Shown piece by piece: positions 1 through 64,000 of a stretch of 64,000 bases of DNA; position 1 is the first letter of the stretch; each line of letters opens with the position of its first letter. The notes under the pieces were generated by a model, which saw nothing but the letters and a program-made list of their open reading frames with translations, searched no databases and was not told the DNA's origin. The position numbers were made by a program, and so were the translations under genes. Source of the DNA: Cliona cf. orientalis. Lineage: Eukaryota > Porifera > Demospongiae > Clionaida > Clionaidae. Where the stretch lies: assembly GCA_963930775.1 (NCBI GenBank), contig OZ005698.1:6020501-6084500 (forward strand). The letters are read 5' to 3'.

Positions 1-106
1 TTGAGCGGGACAGTCACGATTTTGAGGCTGTTTTCACTGTCCCGCCCGACAGACACTTTCATCAAAGGAATGTCCCGACAAAGCCCAAAAGTACCACAAT
101 AACATT

Positions 107-785
107 TGTGACCCTCCACGAGGAAACCAAGCATAATGCGCGGAAAAAAATTTTTGAGTTAAGGCCACCATTACCAACTACAACCTTTGAACTATTGCTC
201 CAGCAAATTTGAAGTCTCTAGCCCGTGTAGTCATGGAGATATGAGCCAAAATATACCCGGATCGCCCGTACTAAAGTATTGCAAAAAATTGCAATGAACA
301 TTGCTACGTACGTTGCACGCGGAAGTCCGTATATTTGCCGTTCATGGTAAATACGTGGCCCCGCCCACTAAGTCAAAGAGCCAGATGGCTACCAAAATGT
401 TGGAAAGAGAGCAGCAGCCGGCGTTTCGATGGGAAAGAACGAAAAGATAAGCGTGTCTATAGATGGTTAGTATACAAAATCGAAGAAAGAAGTGACTGCA
501 GTGTATTTTCTGTGCAGCTGCCGTGCTTGCCTACCTGCAACTATGGCAACGGCTCCGTATCATGGACGATCAATGTTAGCTACACAGCCGACGTCTTTGA
601 GCCATAACTCGGTAAGTATAGCATTCTAGAAGCTACAAAGCAGATTTTTGTGTAGAGGAATGATTCCTCTATCGATCTATACCAAAAAGTGAAAAACGAT
701 AATTATCACCTTGGGCAACTATTTTCGCCTGTATCTCAGATTGATATCCAGCGCATTATGCTTGGTTTCCTCGTGGAGGGTCACA
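107..785. mobile_element. TIR element with perfect 35-bp inverted repeats
   Basis: Positions 107-141 and 751-785 are exact reverse complements over 35 bp (outer end TGTGACCCTCCACG). The 679-bp unit has no recognisable transposase; a 90-codon frame at 335-607 has no family resemblance that I see. No convincing target-site duplication is visible (flanks ATT and TTT), so the superfamily is undecided. The identity of the arms suggests a recent insertion or correction between the arms. Confidence 0.75.
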
Positions 786-1051
786 TTTTTATCATTACAA
801 ACTTGCAGAATAACACTCAGTTTTGACATTTTCTAGCCTGTAAAACGGTCCCAAACGGCCAAGATCTTTCATGATCTTCAGCTCAGTGCTGCTAAATTGA
901 CGATCCAAATTTCGACCACACCCATGAATTTCGTTTTATTAGAGAATTTGAGGTGGGCGTAGGCCGTGATGTGGGTGTGGCACATGCATAGAGCAGCATG
1001 TCCCGGCCAGTAAACTCAGGAGGTGGGCAACTGACCTCCAGCACAGTCATC

Positions 1052-2366
1052 CTCTGTCAGCTTTTCAGTGGGGTTTCCTGGAGGGTAGATCAACTGTCAC
1101 TGCTCTACTCCAAGTGTCAGACCAGTGGTTCCAGGCCTTAGAAGATGGGCATGATATATGTGCTGTCTTTTTCAATTTCCGGAAGGCCTTTGATTCTGTG
1201 CCACATGAACCCCTGATGGCCAAAATCTACTCTCTCAATCTTGACGAACGTATTAACGTATGGATTAACAACTACCTCGCCAACAGGCGTCAAGTTGTTG
1301 TCGTCAACGGGGCAGAATCCTCTGATGCGATGGTTTTGTCTGGTTCCCACAGGGCTCTGTGCTAGGCCCTTTATTGTTTCTCATCTACATAGATGATTTG
1401 CCCTGTGTGGTTCAGAGCCTCCTCTCCAAAGTTAACTTGTTTGCAGACAATATTCTCCTTTACCACCTCATATCAACTTCTATGGACTATGTTGTCCTCC
1501 AACAAGCAATTTGCCTAATTGAAGAGTGGTTGGCATCCAACTTCCTGAGTTTCAATGCTATAAAATGCAAGTACATGGTTGTATCGCGAAAACAATTTCC
1601 AATAGTTCCGCCACGTCCCTTGGAACTATTTAATACTCCAATGCAGAAAGTGGACTGCTGCAAGTACCTGGGGCTTCTGATAACCAACAACCTGACTTGG
1701 TCAGCCCATATCAATTCAATTTGCTCTAATGCCAGAAAAATTCTTGGACTAATTTACCGACGATTCTATGCTTCTTCAAACCAAGAGACACTTAAACAAC
1801 TGTATATCTCCCTGGTTAGACCACACCTCGAGTATGCTTGCCAAATTTGAGATCCACACCTTGCTAAAGATAAGAAAGTGCTGGAGGATGTCCAGAAGTT
1901 TGGCTGCAGAGTTGCTTCCCGTCAATGGGATTCGAGCTATCATGATTTACTGGAGCTTTTTGAACTCCCCACGCTGGAGGAACACAGACTTCATCTCAAA
2001 CTCGGCTTGATGTATATGATTGTTCACAATCTCTGCTACTTTCCCAGTACTCCCGAGTTTCGGAACACTTTTTCTGGTCTAAGAAACCAACATCCATTCC
2101 AGTTTGATCCACCATTTGCCCACACAAATTCTTATAAGTTTTCCTTTTTCCCCACACAATGTCAGTCTGGAATTCATTGAACAGTGAGTGTGTCGCATCT
2201 TCCACATATAAACTCTTTATTGAACAGTTAAGAAGTATGTAATTTTTTTCTGTAGTATGCTATAATATATATATTTATTGTCACTTAATTTTTGGGTGCA
2301 CTTAACATTAGTATGTATGCTATTGTGTATCCGTTGCTGAGAATGCATAAAGTATTATAAACAAAT
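1052..2366 (+). pseudogene. Dead CR1/jockey-like LINE, reverse transcriptase fragment
   Basis: The translated pieces line up, in order, with the better-preserved copy on the minus strand at 10928-12223: EGRSTVTALL, then the palm motif AVFFNFRKAFDSVPH, then LGPLLFLIYIDDLP, then KYLGLLITNNLTWSAHI, then the C-terminal thumb region. The reading frame breaks near 1350, near 1850 and again after 2000. The catalytic FADD box reads FADN (about 1440-1455), so a metal-binding aspartate is lost. The endonuclease domain and fingers are absent (5' truncation). The 3' end GCATAAAGTATTATA at about 2346 matches the tail of the 10.8-kb copy, which fixes the element's end near 2366. This is an inactive fossil. 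Confidence 0.85.
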
Positions 2367-2391
2367 TATACACTAAGTAGAAATTACACAC

Positions 2392-2664
2392 CAGGGGCGT
2401 ACCTTAGTTGTTTCCTCGTTGCCCGGAAACCCCCCTTGGCAGTCAGATTCAGCATTATCTTAGTATGACTTAGCTGCTATAGGAAACCCCCTTGGTTTCC
2501 AGACTCCATCTGCAGGCACTAAAATCTCCAGGGGCGTACCTTAGTTGTTTCCTCGTTGCCCGGAAACCCCCCTTGGCAGTCAGATTCAGCATTATCTTAG
2601 TATGACTTAGCTGCTATAGGAAACCCCCTTGGTTTCCAGACTCCATCTGCAGGCACTAAAATCT
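2392..2664. repeat. 137-bp tandem duplication inside the MITE
   Basis: The first 137 bp of the element (from CCAGGGGCG at 2391) is repeated at once from 2528 with essentially no changes. The outer TIR is therefore present twice on the left and once on the right, which points to a very recent slippage or unequal event. Confidence 0.85.
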
Positions 2665-2881
2665 CTTAAAACTTAGCTTAGAACTCTCCTCTGGTGTTTT
2701 TCCTTGTGTTTCTTTGCTAAAATCTTCGAGAATCTGACAAACTGTTACTAAAACATGCTAAACGGCGATCGTTAATTAGAGGGCGTGGCCCCAAAAGTGG
2801 GCGTGGTCGCTCAATTTTTCGCGCGCGCTTCGCGCGCAACTACTTAGAAACCCCCTGTATTAAATCCTGGGTACGCCCCTG
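2392..2881. mobile_element. MITE with CAGGGGCGTA termini, 5-bp TSD
   Basis: The ends CAGGGGCGTACC and GGTACGCCCCTG are inverted, and CACAC is duplicated at 2387-2391 and 2882-2886. The CAG...CTG ends resemble hAT-like non-autonomous elements, but hAT duplications are usually 8 bp, so the superfamily is tentative. It interrupts a CACACTAAGTAG module end. A GCGCGCGCTTCGCGCGC hairpin lies near the right end, as in the relative at 51515-51881. Confidence 0.8.
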
Positions 2882-2883
2882 CA

Positions 2884-3288
2884 CACTAAGTAGATAAATA
2901 AAAAGAATGAAAATTCACGGGGAGTTTGGGAGTACTTGGGAAGATAATTTTTATATGGGCACGCAGAATGGGTCGAAACTAGAGATTTGACCTTGGGGAA
3001 TTTTGATTCATGCCTTATAATTAAAGTTACGGCGCTTTAAAGTTTTCCCATGTGTTTGTACAGGGAAGCCATGCGTTTGCAATGTTTTCCGCCCACGCGC
3101 TACGTGAAAAACGGGGAATACCCGTGGTGTGCGTTATTTAGAAAAGTTTTCAAAATTGGAGTATACGTTGTTTGCTTGCTTTGTATAGCTCTACTGTACA
3201 TTCTAGGTTGTTTACTTGCTTTGTATGGCTCTACTGTGCATCCTAGGTGTATTCTGTGGTTTTCTGGACAATTTTTTTCTGCTTAGTG
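2884..3288. mobile_element. CACTAAGTAG module 1
   Basis: A 405-bp unit runs from CACTAAGTAG to CTGCTTAGTG. Its body (GGGAGTACTTGGGAAGAT, GGCACGCAGAATGGGTCG, AAAGTTACGGCGCTTTAAAG) is shared with the modules at 3308, 4109, 7590, 41589 and 41993. CACTA-like ends suggest a CMC/EnSpm-type non-autonomous element. No transposase is present. Confidence 0.7.
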
Positions 3289-3307
3289 TGCACGCTAGCT
3301 TGTTATA

Positions 3308-4088
3308 CACTAAGTAGAAAAAAATATAGAACAGGGAGGTTGGGAGCATCTGGGGCCAAAATTTTTGCACGGGCACGCAGAATGGGTCGAAACTAGAGAT
3401 TTGACCTTGGGGAATTTTGATTCACGCCTTAGAATTAAAGTTACAGCCCTTTTAAGTATCCCCATATGTTTGTATAGGAAGCCACGCAGTTGCAATGTTT
3501 GAATCCCGGTGTGCGTTATTTAGAAAATCGCTAGGCCAGTACATGCATAGACTACCATGCAGCTGATATTGTATCCAGAGGCTTGCTGAATGGATGAAGA
3601 ATCAGCCACAACAGTAGCTCTCCCATTTTTTGCTGAGGGGTAGGTGGGGTAATACAGCTATAGTTTTACATTATGCATGCATGGATGTGTGGGAAAGTAC
3701 ATGGAGTTGAGAAACATAAGGCCATATAAAATAACTTACTTGATTCTCATCCCCACCCGTCCCAATTTTTACAGGCCGCCTCTATGAATTTTATTGCTAT
3801 CGCGCGTGCGCAGTAGCGACCCTTTACCAAATAATATTATCTCGAAAATATGCTCCAGATACTGCTCTTTCTAGTGTCCTGATGAGTAAAAAATAAAAAT
3901 AAAATGTCTCCTCCCGCCCCTATTTTTTGGAAAAAGGTGGATGAGTGCTTTTCTCCTAGCCTTGTGTGTGTGCTGTGGTGATTTTGAGTACTAGTAGCAT
4001 GTAACGTGTTGCAGGGGCCACTGGTACTGAGCCTCAATTATGGCATTCCACCAATATTTTGTGGTGTTTTATTTTTTTCTGCTTAGTG
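3308..4088. mobile_element. CACTAAGTAG module 2
   Basis: It starts 20 bp after module 1 ends; the linker contains AGCTTGTTATA. The left 220 bp follow the family. From about 3500 (CCCGGTGTGCGTTATTTAG) through 3630 the sequence is nearly the same as 7796-7917, and the right end TTTTTTTCTGCTTAGTG is at 4072-4088. No coding capacity is visible. Confidence 0.65.
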
Positions 4089-5572
4089 TATCGGCTTGCT
4101 TGATTAAACAGTAAGTAGAAAAAAATATAAAAAAATAATTCACAGGGGGGTTGAGAGCACCTAGCACTACTGGAAAATGCTGTAGGAAATGTGTTTTGAA
4201 AGTATATGAATTTTCCACAGATCAGGGGTAATTCTAATAGTAGGAATTGTAGTGGAGAAGTGTGCGAAATTATGCGCGCGTTTTTCTTGGGAAACCATTG
4301 CGATACCACTGGAAAAGTATGATAATACTGTTGAAATTACCCTGTTGGTTTTATATCTATTCTTGGGTATTGTTGGAAAATATATTGTAATTCAATTGGA
4401 AATCACGGTTTAGATATGTTAAAAACGTGTTATAATAATATTGGAAATAAAATGATAATCACTAAATAAAAATAATATAATATTAATGATCACAAGGAAA
4501 ATAATGATATACATAGATCATAATATTATTATAATAGTGATGAAGTGAAAAGAATCATGAATAATAATAATATTATAATGAATGAAGTGATAAGGATTAA
4601 ATAAAGAATATATTGAGCATGCATTGTGATGGATAAAATTTTAATATACATGTACATGTCATAATATATTATAGATATTATTATAGCAATTCATGATCAA
4701 GTTAATTATTAACCTTATTCGTTGTAAATGAGGCGATCCACCTGGGTGGGATTGGCCCTCCGGCTCCTGGTCTTCACGGCCAGTCATTCCCTTTAATATA
4801 ATATTCTGTATACATACCTGCAAATTGGTTAGAATACATAATTATTATTTATTATTAGTAATGTCATATAATATTAAAAGTGTACGACTTACCATTAATT
4901 TTCATCAGGGACTTGATAAAATTAATGTTGTAGATCCCAGGACTACTCCCTTGGGCACAGTGTCACTATAGAAATTTTAGAAATATACCTATCAATAACT
5001 GCAAGTACATGTGTACACTCACCCACTTAAAATTAGCGTTTCCGGACGATCGACCTGTGGCAATATAAAAGCAGCCATAACTTGGCAATGGAATTAGCTA
5101 TGAACAGGAAACACAAACTACGAGTTAGCTGAGTGAATGGCCTTTCTTCTGAACCTTGAATCAAGCTAATCGGTTTACCACATGCTTTGCGATTTTGATT
5201 TTTAGCTCTATGGAAATTTGTATGTAAAAATCTATTTTAGTGCGTAACTCGAACAAGCTTTGTCCTTTCAATAAGAAACATCCAGCGCTGAATAGGCCTC
5301 ATCGAGAGGAAGCTATTGACACCTTAACCGTATGAATTGCTATTGCCGCCACTTTGTGATATCGAGCCGAAAAATCCGGCGTCCGGAATCGCTACTATAA
5401 TTAACATTAATTTTAGTTGTAGTACTACCCCATATGTGCAAACTTAGCTACACAATCTCAATCATAATTAGTGCAAATTCGTACAGATACGCACAAGGGT
5501 TGTCCCGAAGGGCATGATTCACATCCACATACACACGCGTCCATTTGCACACGCACACATACACAAACTAAC

Positions 5573-5664
5573 TTCAAGTTAGTGGAGTTGGAAAGGGTTG
5601 ATTCCTCCACCTCTGGTGATGGGTCGACTGCTTCTGAACTCAAAGGACCGGCGTCGCTCGCCAT
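5573..5664 (-). CDS. Possible first exon inside the CACTA element
   Basis: The ATG at 5664 has a strong context (GGAGATGGCG) and opens MASDAGPLSSEAVDPSPEVE..., an acidic Ser/Pro-rich N-terminus, followed by a possible donor GTTAGT at 5572. No downstream exon or transposase domain could be joined to it. It may be a leftover of the autonomous element's gene or a chance frame. Confidence 0.25.
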
Positions 5665-6014
5665 CTCCTGCAGCTAAGATCTTAACGTGTCAGGATTTCC
5701 TCGAACCAGCTTCTACAAAACTCCATCCATCACCGTCTTCTTGGTTCTGTACTGACATCTATTTTGAGACAAACTTTTATAGTCCAAATGCACCTGTAAG
5801 TCAGTAGCATATTCAATAAATGATCAACACCTTTGACAATTGCAGTTCAGCTAATACGAACTGTATGCGTATTAAAACGATCCAAAGCCCAGCAGTCTCT
5901 ATGGCCATTGATGTTCTTACTGGGACCACCAAGCCGAACAGGAGGCGTCTTCACGAATAGTATTCTCGGTTGGTGCTTGGGCGTATTTTGGCTTAAACTC
6001 TCGCTCGCTTCTTA

Positions 6015-6382
6015 GGCCATACCAAGTTAATTTTTTGTTTCTCGGATTCGGCGGGTCTGTTTTTGGCTGATTTGAAAAAAAAATAAAAAAATTTTAATTA
6101 ACATTCCTCACATTATGATAGTGACAGGCCAGGAGTACTTTTCAAAAAGAGCACTCTTGGTCTACTACTGATAGTGCTATAAGCTACACGATCATCAAAA
6201 CTGCTCGAGAATACAAGTATTCACTACTAAAATGATAGCTGGCTGTCTGTGGACTGGTGATGCTCACGATTTACTAGGCCACACCTCCTGTTAATTAGTT
6301 TTTTTTTATTTTCATGCCGACCACCCTGGTCTGTTTCCAGCTCCTGTTTGTCCGAGAAACAAAACATCAAATTGGTATGGCC
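6015..6382. mobile_element. PIF/Harbinger-like MITE, TTA duplication
   Basis: The TIR GGCCATACCAA / TTGGTATGGCC extends inward with TTTTGTTTCTCGGA-like arms. TTA is duplicated at 6012-6014 and 6383-6385. The 368-bp unit is nested in the 4165-7271 element. A similar right arm (CCCGAGAAACAGAACATTA ... GTGGCCTA) at about 8665-8695 is a stray fragment of the same family. Confidence 0.85.
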
Positions 6383-6784
6383 TTAGTGTGGCGAGCGAGA
6401 GAGGGTTTAGCTCGCTAGACTATAGTTAGCTATCCTTGAGGCTACATTCTTCACGATAAACATGACCGTGTAAATCTAACAATACTTAGTTTCTGTGTAT
6501 AATTTTATAAAGCATCCCGGCACCGCTGCCAGTGCATGCATACGTGATTTGTAGCTTACCTCCTGCCTGAACTCTAAGTTTGCAGACAAACCCGAATCGA
6601 TCCTCCTTTCCTCAGGTACTCATTTTCAATGTGTAGATCTCCACTACTCAAGGCCTTCCTTATAGAGAGCCCGGCATGTTTGACACAATAGATTTTGAAT
6701 ATTGCTGACTCAGCTTGGATCACATGCCTTGCACATGCACTACTTTTCAACACTTTTGCAATACAATTCACACATTATTATTGA

Positions 6785-7140
6785 ATTTAAATGTTTCCAA
6801 CACTTAATAACTATTTCCTATACGATTCTCACACTCTAGAAAATTCCTATACATGAACTCGGAATGATATTTTTCCAACACTCAAAAATTTTGGTTGCTT
6901 TTCCAACACCGTGGTAATTCCTACATGAACTCGGAATGATATTTTTCCAACACTCAAAAATTTTGGTTGCTTTTCCAACACCGTGGTAAAACACGCACTC
7001 TTTCGAATTCCAACACTGATAACATTTCTGATACAAATCAGATGTAGCTGAATCTTATTTCCTATACGATTCTCACACTCTCAAATATTCCTACATGAAC
7101 ATCAATTATTTCCTATATGATTCTCATACTCTCTAAAATT
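6785..7140. repeat. Sub-terminal repeats of the CACTA element
   Basis: A ~70-bp block with TGAACTCGGAATGATATTTT and CAACACTCAAAAATTTTGG occurs twice back to back (6855-6925 and 6932-6990). CCTATACGATTCTCACACTC recurs at 6818, 7060 and, diverged, 7110. These resemble transposase-binding sub-terminal repeats. Confidence 0.7.
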
Positions 7141-7589
7141 TCCAACATGAACTCAGGATAGCATGTTGGAAAACATCCGTGTTTAATACAATTTTCAGAT
7201 ACAATGTCATCAATGTTAACACTTTTTCAACACTATTATTATAATTTTCCAATAAACTATATCCAGTAGTGTAGGTGCATAATTTTTATATGGGCACGCA
7301 GAATGGGTCGAAACTAGAGATTTGACCTTAGGGAATTTTGATTCACGCCTTAGCATTAAAGTTACGGCCCTTTGAAGTTTCCACATATGTTAGTACAGGG
7401 AAGCCATGCATTTGCAATGTTTCCGCCCACGCGCACACATAAACGTGACGACCTTTACCAACTTTTTGACAAAATTGAAATTTGGGCTGCCTGCTTGCAT
7501 TGTATGGTTCCACTATGCACCCAGCTCGATTATATGGTGGTTTTTGGACAAATATTTTTTCTGCTTAGTGTTCAGGTCGCCTTGTTACA

Positions 7590-7918
7590 CACTAAGTAGA
7601 AAAAAAGACAAAATTAATTCATGGAGGGATTGGGAGCACTTGGGAATGTATTTTTTACATAGGCACGCAGAATGGGTCGAAAAACGAGATTTGACATGAG
7701 AAAATTTTGATTCACGCCTTAGAATTAAAGTTACGGCCCTTTAAAGTTCACCCATATGTTTGTATAGAGAAGCCATGTCTTTGCAATGTTTTGAGTCCCG
7801 GTGTGCGTTATTTAGAAAATCGCTAGGCCAGTACATGCATAGGCTACCATGCAGCTGGTATTGTATCCAGAGGCTTGCTGAATGGATGAAGAATCAGCCA
7901 CAACAGTAGCTCTCCCGT
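7590..7918. mobile_element. CACTAAGTAG module 4, right end missing
   Basis: It begins after linker TTCAGGTCGCCTTGTTACA. Over about 320 bp it is nearly the same as 3308-3630, including AATCGCTAGGCCAGTACATG, and then stops at GTAGCTCTCCC, the same point where similarity to module 2 ends. Confidence 0.65.
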
Positions 7919-8867
7919 GCACACCTATATGTTACATAATATTATGGTTAGTCTGAGCCTTAATTCTTCTCAGAACAGAAGGATGGCTTCAGTTGGAACA
8001 TCTGCACTAGCTATATTAAAATACTGCCATAGATCAGAGGCGGCTGAGAGTAGTTCAGTTTGGGGGGCAAAGTTAGTCAAATAAGACATTCACAAGCTTG
8101 ATACAGTGTCAACATAATAATATTATAATAATATACAATGTCATACTATATTACTAGCTACAATAATAGCTAGCTAGTAGCCTTCCACTTTGGGAGGGCG
8201 GTTGCCCCTATATACATGTAGTAGCTACCCCTCCTGTTCTGCCTCCCCTGTAGTTCTATAGGTAAGCTGCATGAGGGTGGATCGGGTTATAAGTAGTGCA
8301 TGGAACTGACCACCCATTTACATTCCATGCATTCTGGTATAATACTGCTGAGTAATGTATAGACCCTACACCCATGTGGGGATTTAAGTACGGTATATTA
8401 ATTTTAATACCATAATTCTCATACTGTAGCATGCAGACTATCCACAAGGAGATTATTTCAGAATTTAACCTCTCAAAATATAAAATTTCAAAGATCTTGG
8501 CATACTCTTGGCATTTCAGAGAAAACTTTCGTTAGTCACAAGTTTGAGGTCAGAGGTCAGGTTTAATTACGTTCTGAGCATGCGCAATAGGTTTTCCGAG
8601 ATAAGACTTGATTACTGACCTAGGACAAACCGGCCTACCGACCCTATCCTTAGGAAAGGTCAGCCCGAGAAACAGAACATTAAATTAAAGTGGCCTACTA
8701 GGAGTGTGGCAGCTAAGCCGCTAAAGTTACAGGAATCTAGCCGACTTTTTATACTGTTTGATCAAACAAATCTCCTCCATTCCAATCCATCAGAGGATTC
8801 TCAAGAGTGCAGCTTATGATCCACTGAAAAAAACCATGCATGCACTTCCTCTTAAGCTAGCTATAAT
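7919..8867. other. Non-coding stretch, no gene seen
   Basis: AT-rich sequence. The only recognisable item is the Harbinger-type right arm near 8665-8695. No frame with domain-like content on either strand. Confidence 0.6.
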
Positions 8868-9226
8868 GGGCTATTCCAATATATAAAGATACACCCCCAC
8901 GGAAGACTAAATTTTGATTTATCCCCTCAGGAAGCCTAATTATTGACTTTAACCATCAAGAACCAATTAAAAAGACGACTTGACCCCTCCAAGACTCATT
9001 AAAATGCAACAAGATGCAGTGTCATTTGCATGATAACCCCCTGGATTCAGTATTGTCTTCATGGTAACCATCTAGATTTCATTAAAATTGGGTACTTACC
9101 CATCAAGATTTCATTAAAAACCTATTTTTACCCGTCAAGAACTCATTAAAATGGCATAAATTTAGACCCCTCAGAAGTAATTATGGCTCTTCCGTGGGGG
9201 TGTATCACTATTTAATGGAAAAGCCC
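8868..9226. mobile_element. MITE with internal CATTAAAA repeats
   Basis: The inverted ends GGGCTATTCC and GGAAAAGCCC continue inward as TACACCCCCACGGAAGA and TCTTCCGTGGGGGTGTA. AAT flanks both sides (8865-8867, 9227-9229). The interior has about six degenerate copies of a CCC-TCAAGA-CATTAAAA unit spaced 40-60 bp apart. Confidence 0.75.
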
Positions 9227-9349
9227 AATAATTATTATTATAGCTAGCTGGTCTGGAGTTCTTGATCATTTGCAAGGCAGTGAAGTGTGTACTCTATGTA
9301 ATTTGTTGATCTACAGAAGGCTTTCAAGTGAGATTATAGCTGAGATAAT

Positions 9350-9670
9350 TAACCCTCGGCGCATGCGCGAGGGTTATGGTAGTTGGTTTGTCTGTCTGTC
9401 TGTCTGTCTGTTACCACGCTAGCTGCTACATACCTCGTTTGCGAGTCCAATATGCGGTATTGCAAGGTTCCTTATGGCGTTCACAATTCATGATTTGTGT
9501 GGATTTCTCCGATAACGCTTTGTTCGCCAGTTTTGGCGTCATTTTCCGATTCTAAGCTTCTTGACTTTGCCCGAGCTAGCGATAGCATGACTTAACGTAT
9601 AATAGGTTGCGCGCTATATACGGTATGTACGTCTATATAACCCTCAGCGCATGCGCGGTTGCATCAATAT
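9350..9670. repeat. AACCCTC hairpin plus (GTCT)n repeat
   Basis: AACCCTCGGCGCATGCGC followed by GAGGGTTA forms a short hairpin at 9353-9376. A GTCT microsatellite follows at about 9391-9412, and a second, partial AACCCTCAGCGCATGCGC lies at 9641. Relatives with (GTCC)n are at 21158, 40624 and 54437. Hairpin plus central tetranucleotide repeat recalls Helentron-type or pearl-like non-autonomous elements (inference). Confidence 0.6.
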
Positions 9671-10291
9671 CGCCGCTCAGTCCACCAGCAAGCGTTTGAC
9701 GATCGTGGCTTCTTTTCAATTCTAAGGCTTAGCTGCCTGTATTCTTGTGGTACCCTTTGACTCTCTGGCTTGTATATGCATGCATAGAATTACAGTGCTT
9801 GAAACCAAGTGAGTAGCGATAATATTGGACATGCAATATTGCTCAGTGTACTTCAGTCTTGTGCCAAGGCTTTGCATTATAGTCCTTCAAGTTAAGATGT
9901 AGCTAGCTAAGTCCCCAAGAATTGGAGGTTGGGCTACAGTGAGGGAAGTTGAGTTGACATCGACACCACTGTGACAGTGTCGAGTTCGATACAACACGCT
10001 ATAGGGTTGTTGCTGCTATGACTCAGAGCTGTTGAACCGTCTTGATGATAACACTGCTGTGCAAGTATAACATTAGCCTCATCCCTGTCTCACCCTGGCC
10101 CCAACCCTTTTAAATTAGCTATATGGCTACCCCCTTTTCTGCATGCAACTGTTGAATTGAATCATGTAGCTAGCTAATGCCATGCAGCGCCCCGAGGGTT
10201 TTGTGCTCGAGAGAGCTATAGTTTTTGCCAGCATGCATGTATACCCCATAAGTGCCTTTTGGATGACTCATGCATGGCCTGGATTATGCAG

Positions 10292-10576
10292 AAGGATGAT
10301 ATTGTGCAGCAGCCACAGTTCCCACCTACAGTTTGGACACAAATGGGATTCAAATTTGCCAATATGAATTTTACAGAAGACATGGTATGTTCATGGGAAA
10401 GTATCTAGTTTAGAATTACTTTTCAACTGTTATGCACAGAGATCGAAGCAGCCATCAACCTCCCAGTAGTGAGAGACTACCACTACAGCAACAGCCTCCA
10501 AGAAGCAGTGTGGCTACCCCCAGAACTACACAGCATCAGCTGAGCTCTTCTACTGCTGGACAACAAACAAAACTTG
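10292..10576 (+). CDS. Two candidate exons of unknown function
   Basis: Exon a (10292-10384) lies between TTATGCAG and a GTATGT donor and is open for 31 codons (KDDIVQQPQFPPTVWTQMGF...). Exon b (10440 or 10442 to 10576) follows a CACAG acceptor and ends at a GTAGGC donor. It is open in two frames: one is Ser/Gln/Pro-rich (DRSSHQPPSSERLPLQQQPP...), the other (IEAAINLPVVRDYHYSNS...) keeps exon a's phase only if the second of two AGs is the acceptor, and then stops inside the exon. I recognise no domain. They lie upstream of the death-domain exon on the same strand with a LINE between, so they could belong to that gene. Confidence 0.35.
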
Positions 10577-10757
10577 GTAGGCAGTCACATCTGATTCATG
10601 CATACACGTGGTGCACATAATACTATTATTATGATGTTGCATTGCATACACTATAATACAATGTCATGGGAATACCTTCTCGGTATTGTTAAAGACTTAA
10701 GGCATGTGGCATGTTAAATTTCATGTATCTTGTGGGCATAAGCTCGTTAGCATTAAA

Positions 10758-12229
10758 TTTTTTTTTTTTTTTTTTTTTTTGTCTATAATACTTTATGCAA
10801 TATAAGCATAGGATACACAGTAGCACAAAGTACTAAACAAGTGTGCACCCAGATAAATTATATTACAGTAACTAATTAAACAGATGTACGAGAGTTAAGA
10901 TGGATTACAAGAAAGAAGTACATAAAATTAATGTCTTAAGTTACGCATAAATGATGAATATGATTGATTTAAAACACAGTTTTCGTCCAGCATGTTCCAG
11001 GTGGAGGAGGTATGTGGAAAGAAAGAGTAAAAGTAAGAATTAGTATGAGCCAAAGGGATATAGAGCTGCTGGGAGTGTGAACTCCTACCACTGGAGAAAC
11101 TGCGGTATTCCACTGAGCCTTCTGGAAAGAAACACAAGTTGTGTAGAATTTTGAATAGTAATCCAAGTCTGAGCTCTGTACGTGTCTCTTCAAGGGGTTT
11201 CAGGTTAGCAAGTTCTAACAGCTCGTCATAACTACTGTCCCACTGAGCGGTTACTACTTTCAGAGCAAACTTCTGGACACTTTCGATTGCTTTCTTGTCT
11301 TTAACCAAATGAGGGTCCCACACTTGACATGCATACTGCATGTGGGGTCTAACTAGGGACAGATACAGCTGTTTCAGTGAACTCTGCGAGGTCTGTCCAT
11401 AAAACCTCCTGTAGAGGAGACCCAGTACACGGCGTGCCTTAGTGCAAATGTTGCCAATATGAGAAGACCAAGATAGATCGTTTGCAAGTAGCACACCCAA
11501 GTATTTATAGCTGTTGACTCGCTCCAGTTCATTCCCAAGCAGTTCCAAGGGCTTTTCTGGAAGTGTGGGTGCCCTCTTACGAGAGACAATCATATACTTG
11601 CATTTCATCGGGTGGAGATAAAGGTAGTTATTAGTTGACCATTGCTCAATGGAACTCACCATCTCTTGCAGTACAATATAGTCTTCTGCGGAAGAAATTA
11701 CGTGATACAGCAGAACATCATCAGCAAAAAGATTCACATAGCCAGATACAGCACTTGGGAGATCGTTAATATAAAGAAGAAATAAGAGAGGACCAAGCAC
11801 CGAACCCTGGGGTACTCCAGAAACAACAGATAGTGGATCAGATGTTTCGCCACCAACAACAACTGTTTGACTCCTGTAAGAGAGATAATCCTGCAGCCAG
11901 CAAAGGATGGTATGATCTAGCTCAAGACCTGTAAGCTTAGCCATTAGTGGCTGATGAGGTACGGTATCAAAGGCCTTCCGGTAATCAAAGAATACTGCAC
12001 ATATCTCTTTGCCTTCTTCCATCATCTTCAGCCAGTCATCAACACACTTTAGAAGAGCTGTCACTGTTGATCTTCCCTCTGTAAATCCCCACTGAGAGTC
12101 AGAAAAAATAAGACGAGACCGTAAATGTTGGGTGATCAGGCTATGGAAGTGTGTTTCAAGTAATTTACTCAAAAGAGGAAGTAACGATATCGGCCGGTAG
12201 TTAGAAGGAGAATGATGTGTCAATGTGAC
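10758..12229 (-). mobile_element. 5'-truncated CR1/jockey-like LINE with poly(A) tail
   Basis: On the minus strand the reverse transcriptase gene is followed by a ~145-bp 3' UTR ending GCATAAAGTATTATAGAC and a 23-nt A tail (plus-strand T run 10758-10780). The 5' end stops just before the NYRPISLL motif, so the endonuclease is missing, the usual result of incomplete target-primed reverse transcription. It sits between candidate exons and the death-domain exon, all on the opposite strand. Confidence 0.9.
10928..12223 (-). CDS. LINE reverse transcriptase, 5'-partial, intact frame
   Basis: About 430 codons without a stop. Motifs in order: NYRPISLLPLLSKLLE (RT block 1), GFTEGRSTVTALL (block 2), CAVFFDYRKAFDTVPH (motif A, catalytic Asp), SGVPQGSVLGPLLFLLYIND (motif B), NLFADDVLLY (motif C, FADD with both catalytic Asp), KYLGVLLANDLSWSSHI (motif E region) and a thumb with LYLSLVRPHMQYACQVWDPH. 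The first codon at 12223 is TTG, not ATG, so this is a truncated internal fragment, not a true start. It would copy LINE RNA at a nicked target but lacks its endonuclease. It is the best-preserved of three copies here (others at 1052-2366 and 58786-60056). Confidence 0.92.
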   Translation of the reverse strand: MTHHSPSNYRPISLLPLLSKLLETHFHSLITQHLRSRLIFSDSQWGFTEGRSTVTALLKCVDDWLKMMEEGKEICAVFFDYRKAFDTVPHQPLMAKLTGLELDHTILCWLQDYLSYRSQTVVVGGETSDPLSVVSGVPQGSVLGPLLFLLYINDLPSAVSGYVNLFADDVLLYHVISSAEDYIVLQEMVSSIEQWSTNNYLYLHPMKCKYMIVSRKRAPTLPEKPLELLGNELERVNSYKYLGVLLANDLSWSSHIGNICTKARRVLGLLYRRFYGQTSQSSLKQLYLSLVRPHMQYACQVWDPHLVKDKKAIESVQKFALKVVTAQWDSSYDELLELANLKPLEETRTELRLGLLFKILHNLCFFPEGSVEYRSFSSGRSSHSQQLYIPLAHTNSYFYSFFPHTSSTWNMLDENCVLNQSYSSFMRNLRH

Positions 12230-12297
12230 AAAAAATTTGACAGGCGTGGTGAAATTTTCTCCTGGCTATGGTACTCACAAAAATTGCGAATTAATGA

Positions 12298-12564
12298 CAT
12301 AAAGTTCGAATTATTAACGAAGCTAGCCATAAATGGAAGGACATTGCCAAGTTAATTTGCAATGATGTTAACGTGACGATTAAATTAGAGGAAAATTTCC
12401 GTGGTGATTCTAATGAGAGCCTCAAACGAACATTCATTGACTACTTCATTAACAAGAAACCACAAAGGTATACCCAGAACTGGAATGGACTAATAGAATT
12501 ATTGGAGGATGTTGATCTTGAAACACTTGCTGAAAAAGTAAAACATGCACTTTTATGTGTGTAG
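12298..12564 (+). CDS. Death-domain protein, C-terminal exon
   Basis: Open for 88 codons to the TAG at 12562-12564. The translation contains NEASHKWKDIAKLI, then LKRTFIDYFINKKPQRYTQN, then WNGLIELLEDVDLETLAEKV and a final KHALL. This matches the six-helix death-domain pattern: helix 1-2 KWKDIAKLI, central W/F positions, and the last-helix signature W..LI..L.......LAE.V...L. Death domains are cytoplasmic adaptor modules for homotypic binding in apoptosis and innate immunity, and many sponge genes end in one. The upstream exon is not certain (candidates at 10292-10576); a stop at 12295-12297 means a splice acceptor or start must lie within this frame. No ATG opens the domain, so it is not a complete gene alone. 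Confidence 0.6.
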   Translation, partial: HKVRIINEASHKWKDIAKLICNDVNVTIKLEENFRGDSNESLKRTFIDYFINKKPQRYTQNWNGLIELLEDVDLETLAEKVKHALLCV

Positions 12565-13304
12565 GCACTAGATAGTAGTATCGTTAGCAGTTTCTTTCAA
12601 ATTACTAGTATTTATAGCTACATGTCTAACAGTCTGAGAACTTTAAGCTAGTGAATACTTTTCCCCTTATATAATTAATTTTATTAATGTAGAATGTGTG
12701 CAAATATTTGCTGATAATTCCGTACTCATCTATAATGGAAAGCTTTAGAAATATCATTGTTCACTTCGCCAGATCAAAAGCATTATAATTGCAAAGAATG
12801 CGATACATTTCCCGCTGTTATAATAATAATGCATGTAAATGTGTGTATCACTGTAAAAAACTGGCAGTATAAGCTAGTATATGTATGGTAGTATATGTTT
12901 GTTATTCAGCTGTTATAAGTCCGCTTATATGTGATAGTGACATAAGCTTGTTTTAAGCTAGCTTATATGGTTAGAAGGATATAAGCTGGAGCCAATAACA
13001 CTCTTATATTGTTAGAGGGTATAAGCTGGAGTCAATAACACTCTTATTTCAATCTCATATGGTATAGATCTATGCTAGGTATAAATATATGCTTATATCA
13101 AATCCATACTTACTATCAGTACCTGCCCCTCCCATTCCCTGCTGGTCCTAGCCCCTCCCTCTCTCTCCAGCTGGGAGGGGTGGGGCTAGGTTATCATCGT
13201 GGAGCTATGACATCATTAAAACTCGACATAACCTTCACGAAGATCTTTCTTGCATTGACGCTACGAGTACTGTCGATGTCAGTCAGACTGTCACAGAGAA
13301 GATA

Positions 13305-13940
13305 CTCAGGTAGTCTAAGGACTGGGTACGCGCACGCGCGAGCGGGATCACGTGCGCGATATACCTAGCAATACATTTAGTCACATGATCACTATCATGG
13401 CCATAGAGTAGCTGTATAAAGGCTGAAGGTTGCTGAGGCGGCGATGAAGACGCTTAGCTACGAAGATATCTCCGTTGCACAAAGCGAATAACGTCGATTT
13501 TAAGCCCTACTACCCGGGGGCAAGAAGGGCTGTTCAACGGGACGGGAGATATTCAGGTAAATAGCCCTCCAAGATCGGTACATTTATCACACTTTGTGGT
13601 ATTCTAGCTTAGTAGTATGACAGATCGACTTGCCCCCGTGATATTTATTAGTTAGGCATATGAATATTATCTAAGGCCTGGAGAAACAGTCGTCCAGACT
13701 GATCTTCACCGCCGCCTTTGGCGATTTTATCTTCAGAATAGCCATTACTCATGACGTCACCAGGAGGTAACTAATTAGTGGGCGTGGCTATAAATTGGTT
13801 TGTGGTTAGAGAAATGGTTGCTCTACATTATGGTGCAACTTTCTTGTCCATATGATGTTGTCTTCTAGACACTAAACAAGCAAAGATACAGCTTAAAATC
13901 ATGAGTCTGAATGGGTGTCCCAGTCCTTAGACAACCTGAG
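13305..13940. mobile_element. CTCAGG MITE, TA duplication (Tc1/mariner-like)
   Basis: The inverted ends CTCAGGTAGTCTAAGGACTG and CAGTCCTTAGACAACCTGAG are flanked by TA on both sides (13303-13304, 13941-13942). The 636-bp unit shares the words AGTCACATGATC and GGAGATATTCAGGTAA with the copy at 56584. The same family sits at 36839-37518, where an empty site is available. Confidence 0.8.
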
Positions 13941-14579
13941 TATCTGATCACCGTCAGTGAGGCTCAGCTAATCACGCGGCTGCTCTGCCGAGTCAGGCTC
14001 GATTCCGCCCGAGTACATACCCCGAGTCGCCCCATGTTTTGAGCTACGTCTACCAACCATTGTCATGATATCCCGGCCATGCAGGCGTCAATAACGGTAC
14101 GATCCAGCCCGATTCGCTGGAAAGCCGGCTGATTACATTCATTAAGTGTTTTAGTATGCCATCTTATTGTGAATAGGTGTGCTCTTAATAGAAATACCCT
14201 CTGAGTACCTGTCCCTGCTTTGCAAGATGATCATTCTCTCCCTGGATATTGTCGAACAGATCATCTGAGACTCCAGTCTCCATGGTATGTAGAATTATAT
14301 AGTATACCAGTATTTACTGTAGTGCACTCAGATGAGCCAATTAGGTAATGACAAGCCAGCGTACTTTTTAATAATCACTGTCTGAGATCATACGATCATT
14401 GGATAAATTTATGTGACTTGTTAACCGAGTCCCCCCACTATCACCCTCCAGTGCTAACAAGATTTTAATAATGAGAGGCATTTTCTCCCAGATGAGTGTC
14501 ACATATTCAGTGCCTATAGAGAAGTACGAATGGCAGTCTGAAAACACAAACACTCACTTATGCATCTTGAAACATATAC

Positions 14580-15130
14580 AGCATATTATTATCATTTAAT
14601 GGGGGGGGGGGGGTCCTCATTCATTCATTCATCCTGGTTTCAACCACTCTAATTCTACCAAAAGGCTTACCAGCATGTAATCAGCCGTACACAGGTTCAA
14701 GACTTGTCCAAACCCGTTTCAGCCAACCACAGTGCTAGTGTTAAACATAAAAGCTTTAATATTAGATTTAATTAACTAGTCACGACGTACCTATGGTTCA
14801 ATCACCCTCTATAATATCAGTATGAAATCAAACACACACACAGTACCAGGAAATTACAGGCGTATACCAGCATGTAATCAGCCGTACACAGGTTCAAAGA
14901 CTATCATACCGGTAATGTCCAAACCCGTTTCAGCCAATTATACTGCTAGTTCGTTACCTATAATTCACATCCCTCACACACCTCACTTTATATGAATCAA
15001 CCCTACGCTGCCCATACTGTACTAGGAAATAATTATTATGATTACCAGCATGTAGTCAGCCATACACAGGTTCAAAGATTATTGTCCAAACCCGTTTCAG
15101 CCAACCACAGTGCTAGTAATACTAGGCACA
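14580..15130 (+). repeat. Three copies of a ~75-bp dispersed repeat
   Basis: ACCAGCATGTAATCAGCC ... CCAAACCCGTTTCAGCCAA ... TGCTAGT occurs at 14668-14733, 14866-14952 and 15042-15118 in the same orientation, about 198 and 176 bp apart. A G run at 14600-14613 and a CATT microsatellite lie just before. No coding content. Confidence 0.8.
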
Positions 15131-15870
15131 TTCATATTATGTAATAGCATTCCGTAAATAAATTCAAAATAAAGCACACCCTAGGATCTGTGTTGCACAT
15201 AATTTGGTGTCTAGTTATGTGCGAGTCAGTATAAAAATAAAGAAGTACAACCCTAGGCCTCCACTTAAAATACTAAGTAAGGATGATGATGTTCTTTTTG
15301 CAGGACTCGACAGGATGCCTATGCATAGATGTCACTGGCGGATGATTGCACACCCCCCTCCTGACGTCGACCTCGGGTGCTATTTGGGGGTAATATTTGA
15401 TGTAGCATTTTGCTGTTCCACGGACAAGCAATAGAGTCTGCTGTTGTCAACTGAACACGTTAACTTTGTTCTCTCTACCCTTACACAATGCATTGTGAAT
15501 GTTCAGCACAACATTTTGTCATAACTAGCATAATTTTGCCGCTATCATCACTACTAATGCATGTAGCCAAGGAATATAATACATAACTCTGACAATAAAC
15601 TTCATGCTAGGAGAGAACTTTCATGAAGCGTACTTGGTTTGGTACACTGGCAAGTTTCCTGTGTAGGTGGGTGGGGCATAATAATTAACATTGGTATACA
15701 ACAAGCATGCTACACACATGATCATACAGCCACTGTATAGCTACACACTTAAGGTACCATTAAATTGCGTGGGCGTGAGGTGGGGGATATGACACCTAAA
15801 CCACATCAAAGTCATTAGTGAGGTGCATGTTGTGTAACCACGCCCTTTTAATTGCACAGGTCTCAGGGGT

Positions 15871-16418
15871 GTGGCTGCTAGAGCCGGAAGTGTTCATTTA
15901 ATATCCTCCATGGACCGGAAGCCGAGCCGGAAGGGAGGGGCCAGGCCACGCCCAAAACAGCCCCACCCTGTTCCCCAAGGACCACCATTCTCAATCAAGT
16001 GCCTACTAACCACCGGATGTCCACCGGAAGCCCACAATCAATCCCAATTAAAACACACAGCTTCCTCAAGGCCAAAACACACACAAACACTTGGAGGCCG
16101 TTCTGCCACTCCGCCCACGCAAGAGCTCACCTCATTTCCTGTGTGGGCGGAGTAACAACACGTCATCGCAACCACATCCGCTTCAAACCATCGTCAGCTT
16201 CCGTCCAGCCGTACAGGCCCCTCGATCGCACCGCCGTACAGTGCCTCATTAACAGACATGGCCTCACCTTTGACCTCCTGCCACGCCCCCAAAGCCTCCT
16301 CGCGGGGTTCAAAGGTCACCACCGCTTCCGGGACACGCCCACCTATCGCCGAGGCCAAGTCCCAGGCGCCGATGTCCAAGCACTGGCCCGTGAAGCCACG
16401 CCCAATCGGAAGCAATAA
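15871..16418 (+). other. GC-rich block with overlapping frames and CGGAAG words
   Basis: Base composition changes sharply from the AT-rich surroundings. Two frames overlap on the plus strand (94 codons from 15871, 139 codons from 15999) and a 92-codon frame lies on the minus strand (16194-16472). None shows a domain, and overlapping long frames are expected in GC-rich DNA. CGGAAG or its complement occurs about eight times, including CCGGAAGTG, the typical ETS-factor site. AATAAA at about 16415 follows the second frame. A promoter or short gene is possible, unproven. Confidence 0.35.
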
Positions 16419-16496
16419 AACCTGCATTAACGCACACGCACACACTCCACACAGTGCCAGGAACACGCCCACATGCTTAATTAGGCCTAATAAGCT

Positions 16497-16766
16497 TTTT
16501 TTTTTTTTTTTTTTTTTAAGTCGTTGCGGTTAATAGTTAAGAAAGAATGCTTTGATCTTGCTTTGATGTGGGCAATTACCGGCCTTTTCTTCAGGGGCCA
16601 CTTCCGGTCGCTAATTACACGCGCATAATCATCCCTGGCCGATTCTGGACACGCCCACCTTCGACCAAAAGCACTCGTATGGCCTCTTCGGCCACGCCCC
16701 TTCACGATTCGCTAATTGAATTAGCCATTCCTGACGCTCACGCCCACGCAATTAAATGGTACCTTA
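16497..16766 (-). mobile_element. Short A-tailed interspersed repeat (SINE-like)
   Basis: On the minus strand a ~245-bp body beginning TAAGGTACCATTTAATTGCG and ending ACCGCAACGACTT is followed by a 20+ nt A tail (plus-strand T run at 16497-16517). A near-identical plus-strand copy is at 35809-36056. I find no clear tRNA-like A and B boxes, so the promoter type is unknown. Confidence 0.65.
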
Positions 16767-17162
16767 GGCTCCCGAACTACTCATAATTATTATTATTGTG
16801 AAACTTGCTCAACTTCGTTCTCCTGTCTTTAGTAGTCCCTGCTTGATACTATTTCGCGCTCTCTTCTCACCGGACTCCTTTAGAGGCACCCATATCATCT
16901 GTCCTCGAGCATCATGAGCATGCATTGTCGGGTTGAGGATTCGCGGTCACAAGTTCGCGCCAAATTTTGCAGTCTTGTCACGGCGCGCGCTGCCATGCCG
17001 GCCGGCCATTAACATACGTACGTGCAATACGACACGTGACTACATGGATTCAAATCCTTCTGACAAAGCTGACCAGGTCGGTGGCTGTTCTGGCCCTGAG
17101 TCTCTGTGATCGACCATGACTGGTATCTCTCCGGCCGGTGTTTAGCGAGGAAACTACTGTAT

Positions 17163-17645
17163 ACGTAGCGTACAGTTTTATTTTCAACAGATTGGATTCC
17201 TGGTGCGTATCTCATGTCGGATCGTAGAGATTTAAACACCGTGTGCCAGGCTAATCCTGTAAGTGGCTGATAACGTGAATACCAGACTGTCACTTGTTTA
17301 TTTCTTGCTCAGGTATCTACATATACGTAGCGTACAGTTTTATTTTCAACAGACTGGATTCCTGGTGTGTATCTCATGTGGGATCGTAAAGGTTTAAATA
17401 CCGTGTGCCAGGCTAACCCTGTAAGTGGCTGATAACGTGAATACCAGACTGTCACTTGTTTATTTCTTGCTCAGGTATCTACATAATGTATGTAGCGTAC
17501 AGTTTTATTTTCAACAGATTGGATTCCTGGTGCGTATCTCATGTTGGATCGTAAAGATTTCAACACCGTGTGCCCGGCTAACCCTGTAAGTGGCTGATAA
17601 CGTGACTACCAGGCTGTCACTCGTTTTTTTTCTTGCTAAAGGTAT
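17163..17645 (+). repeat. ~162-bp tandem repeat with intron-like signals
   Basis: Three head-to-tail copies are marked by GTAGCGTACAGTTTTATTTT at 17165, 17327 and 17492 (steps 162 and 165). Each carries CCTGTAAGTGG followed 54-56 bp later by TTTCTTGCTCAG (or TAAAG in the last), i.e. a donor and acceptor with a 54-bp spacing. The segments between acceptor and next donor are 108 bp (17313-17420) and 111 bp (17475-17585), both multiples of three. The 111-bp copy is open in one frame; the 108-bp copy has stops in every forward frame. A minus-strand frame also runs through copy 1 (17009-17293). Coding status is open. Confidence 0.7.
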
Positions 17646-18043
17646 CTACATATCATGTAGGCCCATCTGTATATATATTTGGCAGCAATGTGCAAGCCTG
17701 GTTCGAGGGTTTCACCTGTAGTATGATGTTAGTTGAAGGTAGGTCAATTTGGCCAGGGTATACCGTTGAACACCTGCTGTCACTATGATGATCATGTAAA
17801 TAGGCATGACATTGTGGCAATCTGAATTGGTTTCAGTGTATAAAAGAAATCTGGAAAAAAAACTCAGGTATATTTAAACAAGTATTATGATTGCTACTAG
17901 CATCATAATTTTACCAATCTCTACATGTACTGTAGCTGGCGAGGACTTCGTAGCAATTGCAATGTTATTCAAGCCCTCTAGATTGACTCAGGTATATAAA
18001 GAATAATCATGTGTCTCATAAATGACTATCTTTTCTTAATCAG

Positions 18044-18448
18044 GCTTGAAGTATAAACCTTGGATCGAGGCACTGCATCCAACACCAATCTTGGTCACTA
18101 CAGGTAGATATCAGTCTACGCTAAGACCGCCTTAATTGGCTCTGGAATGTGGTTTGAGCAGCTGTACAGTAGTATATGGGCGACCGCATGGTGGAATAAT
18201 GCATGTACTAAAATTTTCATAGCTACCTAGACATAATAGATGTAAGCTACACACTTAAAATACACAGTACAAAGGGATTGTAGAACACCTGGGAGTACAA
18301 GATCATAGATTCTGGGCGGTCATTCCAGCAGAACAAGGCCAAACGGTCCTTAGACGAGTCTGGCCGCCTCCAACTTCAGTCGAGTGTTCAACTTGCAGCA
18401 AATAGCCTCCAGCAGTTCATAGTTACAAATCTGGGAGCTAACTTTCAG
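18044..18448 (+). CDS. Candidate exon pair, unknown protein
   Basis: Exon a (18044-18103) lies between TTTCTTAATCAG and ACAG|GTAGAT. Exon b (18309-18448) lies between ATCATAG and TTTCAG|GTAAGT, a consensus donor. The phases agree (1 nt left from a, 2 nt at the start of b). The joined frame reads LKYKPWIEALHPTP... then SGRSFQQNKAKRSLDESGRL, QLQSSVQLAANSLQQF and so on, without stops. I recognise no family. The TIR element that starts at 18112 has its left end in the intron, so exon b would lie inside that element. A decayed echo of exon b (GTGTTCAACCTGCAGCAAAC) is at about 18719. Confidence 0.4.
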
Positions 18449-19065
18449 GTAAGTATCTTGACAAATACTGGAGACATACCGTTGTCGTTACCTCCAGAAA
18501 CACCAGCTCAAATATCAGAAATAATTCAATAATTCTCACAAAAATAGCTTCATGTACAATACTGTACTACTAACTAAACTGAACTGAGGCTAATAGATCT
18601 ACCTTACTACTAGTCTCTGTAACAGGTTTCAACTCCCTACCTACAACTGTTTGTTATTTATGAACCGATCTTCATGGCCATCTCCAGTCATCGCTCTGTT
18701 TCGGCGAAGTTCAAGCGAGTGTTCAACCTGCAGCAAACTGTCCTGGCTGCTTGATTAATTGGTCACATGAACATTCCATCCCATAGATCATTGGCCTGCC
18801 TTGGCTTCCGGTAAATCCTTGCTCGTGTTCAGATATAGCAGCACAAAATCTCAAAAAAGTGAATTTGTAGCCGTGTCGACCAGTGGTGTGACGTCATGCA
18901 TAGGGCTTTACTCGATCGCTGTTAGCCAACGCGAGGCGCAAGGGCATGCGCAAATAATTATATTCATAGACCACCCTTCCTGACTGTGGCGCGCGTATAC
19001 GTCTACCGCGGTTGATTGATGATAACATTCCATAGTACCACTTAAGGAGGTCTTAGCGTAGACTG
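18112..19065. mobile_element. TIR element CAGTCTACGC, TAT duplication
   Basis: CAGTCTACGCTAAGACCGCC (18112) and its complement ending at 19065 match with one mismatch in 23 bp; TAT flanks both sides (18109-18111, 19066-19068). It is 954 bp and nested within the 12849-19819 unit. Superfamily undecided; 3-bp TSD. Confidence 0.75.
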
Positions 19066-19154
19066 TATTGCAACTAGTAACATATTGCATACAGACCTTC
19101 CATTCATACACTCTTTCTTTCTTACCCCACCATCCTCTCTCTATCTCGTTTCAC

Positions 19155-19254
19155 TCTCGCTCATTCACCATTCTCTCTCTCTCTGTCTCTCTTTCTCTCT
19201 CCCTCTCTCTTTCCCTCTATCTCCCTCGTTTCACTCTCGCTTATTTCACCATTT

Positions 19255-19290
<36 letters not shown>
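19155..19290. repeat. CT-rich microsatellite
   Basis: Long CTCT/TCTC runs with TTTC interruptions. It gives false Ser/Leu-rich frames on the plus strand and Arg/Glu frames on the minus strand. Confidence 0.9.
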
Positions 19291-19294
<4 letters not shown>

Positions 19295-19954
19295 GTCATT
19301 CTGCAGATCTGATGAGCAAATGCCATCTGGACATTCTTTAAACTGATTTGGTGTATTTTGGCCGTTTAACCATTTATGGCTATATGCTATATATATATAC
19401 ATGATTATTATATCATAGTGACGCCATTGATTAAGTGCGTATATATAGCGCTGGCAGTACAGCTCGCTAGTGCGGTTAATATACATTCCTCATGGCTAGC
19501 TCGCTAACCGCACGCGCATAGGATGCATTACGTAATTGCATTTATGCGCGCGCGCGCAATCGACGCGTATAAGCTTTGGTATACATCTGGTATAGAGCGT
19601 TATTCGCCCTAGTATAAGACCGAATAAGTTGAATGTATATCACATGGATAAGCGCGCTTATACGGCCAAGGCTTAAACGATATCCTTAAGCCCGAATACG
19701 CACATATAAGCAACCGACCTACAGAGGTATAAGCCCAGCGGAAACCAGTCTTAATCTAATGATATAATACAGTTTTAAGCCAGTAATAAGGCTGCGTATA
19801 CTCATCGTTTTTTACAGTGTATGTGTGTGTGTGCTTGCATATTATGTATAGTCTGTGTGCAATATTAGTACTATAATAATGCTTAGAGTGGTATTGCATT
19901 GCCGGGAAGCCAAGTTAGCTACAGTACAAATTGCGGCCATAGGCTAGATATATA

Positions 19955-20546
19955 CAGTGGAACTTCTCATAACGGACCCTCCCAGGAGCGACCACCCACT
20001 ATATAACGGACAACCGCTATGGAACGGATTGAATTTGCCATAGACTTAGTATATTACGAACCTCCGAGGAGCGGACAACCTCTCAATTCACTATAACGGA
20101 CGGATTGTTCGGACCCTCTCAGTATAATTTTACTTCTAAATAGCGGACGGCCAGGAAGCCACACCCCTTTTCGCGGCCAGTGACGTAATTGCTGGAGCCA
20201 TGATATGATCGATCCTGTCCTGGCGCCTGTGGCCAGGCCCTTCCCCCTTCGTAGGAGGGGCGCTATCTTGAAGGTGGGGTCTTGTTACATGATACAATTC
20301 AAGACTTAGTGTGGTCTATATATTATATACGGTACTTAAATTGAAGTAGCTAGACTCATATCCTAGCTGCTTTCCTGTTGATTCTTTCTCCAGTCACCTC
20401 TGCAGCTATAATATACCTATCATAATGTGTAGACTATAATATTATAATTATTATGTAAAATTGTCTCCGCTTCTGTAAAAGGACAACCTCCATATAAAGG
20501 ACAAAAGGCCTGCTCCCAATGTGTCCGTTATTCGGAAGTTCTACTG
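19955..20546. mobile_element. pogo/Tigger-like MITE, TA duplication
   Basis: The ends CAGTGGAACTTCTCATAACG and GTTATTCGGAAGTTCTACTG are inverted and flanked by TA (19953-19954, 20547-20548). CAGT-AACTTC ends with repeated ATAACGGAC words are typical of Tc1/mariner pogo-type non-autonomous elements. 592 bp, no transposase. Confidence 0.85.
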
Positions 20547-20548
20547 TA

Positions 20549-21747
20549 CTTGACACAAATTTTGTACTATATGGCGGGAAACAGAAAACTTTCGCAGATC
20601 AATAGGAAGTGAGTATTTGGTACAGAAAACTTTCACGAAAATTTAATGTTAAATCATGCACACATGTAAGTGGGTACATGGGACATGTCTAGGGAAAGCA
20701 TTTTCCTGATAAAAGCCCAATAATGCTAAACATCTTGAAAATTAATGCTAATTTTACATTAAATTGTTTCATTAGATTAAGTATGGTGTATTAAATTTTA
20801 CATTATTCATGCCATTAATATAATTAAATTTTGTCTGGCTGTTCATGATCATGGCATGCTAGATGTTATTATTATCTCCTCACGGCTCATGAGGCCCTAG
20901 CAGTGACTAGAAGAAGAATTCACTAATGAGCTGTTTGATTGATCCTCCACTGTGAAGACCAGCCACCGTGATAAAGTGCTCTTCACCAACACCGGGACAG
21001 TTAGTACGATGCCTATAAAGTCATATACAATCATTATAATTAAAGTTTCTTGCATGTAAAAATTAATGTAACATTACCACAGACAATAATACAAACGAAA
21101 ATAAAAATAATAGCAGCTCTCAAAATTATCATAGCTAGTCCATACATAATAATATTAACCCTCGCTGCAAAGCGTAGGCGGAGGGTTACTGCAATCGTTT
21201 GGCGATTTTTGTCCGTCCGTCCGTCCGTCAGGGGATGAGGTAGTCTCCAGATCATCCTAAGTATGAGGGTCAGGGTATGCGAGCCTAAGGATGAGGCTAG
21301 GTCATTTGATTATCTTCATAATTTTTCTTCCTCTGTAGAACACCTCAAGGGGAATCAAGCATTACTCTCCCAGCATTAGCTCACACTGGCCACCTATCGG
21401 GTGAAGAAGGTTCACTACTTCAACAAATCCATCAGCCTAAGACTAGAAAAAAGCACTGTAGAAATCAAAGTAGTCATATTGGCTGTGTGTGCCCTGTGCT
21501 CGTCTGCAACATTGATCACAAATTTGACAGTTGAAATAAGTACTTGTTAGACATGTCCCCTGAAGCTATCGCTGGTGGAAGTACATGGTGACCACCCCTT
21601 ACATATACTCACCCATATAAATTTCTGCATGGCAGGCATTAATTCAAGTGGAACGAAATTATTTTATGTCAAGCAACTTACAGAGTTACTTAAAAGGCCC
21701 GCCTTGGTACATAGATGCTTGGTATCTCCTAGCCTCGTCCCTGGCCT

Positions 21748-21813
<66 letters not shown>

Positions 21814-22434
21814 AGGGAGAGAGAGAGAGAGAGACAGCTGCAGTACAGTCTTTGGGCAGGTGACCAACCTTGCTGCACTTCCAGCAGACATACATGTAGC
21901 TGGAGAGAGGAGAGGGAGAGGACACCCACTTCGACTTATCAGAGTCCCACTCTCTTGAATGTGATGGTGGTGTAGGTTCTTTTGATGGCTACATGTATGT
22001 ACATCAGGGAATAATACACATGTACTATACAATCACATACGTGTACAAGTTTAGCATAGAAAAATATAGAAACAGTCATGTATCATAGAAATAAACGAAG
22101 AATCTCTGTGGAAAATTTTAACTATTTACTGATGTTTCAACTAGCTAGATGCTCTAGTCATCCTAGCCTTAGAGCATCTAAAATGTTGGCAAGTTTATTG
22201 AACAGTTAAGTTTCCCTTAGCTATAGAATATCTTCATTTATTTCAATTGAGATAGCAACTGAGAACAATGTCACTTTGAAACTGTATCAGTAGGAGAAAT
22301 CATCAACCATCTATATATAGGATACCTGCACAGCGAGACTAGTATACCCTTGATAAAAATATAGCTAAGGCCACGGTACAAAACTATAGGGGGATGTAAC
22401 AATGCCATTTTTATCCATTATGCCGACACTGCAG
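20549..22434. other. Non-coding stretch with microsatellites
   Basis: It contains the (GTCC)n element at 21158 and a long GA microsatellite at 21751-21834. The frames crossing the GA run are repeat artefacts. No gene recognised. Confidence 0.6.
21155..21245. repeat. AACCCTC hairpin plus (GTCC)n
   Basis: AACCCTCGCTGCAAAGCG and GGCGGAGGGTT form the hairpin arms, followed by TGCAATCGTTTGG and four GTCC units. Same family as 40624 and 54437. Confidence 0.75.
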
Positions 22435-22572
22435 TTTTCTCAGGAAACAAAGAGAAGTGTATCTTGCTCGGCTGGTGCCAGTATTCTGCCAGTGTTTGAT
22501 CGCCATGGTAACCAGTTAAGTGATGGTGGCTTCAAAGCTTCCATATCAGGGGGCGTGTCCCAAGGAGACAGT
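22435..22572 (+). CDS. Candidate exon, Ig-like or filamin-like fold
   Basis: Between CACTGCAG and CAGT|GTAAGG lie 46 codons in phase 0-0, reading ...RSVSCSAGASILPVFDRHGN then QLSDGGFKASISGG. The VFDRHGNQL...GGFK pattern is like beta-strand repeats in Ig-like, filamin or SMC-hinge-type proteins. No flanking exon was joined, so this is a weak call. Confidence 0.35.
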
Positions 22573-23184
22573 GTAAGGCTGGCTCTGTATGAAGAATGCT
22601 GCTCTCTATAGCCAACCCAATATAGCTGGTGAGTTGTATAAATTTAAAATCATCATGCATTTTGAGGCAAGTGTAAGCTACTACAATGTTAAATGTGTTA
22701 TAATTGTACGCCTGTACTTGTAAGTATGCATTGAAACATCTCGATATAATTTAATGTGAACTACAAACAATTTATCTGATGACATTCGGTTTTGTTTACA
22801 CTGTATAACATCACATGCCATGTGATCTGCAATGTACATGTACATATACATGTTGTAGCTTACAGATTTATGACTGTATTAACTTCATAAGAGCATTACA
22901 TTAGCTACTACTTTTATCTTTAGTCATGGTTATCTAGTGCATAATCCTTTTCGGTCTCAGTTCGTAGAATCTGTATCAAAATAACATAGAAGTTTTGTGA
23001 TATTGCACTACAATAATTTGATGGTTCTGCCAGTTCTGGACTACATAGAGAGAGTGTGAAACAACACTGTATGACTACATTATGGTACATGACCTTTTGA
23101 AATGACATTTACCTATGTTCATATGAACCATATATGCACCAAGTACATGTACATGTATGTCTATCACGAATCATATAATATTAT

Positions 23185-23411
23185 ACCATATAGCCGGAAA
23201 TTTGGCAGGGAATTAAATTTGGTGGTTTGGCGGTCCGTCTTGCAACCACCAAATTAAAATCCACTGAAATTTCTTACTTGCATAATAATATATAATGTTA
23301 TGTATGGCAATCCCATACCGAACCACCAAATTTAAATCCACCAATATTTTTGCAATGGCGATTTTGGGCCAAACCGCCAAATTTAATTCCCGCCAATATT
23401 TCTGGCTATAC
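23185..23411. mobile_element. MITE with TATAGCC(G/A)GAAAT termini
   Basis: TATAGCCGGAAATTTGGCAG and its counterpart GCCAATATTTCTGGCTATA are inverted, with further inner arms rich in AACCGCCAAATTTAA. About 227 bp. Its outer sequence recalls the 57968-58439 element (TATGGCCGGAAATTTTCG). Confidence 0.7.
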
Positions 23412-23957
23412 ATTAGGTACATATTATATAGTTGCACATGGTATACATGTATAGCTAGTTACATGTACCCATGTATAAACTCAGTTCAAGCTCTTCTTGC
23501 CTTGCCTTACTACACATAATATTATTATTGAGGAGAGGTCGTTTTGAGCTGTGGTTCGTCTAGAAAATTTTTCAAGGGGGGGGGAGGGCCAAGTGCGAAG
23601 TAGCGTGAAATTTGGAGGGGCAATAGGTAATTAATATGGGATTTAACTGCTAGCTGATATTCCAGGGGCAAGGATATTTACAGGGAAGCAAATGACCCCC
23701 CCCCCCCCCCCCCAAGTGAACCCCGATAAGCCAAGGCTAAATGTGTGCACAACATTGTATATATTAAATGTTGTGCTGTTTCAAAGTGTACTTTCTATGT
23801 TGTGTTTACACTTACTGTCATTTTATGTGCCAACTGCACGGCTTATGCCGAAATCAAGTGCTCCTGCAGATAAATATAATAATTGTTTTCTCTTGTTCAC
23901 TTTCCTTGTTGGAATCAAATAACTCGCGCTTGTAATTTGAAATCATTAGTTAACTAG

Positions 23958-26059
23958 CTACACACACGTACCTCCACATGTAGGAAATGTGTAGATTACA
24001 TTGATAGGTGGTATTCCAGGGAACAATTTGCACGGTCCACCAGTTGTATCTTCCATACATTTGCAGTAGAAGTATATGCTTGGATCCACGCTTGCTTCCT
24101 TGATACTGTTGGACACAGAGTTTGCTGCATAATATAATGAGAACTTACATACATAGTAACATGAAATACAACACTAATTATACTACGAAATACATTACTC
24201 ATTGGTTACCGTCATCATCGCTGATAAAACCTTCAGCATTCAATCGATTTATGATCTCCAAACTAAGGTGCAGGGGATTGGAGTTGCCAAGAGCGCTAAC
24301 ATTAGTGCTGGTGTAATCAAGCAAAGCCGGAGTATATACATTCTGGCTCTGTGCTGTAATCCGTACTGTGACACCGGCTTCATCCAGGCGGTTGACAGCA
24401 TTTCTGAGGTTATTTAGTGCTGTGATGAGATTTTCATTGTGGCCAGCTCTAGGATCTATGATACCGTCAGTAAGTAATACCAAGGCCTTCAGTTGATCTC
24501 CACGTTTCTCCGCATCGTCAGCTATCTGTTTGAGACCTTCAATAGCATATGTTCCTGGTTTACAAAGTGGTGGGTAGGTTGTGGAGGACACTATTCTTTC
24601 TGATTTGCATCTCCTGTATTCAGCGATAACTAAAGGTAATTGATTCGTCACGATATCTTGACAGTCATCACTAATAGCAAATACTTCTTGTGGATCAACG
24701 CCTGGTGCAGAAAATAATCTAGCAGAAAATTTAGGTCCCGTGGTCTCAGAGCTTGATGGGTTGAAGGCAGCTACCAACAATTGAATGGTAGTTATTAATC
24801 TGCAAAACTCGTAATATTTGACACTTATTGAACCATCGATCAGAAAGTAGAGAGTCCGATTTCCTGCATCTACATTTTGTTCCCCTTCTGCATCAGTAGT
24901 TTCATTACCAATGACTGTAAGTGAGCATTAAAGGCGTATAAGCAGTTAATTTTTGCTGTACATTTTACATGGACTGGTCTATATGTATACAATAAGTATA
25001 AGCATGGCATGCAGACTGACTGATAACCAATCACAAAAAAAGAATTTCCACCATGCACAACCCCATTATTAATATTGTTACTTTATAGGCACACATGGTC
25101 AAGTTTATGATCAAACCTACCCTTGTTTTGCACTGGCTCTTGCTTAGTAACCACATCCTGGCTCACTGTGACAGTCGTAGTATCTGCAGGAAAAATTCAT
25201 GGCATATAGCAAATGATAGCTACTGTAAATCCCATAATATTAGTGGTTCCTTCGTATTGGCCTGGAGCGCTAAATATTAGGCCGTTAATTTTAACGGTGT
25301 AATCACGTTGGTATACATCGCACTCATGCATGCCTAGCTAACTGTATGCATGCTACGTGCACGTATGTGTAGGATATTCCACAAAAAATAGACCATCAAT
25401 GACTTGGAATAGTGTGTATTATTGAAATCAACACGAGAAAAAACCTATGTGGCATAGTAAGGACCACTAAAAGTTTTGGAGGCAGTGAATACCCACAAAT
25501 CTAGTTATAAACAGCAGAAATGAATTCCATATTGAAGTCTCTTACTATCAAATCCAGAAAGTACAGCTAAAGAGCTGTCGATTGACGTGTGAAGTATAGG
25601 AAACCATCAAGAATTGGCTTGTGGGCGTGAAATTTTGTAATGCCACCGTGTTTAAATAGAGCATAACATGTAAAAACGGGCAACACATTTTTGAGGGGTT
25701 ATGAATATCCTTTGGACTTGCTACTCTAAGTGGGAAATCCAGATAAAAGTGGTAGCTATTAGCAAGGTTAGATAACTCCATGCCTGTGATAACTATATAA
25801 TATGTGTTTGTAAATGTGATATGTTATTCTTCACTACGTTTAACATATTGCATGCTCACACAACTTGATATTGCCTAGAAATGCAGCAGTATAACAATTT
25901 TTACATACTCCATGGCAGTATATACTAGACTTAGAATGCTAGTTTTATAATTATACTAGCACAGAATTTACCTATCTTCTCAGCTGTCTTTGTGTCCTCT
26001 GTCTGAGACTGGGCTCCTCCTAGTAGCAGAATAACTAAAACCACGTTAGTAGCAAGCAT
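23958..26059 (-). CDS. Secreted von Willebrand factor A domain protein, 4 exons
   Basis: The coding exons are 25972-26059, 25121-25183, 24210-24914 and 23958-24124, all joined by GT-AG sites in matching phase; they sum to 1023 bp, 340 residues plus TAG. Exon 1 gives a clear signal peptide (MLATNVVLVILLLGGAQS). Exon 3 carries a vWA domain: strand 1 with the metal-site motif YFLIDGSISVKYY (DxSxS) around residues 75-85, and ALVLLTDGIIDPRAGHN (the later MIDAS Asp) in the second half. The last exon is Cys-bearing (FYCKCMEDTTGGPCKLFPG). The protein should be extracellular and bind a partner through a divalent metal. If the final GTACGT at 23971 is used as a donor the protein would continue, but the in-frame stop just after it makes the four-exon model the simplest. 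Intron 1 is 788 bp. An AT-rich TATA-like ATTATATACTATAG lies upstream near 26125. Confidence 0.8.
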
Positions 26060-26924
26060 CAGTGAGCTTTCAGTTTTGTAGCCAGATGTTTTCTTCTGGT
26101 GGTAGTTGCTTATAGATGAGTTACTATTATATACTATAGGTACTCAGTTTGCTTTTAAAGTTGATTGAAGCCTTAAATCCGTTAGGTATTGGTAACCCTT
26201 TCAAGGTAGTAATAGCTAGTCTTGGTACGAACTCCACTAAAAAAGCGTACACCCACTCATGAATATACAGCTGTGCACTTTCCTCCCAGTACCACAATAT
26301 TATTTTTGGCTGTAATTGAATAAAAGACCTTCACCTCAATGTAATCTGTGGCTATTGATAAGGTCACTCAGCATCACAAGACATCTGCTAAGCCTTGTGG
26401 AGTCACAAGACTATCTATGGTGAAGACTTTCAGTGTACATAAGCTTACTATAGTGACAGATGGTGATGGAGCCATGCATGCACAAATGTTTGTTTTACTG
26501 ATTTTTTGTCCACAATCTGACTTTTACTCTACAAAGTGTCTCCATCAAGTTTGTGTGTAGTTACCACCATATATGGTCACAAACACAATATCTTCACACT
26601 CATGAGGTACTTGAATGCCATTTAAGGGTATTCAGCAATGAACTAAACTAGACTAAATGCCTGTTGATGTACGTGTAATCCTGAAGGGCAGTTTTGGTTG
26701 GTGTCAGTGGCCACCCCCATCCCTCCTCCAGCTGTTACGGTATGCATGTCCTGGTCATGTCACAGTACTCCAGGTTAGCATATAGCCAGTGCCAGTGTGC
26801 TGAATGTGGTAGTGCCATGACGAATGATGTAAAATTAAGAAATAATCTTATAGAGAAGAGCTATGCAAATAATCAGTTAATAGCTATATTATTATTTCTA
26901 CAATTGCGAGCATTTGTTAGTTTA

Positions 26925-27985
26925 TTTTGTGCATGGGAGAAAGTGAACTGATGCTTGTAGCTACATGAGTTTTTGCAAAGGTTATCAGCGCTGCAAGCAT
27001 GGACTGGCCATGCAAGTCAACTCTCAAACATTCTGTTGGGCATGCACATTTTGACACCCAGTTTGAGTGCATGGCCAAATTGCTAGAATATTCCATTGAG
27101 CATGTGCATATTGACATCCTGTGGCCTAACTAATCAACTGGCTCACGATCTCCCTCATAAGACTTCTGAACAAAAGGAGCCAAACACAGAATCTGCTACC
27201 TCCGTAATGATGACTCCGCCTATTAAGCTCGTGAATTCAGCTGCCTAGCTAACTGTAGGCCACTACATGTAAGTGCTCAGAGTCGCTTAACTTTTGAACA
27301 GTCTGTCCAGTGAGCGTTCCTGCCTGTAGCTAGTGCCATGACTCCTGTTCATAGAGAATGCCTGTTCTAGCTTCACAAAGGAAAAAATGGTATGTAGATT
27401 TAGTGTGTCAAATCTTGCACCGAGTGTGTTGATTTCCAAAGTAGCACAGCAGATGTGCTGGATGTATACAGTAAGGTGCTGTTTGTATTTCGAACTGCAC
27501 ATCTGAGTTGGCACTCCGGTGTGTAGAAAAAAATTTAGCACTGACATGTGTAATGTGCTACATGCTGCCAGTAACAACATGCACTGTGCTGAAATTACAT
27601 GCTGTATGCTGAAATAGCACAAAACGTGCTGAAATATCCATGAGCAGCTGCTACTCACATTTGAAAAGGGCAGCTGTAACTTCAACTTAGGCTGAGTTTT
27701 TTCCGTATGAAAATGGAGTGAACACAGCATAGAGGCCTTGTCTCCACTGCAGTCTAGCTAGGTCTAGGCATAATTGCAAGGCTAGGATAAGCCATACTAA
27801 AACAGCACTACTTTAATTGACAACAGTGTATTGTGGGAGTGACTGGACTGTATTGCAGCAGTGAATGGCACATTGTGTAATATTATTATTTGGTTTGTTT
27901 TGTGCATTGGAGAAAGTGAACTGATGCTTGTAAATGTGACTTTCATATTGCATGTTGCAAAGATCATCACGCTGCAAGCATGAAC
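26925..27985 (+). repeat. ~80-bp direct repeat, 970 bp apart
   Basis: GGAGAAAGTGAACTGATGCT followed by TGCAAAG..ATCA..GCTGCAAGCATG occurs at 26935-27003 and 27909-27985 in the same orientation. Confidence 0.75.
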
Positions 27986-28587
27986 TTGCTACAGCTGTTT
28001 GCAACGTTCTTGCAACGCGAGGTACAAAAGCGCCATGCGCATGCGCAGTGTGGGGCTATCTGATTGCCAGCAATCTCTGCATGTGAGTCATATGGTAGCT
28101 CAATTATAAGCTTCATCTGCATGGTTAAACTTACCATCCAGCTCCAGTTAGACACAGTTGACGCGTCCTCATGGAGTATTGTGCCAAATTTATGCAAACT
28201 TCACGTGTCCGAATGTTGATCACATGACTCAAACGTTTCGCGTGCATGACTTAACCGCAAGAAAGTATGTTTGCGGTCAGCATTTTAGACCTAGCTAGAG
28301 GAAGGGTGGAAGACTTGGAATCTCGAATCTGGAAGCTGTACGTCGTTCACAGCTAATTCTGGATGCCAAAGTCAAATAATAATCATTTAGTCCGAAAACT
28401 GCAGTTTTCCACCCCTCCGCTTTTCTTTGATGTGACGCCGCGGTACATTGACCTCTCCAGGTCATCGCAGGTTTGCAAGTAGCGCGGAGACTGAGGTACA
28501 CACCGGTGCAAGTGCGAGATCGAGAAGTAGTACCGTTTGTCCAATATGCGCGTCCGAAAATCGGTCCAGCCGACTATTGATCGCTTA

Positions 28588-28640
28588 CTCTAGGTCTCTA
28601 ACCCAGTTAGAGACCTAACCACAGGTCTCTAACTAGTGAC
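28588..28640. repeat. AGGTCTCTAAC palindrome cluster
   Basis: AGGTCTCTAAC occurs twice and its complement GTTAGAGACCT once within 50 bp; the first pair can form a stem of 10 bp with a short loop. Confidence 0.6.
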
Positions 28641-29140
28641 TTAGTGACCTGATGAATACCATTATTCATCTTAATTTTGGTCTGCTAATCAATGTAAGCT
28701 CTTTGAAGTATACCCATAATTTGCAGATGTGCGAGATAACTCAAAATGGTACACTGCAAATAGTGTGCATGGAGGAATGGATTCTAGTCCCTTCACACAC
28801 ACTAAATCTTTTGTGAAGAGGCTGGGACTGATGTAGCACTATAGCAAGTGACAGCTACAGTCACGTGTCAGAAGGCTCTGGTCGTCAAAGACATATACTT
28901 CATGCGCGCACTTCCAGTGATTAGTCACTGTCTCCCTGCGTACGTCAAGAAGGTCCTGAGCTCGAGAGAGAGAGAGCGATATCGTGCGATCGCTAGCGAT
29001 ATAGCTAGCTTGAATTAATTAGCTCTGCTTGATGACGTGCCAGCATTGATATTTCACGTGTTGACTATCACGGCTCGATCACGCATATCGATTGCGCATG
29101 CATATGCGCATACATAGATCCACAGCACTGCAGTAGTAAA

Positions 29141-29380
29141 ATGCAACCGTACACATCGCTGTTGCCATCATTCGACCCAAGGGTGCTGATGGGTATGCCA
29201 TACCCAGCTGCTCCATCACAGCTACTGGCATGGGGCTAATCAGTGGTGTCTCTCCACCCCAAGGGAGCTACCAGCTGTCTGGATTCAGACCGGGAACACA
29301 GTACACCTGTCAGATTGTTGCAATGAACAGTGCTAGGAGTGGGCCTCCAGCTGAAACAATGCCAATCTCTCCTGAAGCCG
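29141..29380 (+). CDS. Fibronectin type III exon
   Basis: Open to the donor GAAGCCG|GTGAGC at 29380. The 3' half of an FN3 domain is plain: GSYQLSGFRPGTQYTCQIVA then MNSARSGPPAE, i.e. the strand-E L.PGT.Y.C.I.A.N..G.G core. FN3 modules mediate extracellular binding. The 5' boundary is uncertain: a stop lies at 29138-29140 and no strong acceptor is visible after it. No neighbouring exons were found in either direction, so it may be a gene fragment. Confidence 0.55.
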
Positions 29381-29547
29381 GTGAGCTGTTTGTTGTGATC
29401 AGCCCACAGTGGCTCTGCCGGCAAGCTAACATGTAATACCATGGTAGCTAGCTACCTGGGTCATGTGATATGCCTGAAAGGGTGGAAATTCATGTGGCAC
29501 CTAAGCTAAAATTAACAGACCATAAATAATAAATTATCATAAAACTA

Positions 29548-30248
29548 TCAGATCTCTTTAATGTGACAGTTAATTACTGTAGTGAGATCAGCACTGAGTA
29601 CATAATCATAAGATTCTTTGCCGTCCATCAAAGAGTAATTTCTTATCTCTTCAGAATCAAATGTCAGCATAATCAGATACAAAATTTTGCTATAGGAAAG
29701 GAGAAAGAAAGAAGCAAAGACATCGATGAGATCACTCTTAGTGTTCCAGCCTCTCCTTAATCGAACAAAGCATCCATGAAATGGCCTAGCTCCACAACCA
29801 CAAGATTGGTCTAAAATTACGACCATGGAGCTCAACGCAAAACCATGTGACCTAGAGAGAAGACATGAATAGGTCTTAACCTGCTACTGATGCAAAATGG
29901 AGGCAAAACGTAGTGAAAGAAGTCAAGATTAAACACTCCATATAAGGTAAGAAGGATCTTAGCACCTGTTCTAAGAGTATTTCCATTTTCTGTAAACTTT
30001 ATCCGACTAAATGTAGAATCTGTAGTAGAATCGAGGCCACACTCTTCATAGAATCCCAAAACCACTAGCCGACTGTACACGATGAAGCATGTCATTGGAG
30101 CGGAGGTTAGCCTGAGTTGAAATACAAGAATGAGAAGGTAGAACAGAGTGAGCGGAATAAAATTTAGAGACAGGTAGAGCAATAAATCTTTTGGGTGGAA
30201 TCCATGAATCATTGCACAAAATTTAATAGCACACATTTGCACATGCAT
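29548..30248 (-). pseudogene. Broken multi-pass membrane protein gene
   Basis: The minus-strand frame from about 30248 to 29832 reads GFHPKDLLLYLSLNFIPLTL..., FYLLILVFQLRLTSAPMTCF..., KILLTLYGVFNLDFFHYVLP and ends ...RPIHVFSLG, then stops. The following DNA resumes the same type of protein in other frames: WFCVELHGRNFRPILWLW, then after a further shift CFVRLRRGWNTKSDLIDVF and ASFFLLSYSKILYLIMLTFD. From memory of the family, invertebrate proteins of this type have a further membrane helix between FSLG and the ELH-NFRP motif; here the two are adjacent, so a short deletion plus two frame changes fit. I infer a fragment of a large receptor-like protein with several membrane helices; the exact name is not certain. 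Confidence 0.6.
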
Positions 30249-30479
30249 GACGCTGACCCGGATATTGGAGGTGGTCCATACCCACTTTAGTCAATCTTTC
30301 TTTGAGTATCCCAGCTACGGTGCTAGCAAACCTTTTAGCACTGGCTGTATGTATGAAGAATAAAAATTAATAGTAATATTGGTGATCACGATCGAGTTTC
30401 AGTAAAATTAAGCAGTGAGCATATCATGTATATACCTGAATTGCACAAATTTTGTAGAATGCTTGAGCTTTAAAGGCTC

Positions 30480-30515
30480 AGTTAGCTTTCCTCCCCCCCC
30501 CCCCCCCCCCCCCCA
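30480..30515. repeat. Poly-C tract
   Basis: About 20 consecutive C at 30494-30514; a similar run is at 23697-23713. Confidence 0.9.
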
Positions 30516-30649
30516 GCTAGACTGACATTAATTTATTATTGCAAGGTTAATTTTAGCTAACCACATGCATGCAAGTACATAAGTAGCTATTATACAATGC
30601 TGTAACTACATCATGATGATGTTGAATTGTAATATAAAATTTGAAGGCT

Positions 30650-31592
30650 GAGCTAGCTATCATCCCTTCTATAACACGGATCCCCCTCGATTAGAGAAAG
30701 AGGAATCTTTCTATGATAGGAGCTGCCACCGTATATTAATGAAATCACTTTCCACTGTTGACAGCAAGAGTCCCCCTCAATTAAAAATTGATTACAATGA
30801 TCCTTCTCAATTGGTAAAAGAGCATTCAAATGATGATAGGGGTCCCCCTCAATTGAAAACTGATTCCAATGATGATAGGGCTCCAGATTCTGAAAATGAA
30901 AAGAGTTCCTCGCACCTGACACCTCATTGCCATGACGATAAGAGCCCCCTGCAATTAAGACTTCCTACTGATAATGAAAGGAATCCCTCTCAATTATTGA
31001 AACCACATTCCCATGATGATAGGAGTCCCTCCCAGTTATTGAAACCACATTCCCATAATGATAGGAGCTCCTCTCAATCATCGACATCAAATTCCCATGA
31101 TGACAGGGGTCCCTCCCAATTGAAACCACCTGGTGCTGATAACAATAACAATGGTCACCTTTTGTTTCCTCTTCGATCTCACTCTAGTATCGAAGGACAA
31201 GTATGCCCACTAGCACCCATCCCAGATGATCGAGCCATTAGTTGTGGTCTCACTGATGTTCGACCCACCAATCTTACGAAGAAAAAATCCAAGTTATTAT
31301 CAGGATGACGACGAGCCTTACTCTCCTTCAGTTCTACCGCCTCTAAAGTCTCCACTTTAACCTCAGATTAGCAACAGAAACATCACATCATCTCCATGTG
31401 GTGGCAAACAGCGAGGCTCCTCACTTCATAGATATGACACGTTACGGTCACTTCAGGCACAAAGGAGATGCCACAGGAATTCTGAATCCATCTGCAGTTT
31501 ATCGGATTTTCAATCCGAAAGGAAGCATGGGGGGCCCGGGGTGTTAGAAAGAAGAATGACACGGCAAAAAACTGGCCTCATGCTGGGATAAT
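30650..31592 (+). pseudogene. Ser/Asp/Pro-rich repeat protein, probably decayed
   Basis: The frame is open from 30650 to a TGA at about 31306. It carries imperfect 14-15 residue repeats of the kind DDRSPSQLLKPHSH (best copies at 30990-31130). The neighbouring +1 frame then becomes coding-like from about 31205 (MFDPPILRRKNPSYYQDDDE ...), hits one TAA near 31350 and continues open to 31590 (...RGSSLHRYDTLRSLQAQRRC...). One frame change plus one internal stop suggest a pseudogene, although an unseen intron could explain the switch. No domain is recognised; the composition suggests a disordered protein. Confidence 0.45.
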
Positions 31593-32666
31593 CAATGGAG
31601 CTGTTGACAACACCTGATGCAAGAGTGGTTTTAACTCTGCTATGAGCTCAGATGGATAAGATTAATTTACCTGAACTTGAATTAAGTGAATGTATGACAT
31701 TGTAGTATATATAGCTACAACAACATAGCCATTGCAAATTGGTATTTCCCACGTAAACTATCTAGCAAACTGGCCCAACTACAAGGTGAAATTTTCACTG
31801 CTGGACAGTGGTTTACACTAGCACAAAAGCTTAGCCCATGTACGTAGGATGTCATACACTATTTGCACTGCATGCTCCGAGCACTCAAGCATGAATGATC
31901 ATGAGAGAGCCATTCAAAAAAGATCTTAATGCATAGCTGTTATTCACTATCATGACCCCCACTGTGACATACATTGTGGTGTTCAGGTTCATTGTCAGAA
32001 ACTTAACATGTAGCTACTCTACCAAGTTACTGAACTTGAATTTGTGAATTTTCTGCAGCTCATGAAACACATTTTAATCATACGTATTTTCAAGATTCGG
32101 GGGGCTAATTCAACATTTGTCGGTTAGCCCACTACTATGGCTCTCAGCCCTTCATTATTGTGAGCTCATATTTCATGATGATCAACCGACACATTTATTT
32201 AGTGCTTGTGTCTATATTTAGCCATATCAATTTTTATAACTTATATACAATGTTAAGGTCAAAAACATTCGGAATATTATGAGTTATATTACAGAGCTTG
32301 CTGTGGAGCACAATATCATATTCACTTCCAAGATAAGATATAATTTTTTACCGTTCAGAAAAAAATTAATATTCAATGCATATAATATTGTACAGTATTA
32401 TAAGATTTCTAACTTCAATTAAGGTCATTGCTATATCTACTGTAACAGTGTGTTCTAGCAAGCTGGTATTAAAGTTCTACAACTAACTCCAAAAAGTTAA
32501 TACCTTGTAACGGATTCTCTGTATAATATCCAATCCATGAACTATAAGAGAACATAGCATAATAATAATATTGCAATTACTACAATACAATTAATCACTC
32601 AGTCGCAAGGAACTCTTGCTATAGAAACAGATATTAATGCAAAGGAGAATTACCAGGTAGAAGAGT

Positions 32667-33095
32667 CTATCGACCACCACCAAAAGAGCCACCTCCTCCA
32701 CTTCCTGGCCTTTTGCTTGCAACCAACGCTTGGAGTGCATCATAGAATTTGCTTTCTGCTTGCTGCATTCCTCTGTTCTCGGTCATTGCTTCATCGTAGC
32801 GCCTCGGTCCCTGCATGTATCCTTTGTTAGTGCTTGCTAACACTTGCTGAGTATTGGTTTGCTGAGTATTACGACTTTGCTGTGCATAAGCATCTTGATC
32901 CATAGCTGCCTCAACAAATGCTAAAATCTTTTTCAATGACTGAATGTCTGTAGAGTCTAGAGGATAAGGAGATGCTTCATGCTTTGTCAGAAATCGGTCA
33001 TCTCGCATGTTTCCATTGTGCTCATTGAGAGCTGTTGCCTCAAGGCCTAGAGCAAAGATGAATATTGCAATCACTGTAGCAAAATAGTAAGCCAT
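32667..33095 (-). CDS. Small secreted precursor, paralog 1
   Basis: 142 residues from the ATG at 33095; a longer frame four codons upstream begins with GTG and is not a start. Residues 1-22 form a signal peptide (MAYYFATVIAIFIFALGLEA). Residues 34-40 are RFLTKHE: where the paralogs have the dibasic KR, this copy has KH, so processing there may be lost. An amphipathic stretch DIQSLKKILAFVEAA follows, then a Gln/Thr/Asn-rich linker, GPRRYDEAM, and a C-terminal ASKRPGSGGGGSFGGGR with another dibasic site and a Gly-rich tail. No Cys in the mature part. This looks like a secreted pro-peptide or small matrix protein; function unknown. A TATA box is conserved about 130 bp upstream. Confidence 0.75.
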   Translation of the reverse strand: MAYYFATVIAIFIFALGLEATALNEHNGNMRDDRFLTKHEASPYPLDSTDIQSLKKILAFVEAAMDQDAYAQQSRNTQQTNTQQVLASTNKGYMQGPRRYDEAMTENRGMQQAESKFYDALQALVASKRPGSGGGGSFGGGR

Positions 33096-33225
33096 CACAA
33101 TCTGCACAGCAATGCTCTATTCTTCCAGTTGATAATAATGATCTTGAATCAGTGATATAATAGTCGATTGGTAATTGATGCTGATCCAAATGCTTGAATA
33201 GATAGTGATCAGTTTCATCTGTTGG

Positions 33226-33234
33226 CTTTTTATA
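33226..33234 (-). promoter_or_regulatory. TATA box of paralog 1
   Basis: GCTATAAAAAGCCAACAG on the minus strand, 131 bp before the ATG. The same sequence lies at equivalent positions in the other two paralogs. Confidence 0.6.
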
Positions 33235-33975
33235 GCTGCGTACACTCAGTCTAGAGATCGGTGACTTTACAGTGAAAAACATGTCCAAGAATAAGAAATA
33301 TAATATCTACTATAATAGCTGTTTTTAATTCCTATTTAATTGCAGATTAGCCAGTACTGTGACCACAGTAATACAATCAGTATACTGTAGTGATAAATGT
33401 GATTTGTAGTCTCGGATTTTAAACTAATTTTTCACAGGCCACATGTCACATAATACCAATTAAATGCATTCCTGAAAGCACAAATTAATTAAAATCCATT
33501 GTCATACCTATCAAGTAATTGTCTTGCATTCCATTCCTGCTCCGCTGAAGAATCCAATGACAGTGTGCTTAAAAGTAATTTTACCATGTGTATCGAGTGA
33601 CAGGGCGGAGGAATAGGTATCTCTGATACTTTATGTATTGCTACACTGGTTCTGCATGGGAAAGTCTTTAAGATCAGAAGTATAGTTTAATGAACCGATA
33701 TAATTTAATTTGACAGTTTCTACAATATACATGTAGGAGTGCAACCACAATGAATAATATTCTTAGTAGTCTGCATGTTATTCCATATTCACGCGAAAAC
33801 CAAAGAATCAGTTAATTTCTGGTGGAGTGTCAGTAGAGGATTCATTACCATGCATGGATGCATGGTGGCCAACAATTCATGACAGTTGTATATTGCTTAT
33901 GCATGCGTATAAATGTTTAATCTATTCCAAACAAACACGATTGCTGTCAGTGGGCATAAAACCCTTAAGTTATAA

Positions 33976-34248
33976 GGCCACTCCAAATAAATTTCCTGTT
34001 TCCCGTCCACCGCCCGCATCCTTTTCTGGCATGTCACAAAATTTTCCATTATTAGTACTTTTGTATGTATGCAATATCCGCATTTACTTTTGTACACGTA
34101 GTGTTCTTGCCTCAAGTGAGTGATAATTAATTAGTTTAAGTGTTTCCTGTAGGCCTTGCTGCTATGTAAATAATGGAATTTACCGCCCGCCCGCATACTA
34201 CATTAGTTGTTTCCTGGACGGGAAACAGGAAATTTATTTGGAGTGGCC
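33976..34248. mobile_element. PIF/Harbinger-like MITE with empty-site proof
   Basis: The TIR GGCCACTCCAAATAAATTTC and its complement are inverted over about 33 bp. TAA is duplicated at 33973-33975 and 34249-34251. The duplicated segments at 50311 and 50880 read straight through (CCCTTAAATTGAATACTA) without the element, so it inserted after the segmental duplication. Confidence 0.9.
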
Positions 34249-34599
34249 TAAATTGAATACTACAGTTCTTGTTGCCCACAAGTATCTATACCTGGAAGAT
34301 AATACTGAAACTCCAAATCAGGATTTCAGATACCATACTTTAATACTCCTCCTTTTCAAAATGCAAAGTTAATACACACGAAAACCAAAGAATCAGCTAA
34401 GTTTTGATACAAGGTGAAGCTTCTCTACGGTAACCATGGATGCACGGGTGGACAATGAAGTGGTTCCACAATGATTCATCAGTGTATCAGTGTAAAAATT
34501 ATGGAGGCAACTGCACACAAGGAAGCAAGCCATGGTCATTATTCTTTTGTGCAAGTTGGGAGGTCGAAGCACATAATCGTACTACACCCACTCAGATTG

Positions 34600-35800
34600 C
34601 ATTCCTGACTTAATTGATTCTTGTGGGCTTAAATTTAATAGTATTAATGATATCCCAAATGATACTTCCATCTCAAGTTCCATCTGAAGTATTTTCAAAT
34701 GTCCTAGCTCGTATGCTCTCCATGCATGCATGCCGCTGTGATATTTACTGTGCTGACTAACTTCCTTAAACAGAGACGATTGTATAGGCAGTGAATTGCA
34801 TCCATTGTATCATGGTGAAGCTAGAGTACTAGTTCTTGGGCCAAGGGTATGTAGTGAAGTGTGTATATTATGTGCTGTAGTTTGATGGTCAGTGGCATCA
34901 AAAGCGGTATGGTTGCTACGGCTCGGGCCGTAACACCTTAATTTTGAGATTAGCTGTCACTGCATGTGCGATAATAATAATATTATTTTTCCAGTGTGTA
35001 CCCAATAGGCCCCTTTTGGATGAACTCAAGGATCAGCTGCAGGCGGTTTAATCATGATCTGCATGTGTGATCCTAAATGGAGAGCATGACATTGTATTAT
35101 CATCTGCATGTAGCTAATGCTGCCTTGAGAGTTCCCCAATTGAGGCTATCCTTGGCCCTTTCCCGTACATCAGTGACTCCATTGATCCACTCACATAGTA
35201 TAGTTAGAAATCACACTACTCTTTATCCATAATAATATAGCTACTGTTGGCCACAAAACATGTCGCTCCAAGGGAAAAAAAAAACAAAACTAGATGTGTG
35301 AGAAAAAATTGTGAGGGGATTAAAATAGCATTCCAGGACTAACTAGCTATGCTGATCTGCATCCGGAGACAGTTTAGAGCTTGGAGCTTTCCTATATAGG
35401 TGGGAAGTCGTTTACACAGGATGGGGGTGTGACTTGCAAGGATAGTAAAGGGCTCAAGCACTTGAAGGATGCGCTATAGTCTAAGTGTATCACAATACAG
35501 ATAAAAATTGATAACCTGAATGTACGTGTTCTCCATTTATGCAAATTTGAAAATTCCAGGTACATAGCAGACATTGCTGTTCTTGCTTGAGAGAACTAGC
35601 TACCATCACACAGTTCCCGCTTTAATTAAGTAGCCACCGGTCTACCTTGTACCTGGCAACTCCAGAATGGTATCTTCTGAAAGTATATGAAATCACTGTT
35701 ATTACTAAGCGCCACTCTATTATAAGCATGATTCGCAATCGAAGCGAGTTTTTAATGCTTAAATGTAAGCGCCAAGCGAGGTCGGAATTATTTTTTCCTG
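34600..35800. other. Non-coding part of duplication unit 1
   Basis: No gene seen. An A run lies at 35274-35285; AAGCGCCAAGCGAGG and CCTCCT-like palindromic sequence (TGGCGCTTAA) flank the following SINE-like repeat. Confidence 0.5.
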
Positions 35801-35808
35801 GCGCTTAA

Positions 35809-36056
35809 GGTACCATTTAATTGCGTGGGCGTGAGCGTCAGGAATGGCTAATTCAATTAGCGAATCGTGAAGGGGCGTGGCCGAAGAGGCCATACGAGTG
35901 CTTTTGGTCGAAGGTGGGCGTGTCCAGAATCGGCCAGGGATGATTATGCGCGTGTAATTAGCGACCGGAAGTGGCCCCTGAAGAAAAGGCCGGTAATTGC
36001 CCACATCAAAGCAAGATCAAAGCATTCTTGCTTAACTATTAACCGCAACGACTTAT
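35809..36056 (+). mobile_element. SINE-like repeat, plus-strand copy
   Basis: Near-identical to the reverse complement of 16520-16766 over ~245 bp, but without a poly(A) tail: after CCGCAACGACTTA it runs into TTACACACTAAGTAG, the start of the module array. Confidence 0.75.
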
Positions 36057-36079
36057 TACACACTAAGTAGAAAATTACA

Positions 36080-38785
36080 CACTAAGATAAAAGAATTTCC
36101 GTGTGAGTAATGTAATGTAATGTAATGTAATATAAATAAATAATTCTTGGGGCCTGTGGAACGATAGTGTGCAATAATTTTTATATGCAGGTGAAGAATG
36201 GAAGAAATAAAGAAAATGAAATGTATCAAAACTTTAAATTTCACTTTCATACCTCAGAAAACGCCGTGTTTGTTGTGTCAGAGCCATGGGGAAAGTCCCT
36301 GTTTATACGTACGTGCATAGCTCCAGTACATTATCGATCGCATGCTGTGACGTTCCGCGTACGGTAACGCCCACCTAAATTGAAAAATGCAATGAACGAG
36401 CTCTGAGGTTGCACCTAGGAGAATGAGGTCAAGTTCGTTGGCATGTTCCGTTGCTCATAGCGGTGAAAGGAGGAGAGAACGAAGCCTATGGAAAGGCTTG
36501 GAAGCAACATTGGGCAAGAAGAACGGTACCAATGGTCGTCAACTGAAGCGATTCGCTAGTTTGTAATGAGAAAAGCCAATGGAAGGTAAGCTAGTTTGAT
36601 CATAAATCGAGAATGCATGGTATGAATTCTTGTGATGTAGCTAACTAGACTAGTAATAACGTGGCTAAGTAGCTATGATAGTTCCTATGAGTGTGATAGG
36701 CCTCAAACCCAGGTAGAGGGAGGGCTTGGTGTAGCCTCGTACCCAGGCCCTTCAAAAGGAGGAGGAGAAAGGGCCTGGTACACATTGCATGTGCATGTGC
36801 CAAGGGACCTTAGAAAAAAAATGTGGGTTAATCGGATACTCAGGACGGTTAAGGCAGAAACAGCCAGCTTAACTTGTATCAGCCAATTACAACCAATTAC
36901 ATGGCTATGAATCTCATTGACCTCGAGCGACCTCCCATACTTTGCATAGAAGCTGCCGTGGGCAATGGAGTGCAGACGCTATGATTGATCTTCCGGGTAC
37001 AAAATTGGCACTAGACCAGGACCTTTCTTAGACATCTAAGCTCTACCATGGATAGAGAACGCGGTGGAAAGTGGAAATGGTGTCCTTTATCAACCATGCG
37101 CCAACAGTATGTTCATGAATACGTAATTAGCTCGTTTTTGTAGCCTCACAGTGCGCATTTCTTTGCCTAGTTCCAACGCGCTTTATTCTGTGCAGCGTTT
37201 CCAGGCAGTGTTGAATTCTTTACACAGCTAGGACATAGCTGATCCCACTTTCGATGCCATATTCGAGCATTTTTGTACCCGGAAAACAAGAAAATGTATT
37301 TTAAGGAGCCGAACTTTGACCCGCACCTATTTAGTTAATTAAACACCATTGCCATGGTAACGAATGTTTTTAATAAACTTTGTTCTTCATGTAAACTTGT
37401 AGATGTGTGTTTGTGTTGCTGTAACTTTGTACTTCTCTTCAGTTTTAACTTTTGTACCACCATGTTTGGCCATTTTGGTGGTGTAGACACCATCTGATCC
37501 TGCCTTAACTGACCTGAGTACTATTGTATACTGTACGTCATGCAGAACCTGTGAATGATCACTATGGTAATGCAACCGGTCACTATAGAGACCCCAGCGC
37601 ATGCGCATGCAGTATGTACCAGGCACTTTCTCTTCCTTCTTTTGAAGGGTCTGGGAACGAGGCTAGGCTTGGTGCTGCAGGTAGCACAATGGTACTACAG
37701 CAGTGGCGTGCCATCACTTTATCTCCTGGTGTTCTATCACTGCATACACAACAGTCAGTCCATTTCTGCCCCTCCTCGATAGCAACCCTTCTATAACAAT
37801 TCCAAGACGGTGGTGGACCTCGGTAAGCTATTGATATCAGAGCCTGATGGAATTTTTCATTGATCGCTGCCCTTGCAATGCTGACGTCTTATAAGTGATA
37901 TAGAAAGTTGATGCAACCTGGAGCATCTTCCTCCACCACTTCACATGCACTCGTGTATAACAATCTATGTCTGCCAAACTGATCCAGTTTACTGACAAAC
38001 AGCATCATCACCCAGGGGTGTTCCATTGATTCTATTGGCTACAACTTCATCTGGCTGGATCTATTGTAAGTGGACATGTGAGTGGTGTATGTACATGTAT
38101 GTGGTAGAATAATATTATTGTGCATGAGCATGTAACATGTAAACTAATTTTTATGAAAGGCATCACTTGTGTACATGTATGTACTTCACCTACACATGGT
38201 GTACGTACATGTCCATGTATATTCTTCAGTTTCACAATCTTTTGCTTATCCAGGTGACCATGAGGATGTCACACCGCTTTCATCAGACCAATAGGCATGG
38301 ACACTCCCAACTGGCTGCCTCTTCACTGCTGTAGGAACCCCCTTTCGATTTGTGCCTGTGACTGTCATTCCTACTACTTTCTGAAACTGGTAAGTATGGG
38401 ACTAGTATAATACACACACAATGTACCTGTCCACTTAAAGATCGTGCATGTAGCTTTTATTGTGGAATTCTTTCACAAGTGCGAGGACTACACGAGGGGT
38501 CTGACCGAGATCTTCTCGCTCTGTGTATCACACACATATGCACACACATTGTAGGAGGTACCCAGAAGTACGTGTACTCTCAGAGCATAGTATGTGCCTT
38601 GGTACCCCAACAATAGGCTTTCCGTTCACATGTCAGCAAAAGGAAACATGGCTCGTAAACGATGTACAATTAAAGCTGATACATCTATATGGCTGTCACG
38701 TTTACTATTAGGGTAGTGTAAGTATCTGACATTTGAACATGTAATTTATTTAAGTACAGCTTATTACAATTCTTTTATCTTGGTG
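36080..38785. mobile_element. 2.7-kb CACTAAGATAAAAG unit A
   Basis: The ends CACTAAGATAAAAGAATT and AATTCTTTTATCTTGGTG are inverted. It is homologous along most of its length to unit B. It carries an extra 680-bp MITE (36839-37518). A splice-like segment 38255-38391 (TTATCCAG acceptor, CTG|GTAAGT donor) is conserved in B. No transposase domain recognised. Confidence 0.75.
36839..37518. mobile_element. CTCAGG MITE in unit A, absent from unit B
   Basis: The ends CTCAGGACGGTTAAGGCA and TGCCTTAACTGACCTGAG are inverted; TA flanks both sides (36837-36838, 37519-37520). Unit B at 39708-39720 reads CAGATACTATTG uninterrupted, exactly the empty site with a single TA. Tc1/mariner-type target. Confidence 0.9.
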
Positions 38786-38803
38786 TGTGGTTAGCTTGTT
38801 ACA

Positions 38804-41575
38804 CACTAAGATAAAAGAATTTCCATATGAGTAATGTAATGTAATGTAAATAAATAATTCTTGGGGCCTATGGAACGATATTATGCAATAATTTTTATAT
38901 GCAGGTGAAGAATGGAAGAAGTAAAGAAAATGAAATGTATCAAAACTTTAAATTTCACTTTCACGTCTGAGAAAACGCCATGTTTGTTGTTTTAGAGCCG
39001 TGGGGAAAGCCCCTATTTGTACGTACGTGCATAGGGCCAGTACATTTTCGATCGCATGCTATGACGTTCCGCGTACGGTAACGCCCACCTAAATTGAAAA
39101 ATGCAATGAACGAGCTCTGAGGTGGAATGAGGTCAAGTTTGTTGGCGTGGTAGACGTGTTCCGTTGCTCATAGCGGTGGAAGAAGGAGAGAACGAAGCCT
39201 ATGGAAAGGCTTGGAAGCAACATTGGGCAAGAAGAACGGTACCGATGGTCGTCAACTGAAGCGATCCTCTACTTTGTAACGAGAAAAGCCAATGGAAGGT
39301 AAGCTAGTTTGATCATAAATCGCGAATAGGATGTGTGCGTGCGTGTACGAAGTAGAAACTTTAAGTATCATAAGCAGTAGTATTTGTTATGATTGGTGCT
39401 CGATGATGACTAGAGCATCTAATGGAGAGCCACAGGTGACAGCAGTGTCACACAGTGAGGAATTTAATAATATCTAGAAAGTATCAGCTCGTTCAGTACA
39501 GTGTAAGTATGCATGGGGATGTAGCTAGCTAGACTAGTAATAACGTGGCTAAGTAGCTATGGTAGTTCCTTTGGTGTGATAGGCCTCAAACCCTGGTAGA
39601 GGGAGGGCTTGGTGTAGCCTCGTACCCAGGCCCTTCAAAAGGAGGAGAAAGGGCCTGATACACATTGTATGCGCATGCGACGGGGGACCCCAGAAAAATG
39701 ATAATCAGATACTATTGTATACTTTCCATAGAACTGTACGTCATGCAGAACCCGCGAATGATCACTATGGTAACGTGACCAGACGCTATGGAGACCCCAG
39801 CGCATGCGCGTGCAGTATGTATCAGGCCCTTTCTCCTCCACAATGGTACTACAGCAGTGGTGTCACTGGTGTGCCATCACTTTATCTCCTGGTGTTCTAT
39901 CACTGCATACACAACAGTCAGTCCATTTCCACCCCTTCTCCATAGCAACCCTTCTATAGCAACTCCAAGACGGTGGTGGATCTCGGTAGGCTATTGATAT
40001 CAGAGCCTGATGGGGTGTTTCATTGATCGCTGCCCTTGCAATGCTGACGTCTTATAAGTGATATAAAAGGTTGATGGCGACCTGGAGCATCTTCCTCCAC
40101 CACTTTACATGCACTCGTGTATAACAATCTATAGCTGCCAGTTTATTGACAAACAGCATCGTCACCCAGGGGTGTTCCATTGATTCTATTGGCTACAACT
40201 TCATCTGGCTGGATCTATTATAAGTGGACATGTGAGTGGTGTATGTATGTGGCATGTACATGTACATACATAGAATAATATTATTGTGCATGTAAACATA
40301 ATTTTTATGAAAAGGCATCACTTGTGTACATGTATGTACATGTATGTACTTCCCCTACGCTTAGTATACGTACATGTACAAGTATGTTCTTCACCTTCAC
40401 AATCTTTTGCTTATCCAGGTGAGCATGAGGATGTCATACCCGCTGTCATCAGACCGATAGGCATGGACACTCCCAACTGGCCGCCTCTTCACTGCTGTAG
40501 GAACCCCCTTTCGATTTGTGCCTGTGACTGTCATTACTATTTTCTGAAGCTGGTAAGTATGGGACTAGTATAATACACACACAATGTACCTGTCCACTTA
40601 AAGATTGTGCATGTAGCTTTTATTAACCCTCGCTGCAAAGCGTAGGCGGAGGCGTTATTGCAATCGTTTGGTGATTTTTTATCCGTCCGTCCGTCCGTCA
40701 CAACCCTCCTATGCTAAATGGTAAGGGTCGTCTGACAGAAAGTATGCATTCGAGGTATACCGGACACAAAGGAATAGTGAGTCCTGCCCAGTGGTGTAGC
40801 AGTGCGCAGAGTGTATATGTGTGAAGACAGGTGTGTATGCACGTGTGTGTACATGTAGGTGAGTGTGTGTACATTATGCATGTACATTTGTGTTGGTAGT
40901 TGCTTAGCAACCAAAGTTTTTATAGGCAATTTGCCGGCTATGGGAAGGGGTTGGGTCATCATAAAGTAGGCCAATGATGAGCAGAGGTCAACTACCAACA
41001 AAATAGTTATCTACCAGTAATTGGGGTGATACACGTGATACCGTAAACTCTGGTTAATAAGCGCATGCGCTTATAGCGGTAAACGGAACGACAGTATGCG
41101 CTTAATAAAGGATATGCGCTTATATGGCATATAACCACGCCCACAGATGTTTGGGACCCCCTTTCTATTTGTCCGCATCATGCCTGTGACTGTCATTCCT
41201 ACTACTTTCCGAAGCTGGTAAGTATGGGACTAGTATAATACACATGTAATGCACCTTTCCACATAAAGATCGTGCAAGTAGCTTTTATTATGGAATTCTT
41301 TCACAATTGTGAGGACTACACGAGGGGTCTGACCAAGATCTTCTCACTCAATCAGTGTATCACACACATATGCACACACATTGTAGGAACCCAGGTGTAC
41401 TAGCAGAGAGAATCTATGCCTTGGTACCCCAAGGATAGGCTTCCCCTCCACGGCTCTTAAACAACATACATAAGACTCACCTGTGGCTGTGTTGCCATTA
41501 GGGTAGTGTAAGTACCTGACATTTGAACATCTTATTTAATTAAGTACGACTTGTTACAATTCTTTTATCTTAGTG
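38804..41575. mobile_element. 2.8-kb CACTAAGATAAAAG unit B
   Basis: The ends are CACTAAGATAAAAGAATT and AATTCTTTTATCTTAGTG. It lacks the 680-bp MITE of A but has a (GTCC)n element at 40624, and the segment CTGTGACTGTCATT ... GGTAAGTATGGGACTAGT appears twice (40515-40580 and 41168-41242), so the insertion came with a local duplication. The conserved splice-like segment is at 40419-40553, open in one frame (...GMDTPNWPPLHCCRNPLSIC...), unrecognised. Confidence 0.75.
40622..40830. repeat. AACCCTC hairpin plus (GTCC)n, long form
   Basis: Shares the head with 21158 and a longer tail with 54437 (ATGCTAAATGGTAAGGGTCG and AGTCCTGCCCAGTGGTGTAG), so the true element is at least 190 bp. Confidence 0.75.
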
Positions 41576-41588
41576 TGTGGTTAGCTTG

Positions 41589-41948
41589 AAAAAAAAAAAG
41601 ATTTCTTTGCAGTAATAATGTTTGGAGGGATTGGGAGCACTTGGGGAGATAATTTTTATATGGGCGCGCAGAATGGGTCGAAACACAAGATTTGACATGA
41701 GAAAATTTTGATTGACACCTTAGAATTAAAGTTATAGCCCTTTGAAGTATCCCCATATGTTTATATAGGAAGCCATGCACTTGCAATGTTTGCCCATAAA
41801 AAAAATTACGGGCGCGCGGGGTACGTTGACGACCCTTTACCGAATATTGTGTATATGGCTATTTGGATGCCTGCTTGCATTGTATGGCTCTACTATGCAT
41901 CTAGCTCGACTCTGGTGGTTTTCGGACCATTTTTTTTTCTGCTTAGTG
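41589..41948. mobile_element. CACTAAGTAG module 5, left end replaced by A run
   Basis: The body matches modules 1-4 (GGGAGCACTTGGGGAGATAA, GCAGAATGGGTCGAAACA) and ends TTTTTTTTCTGCTTAGTG. Instead of CACTAAGTAG the left side is a run of A followed by GATTTCTTTGCAG. Confidence 0.65.
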
Positions 41949-41992
41949 TGTGGTCCCCTTGTTACACACTAATTACACACTAAGTAGTTATA

Positions 41993-42576
41993 CACTAAGG
42001 CCCCTCCAAATCAATTAGTAGTTTCTCATCCCCTCTGAGCTCAAAATTGATGCGGGCGGGCGGTGGTAATGGTCGTAAATATGTGTAATTTTTTTATGGA
42101 AATGGTCGTCAAAACCGCTTGCAAAAAAGGATGCGGTATACTTTTGCATTGTGCTCCTAATCACAAAATGCATGCGGGCGGAAATTAAGGGGGGATGAGA
42201 AACTACTAGTTGATTTGGAGGGGCCTAAGTAGAAAAAAAAAGCATATTTAAATATGGGGGGTTTGGGAGCACTTGGGGGGATAATTTTTACATGGGCACG
42301 CAGAATGGGTCGAAATTAGAGATTTGACGCAGGGGAATTTTGATTCACGCCTTAGAAATAAAGTTATGGCCCTTTGAAGTTTTCCCATATGTTTGTATAG
42401 GAAGCCATGCATTTGCAATATTTTCTACGTGAGGGGCGGGGCCACGCGCGCACATCAACGTGACGACCATTACCCACTTTACTCAAAATGGATGTATAGG
42501 CTGCCTGCTTGCATTGTATGGCTCTACTATGCATCCAGCTCGATTATATGGTAGTTTTTGGACTTTCTGCTTAGTG
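41993..42576. mobile_element. CACTAAGTAG module 6, split by a MITE
   Basis: CACTAA and TAAGTAGAAAAAA are separated by the Harbinger MITE; the body then follows the family to TTTCTGCTTAGTG at 42576. Confidence 0.7.
41999..42225. mobile_element. PIF/Harbinger-like MITE, TAA duplication
   Basis: GGCCCCTCCAAATCAATTAG and its complement are inverted over ~35 bp. TAA is duplicated at 41996-41998 and 42226-42228, inside CACTAAGTAG. The termini are related to 33976-34248. Confidence 0.9.
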
Positions 42577-42639
42577 TCTGGTCTCCTTGAAAAAAAAAGA
42601 TTTAAATTACAGTAAGTACAGTATGTATTTCCTTATTTA

Positions 42640-43099
42640 GGGGGCTTGTCCAAAGTCCTTGTGGAAAACGTCATTATGACGTTAGGGGGGAGGGGGTCTT
42701 GGTCCATGACGTTTTACAACTGCATTGTCAGCAGATTTTAGCTTTAGTTGTGATTATGCATTCTTGTGGTTGAACAAGTCTGGACACACCTCCAGCTGTA
42801 TCAAAATTTGCATTTTTGTGACAGTTGTATCAAGCACTACCTAGCTGAAAGTGTGCATGTAGCTACAGGCAAGCAAGAAACTGTTAAAGAAGCACAGGTA
42901 TGCAATGAATCCATGAAGACATAGCTAACACTGTAGAATACAAGTGAATATCGACTGTGTACGCTAAATGGAGCAGAATCAGAGTTTCAGTATTGAATCT
43001 ATGCTGAAATGCTGTGACATTAAGAGAGGGGGGAGGGGGGGTAAAATATTAACGTCATAATGACATTAATTTTTCCACAAGGACGTTGGACAAGGCCCC
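42640..43099. mobile_element. PIF/Harbinger-like MITE, TTA duplication
   Basis: GGGGGCTTGTCCAAAGTCC and GGACGTTGGACAAGGCCCC are inverted, with inner arms AACGTCATTATGACGTTA / TAACGTCATAATGACATTA that are themselves palindromic. TTA flanks both ends. Confidence 0.85.
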
Positions 43100-43516
43100 T
43101 TACTTGTTCAAGTTATTATGTCAAAGTTCTCCCCCACAAAAAATTAAGTCATATAGTAAGAGAATTATACCAAAAACTCAATTTTCGATGTTACCAGTGG
43201 CAGAAGGGTCCATTTCTACTCTGGGCGCCCACTCAGTGAAACTGAATGCATACAGTAAGATTTCTAACTTCAATTGAGGTCACTGCTACATCTCTACTGT
43301 GCATGTCTTCTAGCAAGCTTCTATAATAATTATTCAATAAAGTTCTACAAAGTTATAATATCTTTGTAACAGATTCTATGTATGATATTCGATCCATTAA
43401 CTATAGGAGAACATAGCAAAATAATACTGCAATCACTACAATGTACTAATTAATCACTCAGTTGCAAGGAGATCTTGCTATAGATAATGCAAAGGAGAAT
43501 TACCAGGTTGAAGAGC

Positions 43517-43906
43517 CTATCGACCAAGACCTTCACCTCCTCGCCTCCCAGCTGCAACCAACGCTTGGAGTGCATCATAGAATTTGCTTTCTGCTTGCTT
43601 CATTCCTCTGTTCTCATTCATCGCCTCATCGTAGCGCCTTGGTCCCTGCATGTATCCTTTGTTAGTGCTTGCTAACACTTGCTGAGTATTGCGACTTTGA
43701 GTGTCTTGATCCACAGCTGCCTCAACAAATGCTAAAATCTTTTTCAATGACTGAATGTCGGTAGAATGTAGAGGATAAGGAGGCGCTTCACGCTTTGTCA
43801 GAAATCGGTCGTCTCGCATGTTTCCATTTTGCTCATTGAGAGCTGTAGCCTCAAGGCCTAGAGCAAAAATAAATATTGCAATCACTGTAGCAAAACAGTA
43901 AGCCAT
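43517..43906 (-). CDS. Small secreted precursor, paralog 2
   Basis: 129 residues from the ATG at 43906. Signal peptide MAYCFATVIAIFIFALGLEA; dibasic site intact (LTKREAPPYPLHSTDIQSL). It lacks about ten residues of the Gln/Thr linker present in paralogs 1 and 3 (DQDTQSRNTQQVLAST), and the C-terminus reads AAGRRGGEGLGR instead of ASKRPGSGGGGSFGGGR, so the tail is shorter and less Gly-rich but still has a dibasic pair. Confidence 0.75.
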   Translation of the reverse strand: MAYCFATVIAIFIFALGLEATALNEQNGNMRDDRFLTKREAPPYPLHSTDIQSLKKILAFVEAAVDQDTQSRNTQQVLASTNKGYMQGPRRYDEAMNENRGMKQAESKFYDALQALVAAGRRGGEGLGR

Positions 43907-44037
43907 CACAATCTGCACAGCAATGTTTTATTCCTCCACTTGATAGTGATCTTGAATGATAGTCGATTGGTTAATGCTGATCCAAATGCTTGAACTATAG
44001 TAGCTAGATGGTGATCAGCTTCGGAATCACCTGTTGG

Positions 44038-44046
44038 CTTCTTATA
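44038..44046 (-). promoter_or_regulatory. TATA box of paralog 2
   Basis: GCTATAAGAAGCCAACAG, 132 bp before the ATG; one base differs from the other paralogs (TATAAGAAG). Confidence 0.55.
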
Positions 44047-45815
44047 GCTGCGTGCACTTAGTCTGAAGATCATGACTTTACAGCAGAAAACATGTCCAGG
44101 AATAAGAAATGTGATATCCACTAGCCTTTCTAACGATTGCAGATTAGCTAGGGCTGTGACCACAGTAATGTAATAAGCATACCATAGTGCTTAATGTGAT
44201 TTGCAGTCTCGAGTTACGAATTATTTTCCACAAGACGAATGTCACATAATACCATAATGCAATTATACACTCCCCACAAGTCTCCTACCTGGAAGTATCT
44301 ATACCTGGAAGATAGCACTGAAATTCCAAATCAGCTAGGGTTTCAGATACCACACACATGCATGCCTACTTTTCAACATGCCTAGTAACAGTTAGTACAC
44401 ACAAAAACCAAGATTCAATTAAGGTTTAATGCAAGCTAATTAGAGGCTTCACTACCACGGATGCACAGAGGCCAATGAAGTGGTTCCATAATGATTGTAC
44501 AAGCATGTAGGGAGGCCATGCATATGATTATTATTATGTCTACTATTATGTGCATAAGAAGATTGCAGCTATCAACGATCACAATACCCTTAAAATGTAT
44601 TCCTTGTTGCAGATAAGTAGCTATATGATCCTACCTGGAAGAGAACATTGAAATCCCAAATCATATTATTATGCATACCACACACCAACACGCAAAATTG
44701 AATGGCTGTGAATGGTAAGTTATTTGAGCTGAGTGAGAATTAATTGTGCATCTTGGTTGTGCTCAACTAATGCATGTATAATAATATGTATGCATGTAAC
44801 GTATGTATATGTACTGTATACATACTGTATACATATGTGCATGTCACACTTCAGGAATAATCAAAGTGCACTGAGCACGAGAGAGGCCGAGGAATAGTTT
44901 AGCTGATGAAAGAAGACAAAATCATACTGATAGTTATGGGAAAGGAGCTTGAAAATGCAACGCCAAAAGAAGAAGGCATAAAGAACGACTGAAAGCCAGG
45001 TCGAAAAGATTGCTGGCCGGCTAACTTCATCGCTGTGGCTGGACAAGGCACAAGCACGAGGGATGAATATAGCTACACTGTTGGCCACAAAACATGTCCA
45101 CGGGAAAAAAACAACCTCTAGATCTAAACGTGAGGGGAAAAACCAACTTAAAATAGCATCCCAAGACTAACTATGTTGATCTGCATCTGGAGACAGTATA
45201 TAACTGTTGAGAGCTTGGAGCTTGCCTAGGTGGGAAATCGTTTATACACAGGATAGGGGTGCGACTTGCAAGGATAGAAAAGGGAGCATGTGAAGGATGC
45301 ACTATAGTCTAAGTGTATCACAATACAGATAATCTAATTATTGACAACTTGTGTTCTCCATTTTTGCAATAAATCCTAAGAAACTTACCCCAAATCCTGA
45401 GCACCTTATGGAAGTAGAAGGCTAAAAAAAAGTACCTGGCAACTCCGGAATGCACATGTATGCATGCATCCTCACGTCAATTAATATTCTGCTTGCAGAT
45501 CTAGAGCCCTAGTACTAGAGAGCTAATTTTCCGTCTAATTCTGAATCATTGTGTTCAAACAATAGAAAATAATAATACAATGTCATCCCTATAATATACC
45601 AACCTTATAAAATTAATTCCCAGTTGCAAACATGGTTGAAATTATTTTGTACACAAAAATCATTGCAGCTATAATAATTATTATGACCATAGAATCTATT
45701 ATGACATTGCTGTAGTATTACAATTTGAACAAGTATTATCATTGTCAATAACTTAATAATAAATATTGATGCACAATGATGATTCAGAAATTCCTTGTAC
45801 TATTAATCATGAACA

Positions 45816-47767
45816 CTAATTAGAATAATAAGTGATAAGGTAGGCTGGATAAGCTCTATCGTGATCATAAACGACATACACAGTTGATCCATTGGTGTAG
45901 CCGTTGATAGTATCATAGAGTACATGACTGCCTTGAGATAAGGGTGGAGGCTTTCTGAGATCAGGATCATTTCTCTTTTCATAGCGGCAACTGTATCCAG
46001 TCAGGACCCTGACTAGCAGTAGCTGCTTCATTCCACTGCTGTCGTCAATGTAGCAATATCTATCGCTGTAGCTAGCATTCACGGCAAAGTAGGCACCTGC
46101 ACCCCACAGTAATGGGTGGTCACATCTGCTATAGCGAAAATCGATTCCTCTGACAGCCTGTACTATCACCTTTGGGTCTGTATTTCTAGTTCCGTGAAAG
46201 AGTTTCATTTCATTCACTTTCCCATCGTTTCGCTCAGACATGTGTTTCTTTTCTAGAGCATATTTATCCCAGAGTTGTTGATTCTGAATGCGGTGAAGTT
46301 GAATGATTTTGATATTCTGGAGCGTTCGTTTCATCAGTCCTTCAATAGATTTCCATTCCAAATTTTTGTGGCGTACAGCAATAAGATCAAAATCATGCGT
46401 TTGTGGCTCCCATTCTGGTGGGTACTTGTCTTCTACACAGGGCCATTGCAACTGTCGAGAAATTATTTGATGCTGAACATCAAAACTGTGCTCCTTGAGT
46501 ACACTTTGAACTTTGTCTAAAACATTCTTTGCTCCTATTAATTCGATAGTGATTTTGGCATTATCTAGTGTGTTGGCTCCAAGTTTGATACAATACTGTC
46601 TTGCAGTATTGAGCATTTGAATCAATAATATATCTTGCCAATCACGTGATACATTTGGCAACAGGTCGGCAGTAAAATTAACAGTACGGCAAAATGATTT
46701 GAACTTTCGTACCACAGCTTGCTTTGCCACCTCGAGACTATTCTGTAGTCCCCTTATTGCAAATGTGATGAAGTACTGGGGTGCTTCAGTGTGCCCTATG
46801 ACAGGATCTCTCTTGAGAGCTATTCTGTGACCAGTTTCAAGGTCTATTTGTTGCATATGAGACAAATCTAGTGTGTGCCTACTCCCAGCAAGAGTGACGA
46901 ATGATCCTCCATGTCGATACATGCCCTCTAAAGATTCACAATCACGTACTTCATGTGCTACATACTCATCCTCAGATATGATGTACGACCATGTAGGGGC
47001 AACAACCTCAGCATCAAGGCTCTTCTTCACACCTGTCTCCATCTCCACTATACACATGGTGGAGACGTTTGCAGTATAGCATATGCCATTGAATTCAAAC
47101 TTTGCTTCATCCTTCTTGTCGATAAAGAATGTCTTATTGAGGTACTTATTTACCTGGCTAGGAAGCACAATGATTTTATTTCCTCTATCATTTTTCACCT
47201 TCCAAGAGTATACAACATTAATATATTCACTAGGTACGCTAATATCCGTCAGGTGAACTGTCAGCAATGATCTGTCAGCACATTCTGATTGAAGCAGTGG
47301 GATGAATTTCTTAACAGAAATAACAGCGCCAGTGTTATCTGCAACGCATATCTCAACATGGTACTTTGATTCAATATCTGCAAGAGCCTTTGATACCCTT
47401 GAGTCGAGAAGAAGTGGTAGGATAGCACAGTGCATTTGCTCATATTTTATACCAATCATTTCTTGCAACTGATGGTCAAGGGAAACCAGATTTGTCTGCA
47501 CATCCTCAAAAGCGTCTGGAATACCAGAAAGAGTGGCTTTTATGTTGGACTCTGCCTCAGTAAAATGGATCTCTACACCATGTGATTTTGCATAATCTAA
47601 TAGCTTTCCTGATATTTTAGGATGTTGAGCAATTATTCGATACGTCAAAGTGTTTGGGAGTTCCAGAAAAAATGAAATACCACCTTCTAGCTGCTGGGTA
47701 TCTCTCAACAATTGAACCTGTTCTTTATGGTGCTGACGCATATTCAAATCTTGTAATTGCCTGCACA
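45816..47767 (-). CDS. PARP14-like ADP-ribosyltransferase with two WWE domains
   Basis: About 650 codons to TAA at 45816. The first in-frame ATG is at 47741 (MRQHHKEQVQLL); upstream GTGCAG|GCAATTAC looks like a splice acceptor, so 5' exons are likely. Numbering from 47768: residues 30-170 are KH/RRM-like alpha-beta segments; 187-250 a first, weaker WWE (YSWKV, ANVSTMCIVEMETG); 258-321 a clear WWE (LEGMYRHGG, HTLDLSHMQQIDLETGHRIA); 330-430 another KH-like block; 523-650 the PARP catalytic domain. The NAD-site His is H525 (LFHGT) and the Tyr is Y560 (GAGAYFA). The third triad residue, Glu in poly-ADP-ribosylating PARPs, is V630 (STVYVVYD), so mono-ADP-ribosylation (H-Y-hydrophobic type, as in PARP10/14/15) is expected. 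WWE domains bind ADP-ribose units. Single uninterrupted exon here; minus strand like the flanking precursor genes. Confidence 0.85.
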
Positions 47768-48683
47768 ATTAATAATGGTCATACATTATCATCATCATGA
47801 TAGATGTTATACTACAGCTAGATTGTCTGCTCATTGTCCAATTTATTAGTCTTGAAAGATTTCCCACCTATAGCATAGCCATTGCAAATTGGTATTTACC
47901 ACTATCTAGCAAACTGGTAACTACAAGGTGAAATTTATACTGGTCCAGTTGTTTATACTAGTACAGGAGCTTAGCCCAGGATATCGTGCACTATTTGCAC
48001 TGCTCTGAGCACTAAAGCTTGAATGAGAAAACCATTCAGATCAGATCTTAATGCACAGCTGTTATTCATTATCACGATCCCCAAATACATTTTGGTGTTG
48101 AGGTTCAGAAATTTTACACAACACTACTTTGCTATGTATACTGCATGCATGCTTAAAGCTGTATGAGTAGTGCCACACCTGTGCACACAGGTATGTTGTG
48201 AGCTTGCATTTCATCTACCAACACAATTATTATAGTGCTTGTGTTAGTCTATACATATGAACTGATGATTTAGCCATGTCAATTTTTATACCCTATACAA
48301 TGTAGGAAATTGTAGGGTCAAAAACATTCTATAGAGCTTGCTGCGGAGCACATATCTACTTCCAAGATCAGATAATTTTTATTATTCAGAAAAATATTCA
48401 ATGCATACACTAAGATGTCTAACTTCAATTAAGGTCATTGCCACATCTACAATGTGTTCTAGAAAGCTTCTAATATTATTGTTCAATATAAAGTTCTATT
48501 ACTAAATCCAAAGTTAATATCTTTATAACAGATTCTCTGTATGATATCCAATCCATGAACTATAGGAGAACATAGCATAATAATATATTGCAATCACTAC
48601 AATGTAATTAATCACTCAGTCGCAAGGAAATCTTGCTATAGAAATAGATATTAATGCAAAGGAGAATTACCAGGTAGAAGAGT

Positions 48684-49112
48684 CTATCGACCACCACCAA
48701 AAGAGCCACCTCCTCCACTTCCTGGCCTTTTGCTTGCAACCAACGCTTGGAGTGCATCATAGAATTTGCTTTCTGTTTGCTTCATTCCTCTGTTCTCGGT
48801 CATCGCTTCATCGTAGCGCCTCGGTCCCTGCATGTATCCTTTGTTAGTGCTTGCTAACACTTGCTGAGTATTGATTTGCTGAGTATTACGAATTTGCTGT
48901 GAATAAGCATCTTGATCCACAGCTGCCTCAATAAATGCTAAAATCTTTTTCAACGACTGAATGTCAGCAGAATCTAGAGGATAAGGAAGCGCTTCACGCT
49001 TTGTCAGAAATCGGCCGTCTCGCATGTTTCCATTTTGCTCATTGAGAGCTATTGCCTCAAGGCCTAGAGCAAAGATGAATATTGCAATCACTGTAGCAAA
49101 ATAGTAAGCCAT
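48684..49112 (-). CDS. Small secreted precursor, paralog 3
   Basis: 142 residues from the ATG at 49112. Same layout as paralog 1: signal peptide, dibasic LTKREALPYPLDSADIQS, helix LKKILAFIEAAVDQD, Gln/Thr linker, GPRRYDEAM, and the full ASKRPGSGGGGSFGGGR tail. The KR site is intact. It is closest to paralog 1 at the C-terminus and to paralog 2 at the KR site. Confidence 0.75.
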   Translation of the reverse strand: MAYYFATVIAIFIFALGLEAIALNEQNGNMRDGRFLTKREALPYPLDSADIQSLKKILAFIEAAVDQDAYSQQIRNTQQINTQQVLASTNKGYMQGPRRYDEAMTENRGMKQTESKFYDALQALVASKRPGSGGGGSFGGGR

Positions 49113-49227
49113 CACAATCTGCACAGTAATGCTCTATTCCTCCAATTGATAGTGATCTTGAATGATAGTCGATTGGTTGAAGCTGATCCAAATGCTTGAA
49201 TAGATAGCGATCAGCTCCACCTGTTGG

Positions 49228-49236
49228 CTTTTTATA
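49228..49236 (-). promoter_or_regulatory. TATA box of paralog 3
   Basis: GCTATAAAAAGCCAACAG, 116 bp before the ATG. Confidence 0.6.
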
Positions 49237-50160
49237 GCTGCTTGCACTCAGTCTGGAGATCAGTGACTTCACAGCAAAAAACATGTCCAGGAATAAGAAA
49301 GGTGATATCCGCTAGCTTTTCTAATTCCTATTCAATTGCAGATTAGCTAGTGCTGTGACCACAGTTACTATAATGTAATAATACAATCAGCATACCATAG
49401 TGATTCTTGAATTATCCACAAGCCACATGTCACATAATACCATAATACAATTAAATTATTATAAGACTCCCCACAAGTGTGCTACCTGGAACATAATGGA
49501 GAAAAAGTAGCAGCTATAATAATAAAGCTAAGGGCTTTAGAGGAATTGCATGGTTGGCAGCACAGGGGAATTAATAACTGCATGCAATCTATAGCTATAG
49601 TGTGAGCGAACAGCAACATCGCAATCTCTATCCATCATAATAATATTAATTTTTCATGTTAATATTACTGTAACATGATATTGCACTTAACAATCAATAA
49701 CATTCCCGAAGGCATAATAAATATACATTATCACACATATTGTATCAAGTAATTGATTTGCGCTCCACTCCTGCTCCGCAGAAGAATCCATGCAATGTGC
49801 TTAAAAGTGATTCTTTTAAATTTACTATGTGTATCGAAAGGTTTTACGTTACATTATATAGTTTAATGAACCAATACAATCAATAATTTGACAGTCTCTA
49901 TAATACATGTAGTGTAACCACAATGAATCATACTATAAGCATGCCTTGTAATTGAACAAGTTGATATTAATATGTCTGTAATAATCGAGAAAAGCAAGCG
50001 TAGGGATGTATAGTGCATGCATGGTTGTCATTATCTCTTATCCCTATAAATCTTGTTATAGTATTCTTAGTAGTCTGCGTGCATGTTGTGATAATATTGT
50101 ATATATACACACGAAAACCAATTAATTAATAACTTCTGGTACAATGTCATAAATTTTATT

Positions 50161-51370
50161 TAGAGGCTTCAATACCATGGATGCATGGTGGCCATCACGG
50201 CATGCAATGAAGAAGTTCCACAATGACAGTTATGTATTACTCATGCATGCATGGTTAATCTTTCTAAGCACATCAGATTCTATCATACGAATAGCTGTCA
50301 GTGGGCATGACACCCTTAAATTGAATACTATAGTCCTTGTTGCCCACAGGTATCTATACCTGGAAGATAACACTGAAATTACAAATTTCAGATATCATAC
50401 ACATTCCTGTTCTTCAACATGCCAAGTTAGTACACAAGAATCAATTAACTTCTGGTGCAATATCATTTATTTATTTAACACTGTAAACATTGAAGGATTA
50501 CTTTAACCCAGTTGGGTTACCCCAGTTGCATTAATTTTAACTGACCACCAAGCATTTGAAGCAGCCATGGAAACCACTTAGCCTCTGATGATCAATGGCG
50601 CCAGATCCAATTATAGACTGCACTTGCAAATGCATTCCGAGATCACCATGCACCTTATGTATGCAGCCTGGGTAACCCAAACTGGGTTAAAATAACCTTT
50701 CAATTTTTACAGTGAAATATTATTAATTAATTCATTACCATGCATGGATGCATGGTGGCCATCACTGCATGCAATGAAGAAGTTCCACAATGACAGTGTT
50801 ATGTATTACTCATGCATGCATGGTTAATCTTTCCAAGCACATTCTATCATACGAATAGCTGTCAGTGGGCATGACACCCTTAAATTGAATACTATAGTCC
50901 TTGTTGCCCACAGGTATCTATACCTGGAAGATAACACAAATTTCAGATACCACACACACTCCTGTTTTTCAACATGCCAAGTTAGTACACATGCACGAAA
51001 ACCAAGAATCAATTAACTTCTGGTGCAATGTCATAATTTTATTTAGAGGCTTCATTACCATGGATGCATGGTGGCCATGCAATGAAGAAATCCCACAATG
51101 ACAGTTATGTATTACTCATGCATGCATGGTTAATCTTTCCAAGCATATCTATTATACAAACAGCTGTCAATGGGCATGACACCCTTAAATTGAATACTTA
51201 GTCTATAGTCCTTGTTACCCACAAGTATCTATACCTGGAAGATATATATAACACTGAAATTACAAATCAGGATTTCAGATACCACACACACTCCTGCTTT
51301 GCAACATGCCAAGTTAGTACACACGAAAACCAAGATTCAATTAGGTTTTAATGCAAAATTATTAGAGGCT
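50161..51370 (+). repeat. Local tandem triplication of a ~315-bp unit
   Basis: GGATGCATGGTGGCCAT starts copies near 50179, 50747 and 51062. Each carries GCTGTCA(G/A)TGGGCATGACA and TATCTATACCTGGAAGATA. Copies b-c are 314 bp apart; a-b are about 330 bp after removing the MITE at 50479-50714. A partial fourth start is at 51366. Unit 1 has a single copy at 33850-34400. Confidence 0.85.
50479..50714. mobile_element. CACTG-ended MITE
   Basis: CACTGTAAACATTGAAGG and CAATTTTTACAGTG are inverted, with inner arms ACCCAGTTGGGTTA / AACCCAAACTGGGTTA. 236 bp. The ends match the 7-kb element's CACTGTAAA, so it may be a short member of the same family. Flanks TAA / AAA, TSD unclear. Confidence 0.75.
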
Positions 51371-51514
51371 TCACTACCACGATGCACAGAGGCCAATGAA
51401 GTGGTTCCATAATGATTGTACAAGCATGTAGGGAGGCCATGCATATAATATTATTATGTGTACTATTATGTGTATGAGAATAAAATTGCAGCTGTTATAT
51501 AGCGATCACAAAGT

Positions 51515-51881
51515 CAGGGGCGTAGCCAGGGGGGAGCACAGGGGGCATTTGCCCCCCCCCCCTTTTTTCCCAGAGTCATCTAATATTTATCATTTCTTAC
51601 CGTATAAATACCAGCACCAAGTTGTTACAGTAGTCTTCAGAGTCAAAAATGATCACAGAAAGGCTGACTATAAAGTTATCTGTAAACAAACTTTCGAGCT
51701 ATGCTTCGATCGAGCAGTGTCTGGTCTCGAATATCAAGCGTTTGATGAGTTCAAAGGGCACAAAAACAGGAATACGCCAGAGCGCGTGATTTAATTAGTG
51801 GGTGTGGCTTCCGGTCTAAACTTTTTCGCGCGCTTCGCGCAATCTTGCCCCTTCTTTTCTAAAATCCTGGCTACGCCCCTG
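51515..51881. mobile_element. MITE with CAGGGGCGTAGCCAGG termini, 5-bp TSD
   Basis: CAGGGGCGTAGCCAGG and CCTGGCTACGCCCCTG are perfect inverses; AAAGT is duplicated at 51510-51514 and 51882-51886. The paralogous site in unit 2 (about 44583-44610) lacks it. It shares the CGCGCGCTTCGCGC hairpin with 2392-2881. Confidence 0.9.
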
Positions 51882-53361
51882 AAAGTATATTCCTTGTTGC
51901 CCAAGAGAACATTGAAATCCCAAATCATATTATTACTATACATACCACACACCAACACACAAAATTGAATGCATGGAAACAAAGTCAACTAATACATGAC
52001 ATTGTATAATTATTACGTATGTACGTATGTATGTACATGTACATATGTGCATGTCGTATGTGCACATGCATGTCACACTTCAGGAATAATTGAAGTGCAC
52101 TGAGCACGACAGAGGCTGCTGATGAAAGAAGAAGACAAAGTCATATATACTGATAGTTACGGGAAAGGAGCTTGGAAAATGCAACGCCAAGAGAAAAAGG
52201 CATGAACAACCACTGGAAGACAGGTCGAAAAGATTACTGGCTGGCTAACTTTGGCATTGCATTACTGTGGCCGGACAAGGCACAAGCACGAGGGATGAAT
52301 ATTTGAAGTTTAGCACATGAAAGAAAGAAGAGATAGAGAATATTAGGTAGGGAAAAGGAGCTTGAAAATGTAAAGCTAAAAGGTGTGAAGAACCACTAAA
52401 AGCCAGGCAGAAAAAAATTAGTGAGTCTGTGATCTTGTATATGCCTGATGCAGTAATGCAGCTGCTGCTCCGCGAGTTACATTATGTGTACACCCATAGT
52501 TAAGTGACAGTCCAGAATATGACTCTGATGCCCCTAAAATGGGCCATTGGTATATTCAACGATGTGCTTCGTCTCAATATTGTTTATGAGGTTGATATAA
52601 TCTCTATTATATACTCTTGATATAATCAATAATTAATATTATGGCACGTTGCCATAATGTATGTATGCATATTCCGGGTGCATACACCACTAACAAGTAC
52701 ACTTCTCCCTAGCCTCCAGCCTACATCATGGTTGATCATTGACTGTATACATGTTAGCAGATTGCTAGGCTCTAGTTGGCTTGCATATTATGCTAGATCA
52801 ATCATGCCATTTATAAGTGTGCCGTCTATAAAGTATCAAGTGTTACGGAGGCGACTGCACACAAGGAAGCAAGCCATGGCCACTATACATATGCATGTAT
52901 CACTATGCCGGTATTCTTTTGCATGAAACATTTCAAGTTGGGAGGTCAAAGCACATGGTCATAATCGCACTATACCCACTCTGATTGCATTCCTGACTTA
53001 ATTGATTGAATTTTGTGGGCTAATTGTAGACCAAGCAAAATTTAATAACATAATGATACTTCCATCTCAAGTTCCATCCGAAGTAGTTTCAGAATTAATG
53101 TTTTAACTTGTATGCTGTCCATGCATGCCGCTGTGATATTTACTATGCTGACTAACTTCCTTAAGCATAGACAATTGAGTCGGTACACGTATAATAGGTA
53201 GTGATAACCTAACAGCATCCCAAACCGCATCCACTACATGGTACATTATCATGCAGATGTTCCTGATTCTTCAAGTAAAGAGCAAAGAAACACAGAAGCT
53301 GGGTATGGACCCATGCCAGCTGCAACTAAATTAGATTAAAGTATGCATCTCAAATCATCTA

Positions 53362-53547
53362 CCGTAAATTGCAAATATTTCGTGTCTAAAATATTTCATG
53401 CGATAATTTTTCGCGTTAAATAATTTTCAGACAAACGACCCTGTACCGCATTGTCGTTAATATTGCGCATGTAGATCTATTTCGTAATTTTCGCACAAGC
53501 CATGCTGTCCGAAAATATTTTAACATTGAAATATTCGCGATTTACGG
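53362..53547. mobile_element. CCGTAAA MITE, TA duplication
   Basis: CCGTAAATTGCAAATATTTCG and CGAAATATTCGCGATTTACGG-like ends are inverted and flanked by TA. 186 bp, Tc1/mariner-type target. Confidence 0.8.
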
Positions 53548-53559
53548 TATTCATGGTAT

Positions 53560-55240
53560 AGTAGGGAGAATAGTTGTGTAAATTTTGATCCATCTGCAAC
53601 TCAATGAAATTAAATTTTGGGTATGCCACACCCACATATTATGACCAATCCATGCAAGTTTCCCAGTGAAAATTCTCACTTCCTACACATATGAAATTTT
53701 TCTCCCTTGAATCTTTACCACATTACATAGCAATCTAAGTACATTATTATAGCATACAATAACCCAAAGGGAGGCTTACTCCGAGTGAAGGATATAGCCA
53801 AGTGTTAAGTTTAATCTAGTAACCACTGTCCGCCAGTGCATGCAATTCAGCTTTACTAATCAGCCATAGGTAACCAGTAAATGATACAAGGAAGTCATTA
53901 TGGGCAATCATGAAGCTATCTTATGTGGTTTTTGGACAATTTAATTTATTGACAGTTATATTCAATACTATGCATGATATTCTAGTAGGCAGTGAGCTTC
54001 ACTGCTGATTGATCATATTCACTGCTGTAATACACAATACTTGAAGTACAATGGTGCATGTGGTAAAAGGTTGTCAATATTATTACAGTGCATGCATACA
54101 TTTGATATCCTAAAGATTGTTATAGTGTATACATATAGATGAAGTCTGAGACCGATCTCCGACATTGATACTGACAGATCTCAATGCTTCATCAATTACA
54201 GAGATAATATACATGACATTGTACTTGACATCACAGAACAGCTTCCAAGCTTCAGATCAGCTACATGTGCCTGTACATGAATGCGTGCTATGATATAGCT
54301 AACACAGGCGGTAGCTTTTCTTATACATGAGATTACGTAAGCCAAGGGAGCACATGAAGTTTGACCAGCCTTTACACTTGTCACAGATCACAAGAAAGTA
54401 GCATGCAGCTTATAAGGTTTCCACTAGCATCTTTATTAACCCTCGCAGCAAAGCGTAGGCGGAGGGTTACTGCAATCGTTTGGAAATTTTGTCCGTCCGT
54501 CCGTCCGTCCGTCCGTCTGTCGCAACCCTCCTTTGCTAAATGGTAAGGGTCGCCATAGAGAAAGTACTCATTCTAGGTATATGTAGTATATAGCATAAAG
54601 GCAGAATGGTTATGTTAAGTCCTGCCCAGTGGTGTAGTAGTGTGCAGCTGTTGCAACTTGCCAGTCTGTGTTTACATGGCACCTACCTCAACTACATGAC
54701 TGATTGCCATTTTGTGTCTTGCTGGTCAGTTGTCATTGCAGTGACAGTGTAAACTGGCAGTGGTTCTCAAGTGCATGCATAATTCAGTTGAAGCACATTA
54801 CAGAGGCTTTCAAATGGTGGCATAGTCAGGTGCCTTCCCCCAACTCTTAGTGACTCTAAAGAGAACAGCTATATAGTACCAGAACCCTAGCTGTTTTAAG
54901 TGTTTAGGTGCAGTGTATGTAGTTCAATAGTACCACAACCTGTTCACGTGCAGGGTATGTAGTTCAATAATCCTAGCATTGAACAATGCATAGTATTATG
55001 CTCAGTGAGCCATGCTATATTATATGCATGTATGTAGTGGTGAGGGTTCTGCACTCCTGTGCATTCATTAATTAATTTTACTGGATTTTCCAGTCATAGC
55101 AAAAGTTCCATTGAGGTCCTAAATTTTCTCATAACTATCTTACAAATAACAATAATAATATTATAGGTTTCATTATTGATTACATCATAACTATCACAGA
55201 AAGGTAAATTGCTATTGAGGATATTATTTTGATCTTGCAT
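53560..55240. other. Non-coding stretch
   Basis: No supported gene. It includes the (GTCC)n element at 54437-54660. Confidence 0.55.
54437..54660. repeat. AACCCTC hairpin plus (GTCC)n, long form
   Basis: AACCCTCGCAGCAAAGCG and GGCGGAGGGTT arms, six GTCC units, then the tail shared with 40622-40830. Confidence 0.75.
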
Positions 55241-55251
55241 AGCAATGATTG

Positions 55252-55810
55252 CTCAGGACTGTTAAGGCAGCCTCAGCTGATGATTGTGCAGAGGCTTATA
55301 AAATACTTGTATTCAGCTCTTATCACTAATTCTAGCCAATTACAGGACCGTGATCGAAGCTCAATTACAGGACCGTGGCTAACTTCTTTTCAGTGTACAA
55401 GCGACTTGAGTTTCAAAATGCGCTCAAGAAAACGGCCGAGGCGGCTACTGAAATCCCTTCAGCATCGAAGCTTTTGAGCATACTGAAGCTCATTGATGAT
55501 TGTTCGAGGTCGAGCGAGGTGGAAAGGCTGTCCAAATTTTAGCAGTTGCCCGCGGTAAGGCCAGGAATTTTTAATGAGATCAATTTCAGCCCAAAATATG
55601 TACATATCGGTCCATAACTTTCAAGTGCTTAGCTTTTGCAACCATTCCACTTAATATCTAATTTAGTTTGAATGCTGAATCTTGTATATCCAGGCTGTAG
55701 ACGTTTTGGTACCTGCCTAGTAGAGAATAGTCAGTTAAGGAAAAAAAACTTTGACCCCCACTAATTTAAGTTAATTACCAATATTGCCATGGTAACTCAT
55801 AATTTTAATA
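55252..55810. mobile_element. Diverged CTCAGG-family MITE, right end lost
   Basis: Begins CTCAGGACTGTTAAGGCAG and ends with TTGCCATGGTAACTCATAAT, matching the left end and the 37350 region (TTGCCATGGTAACGAATGTT) of the 36839 copy. No CCTGAG right end was found. Confidence 0.55.
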
Positions 55811-56583
55811 CACTACTTCCTTTCCTCTTCAATATGAATACCTTAGTCAGTGATCAAAATTCACCAATGATCTACACCAACAGGTTTTGTGTTGCCATGT
55901 TAGCAGTATTGGCTACAACATTATGAGCATGCTTCAACTACAATGTGGTTGGTAATGGTTGTCATTGGTCTGAGTGCGAGTGTGCCTCAAGATGCCACAT
56001 GATCATGAAGTGTGCAATTTTTGACAAGAGTCACCAGTATATCTAGAGTTGGAATCTTGGCAGTGGCAACTAGTCAATCACAGCTAAATTACGCAGCTAG
56101 CAGTGCTGTCACTATTATAGACTCAGAGAACTAAAGGGGTAGAAGTAATCGTGCCATAGAGAGACCGAGATACCCTGCAGTCTTGGTTGGCTGTGTGCTG
56201 CTTGCTCACTCCTTGTATCAGTCCAAGCTTCATAGAGCATGTGCTTGCATGCCCTGTGTGTCCTGCATCTGCATATTATACCCCCACTCATGCATTTATA
56301 ATAATACTGTTTGTCTCTCTGTTGATCACCTGTTGGAATGTCAGCACAAAAATGCCTGTTCTGGAGATAGCATAGCTAAAGGTGGCCAGTTTGGAAATGT
56401 TATGACATTATCATCAAACCAAATATGAGAAATTTAAAGTTTTTCTCTCCGCTTCTACAATATTATGTACATGTAATTTTATCAGCCACAAACACTATTT
56501 TTTTCGGCCATGCCTATTAACATGACCTTGTACATGTGTCTAGTAATGTCATGTATTGGCCTGAATAATTAATGAATAACATA

Positions 56584-57208
56584 CTCAGGTACGTTAAGGC
56601 CTGGGTACGTAGAGGTCAGAGCGTAATCACATGCGCGCCATATATCCCTACGCGTTTAGTCACATGATCGCGATCATCGCCATATAGTTGCTGTACAAAG
56701 TTAGGAGGCAGTTGAGGCGGTGGTGAAATCATCTAGCTGAGGGCATCTATCCATCACACGAGGCAAGTATTCTATATTTCGAGTTATAATTCCATTTGGC
56801 ACGATGAAAAATGGTTCGAGGTGGAAGATATTCAGGTAAGTATGGTCGCATGACCACCAGGTTTCTTACACTGGGTGCTACTGTAGCTTTGTCTGCCAAC
56901 CGATCTGCCTGCCAAATGTGTTTCAAGTAGTTTGGCATAAGGGCTATCTACTGAGCCTATAGAGACCGCCATCCTGGTTGATCTAGACCGCCGCCTCTTG
57001 CGATTTAGATATCCCAATGGCCATCGTTTATGACGTCATAGGATCGAGACTAATTAAGGGTCATTGCCGAAAGGTAGTTCTGCGGTTTAAGGAAGAGTTG
57101 CTCTATCTCATGGTGAAAGTAAGGTGTCCATATCATCTTCCATTACAGAGATTCAGGCTGTCAAAACTATCCCAAAAAACACTCTGAAGTGGGTGTCCCA
57201 GTCCTTAG
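56584..57208. mobile_element. CTCAGG-family MITE, right end truncated
   Basis: The left end CTCAGGTACGTTAAGGCCTG is preceded by TA. The interior parallels 13305-13940 (AGTCACATGATCGCGATCAT, GGAAGATATTCAGGTAAG) and GGGTGTCCCAGTCCTTAG at 57191 marks the inner right arm, but the terminal CCTGAGTA is missing. Confidence 0.65.
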
Positions 57209-57402
57209 TAAGCGTCAACTTGATTACCCCACACACATGCAATCAAAGAAGTGTGTGTCCAGTATATCAGTGTGTCTATCCATTTACCACGCTAGCAGCT
57301 ATATACACATCTGGCTTATTCAATTATTTATTCAATGCACTGAGGCTTTTGTATGAGAGAGTGCTATGTGCATACATTACAGTAAGCATGAGGTGTGGTT
57401 AC

Positions 57403-60400
57403 CTCTGTAATCTTTCCACTTCCTGCTTCTGCTGCTCCTCCTGCTGGCGTTTGGCCTGAAGTTCTTGATGCAGCGCTCCAATCTCGTGATTCTTATCCCT
57501 CAAAAGCTCAGTTAGTACTGTCCGACTGCCAGATTGCGGCGAAATATCCCTCGATGGAATAGCCTAATACATGTATACAAAATAATTACCAATACTAGTA
57601 TGCTAGACATGCCACAAGCAGTGAACTTCAGCTTAATGACTTGATTGAATTACTGTAGTATCCCGGGTAAGCGCCCATGGATGCTTACCCATGATTTCGG
57701 CCTGTATGGGCGCTTACCCGGGATATAATTCCCATATGTTGTATAGAAGCTGTCACATTGACCCCTTGAAATGCACTACATGGGCACTTATAATTACCCG
57801 GGAGTGAGCACCTTTCCTGGGACACTGGTACCAAACAATCTTACTACCCTGGCCCCTCAATCCAAACAAAAGAAAGTAGGTCAATTACAAGGTTTATTGT
57901 TAGTATACATGGAATTTTTTTTACTCTTGATAGCCATAGATATGCATTTTTATGCTAAAAATATATACCGTATGGCCGGAAATTTTCGAGGGATCCAATT
58001 TTCGCGGAAGGCCCATCTTCAAAGATTTCGCGATCTAATTTTTGCGGATGGACGTTCCAGGGTTGCTCCACCCACAATATCCATCCGGCTCCACCTCTTA
58101 CTGCACGTGCGCCGCGGCTCAAATCTCGTTGGCCAAAAAAAAAAAACAGCAAGCGATCGATCGATCGTAATTGTACTTAGCAGAGATCGAGAAATGGCAC
58201 AAAAGTCGCATAATATGATCGTGGCTAGGGATATTATTTTGTGCAGAACAAGCTCAATAACAATGAACTGGTGTGAAGTAAACCAATCCAGCTGAGCAGC
58301 GGCATGCACCACGATGGCCACGCCCCCTGTTATCACGCGTGCGCGCGTGCGTTTAGGCTTTTTATTTCGCGGATTTAATTTTCGTGGACCGCCAGTCAAC
58401 CGCGAAAATTGGCTCCCTCGAAAATTTCCAGCCATACGGCATTACCGTAGTCTACCATAACTCGCTGATTTCGCCGTACTGGGCGCTTACCATGTGCAAA
58501 AATTGAACTAGGCGGGGCCATTTTTGTGGGCGTGGCAGTAAGCTAGATACATAATATACTCGTGGTATAAGCGCGCGTTTTTACCTGCATGTACCTTGAG
58601 ATAGAGAAAAGTTTAAACCACACAAGCTGCCAGAGAAAGTTAGCTAGTGATCTGAATCAGAGAAGGGATCGAGATCGTCGACATCGTCATCTTCGCCGAT
58701 CAGCTGATTGGCTTTATTGTCGCCGTCTTCGAGATCCCTCGGTCCTTCTTCTCGAATGAAGTGATCTTCGGACCCATCGACTACGTTTTTTTTTTTTTTT
58801 TTTTTTTTTTTTGTCTATGATATTTCTTGCAGTTAGGAATGCAAAGGACACAAAAAGTAGCAATATAAAAAATGCTAGTGATAAACATGTGCCCGTATAT
58901 TAGATTTAAACAAGGATATGGAGGAAATGACAGTATTATTAGTGAGTGAGGTGGGTAGTGAATTCCATAGTCTTATACTACGAGGTACATACGAGTTGTA
59001 ATAATAACAAGTACGAGCAAAAGGACAAATAAATGAATGTGGATTTGAAGAACGAGTGACTCTTTGAACGTCATTGTGACAATAAATATTATCAGGAAAA
59101 TGAAATAAACCATGGATTATTCTGAACATAGAGCACAAGTCTAGATAAGCTCTTCTTTGCTGCATGTTTGGTACAGAGAAGAGTTGCAGCAGTTCCTCAT
59201 AATTTGCATCCCAGTTCTTGGCACACATGCGTAAGGCAAATTTTTGGACTCCTTCAATCGAGTTTATTTCCCCAACTTTATATGGACTCCATACTTGGCT
59301 TGCATACTCCAGGTTGGGACGAACTAGGGAGATGTACATTTGAAAGAGGCTCTCTGAGCTGGAGTATTGGTAAAAACGGCGGTACACAAGTCCAAGTATC
59401 TTTCTTGCCTTTGTGCAGAGATTTTTCACGTGTTGAGTCCAAGATAGATTATCGGATAGCAATAGGCCAAGGTACTTATAAGTAGGTACTCGTTCAAGCA
59501 GCTGCCCACACAAGTGCAATTGTGGAGTGAATAGAGAATCAGGTTGAATTTTTCGTGAGACAAGCATGAACTTGCATTTCTGCACATTGAAGTGCAGATA
59601 GTTGCTGTCGACCCAGTCGGAGATCTTGTTCACATCCTGTTGAAGCAGATGGAAGTCACTTTGGCAAGAAATTGGTCTGTAAAGAAGCATGTCGTCTGCA
59701 GTGATAAACATGTGCCCGTATATTAGATTTAAACAAGGATATGGAGGAAATGACAGTATTATTAGTGAGTGAGGTGGGTAGTGAATTCCATAGTCTTATA
59801 CTACGAGGTACATACGAGTTGTAATAATAACAAGTACGAGCAAAAGGACAAATAAATGAATGTGGATTTGAAGAACGAGTGACTCTTTGAACGTCATTGT
59901 GACAATAAATATTATCAGGAAAATGAAATAAACCATGGATTATTCTGAACATAGAGCACAAGTCTAGATAAGCTCTTCTTTGCTGCATGTTTGGTACAGA
60001 GAAGAGTTGCAGCAGTTCCTCATAATTTGCATCCCAGTTCTTGGCACACATGCGTAGAGTTTAGAGTTTTATATTATTATATATTTGATATTGCTATATA
60101 GAAACAGTGATCTTGTAAATTTTTCTTGATGGGCGCTTGCCATGTTGATCTAGGCGCAGTCTACCTGGGCGCTTACCATTCGACTGGGCAAAACAGTTAC
60201 CTGGGCGCTTACCCGGGAGTGGGCGCTTACGCGGGAGACTACGGTATTTTGGTGTGTGCAACACCAAGAGTCGACCTGACATTGTACATGCACGTACGCT
60301 GACCTGGCATGGTACACATCAGCATTGTGCCATTCTATAGCACACAATACCGCCATAATTATTATTATAATATACATGTAACTAGTGACATGCAGGGCCT

Positions 60401-63400
60401 GTTTGGGGCGAGCCTGAGCTGAGCCTCTGTCAGTAGCTGCTACTCGAAAACTTTAATAAAGCCATAGCACGATAAATCTTGAAGACTACTGGTACAGATC
60501 CAAGCAAACAATGACAGACAGTCTCATAGTGCCGTGTAGGCCTGTAGGTCTACAGCTGCATGATAGTCCCCTTCCATCCTTCAGTACCGACAGTCAATAC
60601 AAAGTTTTACCAGAGTCATCAGTGAGCAGTACGTCTAGTCTATCTTTATCGTATTCTTAGCTGGTCCTTGCGCTATTGAGCTGATGACAGGCTCTATCTC
60701 GCTCAGAGTGTCCTCCTTTGGAGCCTTCTGCTTGCTTCTGTACGGCGCACGATGCGCTCTCTCTCTTTCGCGCCTTCTTTGAAGCCTTTTCTCTCTCTTC
60801 GCTTCAGCAGATTGAGTGTTAGTAGAACTCATACTAAAACAGTAGCAAAGAACAAGTATAGTCGTAATAAAGTGGCCTTTGAAATAGTGTCAAAAAAACA
60901 CGTGACTATGCTGACGCAAATATTTTCATGCGGCCTTTTGAAATATACCGCGCAGCGCTGTACAATGTCTATGGCGGTTCGCGCGTGACGGACGTACCAT
61001 ACATATATAATAATAATAATAATAATAAACATAATATATGGATTGCGAGCGTTTGTCTCGTCTATGTGGGGCTCGCTCAGGCTCGCCCCAATTATTGTTA
61101 AGTGCAAACTTGTAAGATTTAGTGCAGCTGCTAGTGTAACACTCGAGAATTTTGCATGGGTTCTTGAGATAGTAGGTACCTTCTTAATCTTAACAAAAGT
61201 AATGTTTAGTAGAATACTATATTGTTTTGATCACATCCCCTGGAGCTGAATGACATGGTCATCACATTCATTGTATGGATGCATGGGAGTACAATGTTCA
61301 AGTAGCTGGAGTAGTCATTTGCTTTGTATGGTGCAAATTTCGTATAATATTATGGTAATTATTTCAACATTCTAATGGTCCAAATGGCTAGTTCAAATAA
61401 TATTTACATGTATTTCCTTCCTAATCATCCTTGAACATGCTGAATTTCAAACTTTCCCACCCATTCTAATTAACTGAACAGCCATGCGGTACGCTGCCAA
61501 ACGTGGCAGGAGCTCAAAAAACAAAAAAAACAAATCAAAAGTTGAGTTTTAAAACAGTTGTTATAGAGCAGAGTGTGGGTACCACATCTTAGGCAGAGTC
61601 TAAGGCGGAGGGAACACTGAAATGCTGATAATTGTAGAAAGGTTTTTGGCAATTTCTATCAGAGAACACAGTGATACTAGAGTTGACAACAAACCTATAG
61701 TTGGACATTGACTCCTGTTATATAGCGTGGTCATAATTGTTTTGATTTGTTCTATTTATAGTCGAACAAGGCATTAGCTGATCTTATTTACCTTCTATTG
61801 AATGCCAAACGACCACATATTAATTATTCAGCTGTTCAGATAGCTAGAGTAAGCACAGTATTACTGGTACATGTATATATACCATAGTTAATTGAATACA
61901 ACGTATATGTACCATAATTAATGGAATACAACGTATGCACCAATTTAACGTAAGAAATTAGCATGAGGAATTCTCATAGCCCTTGTCATAATGTATATAC
62001 ATGTATATGGAGCGAATGACAACCTTTACCAGAAAAACGTGCATTTTTCAAATTACTTTTTCCGTACATTGCATTAGATTAATAAATACAGTATCATGTT
62101 TATTCTAATAGAACGCAAGTTAAAATGTATAATTGCAATCATAACTTTTATACAATTTTCTGGTAAACACTGTAACAGTTGCACTCTAATCATCTAGTTT
62201 AAGCATTGCAAGCAATGTACTGTCAGTGTATGCACCCTTAGAGGTGGAGAGACTGGTCATGAATAATATTATATTCGCACCATTAGTACAGGTACACATG
62301 TATACAGCACATGCGTTAGTGCTTTATACACTAGACCAAATAAAATACGCAAGCTGCCCACGATATGTAACTCGGATTCATACTGCTGATGAGTCTCCCA
62401 CCAGCCCATAAGGAATAATATTGCAGGTTCCCTAGGGAGGGAAAATCATATTATGTATTTCAGTACTTAATAAACCCTAAAAATTCTGGGGAGGGCGCAC
62501 CTCAAGGGATAGGGATGCGCTCCCATCCTCTAAATAAATAGAAAATCTGAGCATATTCACCTGTCAGTGCTAATTTTTGCATCTTCTTAGTGCGCCTTCT
62601 CTACTTGGAACGCTCTTAGCCAGCTAGCTACCATCTAATATGAATTTTGAGCCTTTTCCTGGAGTGAGCCTATGTGGTCCTCCTGTTCCTGATGATCCTC
62701 ACGGCACGTACTGACTTCAGCCAGACACACTAAATGACCCCAGCTCCGCCTCTTGTCGTTCAGTGGTCTGGCTTCAGCCACTATGCACAACTCGGGGTTA
62801 GCTATAAGCTAAGAAACCTTGGTTGCATACTCAACTAATACAAGGCAGGCTTGCCGGTGCTATGCCCAATTTATTAGACTACACAGTAGTTTTACTCTCC
62901 TATGACAAACAGTATTGATGCATGCTTGTTCAACTTACTTGCTGCTGAGATCCAGATTGAGTGGCAGTGGTAGATGCTCGTTCAGCTGACGGTGAGGTTC
63001 TCGGCCTAAACACCGCAAATGGCAGTAATATTAATATTTATTACTTGTGTATATTACCATAGTGTTCTAGGCAAGCGCCCGCAATTTCGGCCCACATGGG
63101 GCTATAGCTCTATATGTTTGTATAGAAGCTGCTACATTATCTAAACTGAAACACCCATGGGGACACTATGGCATTTTATTATTACATGTACATGTACATG
63201 AGGCTATTTATGTATACATGTACGTATGCACATAACCACTAGGGATCACTGGCTGCTCAATATTGATAATATTGATGAAGCATGTCGCTAAATTAAATGT
63301 CAACCTTATGAGACTACTAAGTTACAAACACAAGGTGTGGTCAATGAAAAGTAAGCATCTACTAATAACAAATAAGATTAGTTAGCAACATCGCTGAGAT

Positions 63401-64000
63401 ACATAGAAGGCCATCCCACGTTTTCGTGTAACATTGAAAACGTGGGATGGCCTGGGGACGAGGCTAGAGATACATACCTGTATTCTTGGTTTTGAAATCT
63501 TCCGAGCTGTTTTATTCCTTGAACGAACACATTGAACTCTGTCTTTAGTTGCGAGAAAAAACGTGAAAACTTGGCAGCGGTACCATTATTGCCTGGGTTC
63601 GTCTGAGGCCTCTCTGTCATTGCACGCTGCTCTCTTTCCCTCATTGCTTGCATTCTTTGCCACTCACTCATCTGGGAGCCAGAGCCTGAGGTAAGTATGT
63701 CTTCGTGACCAACGTTGACCCACTCCTCCCATTGCCTGTGGCTTTCATCTCTGGTGTGTGCGGGTACCCTGGCGGTTGCTTGAGGTGCAGCTAGCTTAGT
63801 GCGCCGCACAGCGGGTGCCTCAGCTTGCCGTGTTGTATCTTCTTGCTCTTGATCTCGTAAGGTTACTCGTTGGAAGACATCAATCAGGCAATTCATACGA
63901 AAATCTGTTGGTAAACCCTCGACTACGCCGTTCGGTAAGTGAGCGAGTCTCCGACACTCGGGGCACGAAATGGAGTGGGTGACATTTCGTTTAGACAGCA
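57403..64000 (-). CDS. RING (TRIM-like) protein with coiled coil, 5' end off window
   Basis: Three exons join in phase on the minus strand: 63478-64000 (partial), 62939-63005 and 57403-57563, with consensus sites ACAG|GTATGT, CAA|GTAAGT and CAGAG|GTAACC and acceptors TTTAG and ATTAG. The first translates to the second half of a RING finger: HSISCPECRRLAHLPNGVVE followed by GLPTDFRMNCLID, which is the CPxCR...LPxNF.xN.LI pattern of TRIM-type E3 ubiquitin ligases; the earlier Cys/His ligands lie beyond 64000. Then come Ala/Thr/Gln-rich sequence, a Met/Arg/Glu-rich helix (EWQRMQAMREREQRAM), a Ser/Thr/Gln linker (exon 2) and a coiled coil (LLRDKNHEIGALHQELQAKR...) in exon 3. More 3' exons are expected left of 57403, not identified. 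No B-box was seen. The 5.4-kb intron (57564-62938) holds several repeats. Confidence 0.75.
57968..58439. mobile_element. MITE with CCGTATGGCCGGAAATTTTC termini
   Basis: The arms CCGTATGGCCGGAAATTTTC and GAAAATTTCCAGCCATACGG continue with GAGGGATCCAATTTTCGCGG-type inner repeats; several TTCGCGGA words inside. No clear TSD (TA left, CA right). Confidence 0.8.
58786..60056 (-). mobile_element. Rearranged LINE: 3' end duplicated head-to-tail
   Basis: On the minus strand a C-terminal RT fragment (60056-59700) is followed directly by a longer fragment (59699-58813) and a poly(A) tail (58785-58812). 58877-59233 and 59700-60056 appear identical over 357 bp. The junction at 59699/59700 places the 3'-UTR word GTTTATCACT just before the catalytic ADD codons. 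Confidence 0.85.
58875..59711 (-). pseudogene. LINE reverse transcriptase C-terminal fragment
   Basis: 278 codons: the catalytic box ADDMLLYRP, then KYLGLLLSDNLSWTQHV, LVYRRFYQYSS, ISLVRPNLEYASQVW and the C-terminus. The first four residues (MFIT) come from the neighbouring copy's 3' UTR, not from the RT, so fingers and motifs A and B are absent and the protein cannot be active. A 131-codon duplicate of the C-terminus lies at 59656-60051. It is a different subfamily from 10928-12223, with clear sequence divergence. Confidence 0.85.
60401..61092. repeat. GGGGCGAGCCTGAGC inverted repeats
   Basis: TTGGGGCGAGCCTGAGCTGAG (60396-60416, core GGGGCGAGCCTGAGC) and GCTCAGGCTCGCCCC (to 61090) are inverted, 690 bp apart. 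No clear TSD. They bracket the basic 65-codon frame below. Confidence 0.55.
60635..60832 (-). CDS. Small very basic frame, possible transposon exon
   Basis: 65 codons beginning MSSTNTQSAEAKREKRLQRR and continuing RERERAHRAPYRSKQK. Arg/Glu-rich leader segments with this R-RRRERER pattern occur at the N-terminus of some invertebrate Helitron/helicase-like proteins (from memory). It sits between inverted repeats in the intron of the RING gene. It may equally be an isolated low-complexity frame. Confidence 0.3.
   Translation of the reverse strand: MSSTNTQSAEAKREKRLQRRRERERAHRAPYRSKQKAPKEDTLSEIEPVISSIAQGPAKNTIKID
61100..62930. other. Intron stretch, no gene seen
   Basis: AT-rich intron of the minus-strand RING gene. 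A short duplication (AATTGAATACAACGTATATG / AATGGAATACAACGTATGC) occurs at 61889-61938. Nothing else recognised. Confidence 0.5.
63408..63453. repeat. Strong hairpin in the RING-gene intron
   Basis: AGGCCATCCCACGTTTTC and GAAAACGTGGGATGGCCT are perfect inverses with a 10-nt loop, 25 bp downstream of the exon donor at 63477. Confidence 0.85.

Follow-up and report, generated by a model that had tools for sequence, protein, structure and literature searches.

The described systems closest to the array analyzed here are those of the Helitron groups. Members of the Helitron superfamily encode, between their ends, a protein with an HUH Rep and a helicase and make no target-site duplication; in Helentrons an endonuclease domain is fused to the Rep/helicase protein. 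Helitron1 elements begin with 5'-TC, end with CTRR-3' and insert at A^T (PMC3627910, PMC5148889). Helitron2 elements are described as having asymmetric terminal inverted repeats, with the 3' repeat about 20-30 nt from the end and hairpins at both ends (PMC3627910); they insert between TTTT and T/C, target duplication being absent as a rule (Bao and Jurka 2013, PMC3627910), and elements with a reversed Rep are noted in the same account. For the Helentron/HINE group, a 3' palindrome is given, along with a 3' subTIR that lies some 38-60 nt before the end (Thomas et al. 2014, PMC4067079). In the FoHeli elements of Fusarium, multiple 5' termini combined with one 3' terminus were attributed to self-insertion, and one copy had inserted 2 bp upstream of the 5' end of a sibling (PMC5148889). 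Circular intermediates, tandem copies and joined-end circles have also been reported for Helitrons (PMC5148889). Three processes can account for tandem Helitron-derived arrays: rolling-circle concatemers, amplification and self-insertion.

We analyzed such an array in a 64,000-nt stretch of the genome of the sponge Cliona cf. orientalis (assembly GCA_963930775.1, contig OZ005698.1, positions 6,020,501-6,084,500 of the forward strand), called the window below. With a probability that we put at about 0.77, the array consists of self-targeting, non-autonomous Helitron-like copies that insert at A-runs, including those in the 5' ends of their siblings. Genome-wide searches were made on the 216.8-Mb assembly (149 contigs).

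Termini of the Family and Composition of the Array

The first-pass annotation had described modules separated by a conserved linker between CTTAGTG and CACTAAG. These junctions are real and recurrent: the window holds 19 copies of ACACTAAG, where shuffled sequence gives 2.88 (sd 1.79), and the 32-nt pattern CTTAGTGTN8CTTGTTAYACACTAAG was found 175 times in the assembly and 0 times when read backwards. Direct tail-head junctions in the window lie at 38779-38810 (one mismatch against the annotation's consensus) and 41942-41973 and, as had been noted, also about 30 kb away, at 3282-3314 and 7564-7596. The linker is nothing separate, however, but the tail of one element (CTTAGTGT-N8/9-CTTG) followed by the head of the next (TTANACACTAAG). 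The argument that a linker would not be common to independent insertions therefore falls, since this one is built from the elements' own fixed termini. Its conservation holds for the frame but not for the middle, as the tail spacer, of 8 or 9 nt, has different letters in different subfamilies.

Elements begin with TTAN and end with CTTG. ACACTAAG begins 4 nt from the 5' end and CTTAGTGT lies 12-13 nt from the 3' end, which makes the inverted repeats asymmetric. Exact tails (TCTGCTTAGTGTN{8,9}CTTG) number 2866 genome-wide, with 0 for the reversed control, exact heads (TTANACACTAAGTAGAAAAAA, sibling heads with a six-A run) number 1717, and B-type heads and B-type tails 76 each; for the large family these counts may be lower bounds. 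AAAA is the commonest continuation of the exact tails genome-wide (1598/2866), a passage from CTTG into an A-run that had been noted at three places in the array. Another 637 tails lead directly into a sibling head (TTANACACTAA), and the remaining 631 were left unclassified as to the following sequence. Spy-type insertion, which falls between AAA and TTT, was considered and rejected, as 0 of the 2866 exact tails are followed by TTTT. The right flank of copies is mostly an A-run or a sibling head, and the base preceding heads is A or G in 126/131 cases, CTTG junctions counted in.

Head and tail variants are paired, GTGGTCCC occurring with TTAC (20/20) and TCAGGTCGC with TTAA (6/6). The next head also tends to match (10/11 for the GTGGTCCC/TTAC type and 3/4 for the TCAGGTCGC/TTAA type), and the pairing thus does not discriminate between models. 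Folding of the termini as DNA for one A subfamily and for B gave no convincing hairpin, with z between -0.82 and -1.09 for five pieces and +0.60 for the B tail.

The array in the window (36056-42589) lies on a single strand, the forward one, and contains two large elements, B1 and B2, and two small ones of about 0.4 kb, A1 and A2. The two reported module sizes were confirmed: type A is about 0.39 kb long and comes in several subfamilies, type B is 2.7-2.8 kb long. Modules do follow each other head to tail, but the composition is less regular than had been described, with six heads (TTANACACTAAG or shortened) for four tails (CTTAGTGT-N8-CTTG, one with an altered base) and with an unrelated element inside A2. 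The array sits in the A-run of a host repeat that forms the left flank (35800-36055) and ends in ...ATTAACCGCAACGACTTA. It opens with the 5' stub of A1 (TTACACACTAAGTAGAAAA, 36056-36074), split off by the B pair. B1 (36075-38798, 2724 bp) has the head TTACACACTAAGATAAAAG and the tail CTTGGTGTGTGGTTAGCTTG, one change away from the usual B tail, and is directly abutted by B2 (38799-41588, 2790 bp). The remainder of A1 (41589-41961) begins with an A-run and ends with the tail CTTAGTGTGTGGTCCCCTTG; joining 36074 to 41589 restores a family 5' end. Two more 5' stubs follow at 41962-41987, TTACACACTAA (41962-41972) and TTACACACTAAGTAG (41973-41987), and then module A2 (41988-42589), with head TTATACACTAA and tail CTTAGTGTCTGGTCTCCTTG. 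Open reading frames in 35800-42700 are short only, four of them reaching at least 80 aa.

The element that interrupts A2 at 41999-42225 is a short inverted-repeat element. Past the last tail, the forward strand shows an A-run (42590-42610) that continues like a shortened sibling 5' remainder (AAAAAAAAAGATTTAAAT; likeness judged by eye), and the right flank of the host repeat was not seen at this place.

Target Site and Absence of Duplication

The insertion target is the A-run. An uninterrupted copy of the host repeat, a 96% inverted copy of the left flank, is found on the reverse strand of the window at 16498-16772; this empty site reads CGACTTA(A)n GCTTATTAGG, with the A-run unbroken. The pattern for uninterrupted sites (2-32 letters free) has 125 matches genome-wide, one of them in the window, and among the 100 listed an A-rich run was recognized by eye in 99, the exception being C1:35118282. 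Family members lie within the A-run of the host repeat at several points (L045, L046, L052, L053 and L056), and the A-runs behind outermost tails in 24 sampled loci measure from 0 to 29 As.

Joining the flanks at L056, L064, L054 and in the window restores the target with no target-site duplication. At L056, a B insert has three As before it and four after it, where the siblings L052 and L053 have seven. The B element of L064 sits at TTAAACACTAAG^TAGAAAA, and its joined flanks read CACTAAG|TAGAAAA; at L054, the insertion point is TTACACACTAA^GTAGAAAA, and the joined flanks match a sibling in L051 at 59/60 bases. The targets at L064 and L054 are placed within sibling heads and are not homopolymers, and a hidden duplication is therefore excluded at both. 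In the window, the B pair is inserted at TTACACACTAAGTAGAAAA^AAAA of A1, and the joined flank reads TAGAAAA|AAAAAAAAAAAGATTT. The reconstructed empty sites show self-insertion at scale, copies having repeatedly entered the ends of their own siblings in an orientation that is constant relative to the A-run. The sibling in L051 of the L064 target has one extra A further along.

A Putative Rep Partner

A genome search with the Helitron_like_N profile gave 150 matches scored from 180 candidates. Association with family tails was tested for 121 of these, the 29 weakest being omitted, and for one exact tail type, CTTAGTGTGCACGGTAGCTTG, of which the 100 tails listed out of 171 cover C1 to C7:9.36 Mb. 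Within this range and among the listed tails, 6 of the 17 matches that begin at profile position 84 (start-84 matches) are followed by a tail on the same strand, 6349, 6606, 6665, 9668, 10773 and 12583 bp downstream, and none has an opposite-strand tail on either side; two start-84 matches have a same-strand tail upstream. Among the 78 other Rep matches, one (C3:7375470, profile start 102) has a same-strand listed tail 6627 bp downstream, and one has an opposite-strand tail. On C1 alone, 6/12 start-84 matches are tail-linked, and 20000 randomisations reach at most 3. Around the weaker start-84 match at C1:26324071, one of those omitted, 15 kb contain none of the listed tails. Heads are fully listed as far as C1:9.84 Mb, a range that holds four Rep matches: both start-84 matches there have a same-strand head upstream (1.9 and 2.2 kb), one match of another type has a head 5.65 kb upstream, and the last has none. 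From the spacings of heads and tails to Rep, we infer that the elements carrying it measure about 9 kb or more.

The tail-linked locus C1:36272953 has an open frame of 2131 aa. A Rep piece from C1:5666785 (L066, 384 bp, 128 aa) is free of stops and gives a Helitron_like_N match at 2.7e-16; its last residues are RGAIHWHMLI, the HWH of which we take to be an HUH-like motif. A sequence search of this piece against solved structures brought up no related entry (best E 0.85). In all likelihood a Helitron-like Rep moves the family, a partnership to which the association of ends with Rep matches points.

That same association could arise differently, if Rep genes had these ends only through family copies inserting beside or into Helitrons and the mover were another, unseen transposase that makes no duplication. 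Such a transposase would suit termini and Rep that were read in separate pieces, ends and a target polarity that match no named Helitron group, and the 11/17 start-84 matches with no downstream tail among the listed tails of the searched type. We consider it unlikely, because the tail spacing recurs (6349, 6606 and 6665 bp for start 84, 6627 bp for start 102), because the six downstream tails of start-84 matches are all on the same strand, and because just 1/78 of the other Rep matches has such a tail.

No family ends beyond a few partial matches, with at most 2 mismatches, were found in the 3.6 kb of each of the 12 best Rep matches, which are of other types (L031-L042), and the homology breaks between L032 and L033 are unlike the family's termini. 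The tail in L065 is 11.8 kb downstream of the Rep match C1:5666785, and just the last ~150 bp before it resemble an A module (by eye); this tail may belong to a shortened module or be the Rep element's own 3' end. The large B element of L064 was rejected as a transposase source, as its 241- and 107-aa open reading frames belong to a nested insert.

Comparison with Helitron Groups

The family resembles Helitron2, as characterized in the accounts cited above, in its short asymmetric inverted repeats, one closer to its end than the other, in its 5' base T, in the absence of duplication and in a target formed by a T-run next to T or C. Here, however, the Rep strand reads A/G and then the A-run, so that TTTT^T/C is met on the complementary strand only. 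Unlike in Helitron2, the 3' repeat lies 12-13 nt from the end rather than about 20-30, and hairpins at both ends were not found in the one A subfamily and the B type folded. With the Helentron/HINE group it shares T-rich targets, non-coding derivatives that outnumber the coding partner, and subterminal inverted repeats of which the 5' copy lies a few nt inside the terminus; palindromic repeats and a 3' palindrome were not found in the same folded pieces, and the 3' repeat at 12-13 nt again sets the family apart. An HUH-like Rep domain in the putative partner and the lack of target duplication are also features of Helitron1, but the family starts with TT instead of TC, ends with CTTG instead of CTRR, inserts next to an A-run instead of at A^T, and has no 3' hairpin in the pieces folded. 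FoHeli elements likewise have asymmetric ends, and some lack the 3' hairpin (PMC5148889). The FoHeli cases described are single ones with short 5' repeats, whereas here there are 637 direct junctions and an A-run target in the element's own 5' end.

Asymmetric inverted repeats, the absence of duplication and a T-run/pyrimidine target point in the direction of Helitron2. Because of the inverted target strand, the nearer 3' repeat, the lack of a clear hairpin and the absent Helentron 3' features, we name the family Helitron-like only. It probably belongs among the Helitrons, with ends and a target polarity that fully fit neither Helitron1, Helitron2 nor Helentron as described in these sources. 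A literature search, largely without subscription journals, found neither this family nor self-targeting at such a scale.

Nesting in Siblings

Junctions were sampled at 24 loci (the window and L043-L065), with 92 tails and 109 heads; the scans covered same-strand siblings and allowed two mismatches in tails. L043-L062 are the first tails listed (C1, 1.0-4.5 Mb) and have the 8-nt spacer, the 9-nt spacer being under-sampled, and L063 and L064 were picked for long B elements. After the 92 tails comes a sibling head in 31 cases (21 directly), a headless sibling in 25, and other DNA in 36, of which 10 have no A behind the tail and may be false matches. Modules standing mostly alone with different flanks, which the first-pass annotation had named as evidence against its array, were thus not seen: 56/92 sampled tails abut a sibling. 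This gives a rough self-preference when set beside 1717 exact sibling heads, each with six As in a row, and about 46,000 A/T-runs of at least 8 per genome, a background extrapolated from 11 in the window.

Stubs, defined by another head within 45 nt, make up 22/109 heads, and positions 11 (9 cases) and 15 (7 cases) are the commonest cuts in the sample. At many junctions, a 5' stub upstream is complemented by the matching remainder downstream, which is the signature of nesting. Tails on both strands were observed in 1/24 loci (L044). Simple 11-nt stubs outnumber GTAG remainders 8 to 1, a ratio that nesting alone does not explain.

Circular or multimeric intermediates that re-insert as concatemers, or the amplification of a junction-bearing unit, had been put forward to account for the array. 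The 637 direct tail-head junctions and the abutting of B1 and B2 in the window would suit such processes, and the class to which the family probably belongs includes tandem Helitrons and joined-end circles reported elsewhere (PMC5148889). Neighbors are also more alike than random pairs (median identity of 0.775 over 260 nt for 40 adjacent pairs, against 0.683 for 400 sampled pairs from different loci), which means that local duplication does occur to some extent; 5/40 adjacent pairs are at least 0.91 alike, and the L047 pair is identical, probably through local duplication. As the main route, however, concatemers or amplification are improbable. A closer match than the neighbor exists in another sampled locus for 39/40 adjacent pairs, a comparison biased toward this outcome, as it sets the maximum over many modules against one neighbor. 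Tails followed by a headless sibling (25/92) show no head-tail fusion, and B1 and B2 are only 79-91% identical in matching pieces (9-21% different), with further segments not in common. Members of several subfamilies, differing in tail and body, stand together in many arrays, a mixture that the amplification of a single unit cannot yield. Both concatemers and amplification appear to be of minor importance.

CACTA (EnSpm/CMC) transposons have terminal CACTA/TAGTG and a 2-3 bp duplication; that the modules form such a cut-and-paste family, as the inner repeat letters CACTAAG/CTTAGTG might suggest, is very improbable, since the elements reach 4 nt before ACACTAAG and 12-13 nt past CTTAGTGT, the joined flanks contradict it by lacking any duplication, and the CACTA-like element at 4165-7271 (CACTACTGG/CCAGTAGTG ends, TAG on both sides) looks different. 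SINE/LINE retroposons bring their own poly(A) tail, and a SINE-like retroposon ending in CTTG plus poly(A) and primed at A/T-rich sites would give AAAA after 1598/2866 exact tails, but is hardly credible when the A-run is already present in uninterrupted host sites, no A-tail occurs at non-A targets (CTTG|TAGAAAA, CTTG|CACTAAG, CTTG|TTACAC) and the flanking As of L056 sum to the siblings' seven.

Proposed Mechanism of Self-Targeting

Under self-targeting, the modules would be non-autonomous, non-coding copies of one Helitron-like transposon family, each running from TTANACACTAAG (5' head) to CTTAGTGT-N8/9-CTTG (3' tail) when read along the strand that carries the putative Rep. Copies insert beside an A-run without target duplication, the head usually following A or G and the tail abutting the A-run or stopping a few nt short. 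A typical copy has an A-run of its own some 15 nt inside the 5' terminus, and its CTTG often stays beside the A-run in which it landed; for both reasons each copy would be a landing pad for later ones. A later copy entering between CTTG and the A-run creates CTTG|TTACAC, the former linker; one entering the first 11-20 nt of a sibling leaves the 5' stub of that sibling upstream and its headless body, for example CTTG|AAAA, downstream. The nested copy would take the orientation of its sibling. A Rep acting from the outer stub to the first tail would mobilize units in which a single tail is combined with several heads. Self-insertion and then transfer of this kind, as proposed for FoHeli (PMC5148889), would account for the surplus heads and for the excess of 11-nt stubs over GTAG remainders, and would make the head the 5' end, in agreement with the Rep genes. 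The ends, the target, the absence of duplication, the orientation to the A-run, the nesting and the mixing of subfamilies can be seen in the sequences themselves, and the Rep partner has support from association; rolling-circle transfer of a single strand, circles and the step to several heads are parts of the scheme that we infer.

Tentatively, the family may represent a distinct lineage, with inverted target polarity (on the Rep strand, the A-run is downstream of the 3' end), hairpin-free asymmetric ends and a Rep that actively prefers the first 11-20 nt of siblings (cuts after TTACACACTAA and TTACACACTAAGTAG). If so, mixed-subfamily arrays would work as assembly lines in which composite elements are built and launched anew. 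With its hundreds of junctions and its clear target polarity, the family lends itself to studies of the target choice of Helitron-like Reps and of the origin of multi-ended, chimeric elements.

A Second Array in the Window

The array at 2366-7900, also on the forward strand, is more broken than the one at 36056-42589. Its left end (2366-2391) consists of the stub TTATACACTAAGTAGAAA and the beginning of the next head, TTACACAC. The module at 2882-3302 has the tail CTTAGTGTGCACGCTAGCTTG and a head interrupted by a repeat; it is followed by a module at 3303-4102 (head TTATACACTAAG, tail CTTAGTGTATCGGCTTGCTTG) and by one at 4104-7584 (head TTAAACAGTAAG, tail CTTAGTGTTCAGGTCGCCTTG) that is split by the CACTA-type element 4165-7271. 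The head of the next module, TTACACACTAAG, directly abuts the preceding tail (7585-7900, right end not delimited). The repeat that interrupts the head of the first of these modules occupies 2392-2881 and reads CAGGGGCG...CGCCCCTG.

Insertions within the modules and recurrent pairs

Several modules of the putative Helitron-like family are interrupted by foreign DNA. The 3107-bp element at window positions 4165-7271, with ends CACTACTGG...CCAGTAGTG and TAG at either side, is a CACTA-type insertion within one module. The head of the A module at 41988-42589 is split by a short element (41999-42225) that has inverted ends GGCCCCTCCAAATCAA and TAA at either side. A repeat with ends CAGGGGCG/CGCCCCTG at 2392-2881 interrupts another module head, and a 137-bp tandem duplication was mapped inside it (2391-2527 and 2528-2664, 100% identity). 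Outside the window, the long B element sampled at locus L064 carries a 3-kb insert (locus positions ~1081-4149) with inverted ends GTTGATTTCAATTGCG. Its two minus-strand ORFs, of 241 and 107 aa, appear by eye to resemble a Tc1/IS630-type transposase.

Module pairs with equal spacing, of either 821 bp or 477-480 bp, were found at several genome loci. One set comprises C1:12014335, C1:12068945, C6:3730209, and C6:4221759, and a second C1:15611832, C3:7946476, and C3:7954979 (contig:position). These pairs may be segmental copies, or composite elements moved as one. Elsewhere in the window, a 300-bp direct repeat (58877-59176 and 59700-59999, 823 bp apart) was reported as 100% identical.

Tail pairing and genomic distribution

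In the GTGGTCCC subfamily, the A-family tails (for example, at the sampled loci L048 and L049) have a GGACCA before the T-run that can pair with the tail TGGTCC. By folding, this 6-bp pairing reaches across the inverted repeat (-3.3 kcal/mol, z -0.8), and is perhaps the remnant of a terminal hairpin. Finally, matches to the Helitron_like_N Rep profile were concentrated on contig C1 at ~15-36 Mb, where a hand count placed well over half of the 150 matches scored among 180 candidates.
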